64,000 bases of DNA from the NCBI GenBank assembly GCA_017506865.1, contig JAFCMP010000528.1:372001-436000 (forward strand), written 5' to 3'. The translations under genes were made by a program, and so were the position numbers. Shown here in pieces: positions 1-64,000 of the stretch. Source of the stretch: Tribonema minus (lineage: Eukaryota; Sar; Xanthophyceae; Tribonematales; Tribonemataceae). The notes beneath the pieces are model-generated. The model was not told the origin of the DNA, did not search any database, and saw nothing but the letters and a program-made list of their open reading frames with translations. Position 1 is the first letter of the stretch, and each line of letters begins with the position of its first letter.

Positions 1-416
1 CTGATGCTGGCAAGGCGACACAAGTGCATGATGATGGCAAACAACTTTCTTCACCGAGCAGTCAGTTGCAGACCATTTGCTATAACATCGAACAGGGCTG
101 ATTTGACAAGCACAGCACTTGTTGCCAGTGGAGGCCAAGCATTAGGAAATGCTCAATTTACATCTCTCGTTGATTTCCAATTTTCACTACACAAGCGCAG
201 TGCAAGCGCATGAGATGTGTGAAGCCTGAACCTGGACAGACACTGGAGTAGAGTGCCGCATGCTATGCGTGTGCCCTATACTGCAGGATCCTCAGTCCCT
301 CATTGCCGCACTGTGCGAAGGCACCACATAATTCCCCTGATGCTCCACTGCCACTTTACATCACCAAAGTTTCAGCACCGCCTCTCACATTCAGTCGCCA
401 CCCTCTACCACTGCAG

Positions 417-3400
417 CACCGCACCGGCAGCCAGACGCGCCGCCGTCCAATCTTCTGCAGCGCGGCACGCTGCTGTACTGGCAGGCGCCAACGGGCCTGC
501 GCGCATCGCTGCGCCACGCGCTGCACTGCGTGGGCCGCCAGCGCTACGGTGACGCTGCGCCCCGCACGCGCGGCATCCTGCTGGGCCTCTGCTACTTCCA
601 CGCTGTCATGGTGGAACGCGCCAGCAGGGGGCTGGGGGGCGTGTGCGGCATAGGGGACGGCGACCTGTCTGCGGCGGCGGCGCACGTGCTGGAGTACAGC
701 GCGGCGTGTGCGGGGGAGGTGAGAACTCTTTTGCAGTATGAGAGCGGGTACTTGAGAGCACTCGTGGCTGTCATGGCTGTGATACAGTTGCTGCAGTTCA
801 ACTTTTGGTCGCGGTACACGATTTTATCGACGCGCGCAATGCTTGGCTGAGGCTTCGGTGGCGGTACACGGTTTTGTCGATGCCTGCCATGCTTGGCTGA
901 GGCTTGTCGAGGCTGGCAAGAGGTAAATTGCGGAGTAGCGGAGGGCAGCACTTCTTGTCTTGCACCTATTCTTCGCATGTAGTTGGAGGCGTGCCAAGCA
1001 AACGTGTATCAAGCTGACAATGTGCTCGGAACCTGTCTACAACTTGACACTGCTTGCAATGGCATCTGTCTCATATGGCCATCTACTCAGGGAATGTCGT
1101 GGCAGGACCTCAAGCGGCTGATAGGCGACATAGTGTACGGCGGGCATGCCTACACAGCTGCAGATCAGTCCACTGTAGCAGCTTATCTGGCGCAGCTGAT
1201 GCACAATGGGCTGCTGCAAGAGATGCCACTCATGGTGAGTGCTGAGCACTAACATTGCAGTACTTGAATAGAAATGCCATGCCTTGCCATGACATGTAAG
1301 AAGCAATTACTAGCATGATGGTACGATGGTGCTATGTATCGCTGGCAACAGCCAAGATAATGATGGGGAGCATTGAAGTTGCTGCAGGGGTACAGATGGC
1401 ACACCAGTGTTATTGCCAGCTTCTCTGTTGAAGTCGGTCTGCAACGTTGGCAATAGAGGAGCAGTGCATGGTCAGTTGCTTGAGATTGTAAGGTGAGCCA
1501 GAAGCGTAGCATAGCAGGGTTGACATAATTTCCGCTTCAGGGCTGAGGTGGTTGTTGGGACTGTGTACAATCCTGTCATCAGCCCATTGTCGACCTTGCA
1601 CGTACGAAGCACTGGAGACCTTGGATACTTGTGGCAATGGAATGTCACCACCTTTGTGCATGGCACAGACGAGTTGGTTTGCCAAACACAAACCCTTGCG
1701 ACACCACAAAAAAGGAGCGACATTCGGTCAACAGAGTGGTCAAAACGCTCTTACAGCGCGCAATGACTCTCACACATCTTGACATTTGATGATGAACCGA
1801 ACCTTGCGAATGACAGGGTGTGCCCAGAGGTTCCGAGGCTGCCAAGGGGCTTGAGCATGTGGATCTTGTCACTCCGCCGGAGTTCTTTGCGGCGCCGCCT
1901 GTAGCTTGGAGTTATGACAAGGTGAGATGCGGCATGTGTGCATGTGCGCTCACCACTGCAATGCACTCAATTGGCATGTGTGCATGTGCGCTCACCACTG
2001 CACTCAATCGGCAAATTTACTCTTGAGTTTGTGTGATGGCGAATGCACGTCATGCGCGCGCAAATTGCAGTGCCAGTGTGCTGCTGTGTTGCGAAGAGGC
2101 TCTATGCTGACAACATGTCGTGAACGCCCCACACAGCGGACATGCCAACAGCACGGCTCAGTTAACTGCTTCTGCTGAACGTCTTCAGATGCAAACGTCT
2201 GGCTGCACAGCAAAGAGCGCACTGTGGTGTGGATTGTGTGTCCTGTGTAATGGTATGGGTTGAGCTGTGATGACAGAGTGCATGTCTCAGTAGCACACTG
2301 TTGTCACCACAGTACAGGTTGGTGCGGCCGTGCAGTTGTGCCACTTGTCATGCGCTTTGAGAATGTGCTGATTGAGTTTACTCATATGACATGATCCCTG
2401 CACACCCACCAGGGTCTGCATGCACACTTGCAGAACTGAACTTCACGGGCAGCGCTGAAGACATGTGTATCTCAACTCTGAAGGGTTTCATGCTTTTGTG
2501 CACTGGTGCATTGACAAAGCTGCTTCGGGCTTGGCAAGCACTGGTGCAGTGACGCTGCTGCTGTCGGCTTGACAGCGCTCTGATGCGTTGCTAAACAATT
2601 TTTTTAATACCGCGCAGTTGTCAGACTGGTATGGTAGATTATGCTTTTACGAACAACAAGGAAGCGTGACCCACTTGAGTGTCGAACTTGGGTTTTCACC
2701 CCATTGTGATGGGAGGGGATCTCATCTCGCATGTTGGTGAGTACTTCTCTCGCACCAATGCCTTCTGATGCTTCCAATGCCTCTATACTCCTTCGTCACT
2801 GCATCCATTCATTCATACACTCGAGCATTCTTCTCCATGAAGCCATCCACATTCACTCATTCATCCAACATGTAGAAGTATGAACTCCATCATTCACTTG
2901 CTATTTCATTCATCCATCCATCCATCAGGTCATGCAGCACATTGAGCATCAGCTCACAGCAACCAGTACGCCGGATCTGTGCGGTTGGAGCGACAGCACA
3001 GACAAGAGGCAACAGCTGACAGCAATTGCAGAAATGGTGGCTGCTGTGAGAAATGGCGTTGTTGTTGACGAGGTCAGTGCGCGATATGTATCATCTAGAG
3101 GCTAGACATTTTCCATGTTTGAAGGGTTTTAGAAATTTTCAGAGTTGCAGTACTCAATGTTCGACAGGATTTTTCATCAAGTAGCTACTATACTGCTTCC
3201 ATTTTGCTGACTACACCACACCTCATCAAAAACCGCGCGACATCTAGATCACTATGAACACTGTAACCAAAGCATGGTTTGGACTATACATCATTGCAAT
3301 TTCATCTTGAAGGATCCACGCCATGCACGCCGTGCACTTCACCGTCACCACTTGCATGCAGCTGCTGTAGCTGAGCAATGCCATTGCTGCAGCACATGTG

Positions 3401-5578
3401 CCGCTACAACTGAGCGCTGCCGTGTTGTCTTGTCACTGCTGCTTTTTTTGCTGAGCACTGCAGGATGCCGCTGTGGCGGCAGCAGTGCGCGGCATGCCGC
3501 AGTCTGGCACCGTGCATGGTGATAATCAAGCGGGCAACAGCTTGACCAGGGAGGCCCAGGCAGAGGGCATTGCCCTGGAAGCCCTTGAACGCCTGCAGAC
3601 CAGTGCTGCTTTTCTGCAGAGGTGAGGATGAGATGCGCGCTACCTGACGTTCAGCAATGCTACAAGCATGCGTGCCATAATGGGTAGGTCTGAACAGCAT
3701 TCACTGGGCTCCAATGCTTGAAAGTCACACGTAAAGCAAGAGCGACCAAAGGATTGACCTGCATTGTGCGTCCTGCGCTAGTGTCCCTGCCCTTTGCTGT
3801 TGCGTATAATGATGTGGTGCGTAGCACCTTTGTTTTCAGCACCTGCTTTGATGTAGCTGATTTCAATATTGTGAGAGATAGCAGCATGAGCTTGCCCGGC
3901 TCACCTCAGCTCCTCATGCAGCAAAGACTGGCAGTCTGTAGAAATGCAGCATTGCACTGCAGGCATGTAGTTACTACATTGCACTGCAGGCATGTAGTTA
4001 CTACGTCGACCACACGCAGCAAAGCTGACCTGCACCACTTTGCGGCAGCATACACCCTCTTATCGAGCACTGAAGCGACGTTGATAGCGCAGGTCACATT
4101 GACATGATCTGACTGCTGTGTGGTGGCAGGGCCGACACTGCGGCACTCATCGCTGATCATCACCATCAGCATCAACAGGAGGGCGGCAGTGGGCCGTACG
4201 CCATGGTCCTACAGGCAGAGCTGCGGCACATGGCAGCACTGGCGCACTCGGTGCAACAGTCTCTGAGCGACTTGTGCTCGGCGTACAAAGGTAAGCGCGT
4301 GGGTCATGCAGGTCAAAGATCATGAAATTCAGGGGAAAATGTGACTGCAGTGTTCAGCTTTCCGGGTGCACACCATCACAGTTCATCACGTGGCATGTGC
4401 TCAGCTAGCAACCTTTCAACGGCGCCGACGCTCAAAGAGCAGTGGTGTTCAATGCCAACATGTGCTCAACACTGGCACGAAGAACATGCTCGCCAGGTGC
4501 ATCAAGTACAGACCATGATGGCCGTCTCGTCTATCTTGACCTATTGGTATCGTCCAATGGCACACCTATGGCTCCAAACCTCAATCACCACCTCGGCATC
4601 ACACCTTGTTTGTCTTCTTGCCAATGCTGCTCAGGCACGATCATCATGAGCGGCGGCCTGCGCGATGTTCAGCTGGCCCTGCTGCGAGGCCACGTGCCAC
4701 AAGCATGGCAGGCGCTGGCGTATCCCTCTTCTCACACTTGCCACCTGGCGGCCTGGCTGAGCGACATGTGGCAGCGCTTGCAGCAGCTGGCTGAATGGAG
4801 CGTCACCCCCAGTGAGCCGCCGCGCACGGTGTGGCTGGGAGGCCTGGTGCATCCAGAGGCCTTCATCACTGCCATCAAACAGGTGTGCGACACATGTACA
4901 GTACCTGTGCAGATGCATCGTGGCCTCCTACGCAACCCCACTGACCCATTGTGTGCATCATGTACGGATTCGTATGCCGCCTCCATCTGGCCAATGTCGT
5001 TTGCGTGAAACTCATGCAGCGCACTGCGTCCGCACTCACAGCAGGCGTGCTCACTAGCTGCGCGCAAGTGCACGCGCACATACTACTGCGCTTTGCTCAT
5101 GCTGCTGCTTCTTTCGTCGCTGCGCTGCGCCGCGCGCCACCCGCAGGCGGCAGCGCGCGAGCGCGGCCTGCGCCTGGACCAGCTCGCCGTGCACGCGGAG
5201 GTCACGCGGCGCGCCACCTCCGACCACGTCCTCGCCGCCAGCCGCAACGGCGCGTACGTCACAGGCCTCCACCTCGACGGCGCGTGGTGGGACGCGGCGG
5301 CGCAGCGCCTGGACCGTCACCCCGCAACTTCAACTTCAGGTTCAACAGCGGCGCCGCAGCTCCTGCCCATCGTCAACTGCTTCGCGGTGCCGGTGGAGGC
5401 GCGAGGCCACGGCAGCAGCGCTGAGGCGGCGTCGCTGTCGTATGCGTACGAGTGCCCGGTGTACAGGACACGGGAGTGCGCGGGGGCGGGGGCGCCGCTG
5501 CTGACGGTGCGCATGCAGTCGCGGCAGGCGCCTGTCAGGTGGCTGCTCGGCGGCGCAGCGCTGCTGCTGGAGGCCTGA
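417..5578 (+). CDS. Dynein heavy chain, C-terminal part (5' end outside window)
   Basis: This is the C-terminal end of a dynein heavy chain, the ATP-driven minus-end microtubule motor. I read eight exons: 417-718, 1091-1234, 1817-1921, 2929-3072, 3464-3621, 4130-4290, 4635-4882 and 5147-5578, all GT-AG and all in matching phase. Family landmarks appear in order: a GLCYFHAVMVERASRG block, SWQDLKRLIGDIVYGG, VWLGGLVHPEAFITAIKQ, GAYVTGLHLDGAWWD, YECPVYRT, and a terminal LLGGAALLLEA before TGA. These match the post-AAA6 and C-terminal domain. The AAA ring and stalk lie upstream of the window. The YECPVYRT ending is typical of axonemal chains, while the GLRLDQLAVHAEVT stretch recalls cytoplasmic dynein 1, so I leave the class open. 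A His-rich insert sits at the start of the sixth exon. Confidence 0.93.
1937..2009 (+). repeat. Tandem duplication in a dynein intron
   Basis: About 37 bp containing GCATGTGTGCATGTGCGCTC is present twice in direct succession just after the 5' splice site of the third exon seen here. It lies wholly in the intron and does not touch the coding frame. Confidence 0.75.
3948..4003 (+). repeat. 27-bp tandem duplication in a dynein intron
   Basis: Two near-identical adjacent copies of a unit containing TTGCACTGCAGGCATGTAGT lie inside the intron before the sixth exon. Each copy carries a CTGCAG that resembles a 3' splice site. Confidence 0.75.
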
Positions 5579-6340
5579 CTTGGGCCGATTCGCAGTCTGG
5601 CGCATAGGGGTGGGGATGGTCGTATAGATGAGAAGTGCGCTGGGCAAGGGCAGCTTGATGCCATGGCGGAAACTCGCTCTGGTATTGGTCAAGCAATGCA
5701 TCGCATACATGATGTATTCAGTAGTCTACGACTGCCACTTTTCACGGCATGCCACTTTCTCACCAACATGACAAAAAGCACAGGTGACGCGTCAATAATG
5801 TACAGGTGTCCAGCAGTTGGACCATGCATCCGGGTTGATCTTGTGCTGTACTTATTGTTTGCGGGGCCCATATGTCGCGGATGCCATGAACATGCTCAGT
5901 GGCATGTCGCAGCGCATTGCACAACTAAACTTGTGTTGCACAGCTTGCAGATCGTGTGCAGCAGGCAAGCACGGTCGTTGTGACTGGCCCTGTAAAGATG
6001 CAGAGGCGTTTGTGCTGACCCAACCGCATCCCGCTCCTGTCGCGCTGGTGGTGATCCTACTCATGTCATTGTGTGTGCCAGAGCAAACAAGTGCCAAGTG
6101 CATCAACTCTGAAAAGCGCCAGTATTTGCACACACCTCGAGGCTGAGTTGATCATGGCCTTGAAATTCTATTGATTGTGTCGTACTACACAGATATGCCA
6201 GGGGGCGGGGTGGGGGTGGGGGGGGGGTGGTGGGCAGAGGCAGTATGCGTTGCGCAAGGCCGGGTTGCCAAGCGTCAGATCCTCGTTCACCTGGAAGCAT
6301 TGAAGAGCCCGCTTCTTAGGCTAGCACGCACGAGTGCTGG
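5579..6340. other. Intergenic, no gene seen
   Basis: This is the 3' flank of the dynein gene. I see no exon with family similarity. It holds a G-rich tract at about 6198-6232 (runs of G broken by T). The left end of the large inverted duplication starts near 6.35 kb. Confidence 0.5.
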
Positions 6341-6348
6341 GCCGTGTA

Positions 6349-7520
6349 CTAAAACCAATGAACAGCTCTTGTGGCGCAGAATGAGTTGCCTGGGGCTCCC
6401 ACATCCCTGAACAAAATGGTTGAAGTTTTGGGCCACTTTTGCAGCAGCCACCAGCGCATGCCCACAGGCATCTCATTTTGATTCAGTAACAGAGTCCACA
6501 AGCAGGGTATCAATGCCTGAAGCAGCCAGCCCACTGTTCCAATGGCGCATGCAATCTGCTTGCCCGCATTGCTATACTGGAACGTAACAGTACGTGGTGT
6601 ATGCACACACGCTGTGCACGACAGTTCTACGATGGTGGAATCTGCCATACCAAAGCAGGCGAGCGAGGAGCACAGGCATGCACTGCGAGCAGCAGTCAAG
6701 GCATCAGGTAGCAATGTTTAAACAATGTGCCAGAGTAACGGGCCATGGCCTTCATATACTACATTGACGCACACTGGGCGTTCGAAAGCAGCCTGTGTCC
6801 AATGCTCAGCAGGTGCAGTGACGGCGTTGCGACAAGTGTCATACGTACGGAAGGCGCTGCGGTCTCAAGTGCCACATGACGCCTGTGCGCAGTCCAGCGT
6901 GCATCCAGGTGTTGCTTTGTAGCCTCTAAGGGCAGCAAGACACGTACGTGCATTGCACCTGTGCCAACAGCACCTGGACGCATGTGGTCACGCTGTAACA
7001 TGTGTCTGTACGCACGTCGCTCTCACACATACACACAAATATATATCTCAACAATCCGCAAACCTCAAGCTCCCATGCACGAAGTGCCCCTGCTGCGCAG
7101 CAGCCAGAGGAGGGGTCTCTACAGATGCCACCCAACCGTGTTGCAGGGCTTGCTGCCACTGCTGCGGTCATCATACATTTCGACACGGAAATTGTAACAT
7201 GCTGCTTGAGGAGGTAGAACCTGTGCACTGACACGGCAGGCGCTACCCCCTTAAGCTATTGGCCCGAACTGACGTTGTATCGGGCTACCACGAATGTATG
7301 CCAGACAGCTCGCCGTTCCGGCAGTAGCAATGTCTGGCGACTCAAATGATCGCTGACTCAAAAGTGCAGGCTGATCTCCGCAGCCAATGGCAATCTTGCA
7401 GCCAAGGCGCCTGTAATCTGTGCAGACAAACATGGGCAGCGGTATTGCAGCGATGTTCAGGCAACGAAGACCTTGCAGAGTAGGAACGGGATATAAAACA
7501 CACGGCCACTTAAAAGGGGC
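6349..7520 (-). other. Exon-like duplicated segments of unknown protein(s), left arm
   Basis: Two stretches on the minus strand look exon-like. One (about 7505-7251) encodes a frame containing IAAIPLPMFVCTDYRRLGC and GTASCLAYIRGSPIQRQFG before a stop. The other (6714-6349) encodes a hydrophobic stretch with GTVGWLLQALIPCLWTLLL. Both have a clearly related, more decayed inverted counterpart at about 17690-18780. That is the best evidence that they once formed a unit with the gene at 8612-11434. I do not recognise a family. They could be exons of a membrane protein or remains of a pseudogene. Confidence 0.35.
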
Positions 7521-8611
7521 ACAGAGGCTTCACACAGTGAACAAAGGCCTTCTGATTGCCATTCACTGGCGGTTAATGAGAATTGTATCACGTGAGCGAA
7601 GGAAATTGCTTACAGGGTAACAGGGTCAAAGACAGTGGTCAAAAGCGGAATGCTCCTCTGAGTCAAAAGGCCTGCAGTACAACGCTTCCTAAGATTTCAT
7701 TAGAGCTCTAGGTCACCACCAATTCTAGCTCATTTGCAGGCAATGCCAAGCAGCTGAACAGTTAAAATGCCAGCAGCTGCACCTGGCCAGACAACAAGAC
7801 GAGGTTAATTGCACGACAAGATCTGGTGTGGTAATGCGAAGGCATGTGGCACAGGGGGCACAGTATCTGGCTTGTGGAACTGCAGAACAGAAGGATGAGT
7901 GTCTTTGAAGACATGACTGCCAGACATGATGACAAGTAAAAACATGCATCCAGCCATCAAACAAGGTTGATCTTGTGGCGTTTCGCGCGATCGTTCCTTC
8001 CATCTACTTTAGTATGACGAACCCAGACGCTGCTTCACAATGTACATCAATCTTATCTGTGTCTATACATACAAGCAACATCAAGCCAGCCTTCCTCGTT
8101 GCATATGAGATCAAGCAGTGTCACTCACCGTATTGCTGTGTAGGACGAAGGTGTTGGGGCTTGTCGAGACTTGTCCCATATTGGCCGTAGAACTCTGTTG
8201 AAGCCAACATGCAATATAGAGAAGGGATCAGGGTTCAAGCATATGTGAACTTGTTATGCAGCAAGCATTGGCAAGTTGACGCGCATGACATCAGAGCAAG
8301 AGAAGCGACTTGCAGGCCCCAATGGGCGACATCAGTCATATGCACACAAACCGTCAGCAGACCGACCAAGCGGAAGCTAGTCGAACTCTGAAACTCACAG
8401 ACCATGCGACTGGGTGAATGATCCTACCTCACCATGTTCCACTACCTCTTAAACAGTGTTGCTCCATATCAGCACCAGCACATGCATGTCAATTGCACAA
8501 ATCCGCTGGTCGCCTCCATCAGTCCATTCTGCAGTGATTGAAAAAGCTACATCATATTTGTTGCGATGCGTCAGCCTGAGCTTCAAGGTGCGACTGCCAT
8601 TGTACACTGAC

Positions 8612-11434
8612 CTAGGCACGGAGGAGAATGCGAGTACGCTCGATGGTCCGCTGGCGCTTGAGGTTAGCCGCATCCGACTCTGTGTCATCCTGATGCACAC
8701 GAAAGAAGGGCAACTGCGGTCAGTTCATGCAGCCCTCTGTATGCAGACTATCCGCTCATGTGCGGATACACGCACAATCAACAATCATAATGTCCGTGAG
8801 CTCACGGGTGCGTCGGCGTGCCAATTTAGATACATGTCAGCAACTTGCACCTAACATCCCTTTCCTAACACTGACAGCTTTATTTGCAAGCAAATTATGG
8901 TACATATTTTTGGCGGGGGATCTTGCACCTATGTTGACTTCACTCCAGGCTGAAAACAAGAAAGTTGACCTATGCACGTACTGTGTAACATAACCTCAAG
9001 CACACGTGCCCAATTTCTCCTGTGCACGGATCAACGTCTCATACCTGCAATTTTGTACACACCCCATCGGTCTTACCATGTGGCCACAAATGACACACCA
9101 GCAATGGCCTGTAACATTGCAGGTTGTACATCGCCCAAAGCCCTACATCTCACTCCAACACAATGACAACAAAGATCAACTCACCTCAACCTCGAGCTCA
9201 ACGACACCCGCAAACACGCTGGGGACGTGCTGTGGATCCTGTGGCAACCCAGAACGTGTGTGGTACCGGTGAAACTCTTCGTCCTCGCAGGTCCACCCGA
9301 TGTGATCCAGGTCGTAGGGCAGTTCGAGCCCAAACATGCGGTGGAAAACCTCCGCCATCAGCAGCTGGCTATATGCTGTGCGGCGGGGGCGGTGCAGGGC
9401 GATGTCGAACGGCTCCCCAGGATCAGCGCCGAACCGGGGTGTCACCAGGTCGTCAAAGTGCTCATCCCAATGGCGCACCTGCACACGGGGACGAGGAAGC
9501 AGCAGACAACGAGGTGTGTTCAGCATGGAGGGTGATTGTATGATACTTGTAATTATGTCAATAACTGCGTATGATTTGTACACAGCAATAGCGCAGTCAT
9601 TCGCTCGTGAGGCGTGGCTGAGTTCTTGTGTATGTGTTCCGCATGATTGTCCTGACTGAAGAGCCTGCGTTTGTGCAACTGCATACTTCTACATGAACAA
9701 CAGTATTTATTTATAAAGAGTATCTATCTGCTATATTCATGTGTTTACAAAATGCAGCGTATGTTCGGGGGCGAGGGGGTTGCAGTAGTTCATGAGCTCA
9801 AACGGCTGGATGTACAGATGATCACTCCACATTAGGGCGGCTCAATGTGAAGTGCCCTGCTTTCAACAGTCATTTGATATGCCGCGCAGTTAGCATGCTG
9901 ATGGTGAACACGGTAGTACCGTACACCCAAGCGCCATGAAGAAAGGCGGCAGATGCTTCGTCGGACACAAGTACTCATATGTGGTCACATGCATAGCCTT
10001 GTGTGCTGTGTAGTATGCTGACTTGCATCATCATGTCACAGGGACTTGCTGCGCTGAGCTCATGGCCCCTCATCGTCACAGACTACCACTTGTCAGTGAC
10101 AATAAGCCCCTCTGCATTCCTGTCAAGTCAGCAAAGCCTACATCTACACACGTACCTCCCACTTGAGATAGCCCTTAACCTGCGCCAGAAACACCACCCA
10201 GTCCTCAATCGCCTGGACCGAGGGCTCCCGCATCGGCCAGTCGAGAGGGGCCTGCTTCACGAACGTGGAGCGCGTCTGCAGGGCCGCATCCCACTCGTCC
10301 GTGATCGCCGCCACGACGCCATTCTGGTCTTGAATGACGTCTGCAAGTTGACGCCGATGGACACGCGCGCCGCTCACATCGGCCTTTGCGTACGCGCGTG
10401 CGATGGCGGACTCCTGAGTATAGAGCTCTGACATCTTGTCGAGTTGAGCGTTGATGCGGCCCTTGCTGCCACCAAGCTGTGTGCGGCATGTGATGAGGCA
10501 GATGCAAAGCGGCAAGGTGTGTTTAACGTGTATTGGGCACAGTGCTGACGCAGAAGGCTCCATTTTTGAGGAAACTGAGCAATGCAATGACTACTATCAG
10601 ATAGAAGTGCAACTGGGTGCCCAGCCAACCTTTCTACTTGAAGTGTAGCGACCGGTCATTGGTGAATGCAGACGCAGCAACCAAATGATCAGTCAATGGC
10701 ATTAATCAGCAACTCTCTCTGTGTTGAGGTCCGGAAAATAAAGTACCATTATCGAAATATTCAAATCAACACGCATCAGAGCATCCGCTACTGTAGTGTA
10801 CTCACCCACACAAGCATGGCACCGTGGAGGTCAAAAAGGGGGATGGGCCCGCCCCCCTGAGCACTGCTGCGGGTCCCACCAGCCATAATCCCCACAGAGG
10901 TGGAGGCCAAGAGGGGAGGGGGGTAACACAGCTCTGCGCTGGCCAAGCGCAGCACCGCGTTGCGCTGCGCTTCGCTAGTGGTGGCAAGCGTGAAGTCATT
11001 GTACTCCGCACGCCAACCCTGCGCATCAGCTGGGGGCTCTGCCTCCGGCTCCGACTCCGACTCATAGTCAGGCAGCTCTTCATCAGGCAGCTCTTGTTCC
11101 TGCAGCAGAAGTAGAGAAAAAGCAGGTTTGAGCCTTGAAGCTGTCAAAACCTCAGCGAGGCCAACCCTGATGCTAGTCAAGCTGACCTTGTTGCCTTCGA
11201 CCTGTTGCGTTTCAGAGTTCATCCAGAAACCTCAAGTACCTCATCATCCAACTAAAGCCAGAGTGACACTGACCCCAGCTTTTGCAGATTGCGTTACTGC
11301 TCACTGTACTTGCAGCACAGCGTTGTTTTATGGCCTCCTGTGTATAAACTTAGCACGCCACAAGCCATGTGTTGTGCAAGTCCCACTGGCTCCCTACGGG
11401 TACTCACCTTGTGCCTGCGGTTCCTCTGAGGCAT
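8612..11434 (-). CDS. Unknown 337-aa protein, five exons (copy A of a local gene family)
   Basis: I read five exons on the minus strand: 11434-11408, 11099-10806, 10476-10156, 9478-9185 and 8689-8612. All have GT-AG borders and every junction falls at phase 0. The protein starts MPQRNRRHK, has an acidic stretch (ELPDYESESEPEAEPPAD), then a likely helical or coiled-coil region (INAQLDKMSELYTQESAIAR). A Trp- and charge-rich region follows (VRHWDEHFDDLVTPRFGADP, FHRYHTRSGLPQDPQHV), and a basic tail (NLKRQRTIERTRILLRA) precedes TAG. I recognise no catalytic motif or family. Two broken relatives lie at 13643-15899 (+) and 15905-17110 (-), and they confirm the exon borders by conservation. It may be a host gene or a gene carried by a mobile element. 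Confidence 0.6.
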
Positions 11435-11716
11435 GCTCGCGCAGACAACTGCAAAAAAACCTTCAAGAGGGCTTCAAAGGCAAATGCACCGCCGCCCGCC
11501 TGTCAGGCAAGGTCCCTCTCTCTCGATTTGAGCAGACTTCAACTGCAGCTTCAACTGTTTAATTGAGCGCGCGCGCCGCGAGCGAGCGCTGCGGCCGCAG
11601 CTCGAAAGATTTGGCGCAAGTGTCCTCCACGCGAGGCTCTTCTTCCTTGAGGGCGCGGTGGTCCCTCACCTCCCCTGATCTTTTCAAAATTAGCTCTCAC
11701 TGGCAGCTGCACGAGT
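11435..11716. promoter_or_regulatory. Candidate bidirectional promoter at the axis of an inverted duplication
   Basis: This 282-bp gap separates two outward-facing first exons that begin almost alike: MPQRNRRHK on the minus strand and MPQRIRK on the plus strand. Each is followed directly by a GTGAG-type 5' splice site. The middle is very GC-rich with alternating CG (about 11566-11606) flanked by CTTCAACTG repeats. The promoter role is inferred from the geometry. No TATA box is obvious. Confidence 0.45.
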
Positions 11717-12016
11717 ATGCCTCAGAGGATCCGCAAAGGTGAGAACACACACACTGACTTCACTTCAACCTGTCTCTCCGTGGCTTTACCTTGTACTCAT
11801 CTGCTGCACTATCGCTTAGCCGCCATGTCCATGTTCCAAGTATTCTCAAGTAGTCTCGCCAGTGAAACAGCTAGCGTCTTTTGACTCCACGTGCAGGACG
11901 ACGCCGATGCTTGCGAAGGCTCGAGCGGAAAGTTGCCAAGGATCGCAGCCTTGCCGAGAGAACAGTGGAGGTGCTGCGCACGATGCATGGACAAATGTGT
12001 GCCAGCGGACGAGAAG
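11717..12016 (+). CDS. 5' exons of copy B partner gene (unknown, very basic)
   Basis: A 22-nt first exon (11717-11738) reads MPQRIRK and ends in AAAG before GTGAGA. The next exon, 11897-12016, joins in phase to give GRRRCLRRLERKVAKDRS, then LAERTVEVLRTMHGQM, and ends before GTGCGA. The start mirrors that of the gene on the other strand, which supports it. The second exon has no counterpart in copy A. I could not connect it in phase to the exon homologues further right, so the gene is probably rearranged. The family is unknown. Confidence 0.4.
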
Positions 12017-13023
12017 GTGCGAAAAGCTCTTCTCATGCCTTCAGGCTCCACCACGATCGCTTGCTGTGTGCAGATACTCCATCGCACATCCTTGCTCACA
12101 AGCACCGAGGGCACCTATGAGATCCTTTTAAAAAGCAGCAACAGTTACAGTTCAATTCTTTTGCTGAAGGAAACATTTACAGCGTTCTTACTCAGATACC
12201 TTGAGCTGTGCGTCGGAATCCAAGGGTTCAGGCGAGACGAGCGTAGATACGTTTCCTACGTCTGAAACCTCAAGTTTCCATACCCAATGCACCCCTTTTT
12301 CAAAGCATCCTGAAGACCTCAAGAGTTTCTGTATTGCCTGCGTGCAAGCTCGCAAGTGAGCTTTCACTGCTGGGCGTTCAGTGCGGTGCCATGATCAAAG
12401 TGCGCTCGGAGGCAGCCACAGCTGGGTTCAGGCAGTAGTTGACAGATATGTGGGACGGCAAGGTTCACAGCGGCAAATAGTCCGCATGCCATAAGCAGGC
12501 CTCTGCTGCCGTATGGTCATCGCATCATAGTGACAGCACCATATAGCAGAACCTGAGCAGCAACGGCTTTGCTGCATCACTAAGCCACATCTACAAAACC
12601 ACTCGGCGAGGACCCCTGTCCACGTCGGAGCTTCACTAGTGCTGTTGAGGTAGCCTCATGCATCTGCTGCAGCAGAACATGCAGAATCATCAAACCCTCG
12701 TGTTGCACCTTTCGCTCACGCAGGACAATGAGGTCCGCCACGCCAGCACTCGCATCGCCGCCAGGCTGTTTTCAACGACGACGATGGCGGCGCACAGAGT
12801 TAGGCAGCAGCAACGTGGCTTGGGTGCGTGCTTCCGCTCGCAGCACAGGTGGGGGGAGCGATGGAGTGAGTGCTGATACTAGCGTGAAGGCTCAGGCGGC
12901 GGCCGCTGCGCCTGATGCTGACGTAGGCACCTATTGAGCAACTTGAAGTAGAGGGAAGTTCCTGGAATTCGAAGGCTTCGCGAACCTTCTGGCTCTTGAG
13001 CTACCTACCGCCACCCCATCAGT

Positions 13024-13378
13024 GGTGAAACTTGTCTTACGTGTTGCCTGTAAGGTCGATATATGTCGGTCCTGAGGGTTATGCCTTGCTACACCGGAAA
13101 AGCTTGCCAGGTGATTCACTGCTAACCCGTGTCCATGTTGACACAAACCACCAAGCGTCGTTCATGGTCCTCACCTGGGTCTGGCCTTGCGGCGATAATC
13201 TTGTTCAGCAGGACAACCTCAATCACATGAGGGCCAGGGCCAGTGTGATGATGTCTACATTTGGCCTTCCTCAGTGGTCGACGGTTGGCCAATCTACGTA
13301 TGACTTGGCTGAATGAGGGTTGGTAAAGGTAGGACAACTGTAGAACCGCCCTGATTAGAAGCAGACTTCGTTAAGTTT
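13024..13378 (+). repeat. Inverted repeat arm outside the gene copies (pairs with about 17125-17466)
   Basis: This segment is nearly the reverse complement of 17125-17466; both share, for example, the stretch GAATCATTTGGCGAGCTG or its relatives. It lies just upstream of exon-homologous sequence in copies B and C but is absent from copy A. It therefore joined the unit before B and C separated. Confidence 0.65.
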
Positions 13379-13379
13379 T

Positions 13380-15899
13380 CACACAGGATGCCATAATACA
13401 CCGCTGTGCTGCAGGTACAGTAAGCAGTAACGTCTTCTGCAAAAGCTGGGGTCAGCGTCATTCTGACTTGAGTGGGCAATGAGATACTTGAGGTTTCTGG
13501 ATGAACTCCAAACCGCAACAGGACGAAATTGATAAGGTCAGCTTCACTGGCATTATTAATAGCCTCGCTACATAGCGTTGCGTCAGCTCAAGGTCCAAAA
13601 TCTACTGTTTTGTTCTCCACTGCTGCTATAGTCTAAACGCAGGAGCTGCCCGACTGCGAGGAGTTGGAGTCAGAGTCGGAGCCAAGCCCAGTGGATGACG
13701 CTGGAGTGGCGCAGGCGCTATGACCCCTTCACGCTTTCTACCACCAGCGAAGTGCAGCGCAATGCTGTGCTGCGCTTGATGAGTGCCGACCTGTGCTGTA
13801 GTTCCGGTCCCCCCCCCTATGGCATCCACGTCTGTGGCGATTATGGCTGGTGGGACCCCCAGCAGTGCTCAGGGGGGAGGGTCCATCCCGCTCTTCGACC
13901 TGCATGGTGCCATGCTTGCCTGGGTGAGTATACTAACAGACGTTTTGATGCGTGCGATTTGAATGCTTTTGAAGTATCCATACCAACACGGAGAGTTGCT
14001 GATCAATGCTATTGACTGATCATTTGGTTGCTGCGCCTGCATTCACCAATGGCCGGTTGCTACACTATAAAAAGCTTTTGTGGGCACCCACTTCCCCATT
14101 TTGTACTCGGATATAGTAGATGTACTCATTGCATTGCTCAGTTTCTCAATGATGGAGCGTTTTGTGTCAGCGCAGTGCCCCGCACATATTGACCATTGCT
14201 CAATTTGTCTTTCTGCTTTACTGTTTCATCACATGCTGCATACAGCTTGATGGCGGCAAGAGCCGCATCACCGCTCAGCTCGACAAGATGTCAGAGCTCT
14301 ATGCCCAGGAGTCCGCCATCGCACGCGCATGCGCAAAGGCCGATGTGAGCGGCGCGCGTGTCCAGTATCGGCGTCAACTCACAGACGTCATTCACGAGCA
14401 GAATGGCGTCGTGGCGGCGATCACGGACGAGTGGGATGCGGCCCTGCAGGCGCGCTCCACGTTGGTGAAGCAGGCCCCTCTGGACTGGCCGACGCGGAGC
14501 CCTCAGTCCAGGCGATTGAGGACTGGGCGGTGTTCTTAGCCCAGGTGAAGGGCTATCTCAAGTGGGAGGTTGTGTGTTCATGTAGGCCTTACTGACTCGA
14601 GAGGAATGCAGTGGGGCATATTGTCACTGACAAGTGGTAGGCGGTGACAATGAGAGGTCATGAACTCAGCGCAGGAAGTCCCTGTGACATGAGGATGCAA
14701 GTCAGCAATACCGCACAGCACACAAGGCTATGCATATGAGCGCAGGTAATTACTTGTCTCCGACGAAGCAACTGCCGCCTTTCTTCATGGCGCTTGAATG
14801 TCCAGCACAACTGTGTTTACTAAGTAGTACCATCAGCATGCTCATTGCGGCATATCAAATGTTGAAAGCAGGATGCTTCACATTGAGCCGCACGAATTTG
14901 TAGGTGCTTAGGGCTGTCTGCGCTGGCGCTTTTGCGTAAATATGAATGAAAAACAAGTGAATACTATGGCATATTTCAGATGGGTTCACAGCGCCCTTTG
15001 GAGGGCTGTGAATACCAATTTAGTGAATGAATCGGAAAACAAGCCAATCACATCGCGCGCAGCTTGTGATAGGGGTCGCTGGCCATGGTCAGCGCGCCCA
15101 GGTGGCGAGAGTGGCTGTGACTGCGTCATCAGTACTATAGATACCGAGCCGCTGCTGCCTGCGCCACAAACGGTGTGCTCAAGGGCTGTACCTGCGCTGC
15201 AGGTCGCTAGCGCTGCGAGTGTTGTTACGTTGGCCACGTATGTGAAAACTAGGGCGCTGTACAGAATGAGGTTCAGAATTCATGCATGGATTCACGGCGC
15301 ACACTGGCTGTGCAGAAGGGGTCTTTTACATCAAGCCGTTTGAGCTGATGAATTGCTTCCCCCCCCCCAACATACGCTGCATATTATGCATGGATAAGCC
15401 GTAGATGTACATTATGTTGTTGTCCATGCGGAAGAAGTATGCAGTTGTCAAATGCAGACTGTTTAGCCAGGACAAGCATGCGGAACACATACACAAGAGC
15501 TCAGCCATGCCACACGAGCCAATGACTGCGCCACTGCCGTGTGCAAATCATTGTAAGGTGAATACTGAACTACAAGTATCATGCAATCACCCTTCTTACT
15601 GAACACCTCGTTATCCGCTACTGCCTCATCTCTCTGTGCAGTTGCCCCTACAGGGACAACCTCATTGCACAGTTTGGCGCTAATCCGAGGAGCTGTTTCA
15701 CATTGCACCGCCCTTGCCGCACGTCATTCAGTCAGCTGATGATGGCAGAGCTCGTTCACCGCATTCTTAGGCTCAAAACTTCCCTACAACCTGAACTACG
15801 CCAAATGATCCTGCAGGGACGGGAGACTTTTACCGGCACCAGATGCATTCTGGGTTGCCGAAGGATCTGCCTCACGTTCCCATGGTCTATCCCACCTGA
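13380..15899 (+). pseudogene. Copy B: broken inverted copy of the unknown five-exon gene
   Basis: Homologues of exon 2 (13643-13923), exon 3 (14246-14568) and exon 4 (about 15640-15899) of the 8612-11434 gene lie here on the opposite strand, with the same splice sites. Conserved stretches include LSTTSEVQRNAVLRLMSADL, ITAQLDKMSELYAQESAIAR and NGVVAAITDEWDAALQARS. Frameshifts occur in exon 2 near the run of C at 13809 and in exon 3 near the WPTRSPQ codons. The exon 4 copy has stops. Sequence stops matching abruptly at about 15899, where copy C begins in the other orientation. It is clearly a pseudogene. Confidence 0.75.
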
Positions 15900-15904
15900 G
15901 AAAT

Positions 15905-17110
15905 CCCCTACCTGGGCCAAAAACACCACCCAGTCCTCGATCGCCTGGACCAAGCGCTTCCACCTTCGTCAGCCCAGGAAGCCTGCTTCAGAAAGGTAAA
16001 GCGCGCCTGCAGGGCCGCATCCCACTCGTCCGTGATCGCCGCCACGACGCCATTCTGCTCGCGAATGACGTCTGCAAGTTGACGCCGACACTGCACACGT
16101 GCGTCACTCACACAGTCCCCGATGGCGGACTCCTGTTCGTACAGCTCTGACATTATGTCGAGCTGAGCGGAGATGTGGCCCTTGCTGCCATCAAGCTGTG
16201 CGCGGCACGTGATGAAACAGACGCAAATCAGGAAGGCGTCATCAACAGTTATCAATATGTGCGGGGCACTGTGCTGACACAAAACGCTCCATCATTGAGA
16301 AACTGAGCAATGCAATGAGTACATCAACTACATCCAAGAACAAAATGGGAAGGTAGGTGCCCACCAAAGCTTTTTCAAGTGTAGCAACCGGCCATTGGTG
16401 AATGCAGGCGCAGCAACCAAATGATCAGTCAATAGCTTTGATCAGCAACTCTCCGTGTTGGTCTGGATACTCTAAAAGCATTCAAATCGGCATGCATCAA
16501 ATCGTCTGTTAGTATACTCACCCAGGCAAGCATGGCACCATGCAGGTCAAAGAGGGGGATGGACCCTCCCCCCTGAGCACTGCTGGGGGCCCCACCAGCC
16601 ATAATAGCCACAGAGGTGGATGCCACAAGGGGGGGACCCGGTCTAAAGCACAGGTTGGCACTCATCAAGCGTAGCACAGCATTGCGCTGCGCTTCGGTGG
16701 TGGTAGAAAGCGTGAAGGGGTCGTGGTGCCTGCGCCACTCCAGCGCATCAACTGGGCTCGGCTCCGACTCTGACTTCGACTCCTTGTAGTCGGGCAGCTC
16801 CTGTGTTTATAGCAGCAGTGAAGAAAAAAATAGCAAGTCTTGGACCTTGAGCTGACGCAACGCTATGTGGCGAGGCTATCAATAATGCTAGTTCAGCTGA
16901 CCTTGTCGTCTTCGCCCTGTTGCGTTTTGGAGTTCATCCAGAAACCTCAAGTACTTCATTGTCCACTGCAGTCCGAATGACGCTGACCCCAGCTTTTGGA
17001 GATGACGTTACTGCTTACTGTACCTGCAGCACAGCGTTGTATTATGGCCTCTTGTGTGGAAACTTACCTGCAGCACAGCGTTGTATTATGGCCTCCTGTG
17101 TGGAAACTTA
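15905..17110 (-). pseudogene. Copy C: truncated copy of the unknown gene, nested in copy B
   Basis: On the minus strand, exon 2 (about 16800-16527, with SANLCFRPGPPLVASTS and GGGSIPLFDLHGAMLAW) and exon 3 (about 16193-15905, with QLDIMSELYEQESAIG and NGVVAAITDEWDAALQARF) of the unknown family can be read. Part of exon 3 is missing relative to copy A, the end is shifted, and exons 4 and 5 are absent. It lies tail-to-tail with copy B and joins it at about 15900. The two make an inverted repeat whose arms (exons 2-3 plus upstream flank) are roughly 1.5 kb each. Confidence 0.72.
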
Positions 17111-17112
17111 AC
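17012..17112 (-). repeat. 46-bp tandem duplication upstream of copy C
   Basis: Two adjacent copies share ACCTGCAGCACAGCGTTGTA and the following bases through TGTGGAAACTT. The homologous sites in copies A (about 11310) and B (about 13400) hold a single copy, so the duplication is younger than the split of the copies. Confidence 0.8.
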
Positions 17113-17689
17113 GAGGTCTGCTTCTAATCAGGGCGGTTCTACAGTTGCCCTACCTTCACCAACCCTCGTTCAGCCAAGTCATACGTAGATTGGCCAACCG
17201 TCGACCACTGAGGAAGGCCAATTGTAGACCTCATCACACTGGCCCTAGCCCTCATGTACTACTTGAGGTTGTCCTGCTGAACATGATTATCACCGCAAGG
17301 CCAGACCCAGGTGAGGACCATGAACGACGCTTGGTGGTTTGTGTCAACATAAGCACGGTTTGCAGTGAATCATTTGGCGAGCTGTTCCGGTGTAGCAAGG
17401 CATAACCCTCAGGACCGACATACATTGACTTTGCAGGCAAGTTCAAGACAAGTGTCACCACTGATGTGTGTGGCACGTGATGAGTTGTGCAGCGTGCTTT
17501 GCAAGAAGGACTGTACTGTGCTGTGGACCTACTGACGAGGAGCATTCCACATTGACCACTTGTCTTCTTTGACGCTGCGACTAACTTGCTTCGCTCACCT
17601 GATGCAATTATCATTGACTGCGCTGCAACCTAAAGTTCTGTCCTCACTGCAGCAAGACTCTGGGCGCTGCAGGTGGCCTTGCATTCAAC

Positions 17690-18780
17690 ATTACTGTGAA
17701 ACTTCCTCTTCTACAGGGTCTGTCACCTGGACATCGCTGCGGTACTGCTGCACGTTCTTTGCTGCACAGATATCAGGCGTGTTGGCTGCAAGATTGCATA
17801 TGGCAGTGCATTGGTAGCATCAGTTGCGGAAGTCAGCCCAGACTTTGCAGTCAGTGATCACTCATGTTGTCAGACACTGCTGCTGCCGGACTAGCCAGCT
17901 GTCTTGCATACATTAGTCGCAGTTCGAGGCAACCTTAGTGTGTGCCAATAGCTTGATGGGTAGCGCCTACTGTATCAGTGCACGGGCTCATTCTCTCAAG
18001 CAACGCATGTACACGTGTGATAATTTGCGTGTTGAAATGTGAGATGACCGCAGCAGTCAATGCTGGCAACAAGCACTGCAACTCGGTCGGGCTGTGTCTG
18101 CAGGGACATGGCCCCCTTCTACATAGCGGCTGCGCTCCAGGGGAGTTGGCAGGGGGGGGTCAAAACCTGCTTATGTGTATTTGAATGTGTGCAATGTGCA
18201 TCAAGGCATTTCCAATGACTGCAGCAGCGGGTGCTAGCAGGTACAACATATAGCGTCTGTACAGACATGCCCCCTTTCCAGCTGCTGCGCTCCCGGGGAG
18301 TTTCGTGCAGGGGCACTTGAAATATTAAGCAGTTGAGACAATGTCCTGTGACGTGCGCACATACCTACTGCTTGCAGGTGCTACGCATGTGTTTTGATAT
18401 TCGCTGAGGCTATCATTACCTGGATGCATGCTGGACTGCTCACAGGCGTCATGCAGCACTTGAGATTGCAGCGCCCTCCGTACATAGTTATAACAAGTGT
18501 CACACACAATCAGTGCACCTGCTGAGCACTGTGCACAGGCTTGTGAACGGGGGTTCTCGCATCCCTATGTATATCACAAGGAGTCATTGGCAACTTACAT
18601 TGGCTCGTGGTCTTGCAGTCTTGCTAGTTGGTGTCTGTCTGCTGCTCGCGATGCACGCTTGTGGTCCTCGCTCGCCTTGTGTGTATGGCAGATTTCACAG
18701 TTGTCAACATGTGTTTGCGCAGAGCTTGCACGCATTCTGTCACATGCGGCCGTGTTCAAAACTTGAGGGATGACAGCAAC
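17690..18780 (+). pseudogene. Right-arm counterpart of 6.35-7.5 kb segments, decayed
   Basis: Successive stretches match the reverse complement of 6.53-7.52 kb in the same order: the region around GCTGCACAGATATCAGGCG, then the GACCGCAGCAGTCAA block, then TGGATGCATGCTGGACTGC, then GCTGCTCGCGATGCACGC. Reading frames that are open in the left arm carry stops here. This extends the inverted duplication beyond the gene copies to arms of roughly 5-7 kb. Confidence 0.6.
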
Positions 18781-19362
18781 TGTGGTCCAGCATGCATCAC
18801 ACCACATGAAACCTGTCAGGCCTGTGTAGACTGTTACTTCCGACTTAAAGGTGCAGTGTGGCGCAACAGGCAAACGATCAGTGCTGTACCTACCTTCTGT
18901 CAACAAGCAAGAGTTGCGATGAAACACGGGCAGCACCAGAAGATGAAAGAAACACAGGACTGTCAAATCTTATTGGGTACATGGAGGGCTTGGCTGGTGG
19001 GATGGGCTGTCTGTGCAAGTTGCATAGGGAATCTGCCACAAACTTAGTTGTCTATGCTGACGCAAGCAGTTGCAGCACAGTTGGCGAAACAACATACTCC
19101 GTGAAGTACTCTTGTACCTCTTGAAATGAGCTGCGACGAGTTCCATGCTGTAGTGCACACTGCACATGCCAACTTGATGCTGTGACAAGTGCGTGGCTGC
19201 GGTGCTCGGCCGTAAATCTGAATAGATCCTGCAAATCATTCTGATCGCCCTGGCTTGATTTGCTTGTAGTGGCAAGCTTGCAGCACCGCTGAAATCCTAG
19301 TGGCCATAGCAACTTCGCAGAGAGCTCCTACGTCCTGCCCTGAATCTGTGGTGACTATTCAG
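18781..19362. other. Intergenic, no gene seen
   Basis: This lies between the end of the inverted duplication and the PC-esterase gene. Short open frames exist on both strands, but I see no conserved motif or splice pattern. Confidence 0.4.
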
Positions 19363-20482
19363 TCAACCTACGCCTTCCGTTATAACGACGCCGACAGCAG
19401 CAGCGCAGCGCGCGGCGCGCCGGTCGTCCATCTCAATCGCACGGTGCACGCCATCGTACACGCGCTCCCACACAAATGGCGAGCCGCAGTAGTGCGTGCA
19501 CTCGCCGCCGCTGCCGTCCTGAGCGCTGATGTGGTGCCCATGCGCGCCCAGCTGCCGCGTCATCTCATAAAACGGCACCACGTATAGCACGGCGGCATCG
19601 CAAGCAACCTCCTCCTCCTCTGCTGCCGCCGTCACCGCCGCATCGCTGAGAGTCGTGTTCGTGAACACGACTGTTAGCCCCGCCGCCCGCGCTGCCGCCA
19701 GCACAATCCCCTCGCGCCACATGTACGGCGTGTCTCCTGGGTACCACGCCGCCGCGCCGCACGCCTTGCGCGCATCGAACGCCTTGAGGCTCGCAGCGCC
19801 CATCACGCCTAGCGCTGCCGCATCGGGATGTTCCGTGCTCGCCCCCCCGTGCTCCCCGCCCGGCGCCAGCGCAAAGTGCTGCGCGCTTGTCTCGCGCCAC
19901 ACCGCAATCCTCCTTGCCCCCGCGGAGCCATCGCCGCTTGGCCGCTGTGCGCCGCCGCTGCCGCTTGCGCCTGCTTCATTGTGAGCGTCGCCGCCTTCCG
20001 CCGCTGCGCTGTTGCCGTGTGTCGCGCCGCCGCGCGAGCGCAGGCGCCCCTGCAACGTCACGTCCAGCGTGCGCGTCTGCCCAGCAGCGTCCGCTTCAAC
20101 AACTGCGTGATGATTGCCGCCGTCAGCATCTCCATCAGCACTGTGAGCGCGGCGGCGGAGGCATCGAGAGCCGCCACTGCTGCTGCCGCTGCCGCCACCG
20201 TTTGCGGATGATGGCGCGTCCTGCGTTGTCAGGCGGCGGCGCACCCGCAGCAGGACCTCGCTGACGGCTGCCGCGTACGCGTCGGCCTCCTTGACCTTCC
20301 AGTGCAGGCCGAAGTTGATGACCCAGATGTCAGCGCTCCGCAGCATGGCGTCCACGCCCTCGAACGCGGGGTCTGGCCGGTACATGCGCCACAGCGCAAA
20401 CTGAACGCTGCTGCGTTGCTGCTGCTGCTGCGCCGGCGCCTCGTGAGCGCTGCCCTGCTGCTGCACGAGCTCAGTGCTGCCG

Positions 20483-20523
<41 letters not shown>

Positions 20524-21057
20524 AGCATCATCCGTCCAGGCCGCAGAGAAGTGCGTCACCACGGTCTCCAGGCGCCAGGGGAAGCGCCCCGGCCACAGCG
20601 TCTGCGGTTTGCTCGCGCGCTCGAGGCGAAACCCCGGCGTGCGCAGCAGGCTGCACGCGGCCCCCTCGGCTATCTGAGAGGTGATGGAGTCGCCTGCAAA
20701 GGCTAGCGTCCTGTTGGATCGTGACAGCTGCAGGGCAACGTCCGCCATCGTCGCCAGGCGTACGTCTGTCAGAGGCTGGCCGGCGGGGGCGTAGCGGACG
20801 AGCTGTTGGAACGGGCACTTGTCGCTGCGCCAGAACACCGCGCCGCCTGAGGAGAGGGAGCCTATGCAGCAGGCACCCATCTCGCCGGTGCAGCGCCGGT
20901 TTGGCAAAGAGGGTAGACTTTTTAGCTCCGCGGCTGTCAGCAGTGACTGTTGATCTTCCTCGCTCAGCTGTTGCCAGAATATTTGAGGTGCTGCTGTAGC
21001 GGCAGCTGCCGTCAATGTGCCGCAGACAGCCATCAGCAGCACTGTCCATCTTCGCAT
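19363..21057 (-). CDS. PC-esterase/TBL-like SGNH hydrolase, secreted, single exon
   Basis: This 564-residue open frame has no intron. It begins with a signal peptide (MRRWTVLLMAVCGTLTAAAA). The GDS motif of the TBL/PC-esterase fold is at residues 122-124 (FAGDSITSQ). A WRETSAQHF block lies near 387 and the C-terminal GECTHYC-SPFVWE block at 518-530. Plant members O-acetylate or de-acetylate wall polysaccharides in the Golgi or outside the cell, so a glycan substrate is inferred. The usual C-terminal acid of the DxxH motif is Glu519 here, with His522 kept. Two low-complexity inserts interrupt the domain: a run of about 13 Gln from residue 179, and a Gly/Ser/Ala-rich stretch at roughly 290-380. 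An upstream alternative start in another frame lacks similarity. Confidence 0.78.
20483..20523 (-). repeat. CAG trinucleotide repeat coding poly-Gln
   Basis: About 13 CAG codons in a row (CTG on the plus strand) encode the poly-Gln of the PC-esterase-like protein. Shorter CAG clusters flank it at about 20419-20464. It is a pure repeat and so is probably length-variable. Confidence 0.9.
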
Positions 21058-21716
21058 CTCTGCTGCAGTCTGATGTCGTCATTTCACGGCCTGTACTGCA
21101 CCCTGCTGTGTCATCCGCAGCTGCCTCGACGCTTTCTGACTGCGAGGAGGCCATAGGAAGCAAGCGAAGAATAGTGAGAACAACAGGAGCAAGGGCAGTT
21201 CGCCACACATGTGAATACCAGCAACAAGCATCCAGGCAGGTACGTTGGTGCCTAAGCATTAATAAAGCACATGTCGCGAAATATGATGGATAACTGCTTA
21301 CCTGGTCAACGCATACCTGATCAAGGTTGCCTCACGCCTTCAGTTTCTTCAGCTTCAACTGTTTTCGAGTAACTTCAACAATCCTCAGAGAAAAAGTGAA
21401 GATTATTCCAAGCTTGTGAGGAGCGATCGACCCAGAGCCAGGTGCGCACAACAGTATCATTTGTCGCGTTGACACCAGTCTGAAAGGAAGGAAACCATGG
21501 ATCCGGATACGCACTTCAGGATCTGATGTCCATTTGCAGGGGAATGCTCAATCCGCGAGATCCATAGTACGCTTGAGTCTAACACGCTTGACAGTTGTCA
21601 ATCATTCACGAACTCTTGCTGTTCATCATTCTCATTTGCACTCGTCTTTCCATCGCCAACTTTGTAAACTTTGCTTTTGCGTGTTGCCAGCAGCAAGACA
21701 ACAGGCAGCAGTGATC

Positions 21717-23777
21717 ATGGTGGAGCTAGTCCTCACGGAGAATGTACTGAAGATCATTGTGGCGGTGCTGTCCATGGCGGTGGCCATCCTGCTGCACCTG
21801 CGCAGATCTGCTTCCACCTCCGGCAACAGATGCAACCACAGCATACAGTTGGACAACCCAAAGGTAACAGCAAGTGTCATACACGTGTGAGACATGTTGC
21901 TAGAGCCATGGGTCGAAACCCACTTTACTGAGCATGCCAAATAGTCATGTTGCTATGCGCAGGAGCAGGCATTAAAAGAGCACAACAGGCGCTTTAATTC
22001 GTGCATGCAGATCTGTTGCATTTATCATGATAGTCAGCACAGCACTGCCTCCTGCTACTGAATTGCACCTGACTAATATGGTGATGAACGTGAGGTCAGA
22101 TGCACGCTCTGCACGCGACAGCACCCTCCAACAGCACCACCCCATCAGTGCCTTTGTACAGCTTGCTGTGTCGCTCCCCGACCTTCGCACGCAAAAGAGA
22201 TGGCTGAGCCTGGCAACGTACTGTGCCGACTCACTCTTGCGCAAATGCACTCCTGTTGCATCATTGCAGGTTGTGGACAAGGTCGGATTTACGGAGATTG
22301 AGGAGCTGCCGTCCTGCAAGAAGAACGGCACGGCTGTGTTTTGCCGATGCTGGAAGTCAAAGAATGTGAGTCCTACCCCCCCTGATGCCAATCACCCACG
22401 CATAGCTACTGTATACCCCCCCCCCCCCCCCCCGTTTAGTCGCGCTGCGAGGCGCATGTTGGAACAACGGGGGGTCTTATACAATGTACCCCCCGTCTTG
22501 CACGCGCGTGGGTGGCTGCGGTCGCATATATAGCATGATGAATACTGCAGCACTTCTGCTGCTGCAAGCAGCAGGCAACAAATGTACGTTCTGCAGCTTC
22601 TGCCCAAGCACGCCTGGCTTGAACACCTCCTTAGCACTACAACGGTGTACGGCTGCAGAGGGCGTTTGCAGCAACGCAGCACTGCAGTCTACTTTTTCTT
22701 CGCAACGAATTTTTGTTGAAGTACGCGCAACTGCCTTCCTTCTTCTACAACCCCTGGTCTTATATGACACGTGCCTACCCCGATGCAATGTCTTGCATGC
22801 ACGCCCACACCTCACAGAGGGGGCACGGTGGGTCTTGTACCACGGCATAAAATGATGAGTTCTTGTACGAGACGGGGGTTTACCCCGTCGTCTACGGTAG
22901 CACCCTGGACTAATATGCTAACTGCCAAAGCATAGCTACATGCAGCTAAGTGCTCGACCTGTGACAATGGCTCCTATGGTCATGCTTAGAAATCTTTCTC
23001 GGCGCATGTACCAGCTGTCACAGTTAGTTCCTAGTGCCGTGCTGCGCTCTGTAATGTAGTTGCGGTACTGCCATCCACCCCAATGTATACATGACATACG
23101 CAGGGCCTTGAAATTGCAGGTTTTGCCACTCTTGCAGCGGATTTCTATGCGTCCACCCCTTGTAGTTTGCTCCGCAAAAGGACGTCCATCCCCCGTTTTT
23201 ATGCGTAACAAAGATGCCGTCCAGTGTCTTAACTATGAACAAGACAGCACATGTGTTTCGTTGCCAGATTCCACTCATTGAGGGTGGCAGTGTTGGTCAA
23301 AGTGACATCATGGCCACGATACTTGGAGGGCATTCATGTTGCCTCTGACTTCTTGTGCTGGAGGGTGTGTACTGCAGTGGCAGCAGTGCCATAAGCCACC
23401 TCTGTGGCTGTGTGCTTGCTGCGCACAACTCACAATGACCTGAGACTTGCCCATGGTCTCAATGTCTCCAGTTTTCAACTTGTCAACCTGGTATTGAAGG
23501 GCAGCCCGGCAATATTGCAACTGGAATCGTACTGCAGTGTCATCAGGATGCTTGCTAGGATGCTCCTGGGAATTTTTGTCAAGGCTTTCATCAGCTTTTC
23601 TGTGAAGTTGGACTTTGGAATGTATGCGTTGCATACTGAGCTGTGCTGAGCTACCACTGCCCTTCGCCCTGCTGCTCGCTACTGCTGCAGTTCCCATACT
23701 GCGATGGCTCGCACGCCACGCACAACCGCGAAACCGGCGACAACGTTGGTCCCCTCATCATTGCGAAGGACAAGTAG
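21717..23777 (+). CDS. CDGSH iron-sulfur domain protein (mitoNEET/CISD type)
   Basis: Three exons, 21717-21863, 22270-22365 and 23691-23777, join in phase 0 to give 109 residues, the usual length for animal mitoNEET. Residues 9-27 form a membrane anchor ([20 protein letters not shown]). HSIQLDNPK then leads into the CDGSH domain. The 2Fe-2S ligands Cys74, Cys76, Cys85 and His89 are all present ([16 protein letters not shown]), followed by [17 protein letters not shown] and TAG. Family members sit in the outer mitochondrial membrane facing the cytosol and handle Fe-S clusters and redox signals. Plant NEET is plastid or mitochondrial, but this one keeps the animal-like N-terminal anchor. The second intron (1.3 kb) is long and contains a run of C near 22418-22434. 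Confidence 0.93.
22418..22434. repeat. Poly-C tract in CISD intron
   Basis: About 17 consecutive C. It is likely a slippage-prone site and its length here may be a sequencing approximation. Confidence 0.8.
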
Positions 23778-26400
23778 CTGCGTACCATGCGTACTACTCC
23801 CAGAACGTTTGGTTCGCTTAGCCATGGCCTGGACCTGAAGTTGACATCGCCCCTGGTGGGCACGTGGAATGATGGTGGAGGCCACTCTGTGCAGCGCGCG
23901 ATACGCCCCCTATCCCTTCTGGCAGAGAGTGCTGGTGGTGACCACTGTTGCCGTCCGCTAGAGTGCAGTTCCTTTTGCGAGCGCTGGTCGCTTGTGTGGC
24001 ATCTGATGCAATGGTGTGTGAGGCAGGAGTGAATTCCCTTCAGATATGACTATCCAGGTCAAGGCGGTGTTTGATTTTGATCGGCAGCCACCCCGCAGAG
24101 CATGCCGTGACTATACGAAGAAACCTGTAGGCGTTTTAATGAAAGCATGTGGCACCAGCCTTTGTCGATACAGTAGGCACCACCATGCCACGAAGGTCTT
24201 ACTGTCATGTCGTTGTCATCTTACTCTGATGCATGGGGTGCATGCTGCCGCAGAAAGCGCCTCAACAATGCTCATCTAGCCACCTATCGGTGTGTTTTTG
24301 CTGCTGGTGGTGCCGCGCTTTGCTGCATGTAAGCGTCCAAGTTGTCGCGCTGCGGAAGACACTCTGCATGCGCTAATGTATCAGCAACAACGTCTTCGCG
24401 TGCTTGTTGAAATGGTGAGAGCAGAGGCCCACTAGTGAGCCCTGCCTCATCCACCTATTCACGCCTTTCTGCCCCCCAACCCCCCCCCATCATGTGCATG
24501 AACTGTAAGGTAAGCCAAGTGCTGCAGACAAACTTCAAAGAACCGCGTGTACTACAGTATGCGTGTTCATGTTGCGTGATCATGCTGACAGTGCATCAAA
24601 AGTATATGCACGTCAACGCGCATTGAGACACCTTTGAAGTTTCACAGAAGACACATGTAGCTTCTGGTAGCAAGCTGTAGTTACAATCTGGGGGCTTTGC
24701 CCTGATGAATTTGTGGCAAGTACATGCTTGTTGCTTCTACTTCAGTAAAATTCTATGTTGAGCTTGAGCTCAGGAACTTGTGAATGCATGCACCTGGCTC
24801 ACAATTACTTGTAAAAACTTTAAGACACAGCCATATTTTTCAAGTTCACCCATGAGCACGAACGACATGAGTGAACAATCTCATCTCACTTCAAAGATGT
24901 GGTTGCATCTGGTGCAAATCACTGTTGCACGAGCTTGGGGGTAGATCAAGGTGCTGTGAGCTTCGCTCATTCTAGCTGTGCACACACACGCGCCCTGCAG
25001 CTGTGGCAGCTCACACGGGGGACAATTGGTGATTGTGGTGAAGCTTGGCGTTTGAACACACCCACTCAACATCATGATGCAGGTGCAAGCAGTGAAGACG
25101 CCAATGGCTTGTCATTTCGAAGGATCTACAAACGTTTAAGTAGACAGGTTCAACTGGCTGGCAACATTTCCTGTGTAGATGCTGTGTCACAGTGTTGGCG
25201 AGCAGAGCACAGGCATCCAGATCACGATGCATCAAAGCAGGTTGCAAGTGTACGAGTATGCAGCGTTGACGGTTGACGTGACAGGTGAAGGAGCTGTTGA
25301 ACTGGCCATGGCATGTAGATGCGCCCTTCAAGTTGTAGATGCGATCATAGTACAAAATATGAGCATCGTCCTGCTAGCACGTCGAGCAATGCTAGAAGTA
25401 CAATTCAACAGAGCTCGCCCTGCCCAGAGAACATGTCAGCAAACGCAGATAGCAGAATCACAAACAAGCACTGCAGATACACAGGTGTACAGCCACGGCA
25501 CACACCAAAACAAGAGAGCAGGACATGGCCGCATGAACCACCAGGTCCCGCGGGCCATCAAAGAAAGCATGCAAGTTCAATTGTAAAAAGATGTTCATTT
25601 ATTTATAAAGAGGAAAAGGAGTCACAAAAAGCACGCTAGCCTAGCTGGTTTGCCTACTGTAGGTTCAAAAGTGTGCTTAGACATGTCCATGTCTACAGTA
25701 AACTGCACGCTGACAAAGTTGCTGGATCTACAACCGCTGAAATGTAAGCCACACTCCACAATGCTGAAATGCAAGTGCTCTCCTCAAGATGCAATACTGC
25801 ATCATAAGCGTTTCCTCTCTCACTGCATCTGCGCGACTCTCTGTCAATCTGCAGCTTGATGCTCACTGTCATGGGTCCAGCGCCCAGCAGGTTCGCAGCG
25901 TATCGTGGCCACACACATGTGCGCAGAAGAAGAGAGGGCAAAGGCATTGGTTAATCAAGGCATAACTTTAGCGAAGCTGTACGCAGACTCTGGATGTGCA
26001 CAAGAAACAAGCAAATGCGGAGCAGTGCTTGCCAACAGCCAGAACAGTATGCATGCCGCCAGCGCCATGACGGTATCACACATTCTTTGTTCCGCTGTGG
26101 TCTGCAACTCGATGCAATCAGCAAAGCCAATGTCGTAGCAGGTCATGAAGATTCTGCAATTGCACGAGCAATGTCATTCAACGTCGCAGTGTCATCTTCA
26201 CTACTCGCAGTACTGACACACTCAGCGCAGGTTCTTTGGCAATGCCTGCAGGGAGCCCTCGACAGGATCAGCAGCTGTGATGAGAGTTGCAGAAGCATCT
26301 GGCGGAGTGGAGGGCAGACCTATAGCACCATTATTTTTTTCATCGATCTCTCGGGGCACATACTTCAAGTATTGACCAGTTCAGGGTAGTAGACCAATGC
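23778..26400. other. Intergenic, no gene supported
   Basis: Downstream of the CISD gene there are many short open frames but none with a recognisable motif or consistent splice borders. TTATTTATAAAGAG at about 25600 recurs at about 9705, but its meaning is unclear. Confidence 0.4.
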
Positions 26401-26429
26401 CTTGCCGCTTGCCATCCGCCTTCAAATTG

Positions 26430-28190
26430 CGTGAATTCAGAAAGCTTTGTATTGTACAAGGCCTATGTGCGTGTGATTTTGCTGCATGTCAACCGCCACC
26501 TGGCGCAAGACAGCCGTACAAAGGCAGTCATGATACTGCAGTATACTACAGCAGGGCTGACCACATGTCAAGTCCATCAAATACAATGTCGATCTCGCTC
26601 ACAGCAACAGTTCCGCCAAAAATCGGAAGCCTTCGAGGTGTCACTCAGCAATTGTCAAACCATCAGCGAATGCTTAGCGATAATGTTTCTCACAACTGCT
26701 ACTTTCCAACCAATGTTGATAGAGGCTGCCCCTCCGCACCAACTTGAAGTGGTTACTTTGAAGCGTTCAAGTTGAAGCTGCAATTGATGAGGTCAATCAC
26801 AGCCAGCACACTGTCAGGGCGTAATGCCTGTTTTGCAATCATGCTATGGTCAGCAGACCCGTCGCACTCAACATACTGGTAGCTGCGCGGCATCATGCAC
26901 ACTGCCACAGTCACTCAGCAGTTCCTGAACACAGCCCTGAAATTATTGCCATCTCATCCAACTTGACCGCATGATCCCTTTGTAGTGGCACTTGCGACCC
27001 TGTGCAAGGTCCAGCAAGCTCTGGAGGGTTGTGCAGCAGGGTCTTCAGGATCAGACGCCGGGCCTGCGATGCAACCTGTTGTCGGTTTTATCAGTGGGGA
27101 TGGGATAAAGTTCAAGATGGACTTGGAGCTCGCCAGCAGGCATTTTAATGGCGTTCACAGGTTGTGGACAATTTGCAGACTTTTGGCATACGGGCCCCTA
27201 GAAATCCCCAATACTCCTGTACATGTTCAAGTACATGCGACATGTAGATTATCACCTGGCTCAGGACAGTCGGACACAGGTCCCCATGATGAACGGCCTG
27301 CCAAACGACCTTTCCTTGGGCGACGTGTTTGTCGAGGCAGGTAATTTTTTTCAGGGTTAGTAGCAGGAAATGGGCGTCACGGCACATCCCTTATCCCTTG
27401 CGTAGTGGAGCTTATGTGTGTGTGTGTGGGGGGGGGGGGGGGGGGGGAGTTTACAAGCGGCAATACCAACGTGGAAGTTCAGGTGCTTGGGGGGGGCGGG
27501 GGGAGCTTTACAAGCGGCAATACCAACGTGGAAGTTTAGGTGCTTGTATACTCGAAGTATACTCCTATCTAAAAACAGTCAGGCACGGTCCCCATCATGG
27601 ACGGCCTGCCAGAGGATTTACGTGACTTGATAGGCAGGCACATTTTTCCAGAACTAGCAGCAGCAAATGACCTCGGTGATATCTTGATCTCTGTAATACA
27701 TGATGGCACCTCAAACTCTGCATGTTGTGCTCTGGCATTTTCACGGAGGAATCATCGCCATTACAATCATGATGACCCTAGCATGACTGACTCCAAAGTG
27801 AATCTCATTGAACCAGACCCCCCTCCCACACACAAGCTCCGCTACATCAGGGATGTGCCGTGACGCCCATTTCCTGCTACTAACCCTGAAAGAATTTACC
27901 TGCCTCGTCAAATACGTCGCCCAAGGAAAGGTCGTTTGGCAGGCTGTTCATCATGGGGACCCGTGCCTGACTTTCTTGAGCCAGGTGATAATCTGCATGC
28001 AGCATGTACGCAGGCTGCAAAATGTACAGGTGTATTTGCGATTCGTAGGGCACCTTCATGATGTGCAGAACATACGCAGATTGTTCACGACCCGATGAAC
28101 GCGACTAAGGTGCCTGCTGGCAAGCTCCAAGTCCACCTTGAAGTTTATTCCATCCTCACTGATGAACTTGACAACAGGGTCTGCCAATGG
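26430..28190. repeat. Inverted and direct copies of an unknown exon
   Basis: About 320 bp at 27070-27390 (+) is nearly the reverse complement of 27850-28190. Read on the minus strand, the right copy gives a smooth protein-like frame: PVVKFISEDGINFKVDLEL, then HLYILQPAYMLHADYHLAQE, then MMNSLPNDLSLGDVFDEAG just before GTAAAT. Part of the same unit recurs directly at 27575-27690 (MDGLPEDLRDLIG). A shorter piece (VNRHLAQDSRTKAVMIL) is seen near 26490. The left copy has the frame broken. The family is unknown. The conserved end at a GT suggests an exon of a larger gene or element. Confidence 0.5.
27427..27545 (+). repeat. G run followed by tandem duplication
   Basis: About 20 G are followed by two copies of a unit with TTTACAAGCGGCAATACCAA, with a second G run between them. 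This fills the loop between the two inverted copies of the unknown exon. Confidence 0.8.
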
Positions 28191-28374
28191 CCATCAACAA
28201 GCGTGCCTCAAGATGTACATTGTCATTGTTGCGGCGGCGTTTGAGTGGTTGCCGTTGAGACACATTCCGACTGTCACTCGACATGTAGATTCCGTACAAC
28301 AAGCTTCAAGCTAGATGCCATTCATCTGGGCTTTTTCGCGCCCTGAGCGAGAATTTATAAAAAGTACATTGTCA

Positions 28375-28460
28375 AGTGTGCCCCGAGATGTGGGACCAGC
28401 TGGCACCACGTGGCACAGCTAATGTGCAGGGCGCCCAGAACGGCGGCAATGGCGATCCCA
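28375..28460 (+). pseudogene. Short direct copy of the end of the 28566-29163 exon
   Basis: The stretch GATGTGGGACCAGCTGGCA through GGGCGCCCAGAACG matches 29066-29120, the part that encodes EMCDQLLAQLRCRAPR. It is a fragment only. Confidence 0.6.
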
Positions 28461-28565
28461 CGGCTGAAATCTTACCAGCTAGCTCAAGCTCGAGATGATC
28501 TACAAGTGCTACGAGAGCAAGTCAACCGTTACAGCTATTCTGTACAGCTGGTAGAAAATGCTTTA

Positions 28566-29163
28566 GTGCGAGTACGGCACCGCGGCAGCTGCAACCGACC
28601 AAGTCGGTCATGGATGTAGTCCAGTACCCTCGCAACTGCCAGACTCCAACGCCAGTCCAGGGTCTGCAGGAGCCGCCGCCGAGGGTCACGGCAACGACCT
28701 CGACTGTCAGCAGACGCAACTCGGCATCGTGCCCGACCGGCGGCTGGCGGCGGTGCGGGTATTCCCGCAAGTGACGGACTGGGTGCATGCCTGGTGCGAA
28801 GCGCAGGAAGCGGACCGCGGCCTGGCTGACGCTCGATCCGAGCATGCACAAACTGTGTATGCGAAGGAGACCAGCACGTTTGACATCATGTCAAACAAGT
28901 TTATGCTAAAGCTAGCGAGGGCCATGTGGGACGCGCGCAAAGCATCAGGGGCTCCAGGCAAGCATGCTGCCAAGCCGCCGGAGGTGCTTCATGCAGAGGA
29001 GCGCCTCTTTGAGTCTTACAAGCGGGCGGCGTTTCACATCTTGCTGGCCGTCAATGCGCGCCCTGAGATGTGTGACCAGCTGCTGGCACAGCTCAGGTGC
29101 AGGGCGCCCAGGATGGTGGCAGAGGCGATCGCGCAGCTTTGCCTTCCACGCGCTGAAGCTTGA
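28566..29163 (+). CDS. Unknown protein, C-terminal exon of about 199 codons
   Basis: The frame is open from an upstream stop at about 28563 to TGA at 29161-29163. The middle is helical and charged: PQVTDWVHAWCEAQEADRGL, KETSTFDIMSNKFMLKLARA, RPEMCDQLLAQLRCRAPRM, ending AIAQLCLPRAEA. An inverted relative at 29.8-30.4 kb keeps the same protein-level pattern (HAQTVYVKETSTLDIMSNKW), which argues that the frame was once selected. The true start and any 5' exon are unclear. No family is recognised. Confidence 0.45.
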
Positions 29164-29394
29164 TATGCCAGTGGGTCCCATTTGAGACAGGTGTCGTCAT
29201 TATCATCACCGGCCGCGGCAGCCACAGCCCCAGCGGCGTCGCTGGCGTCAGGAACCGTAGAGACGCTTGCTTATGAGCACTGCAGGTGCACGCTCGGGGT
29301 GCTCAAATAATCAAATGACAAGTAATTCAAGAACTCGGGCATTTGCGCCATCTACACCCGTAACGCCCGCCAGTGGGCTGAAGAAAACCTTGTG

Positions 29395-29720
29395 GCGGCG
29401 GAGCAGCAGGAGTCCTAGTGGAGCGCTGCCGCCTGAACCCCCTCGCCCTAGCCTACTGAGCAACGCCACCTCTGCTCTTAGAGTAGTACAACAACTTGCA
29501 GAACGCTGCTGCTGCCGTTGAGCAAGCCCATCCTGCCCCCCGCGGGGGCCCCATTGAGCGGTGTCACGTCCGCATTGCAGACATCATGTCGGCGGACCCA
29601 CAGGAGTGCCCAAGGAGCGCTGCTGCCTTAACCCCCTCTGTAGCGTGCTGAACATCAGCACATCCGCTCTAAGCCCCCCTGCGGAGCGCTGCAGCAGCTG
29701 CCCCTCAGCTCAACACGACG
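29395..29720 (+). repeat. Tandem GC-rich repeats in the loop of the palindrome
   Basis: A unit of about 190 bp containing GGAGTCC/GGAGTGC, GGAGCGCTGC and AACCCCCTC occurs twice (about 29408 and 29602). It lies between the two inverted arms and has no convincing coding frame. Confidence 0.55.
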
Positions 29721-29729
29721 ATTGCTTCA

Positions 29730-30440
29730 CCACAGGAGTCGTGGGTGCAGATGGCGCAAATACCCGAGATCTTGGTGTACTCGAGCACCCGGAACCCTGG
29801 CTCCGAGTCGTGAGCGCTTGCCTCTGCCCTGTTCCTGACGCCAGCACTGTCGTTGGGGCTGTGGCTGCCGCAGCCGGTGATGATGGTGACGACACCTGTC
29901 TTGAATGGGACCCACTGGCATCTCGAGCTTCAGAGCGCGAATTTCGAAGTCAAAGCTGCGCGATTGCCTCCGCCACCGTCCTGGGCGCCTGAGGTGTGCC
30001 ACCGGCTGGCCGCAAGCCTGGGGACACTCGTTGCCGGCCAGCAAAATGCGGAATCGGCAGCGTCACCGGCGGTGGCATCATGCTCGCCTGGAGCCCCAGA
30101 TGTTTTGCGCGCATGCCACCTGGCCCTCGCTAGCTCCAGCATCCACTTGTTCGACATGATGTCAAGTGTGCTGGTCTCCTTCACATACACAGTTTGGGCA
30201 TGCTCGACCCTATCAGCTTCGGCCAGGCTGCGGTCGGCTTCCTGCATGTCGCACGAGGCATCCAACCGGGCCGGCAGTTGGGCAAATGCCCGCACCGCCG
30301 CCAGACTGCGGTGGTACCTACTCGGACAGTGCCGCGTTCATCCGAGAGTCTGTCGCTGTCGTGGCCAATGCTGTGCACGGAGGGTGGCTTCTGAAGACTC
30401 TGGGTTCGCGTACAAGTTGGTCTCTTCAAGTTGCACTGGG
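29730..30440 (-). pseudogene. Inverted, broken copy of the 28566-29163 unit
   Basis: On the minus strand, matching stretches occur in three different frames (VWRRCGHLPNCRPGWMP, then QEADRSLAEADRVEHAQTV, then a shifted end). The copy is therefore frameshifted at least twice. Similarity extends past the stop codon into the 3' flank (GACAGGTGTCGTCA and onward to 29730). The duplication thus included non-coding DNA. Confidence 0.65.
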
Positions 30441-30449
30441 TGAGGCTGC

Positions 30450-32180
30450 GTGGTGGTGGGGACTACAGTACCCTTATTGCATACCTTACTGGCTGTAATT
30501 GTGGCGGGGGCAGTGCCGCTGGTCGTTGTTAACACTGCTGCGGAGGGGAACCTTGCGATTCGTTCCGCAGCTTGCGTTGCTGGTGCTGCTACATACTGCT
30601 GCTGGGCGGGGCCAGTACCAGTGCAAAGCTGAACAAAACATAAGTGAAAAGCCTCAGCAAATACGTCTGGACACGTGGCACCCAGAATGGGGAACCTGCC
30701 CTGCTAAGCGTACAAAAGCTCTTGAAGCTCAGAGGTACTTTCTGTCAGTGACTCGGAGTAACTCTGAGTCAGAGTTACCGCTCACGGAGCCTTACTCCTC
30801 AAGCGCTTGAAACCGGGCAAAGATTCTGCCTTTCCTGCAGTCGCAAGGTTTTGATGGCTACTAATGTGCCAGTGGCTGCCGTCAGCACTTCCTCCCGGAC
30901 CGCCAGGTGCAACCGTAGCTTTCACTACCAGCAAATGTCAGCCCTAGTGCATCAATACATACATCGAAGCACTACATGCCCTTTTTGAAAAGTAAACAAT
31001 ATCTTACTGCGAGTGATACCCTCGCGCCCACCCGCACTGCCCCAATCCCCCCCCCCGCCCTAAGCAACACGTGTCGCTGTGACATGCTCATTTTCCTTCT
31101 GAGGCAGCATCTCAATCCTCACAAAATTCAAATTTGAAGGTCCGAAGGCGCGTCACCCATCAAACGCACCATATCAAACTTGAAAGTCCGATGGCGCGTC
31201 ACCCATCAAACGCACCTGAGTGCTGCTAAAACGCAACAGGTGACCCTCAGTGTATCCCAGGTACTCGAAGTATCACAAGAACACTGACATTACATCGAAG
31301 CGGATAACTCAGAGGTAGGGCAGCGCAAGCACGGCTCGCTTTTGTTATTTGCACCACGTTTCACGTGAAGATAGCCCTTCAGTGCAACCTTCAGGCCCAC
31401 CTTATATCGCCCCATTGCCACTGACTTGGCACACAAAAACTGGAATAGCACGTGCATTTTAATCGTTTCAGGTTCTTCTGCAACACCTGCCACAGCGTGC
31501 TGGAGCTGCCTGAACCTGTTACCTCTTCCTTTTTTGATGATTTAAGTGACATATTGTAAATTTGTTGAATTTGTCAATTCCAGAAATTTGATTGGAACAC
31601 TGCTGTCCTTTGTAGTGCTGAAGAGGTGACCGCAAGTTATAACATGTGCATACCATACTCCTGGTTTTCAAAAAACCTTTGGCACTCTCCTACCTGCTTG
31701 TGGTCCCGATTTTGCAAAAGCAAAGTGCCTGTGCCCCATCGCGGTGCCAGTACAAGAGGTTCACATGAGGGCTGCCTTTTCAAGTGAACTTCAAGAAGGA
31801 AACCATGCTGTGAAAGGCGATTCCACAGCATCATGTACTTCATGATTCCAAGGATACAGTATGTAGGTACGTATGTAGGTATGTACGTGTCTGTGAGAGT
31901 CCGCATACCCACACCCATATGTATGTGTGTAGGTCATCTGCCTGTTTGTCTCAAGCGCTCGCGCGCCTTCCCTTTAGTGAATTTGAGCCTCAGGGACTAC
32001 GTACATGTCAATGTACATGTGACCTCCTCCCAGTTGGTCATGCAGTTAAGCAGCTCGCACAGCTTAATGATTGATGAACTGCAATATTGATGTTGCTTGT
32101 ACACGGAATTGCATACCTCATACAATCTCATTTCAGAATGAGGAGTAGTGAAGGTTGTGATGTCTGTACATACATACCTC
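30450..32180. other. Gene-poor stretch with a two-copy 46-bp repeat
   Basis: No gene is supported here. At 31130-31220 a unit with GGCGCGTCACCCATCAAACG is present twice. Around 31860-31935 is a GTATGTAGGTA-type simple repeat. A frame ending TRSNSESELPLTEPYSSSA (to 30810) is open but unrecognised. Confidence 0.45.
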
Positions 32181-32186
32181 TCACCT

Positions 32187-32273
32187 TCGCCTTTATCTGG
32201 TAGTTGAGCAGCTGGCGCAGCTCCATGATGGTCGCACGCAGGCTCTTTGCCGCGCCCACTGCTGCCGCCATTG
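32187..32273 (-). CDS. Possible first exon of an unknown gene
   Basis: On the minus strand a frame reads MAAAVGAAKSLRATIMELRQ then LLNYQIKAK and stops directly at GTGAGAGG, a good 5' splice site. It is short but has the look of a real first coding exon. I could not find a convincing second exon to the left. An overlapping frame that begins MTIELVFLRLPLETLQRQ is an alternative reading. Confidence 0.25.
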
Positions 32274-32639
32274 GCTGTACCTCTCTCAACGCGCTCCATG
32301 CACTGGCGCTGCAGCGTTTCCAGCGGCAGCCGCAGGAAAACCAACTCGATGGTCATCTGTGTGTCGTCGAAGTATACAAGTATACAGTTGTTCCGTGCTG
32401 TGATTTGTGCAGGGCAGAGTGATTGCTGAGCAGTGCTGCACTGCCAATACCGGCAGCATGTTCAGCAGCAGACCATGCCGACACCTTGATAGATTTGCCT
32501 GAGGGGCTCAGAAGCGGTGAAGGGTACACTTACACGCCGAGCACTGATGACGAGACATGACAAGCGTCAGTCCAGAAACTCGCAAGGTGCGCCCTAATAG
32601 AGAGTTGCCTGCGTGCTCGCGCTCGCGGCTTCCCTCTGC

Positions 32640-35120
32640 CTTTGCGCGTAGGCCCCACAGCAGCTGCAACTGGGGTGCACTGGTCGACTTGCCGTGACGC
32701 CGAACATCAACGCTCAGGGGCCGTCAGTGCTCTGCAGCGATGCTGTTTGCTGGTCGACTTGCAGTGGTGCCGATCATCAGCGCGCAAGGGCCGTCAGTGC
32801 TCAGCTGTGATGCTGTAGCACGCGTGATGCTGTAGCGCGTGTAATGCGGTAGCGCATGTGCCTGCCTCATGACAACAGCAAGCTACCGCGTTTGACTTCG
32901 CTACCCCTGGCCCTGGCCCTAATTAGGGCGTGCTCTTGCCTGACCAACGTTTGTGGTGAGCTTGGCAATAGTCTTCTCGGCCGCGTCGCATGCTGCTTTG
33001 CCTACTGTGCACTCCGCAATGCCACATTCAGCCCTCCCTTGGCTCTGGCCAAATGCCATGATGCTGAATTCCCCACTCCACAGCAAGTTCCGCCTCGTAC
33101 TACACCACGGAGCCCCTCAATCCTGTTACTGTCTGATGAGCGCTGTTGTAGTTGCCTGAGCCATGTCAGCCTTTTGTCTCAAAGTACAGCAGCCCTAACC
33201 TTAACCCTACTTAGCGCGCTTGCCTGAGCAATGTCAGTGGTGAGCTCTGTGATGGCCTCCTCAGCCGCGTCGTGCACTGTCTTCGCCGCCCACTTCTCCT
33301 GTGCAGCGTGCACGCCTGGTATGGAATGGCCGCATTGTCCGTGCTTGGACTCGCTCCGCTGCGCGTCGCGTGAGATTAATTCATGGATGAATACAGGTCA
33401 GTCATGAATGAACGCAGATGGCGAAATAATGCTGAGTCGTGCTGCGTGTGCTCGCGCTCATAGATCTCAAGATGAATTCATGAATACGAACCATTCATGC
33501 ATGAATGTGGACAGCAAATGGACGCTGAGTTGTGCTGCGTGTGCTCGCGCTGCAAGCTCTCTTGCGCGCTACGCGTGAGATGAGCTAAGTACATAAAATA
33601 CCATTCATGGATGAACGCCGATGGCGATTGAAAGCTGAATAGTGCTGCATGCGCTCGCAGTTGCAGCCCTTCTGCACGTGAGATGAATCCACTATTCAAT
33701 ACGAACAACCATACATGAACACGAACGGCAGATCAGCGTCAAGTCAAGCCAAGTTCATGAATGGGATCAACCATTCGTGAATGATGACTAACTGTAACCA
33801 ACGACTGAACGGCGGGCAATGCTGCATGTACGCCCGCTTGCAGCACTCCTGCATGCGGCACATGGCTGTGAGTCTATGATGGCAATAGCTGATGTATGAG
33901 TTGCAGTCATTAATGAACCTGCATGCTGTGCCTGCCGTCAGCCTGAGAGAAGCTCAAGTGCGGTTGAGTAGCAGTGAAGGCATATATGCACATGTGCGCT
34001 GAGCACTGATGACAGGGCATGGCAAGCGTGCTCACGCCCGCAGTTTCCCCCTACTCTTGTTTGAAGGCGCCACACCTGCGCCGACTGGACTTGATCAGTG
34101 TCTTGCTGGGACATCATCAGTGCTCAGGCGCCATCAGTGCTCAGCAGCGATGCTGTAGCAAGTGTGATGCTGTAACGCGTGTGTCTGACCCATGACAGCG
34201 GCAACCTGTAGCCCTGAACTACGCGACCCCTGGCCCAAACCCTAGTTAGCGCATGCTCTCGCCTGAGCAGTGTCAGCGGTGAGCTTGGCGACGGACAGTG
34301 TCATCGGACGCGTTGCGCGCTGCCTGATTCGCGTACTTCTTCTCCGCGCCAGGCATATGGACTGGCCGTGCTGCTGGTGCTGGTGCTCGTCGCTCTCCTG
34401 CGTGGCACGCATGAAATTAATTCATGGATGAGGATGGATCATTCACAAATGAATAGAGACGGCCAATGAATGCTAAGTCGTGGCGAATGAATGCTAAGTC
34501 GTACTGCATGTGCTCGCGCTCATGGCTCTTCTGCGCATTAGCGCAGGCGATGGGTTCATGAATACGGACCATGGTAAAGGATTGACGGGCTGAAATTCGC
34601 AATTACTGGGTGAGCCATGATGTGTGTGCTCATGCTTGTAGCTCTCCTGCATGCTTGCACGTGAGATGAATCCATTATGGCGACGGCGACTCATGATGAG
34701 ATGAATATATTATGGTAGCGGCGACACATGAGATGAATTCATGCATGAACCTGCATGCTGTTGGCTGCAGGTTCGTGACCCAGTCATTCTGGAGCCCACG
34801 ATATTTCACCGAGACCAAGCCAGACCGGGAATCTTTCAGAATCACCGCTGTGGTGTGGTCCTGACAGCCTGATGCATGAAGTCAGGCTACAGGCAGTACA
34901 GGCAGCCTGAGAGAAGCGCCTGAGAAGGTTGATTATATGCAGTGAAGGCGTGCACACGTGTGTTGAGCACTGATAACTGGCAAATGCGCTCCCATGGCTG
35001 CCCCCCCCTTTCGCGCCAAGGTTCAACACAGCGGCAACAATAGAATTTGACGGTCGCCTTGCAGCGACGCCTGTCACCAGCGCTCAAGCGACGTCAGTGC
35101 TCAGCATTGATGCTGTGGTA
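32640..35120. repeat. Higher-order repeat block with degenerate minisatellite
   Basis: Two related blocks (about 32640-33900 and 34080-34770) and a third fragment (about 35040-35120) share the same order of modules. First comes a module with CGTCAGTGCTCAGC and GATGCTGTAGC, then one with CCCTGGCCC, then units of roughly 90-120 bp. Those units contain TTCATGGATGAA, AATGCTGAGTCGTGCTGC and TGTGCTCGCGCTC. The copies have diverged by many substitutions. I find no gene in it. Confidence 0.7.
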
Positions 35121-37130
35121 CTTGCGGTTGGCCCTGCGAATGAATCATCGGACTTTATGTGAAAAGGCTGCCTGCAATGCATCAACTCTCATTGATATGA
35201 GGGTTGAAGTTAAGGGTCGGACTCTTGTAACTCTGCTGCCTGTTGTCGCGCCCAGGCGCGCAGCAGCAGCGCTCGACACCTGTCATTGATGAAGCTTCAG
35301 CAATGTGCGACGCGCCCCATTGGCAAGCGTTTTTTTGCACGCCTGCGATAGTTATAAAATACAGGAAGCACAAGTGAGCCCCCTTCCTGTGCTGGCACGC
35401 AACGCCCTCCGTACGACATGAGACGAGGCAGGGTGGACCTCCAAGAGCTGATGAGTGACGGACGAGTAAGCATAATCAAGCCTCAGAAACAAGATTATCT
35501 CGTATGCAGGGCTGACACTGTTGTGAAGCTGCAGCAGGAGTAGAGTGAAAGTCACGGATGGGCCGAAGGGCGCCCACTATGCTGGACGGGTGTGCCGATG
35601 CTCGTTTTATTTATGTAATACCCTGTTTGCTAGATTGAGGTGTGATGGCAAGAGGGCCGTTGCTGTCTCCACGCTCTCCACAAAGACTTGAAATATCCAT
35701 GTATGGGTATGCACTTTGCAAAAGCATGTGCAGCCGCAATGCCGACAAGTAGCACATTACCACACTCTTGTGGTGCATTTTCACGTCGTCCTCGAGTGTT
35801 GTCTTGCTTGAAGCTGTGAACAACCGGCCATGAATGCATCAATGGAGACAAAAGTGCATGAATCGATGCATGAAGCATGCATGGGCACGTGCATGAATGA
35901 GCGGATCAAAAACTGAAAGCCTGATGAGTAAGGTCAAGCGATGTTCGTCGATTGATCAAGATGGATCGCAGTTGCAGTTTCGAACAATCCACAGCAGCCA
36001 TTTGCAGACCTTGTCCGTCAGATCACTGTAACAGTACTCAACAGAGGTAGCGTGGATCACTCCGTCACCCTGGCGGTGCCGTGCCTGCAAAGATCACGCA
36101 CCTTCCTGTGTTTTCACTCAGGTTGCAGTTGCAGGTGGTCGCCCAGAGCCGAGATTCGCCTAAACAACCGTGGAATGGCATTCCAGGCGAGCAGCAGAGC
36201 AGCGAGAAGGCCATTGCCCACGACTTGAGTGATGGCTGGGCTACAGCTGTGCTTGCTGACTCTGGAGAAGAATGGATTTTACCTCTTTCAGAACAGATGG
36301 CGGTGACGCTCCTCTTGGCTTCCCTAGGGTGGAAAGCGCGTCTTGGGGGGTAAAGATCATTTGTTCGGTGGCATGGCAGGAATTACCAATCTCATAGTGA
36401 ATCAGAGGCGTCGCAGAGTTTGTGCAACATGGACTGACCGTTGCGCTCGGCGGCGCCGCTTCTGCAGGCCCGTTCGCTGACCTCAGCACGGCAACAGGCT
36501 CTTCTTTCAGAGAAGTTTACTGCCACATGCTGTTGGCGCGCCTGATGCACACTCCTCATACAGAACGATCCTGACGTGCCCTCCAAGCTCTTCAACTCAG
36601 GAGGCGTGCAATCACATACCCTGTGTTACTTGAAAGGCATTGTGGATCCCCCGTTGCGGGAGTACCTAGAAATGTAATGCTTGATTAACAGACATGCAAA
36701 AGCTCGCAACCAGAATTGGCGTTGAACGCTGAAAGTGGTACACTGCCCATGTCAACACCATCATCGTTTTGTTCGTATGATTTACTGCGGTGCCCAGGTC
36801 ATCAATGTCACTGTGTTCAAGTGATCATGTTATGATCATTACGAAGATCACCGCCTGCCACTCTCACGCATCAGCACTTCACATTAAACTTTCCGCAACG
36901 CGTCTCTTCCAGTATACAGTGCTTCACGATGCCAACATCAAGGTGCGTGGCAAACTGCTCGAACCACTGCCTAACATCTCGCAACACTGCTACCGCTGAG
37001 GACACATCGACAATACATAGAAGAATGTAAGTTGACTCGACTCCAGTGTCATCAAATGACATTGTGCACCATTGATTATGCAGCGCGAAAGCATACATGA
37101 GTTCACCCCCCCACTAGCATCCTGAGCAAT
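35121..37130. other. Intergenic, only weak open frames
   Basis: A short frame at 35418-35543 (+) starts MRRGRVDLQELMSDGRVS and ends VVKLQQE. Another at 36081-36353 (+) ends LLLASLGWKARLGG. Neither is recognised nor has supporting splice structure. ATGAATGCATGAA-type repeats recur at 35830-35905. Confidence 0.35.
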
Positions 37131-38029
37131 GATAAACCTCAAACAAAGCTGACCGCATCCTGACGACATTCACACCAGCACAAACACATGGCACATTCAC
37201 AATTGATCAGGCATGCAGGTACAACAAGGAAAAGAGCAGAACACAATCGCCCGAAGCAACAGCGGAGAAAGCATGTAAACAGTTCATTTGTAAACAAATA
37301 AATTGATAAACAAATGCATGAATGGAGGCAGAGGCAACTACTAGTGCGGCGCATCCCTACTGCTTGTGCTGCGCCATCTACAAGAAAGCTGAATGACGAT
37401 GACCGAAACATAGCATGTTCCACTACACCACAAGCAAGCATTATCTTGCATGCAACACTCCATCGCATACACTTCCCAGCTGCACGCTTCTCCCTCCTCT
37501 TGAAGCTCTCGCCGACGGGTCCAAGGCTCCAACCCCCAGACATGTCTTGCGCGGGGTTTTTGTTGGCCGAGCACATGAGAGCAGCAGCAGAACGAACCAG
37601 GCCAAAAGGCACAAAAGAGAGGCATGGCTTCAGTGATCTGGTGGCAGATGCACACAAGCACATGTTGGGAGCAGGACATTTCTGCATCGCGCGATGCTGC
37701 AGTCCGGCGCACGTGGTGACCCCGTACACGAAGTGCATTGTCGCCTCTGCCTCACCACACTTCTCCGAGTCTAGTTAAACATTATCATTGCTGCTACAAG
37801 GACGAGCGCAAACTGCAATGCCTGCGAGCCGGGGGCACAATGCGTTTGCAAAGACGACACTCAGGTACTGCACTACGCTTACAGTTCGGCGAGTCGCAGA
37901 CGAGTGCGATGCGAAGGTGTAGCTGTGCGGTTTGACAAGTAGTGTATGTTGAAGCATAAACGCAGCAACAAATCGCCTCCAAATGCATTGCCCACTGCAC
38001 GACGCTCTGTTGTTGAGCAGCAGCGTGCT

Positions 38030-38400
38030 CGTAGGTGAGCACGGTGCCGCCCAACGTCCAGCGAGCTGTCCATACTACGCAGGGTAGTACGGCAGCTGCG
38101 GACAGGAGGACACGTCGAGTACCCATCCATATGGACAGATACCGACGGTCCTCTGAGCTCCGAACTACACAAGGTAGTACGGTAGCTCGTCCTGGTTACC
38201 GCCGTACCACGAGGATACGGAGGTTAACGCAAAAAAAAAAATCAGGACTGGGGAGGACGCGACTGGTAGCTTCGAACCACCAGTTGTGGCACGAAGCTGC
38301 AGGCGGTCCAGGTAGCTGCGCACTACCCCGTGTACGGGGTAGTGCGGACTACCCCGTGTATGGGGTAGTGCGGAGCTACCGACAGGTACGCTAGTGAACG
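38030..38400. repeat. Cluster of short inverted repeats with perfect hairpin
   Basis: GCACTACCCCGT and its exact complement ACGGGGTAGTGC flank a 2-base loop at about 38317-38342. A near-copy follows at once (38344-38373). Related GTAGTACGG-AGCT pieces recur at 38088, 38175 and 38372. A run of A lies at 38231-38240. No coding frame fits. Confidence 0.8.
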
Positions 38401-39417
38401 CAACGTACAAGGAGCAGCACTAGATGACGCCCTGAAGAGCTCGCTTTTCGAGACGGTGGGAGTGAGCACACTCACTGAGGGTTCGGCGGCAACTAGCGGG
38501 GAGCACTTCTCGTGTTACGATCCACAGGCCTGGCGATGCAGAGTGTGTACTGCTCACCTTTACACAAACAGGCTTGGGGAAGAGGCGTACGGTGCGATCT
38601 CGTCGTGTGATGACAGACAGAGATGACCGCCAGCCAGCGTCAGCGTCCGGCGCAGCTTCACATGCCCCACCTTGAAGCCAAGGACGCCACCAAAGCAGCA
38701 TCCGGAGCAGCCTGGCAGGGAGATGTGCGATGCAGAGGAGTGTGGCCTGCCTCGGTACCTTTCACAGGCGGGAGGCGACGGTTACATCTCAGAAAGTTCA
38801 GGAAAGTTCACCGAGTAGTGAGTCCTGAGTATCAGTCCTGGGCCATGCCATTTCTAGCAGGTGTGGCGGCGTATCCATGAGATGTATCATGTAAGCATGT
38901 GTACTCTGTTCTACCGCAAAGACCTTTCTGCAGAACCCACAATATTTGCAAGAAATGATTTTTAAATGCAAACGGTGGTGTAAGCCTGCGCAGCCATTGG
39001 ACAAGCTGGAAACAGGGTTCAGCCAGGTGGTCATACATGTATGCGGCGATGCCTGTAGGATTGCAAACCAACAACATGCCTGACAACTTGCAATGACTGC
39101 AGGAAAATTTGATCACAAGTCAAGCTGAAGCACACCCGTATCACAGGACACAAGCTTGACGACAGTTACACCCGTCACGCAAGGCATCAGCGCACACACA
39201 GCATGGCAAGGGCAGGAACACCCGAGAGATTCTGCCAGAGCGACAGCAAACGCAAATGAATACATTGGTACACAGCAGCAATTTGAAAACCATTTGGCGC
39301 TTGAACCACACGCCGGTGCCCATGGCGACACACTGCCACCAAACAAATACAACCCTGTACCTCAGGATAAACCCTTGCCCGTCGGCGGATGGAGGAGGGT
39401 GAGGCTCTAGTGTGCAG

Positions 39418-39419
<2 letters not shown>

Positions 39420-39448
<29 letters not shown>

Positions 39449-39450
39449 AG
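39420..39450. repeat. Poly-G tract, about 28-30 bases
   Basis: This is an almost pure G run, the longest homopolymer in the window, located about 115 bp beyond the 3' end of the VOC gene. Confidence 0.9.
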
Positions 39451-39563
39451 GTGCTGGCAGATTGCCACAGTACGCATGGCACATGGGCCGCTCAGTTGCC
39501 TCCACTAAACTTGAGGTACGTTCAGACAGCGCAACCGTCTTGCTACATGGCCTTCAAGTTATC

Positions 39564-42500
39564 TTACAATTTCGCGTCAGAGTGTTCGGCGTGTTTGACT
39601 TTGTAGGCCGCAAAGAGGTTCTCCGGGTGCGTCATGGCCTTAAACTCGAGGTTGTTCCCCGATGGATCCTGCATGCGCACAACACAGATCGCCAGGTGAC
39701 TAAGTGACCTGCGTTCGGAACACGGTGTGTCAACACAAGTCGTGACTTATCGTGGTACGCAAACTGGGCATATTAATGCCGAGCAGTGCTGCTCACATGC
39801 ACGTGGGTTCTCAATCTTCACTTGCACATTCACTGGCACTCATCACATTGGGGTGTGTATTGGTGTGATTCCTGCTCTCAAACTGGGCTGCACTGCACCA
39901 TGGTGAAATCACCTCCGCAGCATGAGGCAGGGCAAGCCTACTATTAACATCGTGACAGCAACCAGTGCCACTTTGCTCAAACGATTCATGAATGAGTTCA
40001 TCCCAGGCGGAAGTGTGCATGGCCCCCATTGACCACAAAACAAACCCGCGCCCGTGAAGCAGCGCGTGCATGACATATCATTTTCTTTTGCGCCAGAGCT
40101 TCCTGGCAGAGCCACAGGATGCTGCTCAGACTTTGGCGCAACGCACGGTCCGCGCTTTTTAGCCAAGACGGCACTGCGAGCTTCTGTACTGCATGACCAT
40201 TACGGATGCGCTTGCAAGCCACGGTGATGCACTGTACAATTTCACAGCGTAGTGATCAAAGGTGTTGTATGCACACCTGCGTCTTTGAAGCAGCCAGTGC
40301 ATGGAGCAATGAAGTGCTTATGAATGGAGCAATGACGTGCTTACAAAGAAGTGGAAAAGGCACACACTGCACCTTGGCAACGATCACTGCACCAATGCCT
40401 TCAAGAAGCAGTTTCGCGCTTTGTGGTACTTCAATGAAGTGCTTTTGTGAGGGGCATCACGTCTTGGCAGCAGCCATCTTTGATGGAAGCAATGTGCAAT
40501 GAGCCCATGGTCACAGTCAGGCGCGCATGCGCCACTGCGCCACGCTCAATGTTGCTGAGCGTGACTGACAACGAGCACTCATTGATAGAGGGCGCTTACC
40601 TTAAAGAACATGGTGTATTGTTCCCCGGGCTCTCCCTGCAACACGGGGACACGCAGCAAAGACATGTGAACACGGCATCCACAAGTAAATCTCCAACGGA
40701 CGGTATCAATCGCGTTTTCCCAATGGGCTCTGCAGCAAGGTGCCGATGAATGGCGGAAACAAAAAAATCAATGTACTCAAAAAGAAACTGTGCAGCAAGA
40801 ACAGTGGATGAAAGGACACAGTTGGCAGCAAAAGCCAGTGCTTGTGTCGGGAAAACAGGCATACACTTGCGGCTCCTGTCACCATGAGGTTGCCCACTCC
40901 ATTACGCACACTTTACCAAGATCTGCGAGATGCGAGCCTGAATGCTCAACTGCTGTAGGAACGTGCCTGCCCCGTGCGCCAACTTGCGTGCGCAATAATA
41001 CTTGTGGTAAAAACCAACAAACATGAAGGCACAAGTGGCAGAAACCAGCAAACATGAAGGCACAGGTGGGATGTTGATCACGCATGAGCACGCAGAAAGT
41101 ACTTTGTAGTGGAGAGCCTAAGAGAGGCTAGTTGGATGGCACAAGCATGCAGGTGGATGAGAAGCTGCGGACTTGCCTTGAAACGTAGGTGCGGCTCAAT
41201 GATGAACTTGATGCCGTGCTCCTTCAGCCGTTGACTGAACCTGTTCAGGAGCCGTGCATGTGCCACCAAGGCATTGTGAGGACAAACATGCGATAACATG
41301 GACCCAATGACTGAGCCTGCGCACTAAGTAGGCACGCGGCTGCCACATGAGAACTGCGCGCACTGTATCGACTGCATGCAACAATTGTTGACCAGCAGCC
41401 TGCACTTGAAATGATGTTGTCAAAATCTGTCATAGGTGTCTATGCTGAAGCTGTTGGCTGAGGAAAAAGCATGCTCTTGCCATAAATGTGTCAGAAACAC
41501 AGGGATGCGATGCCAGATGCGATGCCAGGTGCGTCATGATGAAATGTCATACTCCTACAATGTCATCAGAGTCCAAGGGCGTTTTTCTTGCAAGCCGCCC
41601 TGCTCTGGACGCTATGATTTTGAGCACATCAGGTGATCCACACCAGCCAAGTACATACCACTTGAAAAAATCATCAGCCCTGGTGTCTGCTTGTAGTGCA
41701 CCTGCGGATGCTCCAGACAGACACAACGCCCAAAGGATTCAAATACCGAGTGCGACTTGATGTACGAACGTGAAAGACGTGCACAGACTTTGTCAAGAAC
41801 CGCTGAAGCACGGTGCTGGCTCCGCACAAACAGCCAGTGGGTGGATCGGTGCGCGGTATTGGCAAGACGACAAGAGCGTCAAGTGCTGCTGAGCACTGAT
41901 GCACCCTCGCAAACACACAGACACCTGCTGTAGGAGTCTGCGTCAGGCATGCTGCTCATGACATGGGTACACAAGTGTATGCAGCATTTCATCTGCGTCA
42001 GCAAAATACCAAAGTGAAAGGCCACACGTACATGTAATCACAGTACACACATACTCACGCGTGAAACTCGTCGACCGTCATCGCGAGGCCAAAGTGGGGC
42101 ACAGGCACCTCATCGCCATCTGCGCAAGACACAGCAGAAAGCCCAGTGACGTGAGCACTGCAGCAACATCTGCCACACCAACTGCAGGAAGTGTCACCGT
42201 CTGCACTCAGAAAGCACAAGTGTAACTTGAGCTTCATTTGCGATGTGATGGCGCACGGTTTCTGCTAGTCGGCAGCCTGTGAGTCAGTAGTGGGGCTGAG
42301 ATAAAATCATATCACTCACTGAAATACAGTTTTACTGCACCATGATCAAAGAAATCGCAACACTAACATGCGGATGATCACGTACATTGCACGCATCAGC
42401 GGCTGCAGGAGATGGCTGCTTTGAGCTGCTCGGCACAGTTTTGGCAGCGGTCCGAGATACCAGGGGCGCAAAGGCCGCAGCACACGACTGCATGTAGAAG

Positions 42501-43954
42501 ATCTTCAAAAGCGTTGTGTAGAGGAACAGTGCGCCTATCAGCAGATCGGTGCAAATACTAAACGCTGCCTGGTTACGAGAAGGCACCGTGTGTCGCAACA
42601 GAATCCCAAAAACAAACAACAACAACCCAGCAATACGTCAACTGCGTTCTTTGCCGCAACACACACTTGAGCACACATTCTTATATGGGCACAGCAGGGA
42701 AGGGCAGTTCATGGCGCACAGTGTGTATGCGGACAAGCATTGGTGTACGTGAAGCAAAACGCAACCGCCACCCATGCACGCACGTCAGCATCTGCAGTGG
42801 AAGGCCCAAATGCAGCGCAGCAGCAGCACTTGCAAGCTCACCTACTGGGTTGGTAAAGTCCGGACAGCGATAGTCCGATGACACCAGGTGGCAGACTATC
42901 TGGTTACCACCAAGAGAATAGTCCTGCGAGATCACGGGAAACGCGTGTGACGTTGTGACGCTGAAAAATGTGCTGACTTGTAAAAAAAGCATCATGATTC
43001 TGTTGAGCTTCGAGCTCATGAAATCTAGATTTCCAGCGGAGGTGGGCACCTGTGCCTTGTTACAGATTTCTTTTGGCAAATAGCATGAATAATGCGCAAG
43101 TTATATGTTGGCACAGCACAGCAGCGACACACGTTAGTCACGAGGTTCAACAGCATGGCACCTGCACACATAACAATACTTGTGGCACGACATCCCTGCG
43201 GTCATGTGCTGGCGTTGATGCGTGAGCGCCAGATAGGATATGATGAGAGGCTTGCCAAATCTGACCCAACATCACTACAGACTGGCATGCTGCAACTCAA
43301 TGGACCTGACTGTTGAACCTCAGTGCTGCAACTGCACATCGAAGGGGCGCATGTGTGTATGGGGTGGAAAACGATTATCTTCAACAACACATTCCCGCCA
43401 TTCTGCGAGAAATGAGAAGTCGTCAAGTCATCAAACCTCGTTGCACGCATGAAGACCGCACTCAAACATTCGCATCACGAGCATTGCGTCAACTGTAGTT
43501 GAGCGTCGCGCCAGTTTCAAGTTGATCAAAGAAAGAAGGGGAGCAAGCTCTACGGCCAGGATGAGGTGGGCCTTTGGGTCGCTTGCGTCTCGCTGCTACC
43601 TGCAGGTGGCTCTTCCGGCTACATGACACGCTGTCGTCAACGCAGTCGAGATCATGAAAACAAGCAGTCACATCACCTCACCTGCCACCTATCGCTGCTG
43701 CGCCCCTCCGCGAGCCCAAGAACCTCCCCGTAAAATGTCCTCGCCAGGTTCAGATCATGCACCGGAAAGGCGTGATGGAAAGGAGTAGGCCTGCGCGTGC
43801 ACCGGGCCATGGGTAAGAAAAGAAATCCGAATTAAGTAGCGACCACCAACGAAAACAGCGAGCGTACTACAAAATCACGTACTCACCCTGCGCCGACCGC
43901 GCCCACAAGCGACGCCAGCAGCAACAGCAGCATTCGAAAGGCTGTCATTGGCAT
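39564..43954 (-). CDS. Glyoxalase/dioxygenase-fold (VOC, COG3565-like) protein with signal peptide
   Basis: Seven exons on the minus strand (43954-43887, 43790-43682, 42923-42842, 42119-42059, 41240-41177, 40635-40600, 39668-39564) join in phase to give 174 residues. After a signal or transit peptide ([20 protein letters not shown]) come the VOC landmarks: [71 protein letters not shown] and [12 protein letters not shown]. Family resemblance predicts a single metal held by His29, His95 and Glu148. This is the predicted extradiol-dioxygenase-like group, whose true substrate is generally unknown. The fifth intron starts with GC (AAG/GCAAGT). It faces VTA1 head-to-head at 131 bp. Confidence 0.9.
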
Positions 43955-44085
43955 AGACCGGGAGCTCCACGCGCGATAAATAATTTCCACACAGAGTTGA
44001 AGTACAGTTCCCTGAGGACCTCTCTTCGTTTGGCTCGAGCGAGAAAGAGAAAGAGCGGGATAGAGACACGCAGCCAACAGCTATC
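43955..44085. promoter_or_regulatory. Shared 131-bp divergent promoter region
   Basis: Only 131 bp separate the start codons of the VOC gene (-) and VTA1 (+), so both 5' UTRs and core promoters must fit here. An AT-rich GATAAATAATTT lies at about 43975-43986. A purine-rich GAGAAAGAGAAAGAGCGGGA lies near 44040, probably in the VTA1 leader. Co-regulation is inferred only from the spacing. Confidence 0.55.
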
Positions 44086-47000
44086 ATGAATATACCACCA
44101 AAATGCAAGCCCATGGTGCCCTTCGTGCGGAGAGCGGAGGAGCTCGACAGGGACGACAGTGGACTGGAGACGAAGGTCGTCGCCTACTATTGCAGATTGC
44201 ACGCTGCGGAGGTCGGGCTGGGCTTGCCGGACAAAGGACCGGAGGAGGAGCAGTGCATCATGGCCTTAGTCATGAGGCTGGAAGACGACAAGAAGGTCTT
44301 GCCGCAGGAAGCCTTGGACAATGCTCAGGTACGGGCCGTTGGTAGTGACACCTCCCGGCAGATTGAACGCTCACAACAAAAGCCAATAACGAAACCAGCA
44401 GTGTAACTTCCTGGTGCTGATGTCGCGTTGGATCTATTATCTCTCTCTAGGGCTCCTTGCTGCCCGCCTGCTCAAAAACAGTTATGTCGATGGAGCTTTT
44501 GGTGTGAGGCGTTACTGCTTACGTGAAACACCTTTTGGTCACACTTCATTCGAGCATGCAAGTTTGCAGCAACAATGGAAGCTGCAATCAATGATCACAC
44601 TAGGATGTATGCCTCATCTGGTTTGGAATCTGCAAAGCAGGTCACCAAAAAAACAAATATATATATGTCAACTTGCAGGAACAAATTGGGGCAGGCTGGC
44701 TGTGCCTTCTCAGCTGCATCATGATTTATTGCAGATCATGAAACGTACAATGATGGCAAGACTCACGGCAACTGCCAATCATCGATTGCTGCTGTATTTG
44801 TAGCCTTGGGTCAGCGCTTGACATGTCAAGATAGTGTGGAAGCAGGGGCATGCCTCGATCGAAATTAATTTTTCCCACCGTTAAACAAACTTGCGTCATG
44901 GCAGCAGCGCGTTGCGTGCGCAATGGAACGCCTTACCGTGACACTGCGGGCTGCGGTCAAAGCCCCCGCCCGTCATGAGGACAGAAGGTTACAGTACGAA
45001 AAGTATCTCCCCCATGCTGTATGAACGTGCCAGCACGCATGATACCGCTCAGATCCGTGTAGTCTGTGCTGGTGATGGAGCTTCCGTTTTGCGGCCCACT
45101 GTGAGGGCAGGGAGCACAGTCAACTGTGCGCTGAGCAAGCAGTGAAAGAGCAAAACTGCGCCACAACTGCAGTCTTGCTGGGTAGAAGTGTATGTGGTGC
45201 TGTTTTCTCGAGCACTGTCCGGTTGGCAGGTATGCACATCACAGGCTTGTAGTTGGACAAGCCGACACCATTGCGGTGATTCATGGTGCTGAATCGAGTC
45301 ATCCCACTTTGAACTTGTGGTCGCAAAGTACATCAGGGAGCGCGTGAAGCACGCGCATTGGCCAACGCGCCTTCACTTGATGTCTGACTTCGTGCATCAG
45401 AACCACTCCCACTACGGCCACAGCCTCAGATAGTCTTTGACACAAGTTTGAACACGGCCTTGCACACAGTCACTCCAACTCTTAAGAATCAAAACTACAC
45501 ACGCCAGAGACAGCACCAATTAGGTAGATGATGCCTCCATCCCATATCAGCCCTGATGTGAGCTGTGTGCCCACCACTCAAAACTAAGATTGCTGCACTA
45601 TAACTTGCTTCGTTGCCCAGAGCTGACATTGCCACCTATACGTGCCGTTGAGCTTTCAAGTGGTGTGCAGGCTGATGACTGCAGTCGATTGTCGCTTAGC
45701 AGGGTTGGCAGGCCACTCTGCTGAAACCTTGGTTTTGTTGTGCCGACGCCACCAAGAAGTCTTTTTGTTTTGCTGACGCCACTAACAAAACCAACGTTGT
45801 GTTCGTCTAGTGGAATTGTCAACTTCAACTTGATTTGTGTCGGACAAGTGTGCAGGCGCTGCATGACCTGCTTCTGCCCCCCTCCCTGTCACCGTGCGTC
45901 AATTATCGTGGTGCAGGCACTTTGCGCTGGACGTGTTCTAGCGCGTGGACAACGATGACAGGGCAGCGACATCAGCAATTATGTAGAGCTACCTACCTGC
46001 CACTGATCATTTCTCACTGTGCTCCGCGGTTGTCAGCGCGTGCCAGCTGACGCCATGGTTGCGGTGCATGGTGGTGGCGCCAGCAGCAGTCTGCGTGACA
46101 TCATCAACGACATATATGATGACGTCACCTACGACACATACATACCTGCCTGCCGCTGATGTATACCTACCCTTGTCGTACCTGCCCAAAGCAATTATGC
46201 AGGCAGTTTGCCCTGGATGTGTTCCAGCGCACGGACGATGACATCATCATCAACGATGTAAACCTACATACCTGCTGCTGATGTATACCTACCCTTGTCA
46301 TAACCGCCCGCAGTCGACGTGCAGGCAGTTCGCACTGGAAGTGTTCCAGCGAATCAATGACATAATTAATCATGTATACCTACTTACCTGCTGCTGATGC
46401 CTACCCTGTTGTAACCGCCCACAGCAAACGTGCAGGCAGTTCGCACTGGACGTGTTTCAGCGCGCAGACGACGAGGACAGAGCGGGACTTGCGGACAACA
46501 GCACCGCGAAGGCGTTCCACGCCGCGGGCGTGTTCTTTGACATCCTGGCGCAGTTCCGGAAGGTTCCGCTGGACGAGGAGTGCCTTGTAAAAAAGAAGTA
46601 CGCCAAGGCCAAGGTGCGCAAATGTGTTTCTGGACCGAAATTGGGCGTCCCTCTTCAAGAAGGTGTATGCCAAGGCTGAGGCGTATGTGTGTGCTAGTTT
46701 GCGGCGGAGTTCTCTTTTCTCGCTGTTGCACTTTCTGAAGCTGCAACAAATTTCTGAAGCTGCAACAACGCTGTTTGTACCCGGGCTTTGCTGAATTTGC
46801 TAAAGTTCAATGGACTTATGCAACAGGCAGCATTTGCATCATTCGGTAAGTATGCTGATGCCAAGTATACACAAAGTACTTGCTTGAAGTACCTATCACG
46901 AATGGGTCTGCTGACGCTAAAAACTGTAGCGCATAAATGCTGGGTGTTGTCAATGACACACACACACCGCTGCAAACAACACCAGCAACAACCGCTCGTG

Positions 47001-50000
47001 TTGAGTCGATGTTTCTGTACTTTGAGTTGAGAAGTACGCACACACTGTAGTTGTTGACATGGGCAGTCTCATTACACCGACATTCGTTTCTCAGGAGCAC
47101 ATGCCGCACTAAAGCAGCGCCACTTCTGACCAAGCTGCACCTGCTTGCACTTGCCCCTGACACCTGCAGGCTATGGACATCCTGAAGGCATTGAGATCGG
47201 GGCGCACACCAACGCCAGGACCTGTTGGGCAGGCGGTCAGTAAATGCACTTGAAGTCTACAGTAGTTAGGTTTGATTCCAGAGAGTGCCGAGAGGACTGG
47301 TGGAGGACTGACTGGACGGCCAGTGAGCACCCACACGTGGAGGCTGGAGTTGAAGTAGGAGTTGGGCGGTTGCTTCAACGGTGACGTGTCTGTAAGCTTT
47401 GCTTTGCCATGTGCTTTACGGGCAGCACTGGCCATGCTGTGAATTAGCACGATCTTGTCGTTGACACGCCTCGAATTCGAGCCTGCGTTGCATCGTTTTG
47501 GCGATAGATCAACCCTGACCTCAATTCAGCTATGAGGACCGTATCAACCGACGTAATGCATGCCAACAAGGTGACTGCAGAAGTGCGCCTCTCCTGTTTG
47601 CTCGGCGGGCACAACCATTGTTGCTCGACCAGCGCTAGCGCGGCTGCTCTGTCTTCATCTTCAAGTGCATCACCTTTCAGACCCAATGTGCACTTTTCTT
47701 GATGTTGAATTTGAATCACATGCCATTTTGGAAAGTAGGATCAGAGCAGGGACGGTGCTTCTTGCGTCACGCAGTCAGCACCGTGTTCCTGCACCCTGTC
47801 TCTGCCGGCACAACCAGCGCGCCGAAGTGCCACATGCTGCTCACACTCCTCTCTCTTTTGCGCCAGCCTTCGCTCCAATCTCCCCAGCTCTCACCTCCAT
47901 CTAAACTTGAACATTCAAAACATCAACTTCAACTTCAACATTGCCAATGACGCGCGTTTCAGGCCGACCAGGGCTCCACCGGCTCCGCGCCGCCGAACCT
48001 CTTGGGCGGCAGCGAAGCGAGTGCCCCTCCCGCCTTTGCAGCGGCAGGTGCGGCGCTGGCCGACTCCGTCAACTACAACATTGTAAATAAATGACAAACT
48101 TCAACTTTGAAACCCTCAACCTTCAACTTCAACATTGCTCATGACGCGCGCAGGCCGACCAGAGCTCCACCGGCTCCGCGCCCCCGAGCCTCATGGGCAG
48201 CAGCGAAGCGAGCGCCCCCCCCGGCTTTGCAGCCGCAGGCGGCGCGGCGCTGGCCGACTCCGCCCCCGCAGCGCCCCCCCAGACGTCGTTTTACGGTGAA
48301 ACTGTGGACACGGGGTCAGGCGCCATGTCGTCGTACCCAGCGAGCGCCAGCATCAGCGCCGAGCAGAACGAGGGTAAGCAGCAGCAGCCGTCGCCGTATG
48401 TGGACATGGCCGCGGCGCAGCCCAGCCCGCAGCCGCAGAGACACGGTGAGAGCATAGTATGGTAGTTTTGTGTTTGAAAACGAATCGAAAGATCGTAGAG
48501 CTCTAGGCGACAAGGGGTGGTCAGCCGGAAGTGCGCTCCACCACTAACCGTGGTCATTGATTATACTCCGGAGTTGTGTGCTTTGAAGCATGCACATGCA
48601 CATGGTGCACAGATTCGTGTCACACCTTCAAGTACGTCCAATGATGTCATGTGTTCATTGCGCACACCCTTTGGTTCTGAGGCAGCACACGGCAATCGTC
48701 ATTCAAGATTTACACTTCAACGTATCTGGCCGCAGCAAGGGCGCATGCCACGTTTGCATGGTTCGCTCCCTGCCACCACCATGCCCATACAGCACACACA
48801 ATCCTGCACACATGACCATTGATGGCTAGGGCAAATGTGTAATGCGAACGTATCTGCTGCGCATGCCCTGTTTTGCCGGTCGTGACTGGTGCGTCGTGGT
48901 GCCGAGACGCTGTTATGTTTCCTATTCAGTGCTGATGCTGTAGCTTACTTCCTGGAACCAACACCCAATATCTCTTCCACTACAGGTGACGAATTGTCGC
49001 TATGCGATGAAAGATCACACATCACTTGAACCTGTGCATGCTGTCATTGAACTTCAAACCTCACTTGAACTCTGCATGCTCCTTGAACTTCAACTTGCAG
49101 TGGCACCCACCGCACCGTCGCCTGCATATAGCGCCAGCGGCAGCACCAACGCCGGCAGCAGGAGCGGGGGCAGCGCGGCTGCGGTAAAAGCCAACGCCAT
49201 TGCCGATGCAACAGAGTACGCCAAGTGAGTGGTCATGTAGCTGTCGCCGCTCCAGCAAGTCTTTCTGCCGATTGTAATGATGCACATGCGCGTGGGCCCT
49301 TCATTTTTGGCGAGCGTGTTGGATGATGTTTGTCGTTTCAGACCTTAGCAGCTGCTCACACCTCAACAACTGCCGCAACGTTTGACATTTTATATTGACT
49401 TGCCTGCAGCAACAAGCACCCCGTGCATTGCCTATTGGCTTTTGGTGTTGCGGTCATGCAGCGCCATTGTGTTGGCATTGCCTATTGGCTTTTGGTGTTG
49501 TAGTCATGCAGCGCCATTGTGTTGATGTTGCGTCCAAGCATTTTGACACCGAGCGTGAAGGTATCGGGAGCGTTGTGGTAGAGTGAAAGGCGCAAGCTAG
49601 CCTCACGTGCAGCGCCAGCGTGATGACTGTGAGAAGCGCGCATTTAGCATCAACATCGTTAGCGCCGTGCTCCTCATGTGTGCCTGCGGAGGGGTGATGG
49701 GACATCAATCTGCCCCAAGTCCTTTGTGTTTCCGGTTTCAAACTTCAGTATCCTGCTTGTCCTCTGTTACAAAGGCTACTTGCGTCATACTGCAGCTTTG
49801 AGTGCTTCAGCCAAACTCGTCGCCTCAGCAACAGTATGCGCCATGACGTGCTGTGAGACCATGTGCTCATTTGGTTTGACGCTCGTTGTCACCGGAATTC
49901 TGTGTGTGCCTGCTACACGCATTGGACCCTCAACACTTCCAGGGCTCTAATTTATCCCTCACACGCACACGTTTGCGCTAAGTCTGCTGTGATGATGTCA

Positions 50001-50226
50001 GGGAACATGCGTTCCCAGGCTCACTCAATATTCCTGTAAACCTGGTTGGCTTAACCTCCAAGCTTTGCACCATGCGCTCCCTCACTACGCTGGCCTTGAC
50101 GGTTTTCACAATATCTTTCGACTTGCACCACGCGTTGCATGCAGGTTTGCAATCGCCGCGCTCGAGCACAAGGACATGAACCTGGCGCGGCAACGCCTGC
50201 AAGCGGCCCTGGACTGCTTGAGATGA
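44086..50226 (+). CDS. VTA1: VTA1/LIP5 homologue, Vps4 cofactor in ESCRT pathway
   Basis: The exons are 44086-44328, 46425-46613, 47170-47235, 48154-48445, 49101-49224 and 50145-50226, with an optional in-phase exon at 47963-48082. The product is 331 or 371 residues. The N-terminal MIT-like domain shows KPMVPFVRRAEELDRDDSG, VVAYYCRLHAAEVGL and QFALDVFQRADDEDRAG. The conserved KALRSGRTPTPGPVG follows at about 148-162. A long Ala/Ser/Pro linker precedes the C-terminal VSL helix pair (FAIAALEHKDMNLARQRLQAALDCLR, split here only by description). Relatives activate the AAA ATPase Vps4 to disassemble ESCRT-III on endosomes. The first intron (2.1 kb) carries three extra copies of the exon-2 edge. 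Confidence 0.93.
45914..46480 (+). repeat. Four-copy tandem array of the VTA1 exon-2 edge
   Basis: Units of about 115-120 bp (the first more distant) each contain TACCTGCTGCTGATG-like intron sequence, a CAG, and a copy of GCAGTTCGCACTGGACGTGT with the next 25 or so bases of exon 2. Copies start at about 45918, 46201, 46323 and 46433; the last is the real exon. In the second and third copies the exon-like part is followed by GTAAAC or GTATAC. Confidence 0.85.
47890..48270 (+). repeat. Tandem duplication of a whole VTA1 exon with its 3' splice site
   Basis: 47963-48082 and the first 110 bases of 48154-48445 are close copies, both preceded by CTTCAACTTCAACATTGC and GACGCGCG, then CAG. Both begin GCCGACCAG and are in phase 0. 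The first ends in a fresh sequence (NYNI) followed by GTAAAT and is exactly 120 nt, so including it would not shift the frame. Confidence 0.85.
49422..49526 (+). repeat. 50-bp tandem duplication in last VTA1 intron
   Basis: Two adjacent copies contain CATTGCCTATTGGCTTTTGG and CATGCAGCGCCATTGTGTTG. Each copy contains a CATGCAG, the same string that forms the 3' splice site of the last exon. Confidence 0.85.
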
Positions 50227-50879
50227 TGACGCTATGGGCGGTTGCAAGAGCGCTACGGGCGCAGGGTTTTGCGCGCGCTGTCAACTTCAACTTAAGGCGT
50301 GCTTGCGGAGCCTTCAGCAGTGCTCAGCAATGCTCCGCAGGCTCATTCTGCGCAGCGCACGCAGCGCGTGTGAGGATGGGATGCATGTCGCTAGAGCGGC
50401 AGCATGCATGTGTAGTTGGCAGCACTACACAGGGCCCAGTGCGCAACGGCATGTATATCCGCTGTGCAGCAGTGTCATTGGGTCGCACGCACAGGTGGTG
50501 GGTGCGTGTTGATTTCAGCAGGGTGTGTGACAGCGTGTTGTGCGTTTTTCCTAAATAATGAGTCACCTAAATCCCCCCTATGGAGTGTGAGTGAGTGTCA
50601 ATCCTTCGTGTCTTGTACCTTTGCTTGCGCCTGGATCATTGCAAAAGCACAACGGAGAAGGTGCATTGCACGTGCGAGGCTACACCTGCCAATGCAGTAA
50701 TGCAGAATGAGTTGCGTCCATTTTGTGTTTGCTGAAATGGCGGCACACAGCAGCATGTGCATCACCTAGTGTCACAACAACACTTGCATGCGACAGATTC
50801 TATCCAGAAAAGAATGGGCATCCGCTGCTTGACATGGGTGGTTATAAAAATCACAATCATGTGTGATTTAAAAGATGTG
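50227..50879. other. Gap between convergent genes VTA1 and methyltransferase
   Basis: This 653-bp stretch must hold both 3' UTRs. No further exon or strong structure was seen. Confidence 0.5.
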
Positions 50880-53800
50880 TCAGCTAGAAGGCTCCACTGA
50901 TTCTACTTGCTCTTCCACAGACTGAGGCTGTGGTTGTGCGCCTTTCTTGCCCTTCTTGTTTGCTTTACTCTGCCGTCGCCCCGCTCTATTGCCATCCCCC
51001 CCCTCTTGTGGCGGCACTTGTCGAGTCGTCTTGGTGGACACTGCGACCGTATACGGTCGGAACAGGTTGCTCACAATGTTGACCTCGGTCTCGCCCACCG
51101 ACTTTTGGAGCTCTTGAATCTGGCGAGGGGCAACCATGGGGGCGAGGGAGGTGTGAGAGGTTACACAAAACACTACTGTCACAAGTAGTTTTAAACAAGC
51201 ACGCAAGCAAGCTCTCTGTGTACACAAACATTTATGCCTCCTGTGACTATCTATGTATATGTTGTGTTCTGAGTCAACTTGTAAAGATAGACTGTAGGCC
51301 TGCTATGGTAAGGAGTGATCAAGAGCCTCAGGAGCTACACACTTTCAGCAACATTCCATGAGAGTCTATTGTTCAATTAATGCTTCGTGACCAGGCGGGG
51401 TCCAGTGAGAAAATTGAAAAAATCAACAGCACTCAGAGTGAGACTCGTCACGCACACTCAGACTCACCAGCAAGTCGTTGCTGCCCCCCTGCTCCACAAA
51501 AATCAGCTGCCCCCCTGGCTTGAGCACGCGTGTGACCTCCTTGATGAGCCGCTTGGTGTTAGTGCTGCCATTGAAGCCCCTGCGTCAGCGCAAAAGACCA
51601 GTTGAGGCGCAATGTAAAGGTGGCATGCGGTGGCTTCGCATGTGAGAAACGTGTGTCACGACTCAAACTGGGCTTGCCACTGCGTCACTTCATGTGCGGA
51701 GCCTTTCCAAACCAGCAGCCGTGCTCAGTCAATATATTGGGGGGCTGCTCAAGTTCGTCGGCACGAGCCGACTAGAAATCCCAATGCAACAAGCTAATAC
51801 AATCTGGTTTTGACTGGGCAATTTTGGGGTTGCTGCCCGGCTGCTTCCTGAACTCGCAGGTATTGTGGCCAACATCAAGAGCATACTTCAATAATCACTT
51901 CAACAAATCATAGCGGACACCAAGAGCAATGCTTCAACAATAACTTCAACAAATAAGTTGATGATGGACACATATCCCAGTGAGACGACGGCGTTCATGA
52001 TGCCGGTAGGGCAATCCAGGATATTGTCCAGCTGCTTCACTTCAACATTTACTTCAACAAACCAGTTGATAGCATACATACCCCAGTGAGATGACGGCGT
52101 CCATGATGCCGGTAGGGCAGTCCAGGGTGTCGTCCAGTTGCTTCCGCACGCTCACCACCGGCACGCGTGCCTGCACCGCCGCTGCGTCCGCCAAGTCCTG
52201 TGCGTGTGACAGCGACAGCAGTGGCAATGCTCATGATGCGGTTCAAACTCGATTTGCACGTCACTTCACAAAGTGGGGTGGCGCATGGTAAGCGTGCGCT
52301 GACGGGTGCCCTGCTGCTGCCACATCTGCCATATTCTGCATGCAGTTGCAATAGCAATGGCAATGTGCATAATGACAGACATGAGACAGATGCACCTCAA
52401 ATAAGTTGAAGCGTGACACGGCACAAGTATAGGTGATGGCTATGGCTGGCATGGCTGCCTGCACTGCTGCCGTGTCAGTCCAGTTCTGCAGGACAAGTAG
52501 CTCCATGCCTGAAACGGGCGATATGCGCTTGAGGACATACATTCAGCGTGTGGTCATATGTACTTAGTGGCGATGTGGGGGGCGGGGTGTGGCGTGCAAG
52601 CTTTGCATGCTACATCCAAGAGTGAGAACAAGGCGACACACCTACAACATGGCATTCCACAGCCACAAGTGGAATATAATAAAAGTACTTAGTGGAATGC
52701 TACTAAAGTGACGATGTACATCAAAGCGCTTGGTCAGAAAGGCGAAGTATGAAGATGCGCAACCTCCACATGGACACACACGGGCACGCTCCTAATGTTT
52801 GTCGAAGCACAAGTGGAAAGCTCAGGGTTTTCCTTCACGTGTCATCAAACTCGGCAACCTTGCAAGATGTATGTTAAATGCAACGTGCCACGCCCCTGCG
52901 GTCGTCGCCATGACGACTCGACTTCGGGATGACGGCAAGTCACGAGTGAGTCACAAGTCAGTGAGTCTTCACGGTCGATCATCCCAAGACACCGTGCGGA
53001 ATAGACTGAATTAAGATGCAGCACCTGTGCACGCCAAGCAAGCTTGGCAAGCGCGCGCTCACTGACTGACGTGTGCTCAGTGTTCGGGAAGTTGCTCTTT
53101 GCAGTTTATGCCTGCAAATGTGCAGCAGTGCTCACCTGTTTGAGGTCCGTGATGGTGGACAGGATCACTCTCCGCGCACCCCCTGATGGCAGATAGTACA
53201 AAGCCTGCGCGCAAACCGATTATTGTCACGAGCGTTCAGAAGAAAAGTTGAAGTTGACCGAGCGTGTCGCAAGCGTTTACAAGAAGTTGAAGTAGCCAAG
53301 TGACATGACCCCTAAGCAGCGCATGCAGCATGCCCACCGCCGTCGATTGACAGGAGGACAATTTTTGTGTCCTGCCACCCTTGACTGCACATGTTACGGC
53401 CCACATGCCTGGCACTCGTTGGCCACGGCCGCATGCAGCATGCCCACCGCCGTCGATTGACAGGAGGACAATTTTTGTGTCCTGCCACCCTTGACTCCAA
53501 GCGTTTGAGCCACTTCAACAAAGCGTGTTATTCTGAAGCATCAGAACTAGTTTGTGCAGGATGTGTCGAAGCAAGTTGTGACACTCCTGCAACTGGCGCC
53601 AGAGGGTCAGCACAGGTACTTCTAATGGTGTTACCCCGTAAGTAAGACATGCACCCGGGACAGGTTTACTATGCATCGATCTTTGTGCTAGAAAAAAACT
53701 TGAAGTGACCACCGCGATGCTTGGAACCTAAATGCAGAGCAGCGAGCCAAGCCCCGTGACTCACAGATAACTGCTGTCTACTGCAAGCGTGGCCAGGAAT

Positions 53801-56191
53801 GAAATGGCATATAGTCTTGCTGTGAATATGCACAGCACCAGCCAATTGTTGCAGTGCGCCGTTCATAAAGACGGCACTCGGCGCAGTGCTTTTTGCCTTG
53901 CTGGCCTTGACAGATGGGCGATCCACGCATGCAAGATGCACTGTTTCTCACAAACTCCGCTTTTGTCTGCTTCAAGAGGTCATCTGAACCGTCGTGTGTA
54001 ATCCTGCTATGCATATGCATAGGCTAGTAGCAGCCATCTGCAGCAACGAGCCCTCCACAAGGACAGTCGGCGCTGCCTTACCTTGCTGTCATTGGCAGAG
54101 AGGTTTACTTTTGTCTGCTGCAAGGCGTGGCCAGGAATGAAATGGCAGATAGTCTTGCTGTGAATATGCATAGTACTGTAGCAGCCAATTGTTGCAGCGC
54201 GCTCTCCACCAACAAGTACAGTATTCAGCGCAGCGCTTGCCTTGCTATCCTTGGCAGAGAGCTGCAGCACGTCCGCGCCTCCCGCCACGCGCGGCACCCT
54301 TCGCGTCAGCAGCGCGGCAGTCTGTGGCGAGAAACAGCACAGGTCTGGCAGAGTAAGTTGGCTACTGCTTCAGATAGGGCAAATGAGGTTGTACATTAGC
54401 TGGAAGTGCCGCTTGAATAAGGGGTTGGCAAATTAAAAAGGTTTCAGGGTGTGTGCTGGACACGTGTGCCGCTGCTGGTGTTGCGTAGAGGTGCTCTTCA
54501 AAGGCAGTTCGCAAGTGCTTGGCGCTCCCAAGTCGAGACTCTCAAGTTGCGAGTGTGGTTGTTATGTGGCGCTGTGCGGATACTTGCTGGAGCATGCATA
54601 CAGCGGTTGCAAGCTCACTGCCTTGCACGCTTGACGGTTACGGCAGTTGCACTTGCCTGTACACGGACCACAATGCATTCACTTCCATCAGCACACGACT
54701 GGCGTCGGTCTGCTGTTGTATTGGTCCCCTATATGTCTACCTCTGTCGGTGTGGAGCAACAGGGTAGTGAGCAGCAGCTCTCTACATTTGTAACAAGATT
54801 GCTGCACATGTTGGCGCATACACTGAGCTGTATTGCATGTGTTTGTAGACAATGTCATCGAATGTTGCCAGCCTCGGTGCCATGATACAACTGGTGCTGC
54901 ACTCTCCGGTACCTCCAGCGCTTCTATGGTTTCATACCAACAATATGTCTAGCAACGACTGTACTTCAAAGACACATTACTGTACAACATCAGCAGGTAC
55001 ACTGGCTACTATACCCTTCCTCAATAAGCTTCAAGGCTTCCACTACCGCCCCATACACGGAAATCATCAGTGATATCCTTCATCAGCAATGTCCAGACTC
55101 AAGACATGCTGCGCATGTCAGTGCATGATAAGAGCGCAGGTGGTGCCAAGTACGTTGCCGGAACTTGTATCACGGCTCTAGCAGTGGAAGTCAATCATCA
55201 CGAATGCTGGGAAGGCTATCGCTGCTGCAGCCGTACATGCACTCACAATGTATTGCATACGCCAGTACACTATGGCGTTGAAAGCGGCCAGCCCCACAGC
55301 AGTTCCCAGCAGCGCAGCCACCGTCACCGTGTTTCCATCCGCAAAGTTCACGCCAGACTGCGCACAGAAGTACAGAGCGCCAACATGCAGCACATGCAAG
55401 GGAAAACCAGTCCATCAGTATGGTGCCTCGGTCAGCACGGCATCAGCGGGGTCACTGCAGAGTGGACATGGCAACCCCGATGGCACAGCTAAGTAGAGAG
55501 CGACCACCAACGTGTTGCAGGGACCGTTCAAAAGTGACAGTAGGTCAGGCGATGCAGGCGCAGAAATGACGAGGCCAGGGTGTCAAGCTGCGCAAGAGCT
55601 GCAATTGCGACAGGAACACAGGTGCTGCCCTCTGGTTCAAAGAGTCACATGCCACAGGTGCAGTAGTGGCCAGACAAGAGCCGCACCAGAGTGGCCATGC
55701 TCATTGCAGATTCCGCCAGTCCTTTTCAAAGGTACAACCTCTGCACCACAAGCTGGCATACCGAAAATGAACACAGGCGAAACACATTCACATTTGACAT
55801 TCATTGAAGTTGCAGTGGCTCGACAGCACCCTGCTGGGACAGTGACCTGACACAGCTTCAGATTAGGCTTTAGCTAACCTTTGCAACGTTGTATCGCCGT
55901 GCTCGCAAGGCGTACACAGCAGAGATGAAACATGAAAGAAACATGAAACTTCAAGTTGGTCGCGTGGGTCACCTGTGCAATGCTGTCTGCCGCGTTGTAG
56001 ACCTGATCGTCAGCTGCAATATCTGCTGGAAATGCCGAGGCTTGCAACGCCGACTCCCTCCATCCCGCTGCTGCGCTTGACCGATGCGCTCTGCCACATT
56101 GAGTGAACACATGCTGAGTGCGCGCCGTGAAGGCTCCGACCAGCGCCGTAGGAGCGAGCAGGACGAGCTGCGCCAGCCCGTGCAATCGCAT
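50880..56191 (-). CDS. Membrane-linked class I SAM-dependent methyltransferase
   Basis: Seven exons on the minus strand (56191-55973, 55357-55247, 54321-54241, 53204-53136, 52197-52082, 51579-51468, 51119-50880) are all in phase and give 315 residues. The N-terminus (MRLHGLAQLVLLAPTALVGA) looks like a signal or transit peptide. A membrane segment follows at about 84-105 (TVTVAALLGTAVGLAAFNAI). Motif I is probably ADVLQLSAKDSKALYYLPSG, without the common GxGxG. The strand-4 region is CPTGIMDAVISLGGFNG, and the clearest match is RVLKPGGQLIFVEQ at about 216-229, typical of type-11/UbiE-like enzymes. A basic, Gln-rich tail (NKKGKKGAQPQPQ) ends the protein. The substrate is unknown. The third intron begins with GC. 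Exon edges are duplicated in two introns. Confidence 0.8.
51955..52165 (-). repeat. Tandem duplication of the 3' edge of methyltransferase exon 5
   Basis: 52070-52160 and about 51965-52035 both contain CCCAGTGAGA, GACGGCGT and CATGATGCCGGTAGGGCA, that is, the coding end of exon 5 and its GTATGT-type donor. The copy at the left lies inside the intron and could compete as a donor. Confidence 0.8.
52425..52500 (-). pseudogene. Diverged copy of the 5' part of methyltransferase exon 5
   Basis: On the minus strand the frame QNWTDTAAVQAAMPAIAIT resembles QDLADAAAVQARVPVVSV at the start of the true exon and is preceded by a CAG. It is older than the neighbouring duplications and sits in the upstream intron. 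Confidence 0.5.
53316..53495. repeat. Tandem duplication in methyltransferase intron
   Basis: Two copies of about 65 bp (GCATGCAGCATGCCCACCGC through CCTGCCACCCTTGACT) are separated by about 48 bp. No exon edge is involved. Confidence 0.85.
53775..54275 (-). repeat. Triplicated edge of methyltransferase exon 3
   Basis: Three related units (about 53778-53910, 53990-54120, 54120-54275) share TGGCCAGGAATGAAATGGCA or relatives, GTGAATATGCA, and an end related to CTTGGCAGAGAG. In the rightmost unit that end is the coding edge of exon 3. On the minus strand the real copy reads LSAKDSK before GC, and the middle copy reads LSANDSK before GTAAGG. Confidence 0.8.
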
Positions 56192-56261
56192 GATGCCCCC
56201 TGCAGATGCCAGCCAGCCTTGCTGACGGCGCAGCAGTGGCCTCGTGTGATCGAGGCCTGAA

Positions 56262-56300
56262 TGCCCCCCCCCCCCCAGGGGGGCCCCAGCGCACCCCCCC
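56262..56300. repeat. Poly-C tract near methyltransferase start
   Basis: About 16 C, then GGGGGGCCCC and CACCCCCCCC, lie 70-110 bp upstream of the start codon. This may be part of the promoter or leader. Confidence 0.75.
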
Positions 56301-57230
56301 CAAAGCCTGGCCCACATTGAGAATGCCAGGAGCTGCTCGAAGGGCTTGCACCCCCCCCAGGTTCGAACACCTCCTTCACTGTCGCAAACACTCTCAGCGG
56401 TGTGCGTTTTGCAAGCACCAAACCATTTGTGTGTTCTGGGCGGCAGCTTCGACCTCCAACTACTTGCACTGCTGGGCTACCAATCTCTGAAACAACAGCT
56501 TGAGCGCTCGTCAGGAGCAAAGCTAAAGAGATGCATAGACCCACCAAAGAGCCTGCTGCAGCAGCAGGCATGAGGAGCGACAGGCAGTGCACAGTGCATC
56601 ATGTCAACTATATATATGGCGTGATTCATCGACATGAGTGCCAGTGGGGACACAGTAGCAGCTTCGTGAAGAACGCACTGAACCTGTCAAACAGACACAC
56701 TCTGAGCTGAATGCTCCAGGTGCAGGCAGGCTTGTGGCGCAAATGCAAAAAAAGAACTGGGCATCCACCGCCCAGCCAATGTAACAGTTGTGGTGTACAT
56801 TATACAGTGGAGGATGTGGTGATGACCAGCAAAGACTGCTTTACGGTCGGGCATGCTCAGCAGCTCACTACATGGCACACAAGCGCTACGTGAGTGAGGG
56901 ATCACAGCATGCTTCAGCACAGGCATCAGGTGGAGCGTGGTTGTCACACAAGGCGGCACGCTGCGCGGCAGACATGCTTTGTACCCATGCCCCTTGTGCT
57001 ATACCTGGCATCAGGCTGACACCTGGTTCAATATGCACGTGCAGAAGCGGCCGTCGCTGGTATTGTGCGCGAGGTTTATAGCCTGCTGCATTGCCAGACA
57101 ACGCAACAGCGACAGACATTAGTGCAGGACCCTGCCCCGGCTTCGCCGCACTCGCCACAGACAGGCGGGGGGCGTGTAGACAAGCACAGCCCACGCCATA
57201 CATACCCCTTCATACACACAGCAGCACCGC

Positions 57231-60200
57231 TCAGCACGTAGGGTAGGTACCGACGACGCGGTACCCCTTCTTCTCAAACCGCGCCGCCCAGTCGTTCATC
57301 ACGCCGACCTCCGCGAGGCTCAGATCCGCAATGCTCGGATTGTCCAGGTTTTCCGCGTCGAACGACATCTTTGCAAGCGCCCTCGATGCGTCGCGCCCCA
57401 CAAATAAATTGTACGGGCAGCCCTTGCCGTAGTGCGGCGCGCCGCCGTACGATACGTCAAAGACCTTGCCCGCGACGGCGACGAGCATGGGCGCTGCGGC
57501 CGCGCCGTCGGGGATGGGGCCTTCGCCCGTGCCCGCCGCCAGTTGCTCCTGAGGCGTGCCGCAAGGGAAGGGGAGGGTGGTGATGATCAGCAGTGAGGAT
57601 GGGCCGGAGCACTGGCGTAGCGCTCTGACGGTGCTCCATCAGGAGAAGCGCTGTGCCGGGGCGTCGTCTGTTTGTTTTGCACATGTGTGTACACCAGTGC
57701 TACACTGACGACGGTTGCACCGGCGGCAGCGTGTGTGATATGCCTGAGGTTTTGCCCCTGGACTTGAGCCAAGGCTGACTGTACGTGACCACATGCACCT
57801 CAAGTCATTGACGCGATCATGAACCATGACCTCACTATAATACGCAGGCAGCAATGCCAGTACCGCTGCCGTGACACCACCGCCCACCACGTGGTATAAT
57901 AAAGCTGCTGCGCCCCAGGCCAACGAGAGCACCACCACACAAGCGATCTGCACACCTTTGCGTACACGAGATACATCTATATATACTTTGACGTACGTCA
58001 TAGAAGTACATGTGTGCGCACCTTGGTGTACACCGGCAGCGGATCCGGCAGCGGCGCCGTCACAACGCGCCCCACCATCGGGTACCCCTTGTAGTCTCGG
58101 AACTGCTGTATCCAGCCGTCCAGGGTATCGCGTTCGCCGTGAGACAGCTCTTCCCAGGTCATCTTGTTCAGGTCGCTGGCGTCCAAGCTGTGCCGCGCAA
58201 GGCTTACCGACGCGTCGTGGCCTGCGCGCGTTGTGCATACATGAAGTCGTATTGATTGTACTGTAAGTCATATGTTCAATTGTAACCGCTGTTTCATGCG
58301 GGGTGTGCTTCACAGAGTCGTATTGGAAGTCAAGTATTCATTGCAAGCGCTGTTTCATTCAGGCTGTGCCGCGCAAGGCTTACCGATGCGTCGTGGCCTG
58401 CGCGTATTTGCACATACATGATGGAAACCAATCAAAAAATAATATCGGATATTCATTGTACACATTGTACTGAAGTCAGTCATTTTTATTGCCGTTTTGT
58501 TCAGGCTGTGCCGCGCGAGACTGACCGACGCGTCGTGGCCTGTGCGCGTTGCGTATACATGAAGTCGTATTGATTGTACTGTAAGTCTTACTTTCAGTGT
58601 AAGCGCTGCTTTATTCAGGCTGTGCCGCGCGAGGCTCATGGACGCGTCGTGGCCTGTGCGCGTTGTGCATACATCAAGTCATATTGATTGTAGGTCACAG
58701 AAGTGTACATGTTCATCATAATTGGTGTTCTATTCAGGCCGGGCCGCGCAAGACTCACAGACGTGACTGTGCTACAAGCGCACGTCGCTGGGGTGCCACT
58801 AGCGTTACGAGTAGGTATATGTATCAAATGGGCGAGTGGCTGAGCGCTGCCCTGCTCCTTGTCAGCGTTTATTAACACATGAAGTTGGGTGCAAACAGAG
58901 TATATATCACTACGAACCTGCGAAAATGTGGTAGTTCCCCTCCTTCCCGTACGCGTGCCGCGCCTGGCTGACGTCGAACACCTCGCCCCGCAGCGCCACG
59001 TATATGGGGACGTCCTCGTCGTCCTCTCCCTTTGCGTTCACGCCTGTGAACGCCTGCGAGCACACATTTGAAGTACTAACTGAACTCTCAACAAGTAGTG
59101 ATCATTGCACTCTGGTGTCAGTGACGTGAGCAAACAGCTCTTGATTAGAAGCTCGGTTTGGTTACTGTCACTGCGAACCATACGGGCAGACGTTAGTCAC
59201 GTGGCGCAACATGTAACACCCCCGCCATCAGTGGTGCTGCATAGAAGTTTGCACCAATGTAGGAGACCTCATACCCTATGAGCATGTCTCAACTGCCCTC
59301 ACGATGTGCAATCACGCCGGGGAGGACCTGCATGGACAGATCTGACACAAACACAGCCTGTGCAAGAACCTCGTACACGTCATCTTGAACTTCAAGTGTT
59401 GGCAAGCGAGGTCTATTGCCTTCTACCAAGCGCACAAAACCGCATTATGTCTGTGCTCGTAGTCTTATTGCCACTGTGCCGCCACGAGCATGCGGCACGC
59501 ACATCAACACGCTCACGTTGTGAGGCGCACGTGCTGCACACGCGCAATGACAGCGACAGCGCCTTCGCGCATGTTCCAGTGCAGACAGCCGAGACGCTTT
59601 TGGCTCCTCCTGTCCCAGCAATCGCCGGCAGTTGAAGATCACAACGACGTGAGCCAGTGCGCACAAACACGAATTCTGTCGCAACACGCACGCACATACA
59701 GGCGCCATTTGACCACCTTCACTGTGGTACAAACTTCAAGCCGTGTTCTGGTCAGAAACAAGCGCTCCATGATGGTTTCGAAGTGTACCAGCCACGTTTG
59801 ACTCGTGGCCAAGTGCCGCAGCAGCGGCGACCACGGTGATTGGTGGAAGGCATTTGCGACAAACCACACCTTGTCACCGAGAGCTCTACTACATCTTTTG
59901 ATTCTTTACCATGCACAATGCGCACCTTGAGTTGCTCCAACGTAAAATTCCGCAGCGGCTCCGGCTCCCTGTCGGCCTTCGCAGCAGCGGCAGTTACATC
60001 CCCCTGACGCGCCCCCCCCAGCCTCATGAGCAGGCGCAGCACGGCAGCGCCCAGCACCACCGCCGCAAACACTTGCACCGGCAGGCTCGCATTGGCGCTC
60101 TGCGCGAGCGCCGCCTTCGCCTGCGTGCAAAATTTATGATGAGTCACAACAGTCATGGTGAGTCGCGTCATATGTATGCGATTGGTTGTAGAGGCTCGTT

Positions 60201-60651
60201 GCTATGGCAGCGGCATAGAATTATGTCGCAGATGCCTGCGGCGGCAGGGCGTACAGCTGCGCGAGCTCCTTTCTACTTCAACTTGTGGCAGCGCTTCGGA
60301 ACACTGTGATGGTTGAGACAGCCAAGAAAAAAGCTCGCAGCTAGTGAATGGGCTGCTGCATTGCAATTGGTGGTTCTACCTGCACTTACTCGTCAACGTC
60401 GAAACAGGTGAAAGGTCGATGCGCGCCAATTCGACCTTGAACCCTAAGCCTAGTCAAGACGAGGTTCGGCACGTCCTGGTCGTGTGACATCACTAAATCT
60501 GTTTTACAAACGGAACACTACAGCGTGGCGCTGCATTCATGCATTGCTTAGGCAACAACATGTTCGCATCTTTCGAATTTCCCATTGCGAGAAAGGAAGG
60601 CTCTTTGCGCACCTGTTGCAGCAGCGAAGCTAGTACAGAATCCGGCTCCAT
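57231..60651 (-). CDS. Double MAPR-type cytochrome b5-like haem-binding membrane protein
   Basis: Five exons (60651-60613, 60120-59926, 59053-58918, 58221-58022, 57548-57231) join in phase to give 295 residues. A short N-terminus leads to a membrane anchor at about 28-46 (VQVFAAVVLGAAVLRLLMRL). LRNFTLEQLK then begins the first MAPR domain (VALRGEVFDVSQ, HAYGKEGNYHIFAGHDAS, WIQQFRDYKGYPMVGRV). YTKEQLAAGTGEG begins the second (VAVAGKVFDVSYGG, HYGKGCPYNLFVGRDASRAL, FEKKGYRVVG). Both domains keep the tyrosines that in PGRMC-type proteins surround or ligate the haem. Known relatives sit in the ER and support P450s and sterol metabolism. A tandem pair in one chain is less usual. A start 14 codons upstream (MCTGYDCEK) is possible. 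Confidence 0.88.
58185..58765 (-). repeat. Five-copy tandem array of the MAPR exon-4 edge
   Basis: Units of about 115-175 bp each contain the start of exon 4 and its 3' splice site (CGCGCAG then GCCACGACGCGTCG, minus strand) plus intron sequence with TCATTGATTGTACTG-like pieces. Copies are at about 58190, 58362, 58505, 58620 and 58740; the leftmost is the true exon. The one at the right is the most diverged. Confidence 0.85.
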
Positions 60652-61099
60652 AGGACGGTTGCTCTTTTCGCAATCGTAGCCAGTGCACACACCGCAAGAC
60701 TATGTGTGTTTGAAGTTGGACTTTCCACCTGTGACGTGCCAGCTTGAACTCTTACAACTTGAACCACACAATGCTATGCATAGTGCATTTCACAGTGGAC
60801 AAAATCATTGGCGCTTGTATGTACACATCATCAGAGTGTAAAGAACATAGGCAACTGAAGCACATGACATACAAGCCGCAACCAGCTCTAGACATCTGAA
60901 TATGAGGCAGACATCCTACGCATGCAACCAGCAACGAGTATACGAGTATGCTCCGCTAAACTAGAGAAGCAATCGTCAATTATTGGAGCATGAAGCTGCG
61001 CTTCAAAGGCCGTCATTTGTCAATACACACGCGGCCGAGAGTCGATGCAAGAAGAGAAATACAACAAGAACACCCAAATTGACATGAAAGCAGGACAAA

Positions 61100-64000
61100 C
61101 AATTTCCGATCAAACAGGCGAAGGGGAGCACACGGGCGGGCAAAGTGCAGTCAAGCGCTCTAGAACAGGTCGTAACTGTTACAGTCTGGAACAGCAACGT
61201 CTGATGCTAGACGACGAAGCTGGAGGTGGAGGCAGTGCGGAACCCGGAGTACAAGTGCAACTTATGCGACCTCGTGGTGAAGAAGGGCATGTCGCTGCTC
61301 TCGTTACAGCAGAGGTTAAACGCCCACATCGCGGCGAAGCACCAGCGCGAACACCACAGTGGGACAGCAACAACGTTCCTGGAGCGCTCCAACCTCAGCA
61401 CCTCGCACTTGCAAACCATCTACACCGAGTGTGCCTAAGGCTTGTGCAAAAACCGGTTTCATGCCAACAAGACATTCAGGGTGGACAGCAGCGATCCCAG
61501 TGCGGGCAAGCGCTGCCGCAACTGCAGGCCTATCACTTCACCCGCTGCAGTGGCGGCAGCATTGTCAACAACAGCATCAGCAGCACCCGGTCCGCTAGCA
61601 CCTGATGCATCGACGGCAACAGCTACCACGTCGCTGCCACAGCAGCAACCGGCGTGCACACCCATCGGCAACCCCTACGCAGAGGGACTAGCGCACGCGC
61701 AGCAGGCACCTGCTGCTCAGGCTGGTGGCAGCAGCTCCTCCGGCAGCTCAACGAGGCCGGAACGCGGGGGCAGCAGTGCTACACGAGGGGGTCGGGGTCG
61801 CAGTGGAGGGCGCGGACGTGGCAATGGAGGACGCGTTCGCAGCGGCAGCAACGATGCAGACATCAGCAGTAGCAGAGCGACTAGCGGCAGCAGAACCGGA
61901 GGCGGCAGCGGCAGCGGTGCCGGCGGCGGCAGTGCAGCCGGTACTAAGGACAGCGGCGCTGGCAACGGCCGCAGCAGTGATGCCAGCAGCCGCAGCGGCG
62001 GTGCTAGCAACAGCGGCAGTGGCGCACGAATTCAAAACGGCCGCGGCGGCTGTGGCAGCGGTTGCAGCAGCGACAGCGGTGGACGAGGCTGTGGTCGTGG
62101 CGGCCGCGGCGGCGGCGGAGGGGGCCCCCGAGCGGCAGGTGCGGCGACAGCAGCGGCAGCGCCTGCAGGCGCAGCAGGTGGGGCAGGTGGGCTTTTCACG
62201 TGGACCATTTCAACCCCCGCAGTCGCAGCAGTGCTTGACAGCATCAGCCTCGATGAGCTGTGCAAGCTGCAGTTCGCGACAACTAGAAGCCTTGCTAGAC
62301 CACGCAATCGCCGCTATGTGGGAGCTGCACTGGAGAACGCAGCAACACATCTGTTGGCACACACAATGACGATGTTCGTCAATGCGGCGCGGGAGCCAGA
62401 TTCCGCAGGCCCTGGGCGGGTGCAGCGACTGCAAAGATCCACGATTCCACACCACCTCATGCCATCACTCATCACCTCCACCGATGGCGCACCTGGCATC
62501 ACTCGCTCCGACAGAATCAGAATGTTGGCACGCGGTGAGCTTGACCGGTTGGTGCCAGCGCTCCTCGCACACGCGCGTGCGCACCGGCGCTGGCGCGCGC
62601 GCCAGCAAACGGAGGCAGCGATCAACGCCTACGTCCTACAGTGCATGGGCACACGGGGGGGGCTACAGCAGGCAGCGCGTTTCCTTCAGCCCAAAACGGT
62701 GGCGATACCTGATGATGACTGCTTTGCCGCCATGCAGTCCAAACACCCCCCCGCTGCGCCAGGGGAACAACTCCATGAGCTATCCGGCATGGTTGATCAG
62801 CTTGTGGCGAAAGCAGCCGACATGCCAGCAGAACTCAGCCTGTTACAGGGGGAGGGACTTGAGCCAGAGACGGTTGCCAAGCTCATCCAGCGAGCAAGCC
62901 CTTACAGTGGAGCAGGCCCATCGGGGCTGCGCTACAGCCACCTGCAGGATGCGCTACGCACAAGCTGGGGACGGCATGAGTTTGCTGCTGTCCTCACACG
63001 GTGGCTTCAGACCGTTATGCGGGAGGCTGCGCGGCTGCCGGATGCCTTCTGGCAGTTGCATGGCGCGGGGCGCCTGACGCCACTTGCAGAACAACAGGAA
63101 GATGGTACAGCTAAGCAGCGGCCCATCGTTTGCGGCGAGGTGCTGCAGCGACTATGCACTTCGGTGTACGTGGCAGACCGCAAAGACTTCCTGGCGGAGC
63201 TCCTTGAGCCAGACGGGCAGTATGGGGTAGCCGTCTCAGCAGGAGCGGAGAAAGCGGCCATGGCCGGCAAACTCGCGTATGAGCTTGGTCACTGGCAGTT
63301 CATGCTGGACCTCAAGAATGCCTTCAACATGGTGTTCGTCCTGGCGGCAGCGGAATGGGAAGCAGCACAGCTGCCGGACTTCCTCGACTCCTTCATCGGC
63401 ACATACGTTCGCACTCGGCCACGCCTGCTGTTCCAGCACGTCGACGGCTCCACGCGCATCATCATGTCTCAGCGCGGGTTTAAGCAGGGGACCCCGCGGC
63501 ACCGATGCTCTTCTGCGGCGCCATTGCTCAGTGCTTGAAACGGTTCAACGAGGCGGCGGCCGCGCAGCGCGCGCGGAGGCGGATGGGCGCCTACATGGAC
63601 GATGCCAACGTCCGAACAGGCGCTTGCACGCTGACTCAGGATGACATACAGGCGGTGGCGCAGCTCAAACAACACTTTGCGGAGGTGGGGCTGGAGCTAA
63701 ACCTCACCAAGTCACACGCGCTGCCTGGCAGGGGGCATGTGGTGACAGACCACGAGCGGCAACTGCTGCAGCAGCTGGGCGTTCAGCTAGTGGGGGATAC
63801 GGATGAAAATCAGAACCGCGGAGCTGTGTTGCTGGGGGTGCCGGTGGGCCACAGCAGCTTTGTGGACGCATGGCTGCGCAGGGAAGCGGGTGCAGGCGGG
63901 GCAGGGGCTCGATTTGCAGAGCGATGCGCGCGCCTGACATCTCCGAGGGCTATGTTCAGGTTACTGCGCTACTGCGTGGTGCCTCGCATGACGTACTGCC
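61100..64000 (+). mobile_element. Reverse-transcriptase retroelement, probably non-LTR, running out of window
   Basis: Coding sequence on the plus strand shows, in order: a zinc-finger-like segment (61250-61350, EYKCNLCDLVVKK then AHIAAKHQREH), a second Cys cluster (RCRNC), a long Gly/Ser/Arg low-complexity stretch (61720-62160), and a reverse transcriptase. RT landmarks are GPSGLRYSHLQDAL, KQRPIVCGEVLQRL, FMLDLKNAFNMV (motif A), GFKQG (motif B) and AYMDDANV (motif C), then LNLTKSHALPG. N-terminal zinc fingers plus this RT style recall R2/NeSL-like non-LTR elements, but no endonuclease or terminal repeat is in the window, so the class stays open. The frame looks broken about twice, so it is a relic, though the RT region is well preserved and probably not very old. 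Confidence 0.75.

Follow-up and report, generated by a model that had tools for sequence, protein, structure and literature searches.

Exon-Border Arrays in Three Neighbouring Genes

The window, by which we mean the whole 64,000-nucleotide stretch that was analysed, contains three neighbouring genes with local tandem arrays at their exon borders. Pfam scans of the predicted proteins matched these to Vta1 (VTA1 gene, forward strand, 4e-32), Methyltransf_11 (methyltransferase gene, reverse strand, 1e-6) and, in two stretches, Cyt-b5 (MAPR gene, reverse strand, 2e-16). All five arrays consist of diverged local tandem copies, each carrying an exon end together with its splice region. The additional copies, here called decoys (nine, plus the VTA1 exon 4 copy at 86%), are 74–90% alike to the real copy. 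One dinucleotide-preserving shuffle for each of 23 sources (the window and 22 loci) yielded 0 pairs at threshold.

Exon 1 of the VTA1 gene (44086–44328) is an open frame inside the Vta1 match, with its start codon read from the sequence. Exon 2 (46440–46613; open frame, Pfam and gene finder) begins with FALDVFQ; its border was set by hand at 46440, while that of the gene finder lies at 46425. An earlier, sequence-only reading of this DNA had claimed four copies on the acceptor side of this exon, and alignment recovered them as the real copy and three decoys (45911–45964, 46138–46241 and 46246–46351, forward strand), the first of which has GCAC in place of the GCAG that precedes the exon in the real copy. 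The same reading held that exon 4 (48154–48445, a 292-bp exon supported by its open frame and the gene finder) was copied whole. Two copies are indeed present, but the decoy (47903–48068, forward strand) is an acceptor-side one of 58 bp of intron and only 109 of the 292 exon bp. The gene finder took 47963–48082 for a 120-bp in-frame exon. Whole-exon duplication was ruled out by this case and by the size of the copied exonic parts, which span 15–90 bp with a median of 44.5 bp (66 decoys; query of at most 90 bp).

In the methyltransferase gene, exon 52082–52197 (reverse strand; open frame, Pfam and gene finder) has the donor-side array reported for "exon 3", although two copies rather than three are clear: the real one and a decoy at 51932–52036 (alignment, 84%) in which the donor GT has become AT. 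A possible third copy (51883–51908, reverse strand) is at most intronic scrap. The donor-side array of "exon 5" turned out to be larger than the two copies proposed, comprising the real exon (54241–54321, reverse strand; open frame and gene finder, GC donor) and two aligned decoys, one with GT (53999–54102) and one with GC (53793–53914). This exon lies outside the Pfam-scanned protein and was assigned to the gene by the gene finder alone; a model forced to GT donors ends it ~20 bases further, at 54220. The five copies claimed for the acceptor side of the cytochrome-b5-like MAPR exon (58022–58221, reverse strand; open frame, Pfam and gene finder) were all found: the real copy, three aligned decoys that keep the AG (58360–58421, 58499–58596 and 58616–58692) and a weaker fifth copy (58712–58763; repeat search, lag 375, score 24).

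Tandem repeats that touch no border also occur in these genes. The repeat search located two (46732–46768 and 49015–49093), and a VTA1 intron contains another tandem repeat, of 50 bp (49425–49531). A 70-bp intronic repeat (53320–53499) has two copies, 110 bp apart, that are 98.6% alike; the last two repeats were given no strand.

Arrays and Exon Borders in the Genome Sample

Counts were made on predicted gene models in a sample of loci from the 158 Mb genome. The models came from a custom-made HMM that recovered 5 of 7 mitochondrial-carrier exons. Omitted from the acceptor/donor, simulation, placement, point and leave-one-out counts were the virus-like loci L006, L022 and L009 (the last on appearance alone, its two searched frames being without a Pfam hit), the short or repeat-filled loci L015–L017 and the window duplicates L001, L018 and L019.

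In alignments, the repeated unit consists of an exon end, its splice site and adjacent intron, and the copies, two to seven per array, are local and head-to-tail. The histogram of lags has a second mode at 100–160 bp. Edge-spanning arrays were observed in further Pfam-supported genes, namely those for a protein kinase (L005), mitochondrial carriers (L025, L026), a predicted lipase (L012) and a predicted HECT protein (L008). Cases on the acceptor side (13) and the donor side (9) are similar in number. The youngest clean case (L011) has a lag of 265, is 99.6% alike, is contiguous head-to-tail and spans a predicted donor. Its junction overlap is 3 bp and that of L002 is 1 bp, these being the only two contiguous cases of at least 93% identity. 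Two arrays used as queries had no match elsewhere in the genome in a search that scored best candidates only and skipped common words; they therefore look local rather than members of a mobile family, and an introner or transposon origin was ruled out by this single-locus result for the two. Overall, 26 of 192 predicted intron ends, ~1 in 7, have a copy in their own intron, and ~15% of interior intron sequence lies inside detectable arrays.

Border arrays are not peculiar to the three window genes, and hits on borders are common by chance, yet they occur about twofold more often than that. It was too strong to assert that exon edges would seldom be struck by random duplications, because with units of 100–200 bp and predicted introns of median ~560 bp about 1 in 5–7 intron-hosted arrays is expected at an edge. 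Of the 44 arrays hosted by introns outside the window, 18 lay across an exon edge (8.0 expected, P 2e-4). In the same placement test the excess was evident for units of 100–200 bp (15/27 vs 5.6) and absent for those of at least 200 bp (2/7 vs 1.5); repeats with a lag below 60 bp likewise had no edge excess (1/37 vs 4.1 expected). A point test corrected for copy number gave a 1.77-fold border excess outside the window (95% 1.26–2.5), with an overall range of 1.77–2.2-fold, and the excess held when each of five tested loci was omitted in turn (P at most 0.0064). Since it survives window exclusion, leave-one-out and copy-number correction, a process that favours borders keeps some plausibility. 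Plain coverage gave a different picture. Terminal intron windows outside the window had a partner in the same intron in 27 of 158 cases (17.1%), compared with 16.6% for interior ones, and a first coverage profile rose only mildly at the exon rim (0.21–0.25 vs ~0.17). The border-targeting mechanism envisaged in the sequence-only reading is thus matched by the count against random placement, in which the twofold excess persists outside the window, but not by intron-end coverage.

We give preference to the placement test, the corrected point test and the leave-one-out and subset tests, and use simulation as calibration. The simulation, which placed arrays only at sites that are now array-free, called 56 of 381 inserted arrays as edge-straddling and falsely assigned an edge to 1 of the 286 non-edge arrays that it placed in introns. 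Other counts rank lower. Masked segments abutting exons (28/87 vs 2.4) show an excess forced by the mask, as the null can hardly abut. A 10-bp tolerance undercounts edge cases, which affects both a count of 17/58 at an edge vs 11.9 expected and an edge-point count of 26/324 (8.0%) vs 11.1% of interior points, the latter also comparing unlike coverages; admitting exonic overlaps from 8 bp upward gave 26/58 vs 11.9. Two whole-locus counts (an early one with 55/163 vs 42.5 for all lags and 32/65 vs 19.3 for lags of 100–200, and a second with 25/55 vs 8.7 for lags of 100–200) may overstate the excess, as exonic similarity was used in detection and arrays were placed over whole loci.

Divergence of the Copied Exon Tips and Splice Sites

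Exon-tip divergence was determined for 26 edge cases, from a set of 28 of which 6 were hand-added and 2, including one of these, were skipped for short exonic overlap. Mismatches by codon position were 48:35:70, pooled dN/dS was 0.44, and divergence was 0.107 in exonic and 0.162 in intronic parts, a ratio of 0.66. If one copy is constrained and the other free, our own estimate is ~1:1:2, 0.55 and 0.63, respectively, and the copied exon tips therefore substitute roughly as neutral relics would. Coding constraint on both copies, as for mutually exclusive exons, was not found in dN/dS or codon positions, although the scarcity of indels points in the opposite direction: aligned exon tips have 24 indel positions in 1425 bp, and intron has 133 in 1819 bp. 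The resulting ratio of 0.23 compares with ~0.5 expected for one free copy. This scarcity could be caused by constraint or by the alignment method. The 26 best decoys had 0 stops, where a few are expected; an in-frame stop interrupts one VTA1 decoy.

The comparison of splice dinucleotides covered 66 decoys belonging to 28 edges. Of these edges the pipeline supplied 21, a further one was VTA1 exon 2 after re-placement, and six were hand-picked, so that 28/28 is no rate. The dinucleotides matched at 0.864, compared with 0.86–0.89 for exonic and 0.77–0.81 for intronic positions. The acceptor AG matched at 0.953, above its neighbouring positions, which could hint at use.

Origin of the Arrays and Comparison with Known Systems

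The reading we favour, with a probability of about 0.6, is that the arrays are ordinary small tandem duplications that are tolerated through splicing that skips the inner copies, with introns lengthening and decoy sites left behind. The genome would gain many small head-to-tail duplications of ~100–200 bp, presumably through DNA repair. Where one straddles an edge, one end would retain the intact exon, and an extra exon tip, splice site and flanking intron would be added to the intron. Such duplications would be tolerated because the spliceosome can skip the inner copy and still join the original exon to its partner; they would then decay neutrally, while duplications internal to exons would be removed by selection. 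Repeated events would build arrays, longer introns and decoy splice sites, and occasionally new or alternative exons. Border duplications may thus be one way in which introns grow. The twofold border excess counts against purely blind duplication, as such a model does not predict it, and any reason given for it is likewise our inference. A bolder version, in which duplication prefers borders, favours units of ~100–160 bp (near nucleosome size) and is a main engine of intron growth, supplying introns with decoy splice sites and exon tips that give rise to new exons and introns, seems doubtful to us.

A tentative alternative, which we consider slightly less doubtful than that bolder version, is that exon–intron borders are themselves the target of the mutational process, through features such as chromatin, R-loops or base composition, with selection removing only wholly exonic units. 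The excess in the placement and corrected point tests, and its restriction to a limited size range, would be expected from such a process, but the equal coverage of intron ends and interiors and the mild rise at the exon rim would not. Arrays with a best pair at least 85% alike show a stronger excess (10/16 vs 3.3) than those less alike (8/28 vs 4.7, P 0.08), but this split is confounded, as short masked segments pass the score only if very alike. Simple two-copy arrays reach an edge in 11 of 28 cases (5.8 expected, P 0.016). Exons are richer in GC than introns (0.685 vs 0.579); however, interior arrays are not clearly GC-richer than their flanks (0.556 vs 0.537, P 0.2), and GC-driven hot spots were dropped for this reason.

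That the copies are retained as alternative or decoy exons, serving splicing regulation or protein variants, appears improbable and is unsupported as a general rule. The AG is kept in 29 of 32 decoys and the GT in 21 of 34, with GC in 9 more; the gene finder accepted the VTA1 exon 4 copy as an exon; replacement changes are few in some cases (L013 8163, S 4 N 0; MAPR, S 4 N 1); and exon-tip indels are scarce. Against this, pooled dN/dS and the distribution over codon positions agree with neutral substitution, some exon tips do contain indels (e.g., an L013 case has one inserted base), one VTA1 decoy contains a stop, and the GT is gone from one of the methyltransferase decoys. We regard it as very improbable that the arrays are artefacts, whether through misassembly of the copies or through a gene finder that favours repeats when it sets borders. 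The gene models are predicted and decoys are sometimes taken as exons, but the exon tips sit in Pfam-supported genes and the simulated pipeline almost never made a false edge. Assembly stutter is unlikely given how far the window decoys have diverged from the real copies.

A genome with copies at so many predicted intron ends would be a natural laboratory for intron lengthening and splice-site birth. Chlamydomonas and its relatives are described as having long introns without an agreed cause (PMC8226300), and if the organism is an alga related to these, duplications at borders and within introns are a candidate cause open to direct testing. Judged by titles and the beginnings of abstracts, we found no earlier report of border-spanning tandem arrays throughout a genome. 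Individual cases of tandem duplication over an intron border have been described before.

The closest parallel is the potato RdRp gene, in which a tandem duplication crosses one intron–exon boundary and copies a splice signal, and RNA reads prove that the new intron is spliced (PMC4974935); here, DNA alone reveals two to seven copies in many genes of one genome. The Rogers model of intron gain through a duplicated exonic AGGT segment (Gao and Lynch 2009; Hellsten 2011; both as treated in the review PMC3443670) shares the feature that a small duplication inside a gene makes extra splice sites. Our units, known from DNA, differ in that they are not wholly exonic AGGT segments but already hold a border and extend into an existing intron. 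Introners also change introns across a genome, by inserting copies into many genes (PMC9860276), whereas the two arrays queried here match only themselves. With regard to a possible source, CST-guided Pol alpha-primase makes small tandem duplications at DNA breaks, as seen in a study of induced breaks (PMC8355091); the contiguous head-to-tail copies of the clean young case L011 resemble them.

Border arrays in three neighbouring genes

When exons were joined by hand, Pfam matches were found for the VTA1 gene (Vta1, 4e-32), the methyltransferase gene (1e-6) and the cytochrome-b5/MAPR protein (2e-16, two stretches matched). Five tandem arrays straddle exon-intron borders in these genes, and Tandem Repeats Finder, self-BLAST, an ungapped lag scan (zero matches in shuffled controls) and gapped alignment of edge units were concordant on them. 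All five have a complete exon at one end and partial copies in the intron (decoys, comprising exon tip, splice site and flanking intron), the geometry required of a duplication across an exon edge. The sequence-only reading had counted four copies at VTA1 exon 2 and five at MAPR exon 58022-58221, and both counts stood. Its two copies of VTA1 exon 4 also stood, but the alignments place only the acceptor side, not the whole exon, in the duplication. They also revised the methyltransferase counts, from three copies to two at exon 52082-52197 and from two to three at exon 54241-54321.

The donor adjoining exon 54241-54321 is GC (window 54236-54245, minus strand, AAG|GCAAGC) and one decoy has GT (AAG|GTAAGG), with an open frame across both, making that decoy a candidate in-frame alternative donor. 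The exon end moves to ~54220 when the gene finder is restricted to GT donors. Repeats missing the borders were also present in the three-gene region, the sole one with a lag of at least 60 bp in the final pipeline being at 53320-53499 (lag 110). Words like CTTCAACTTCAAC recur in introns, near splice acceptors and inside array units (47917-47945, 48112-48135, 49015-49093 and 51932-52070). Elsewhere in the window, 32611-35116 is dense in old direct repeats of many lags (97-1415 bp), and the gene finder predicts zero exons there. A long open frame at 61439-63538 (+) resembles, by eye, a reverse transcriptase; a 400-aa part of it had no Pfam match at 0.001.

Border arrays across the genome sample

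The genome assembly is 158 Mb in 554 contigs, the window belonging to contig C525; judged by the style of its genes, the source may be a green alga. We sampled 24 stretches by place (~219 kb total; L015 is half N) and predicted exons with a small hidden Markov model trained on the window and the part of the sample then at hand. It recovered 5/7 mitochondrial-carrier exons (truth set from a family search). Eleven of 49 predicted proteins were entered in Pfam as ten queries; one had no match and nine matched, two of these just below Pfam's own cut-off. Stretches L006 and L022, excluded from intron statistics, are intron-poor and look by eye like endogenous giant-virus DNA: L006 1-10000 (contig C1, GC 0.69) has a protein with an EsV-1-7 cysteine motif, and L022 1-10000 (contig C9, GC 0.57) has DEAD/ResIII helicase and helicase-associated domains. 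Tandem arrays were nearly absent at L007 and L024, the 6PGD and GAPDH gene loci (0.6% and 1.8% covered), and similarly low at L003 (2.0%), L026 (2.7%) and L023 (3.0%); coverage elsewhere reached 46%. Interior arrays were not clearly rich in GC.

Whether borders carry an excess depends on how the question is asked, with coverage answering no and a count per array yes. By coverage, a same-intron partner was found for 32/200 (16%) 80-bp intron-end windows versus 13.2% of interior windows, and outside the window for 27/158 (17.1%) versus 16.6%, which is no border excess. In the per-array test, arrays were detected with exons masked, an edge meant a reach of at least 15 bp into the anchored exon, and expected counts were derived from the exon-intron map of each locus. 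Edges were reached by 22/50 intron-hosted arrays in sample and window (8.8 expected; 26 further arrays had no host intron and were left out). Outside the window the count was 18/44 against 8.0 expected (P 2e-4), and for units of 100-200 bp 15/27 against 5.6 (P 4e-5). Restricting the count to nine loci taken as Pfam-supported, among them L013 with no match of its own, gave 12/30 against 4.9 (P 0.001). In a separate check, leaving out each of five loci in turn kept P at or below 0.0064. Simple two-copy arrays gave 11/28 versus 5.8 expected (P 0.016) and arrays <85% alike 8/28 versus 4.7 (P 0.08); the excess was stronger in more similar arrays (10/16 versus 3.3), a comparison confounded by masking. 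Copy-number-corrected coverage put duplication of intron ends at 2.2x interior points (bootstrap over loci 1.45-3.5), or 1.77x (1.26-2.5) outside the window. The window alone had edge arrays in 4/6 cases by pipeline and 5/6 by hand, versus ~0.8 expected, but is unfit as a test because it was picked for showing the pattern. Of 381 intron-hosted arrays that were simulated at random and passed through this pipeline, 56 were called as reaching an edge, so the earlier premise that random duplications rarely hit edges is too strong, while an excess at borders survives. From these tests together, we conclude that border overlap is frequent by chance, yet about twofold above it.

Fate of the copies

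In 26 edge cases, exon tips of decoy and real copy differ at 48, 35 and 70 sites in codon positions 1, 2 and 3, with dN/dS 0.44 and divergence of 0.107 in exonic versus 0.162 in intronic parts. We estimate that, with one copy constrained and the other free to change, the codon pattern would be ~1:1:2, dN/dS 0.55 and exonic divergence 0.63 of the intronic. Exonic parts had 24 gap positions in 1425 bp and intronic parts 133 in 1819 bp, which gives a ratio of 0.23 against an expected ~0.5, and no stops were seen in the best decoys; both count against the neutral free-copy estimate. The 66 decoys examined, from 28 edges, retain AG in 29/32 acceptor cases and GT in 21/34 donor cases, with GC in 9 more of the donors. 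Splice dinucleotide identity was 0.864 (acceptors alone 0.953) versus 0.86-0.89 for exonic and 0.77-0.81 for intronic neighbours. Based on these substitution, gap, stop and dinucleotide figures, the decoys appear to be mostly relics still resembling splice sites, and may be under mild protection.

Proposed origin and known cases

Border arrays most likely arise from small duplications that would form head-to-tail, perhaps at DNA breaks, where such duplications have been described (PMC8355091). The cleanest young case, L011, has a lag of 265, 99.6% likeness and a junction overlap of 3 bp. Exon-internal duplications would be purged by selection, and border or intronic ones would survive since splicing could still use the outer site; further copies would then lengthen the array. 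Besides the short repeats, the lag histogram of tandem arrays (23 sources in the sampled genome) shows another peak at 100-160 bp, and repeats with lags <60 bp mostly miss edges (1/37 versus 4.1 expected).

Our search, in the portions of the literature it returned, found no genome-wide account of border-spanning tandem arrays. A review names tandem duplication among the routes of intron gain (PMC3443670), and long introns in Chlamydomonas relatives are described as having no agreed explanation (PMC8226300). The border arrays here resemble the potato RdRp gene, in which an intron was gained through a border-crossing duplication (PMC4974935): the duplication is of the same sort, although the potato case is supported by RNA and ours is known from DNA.
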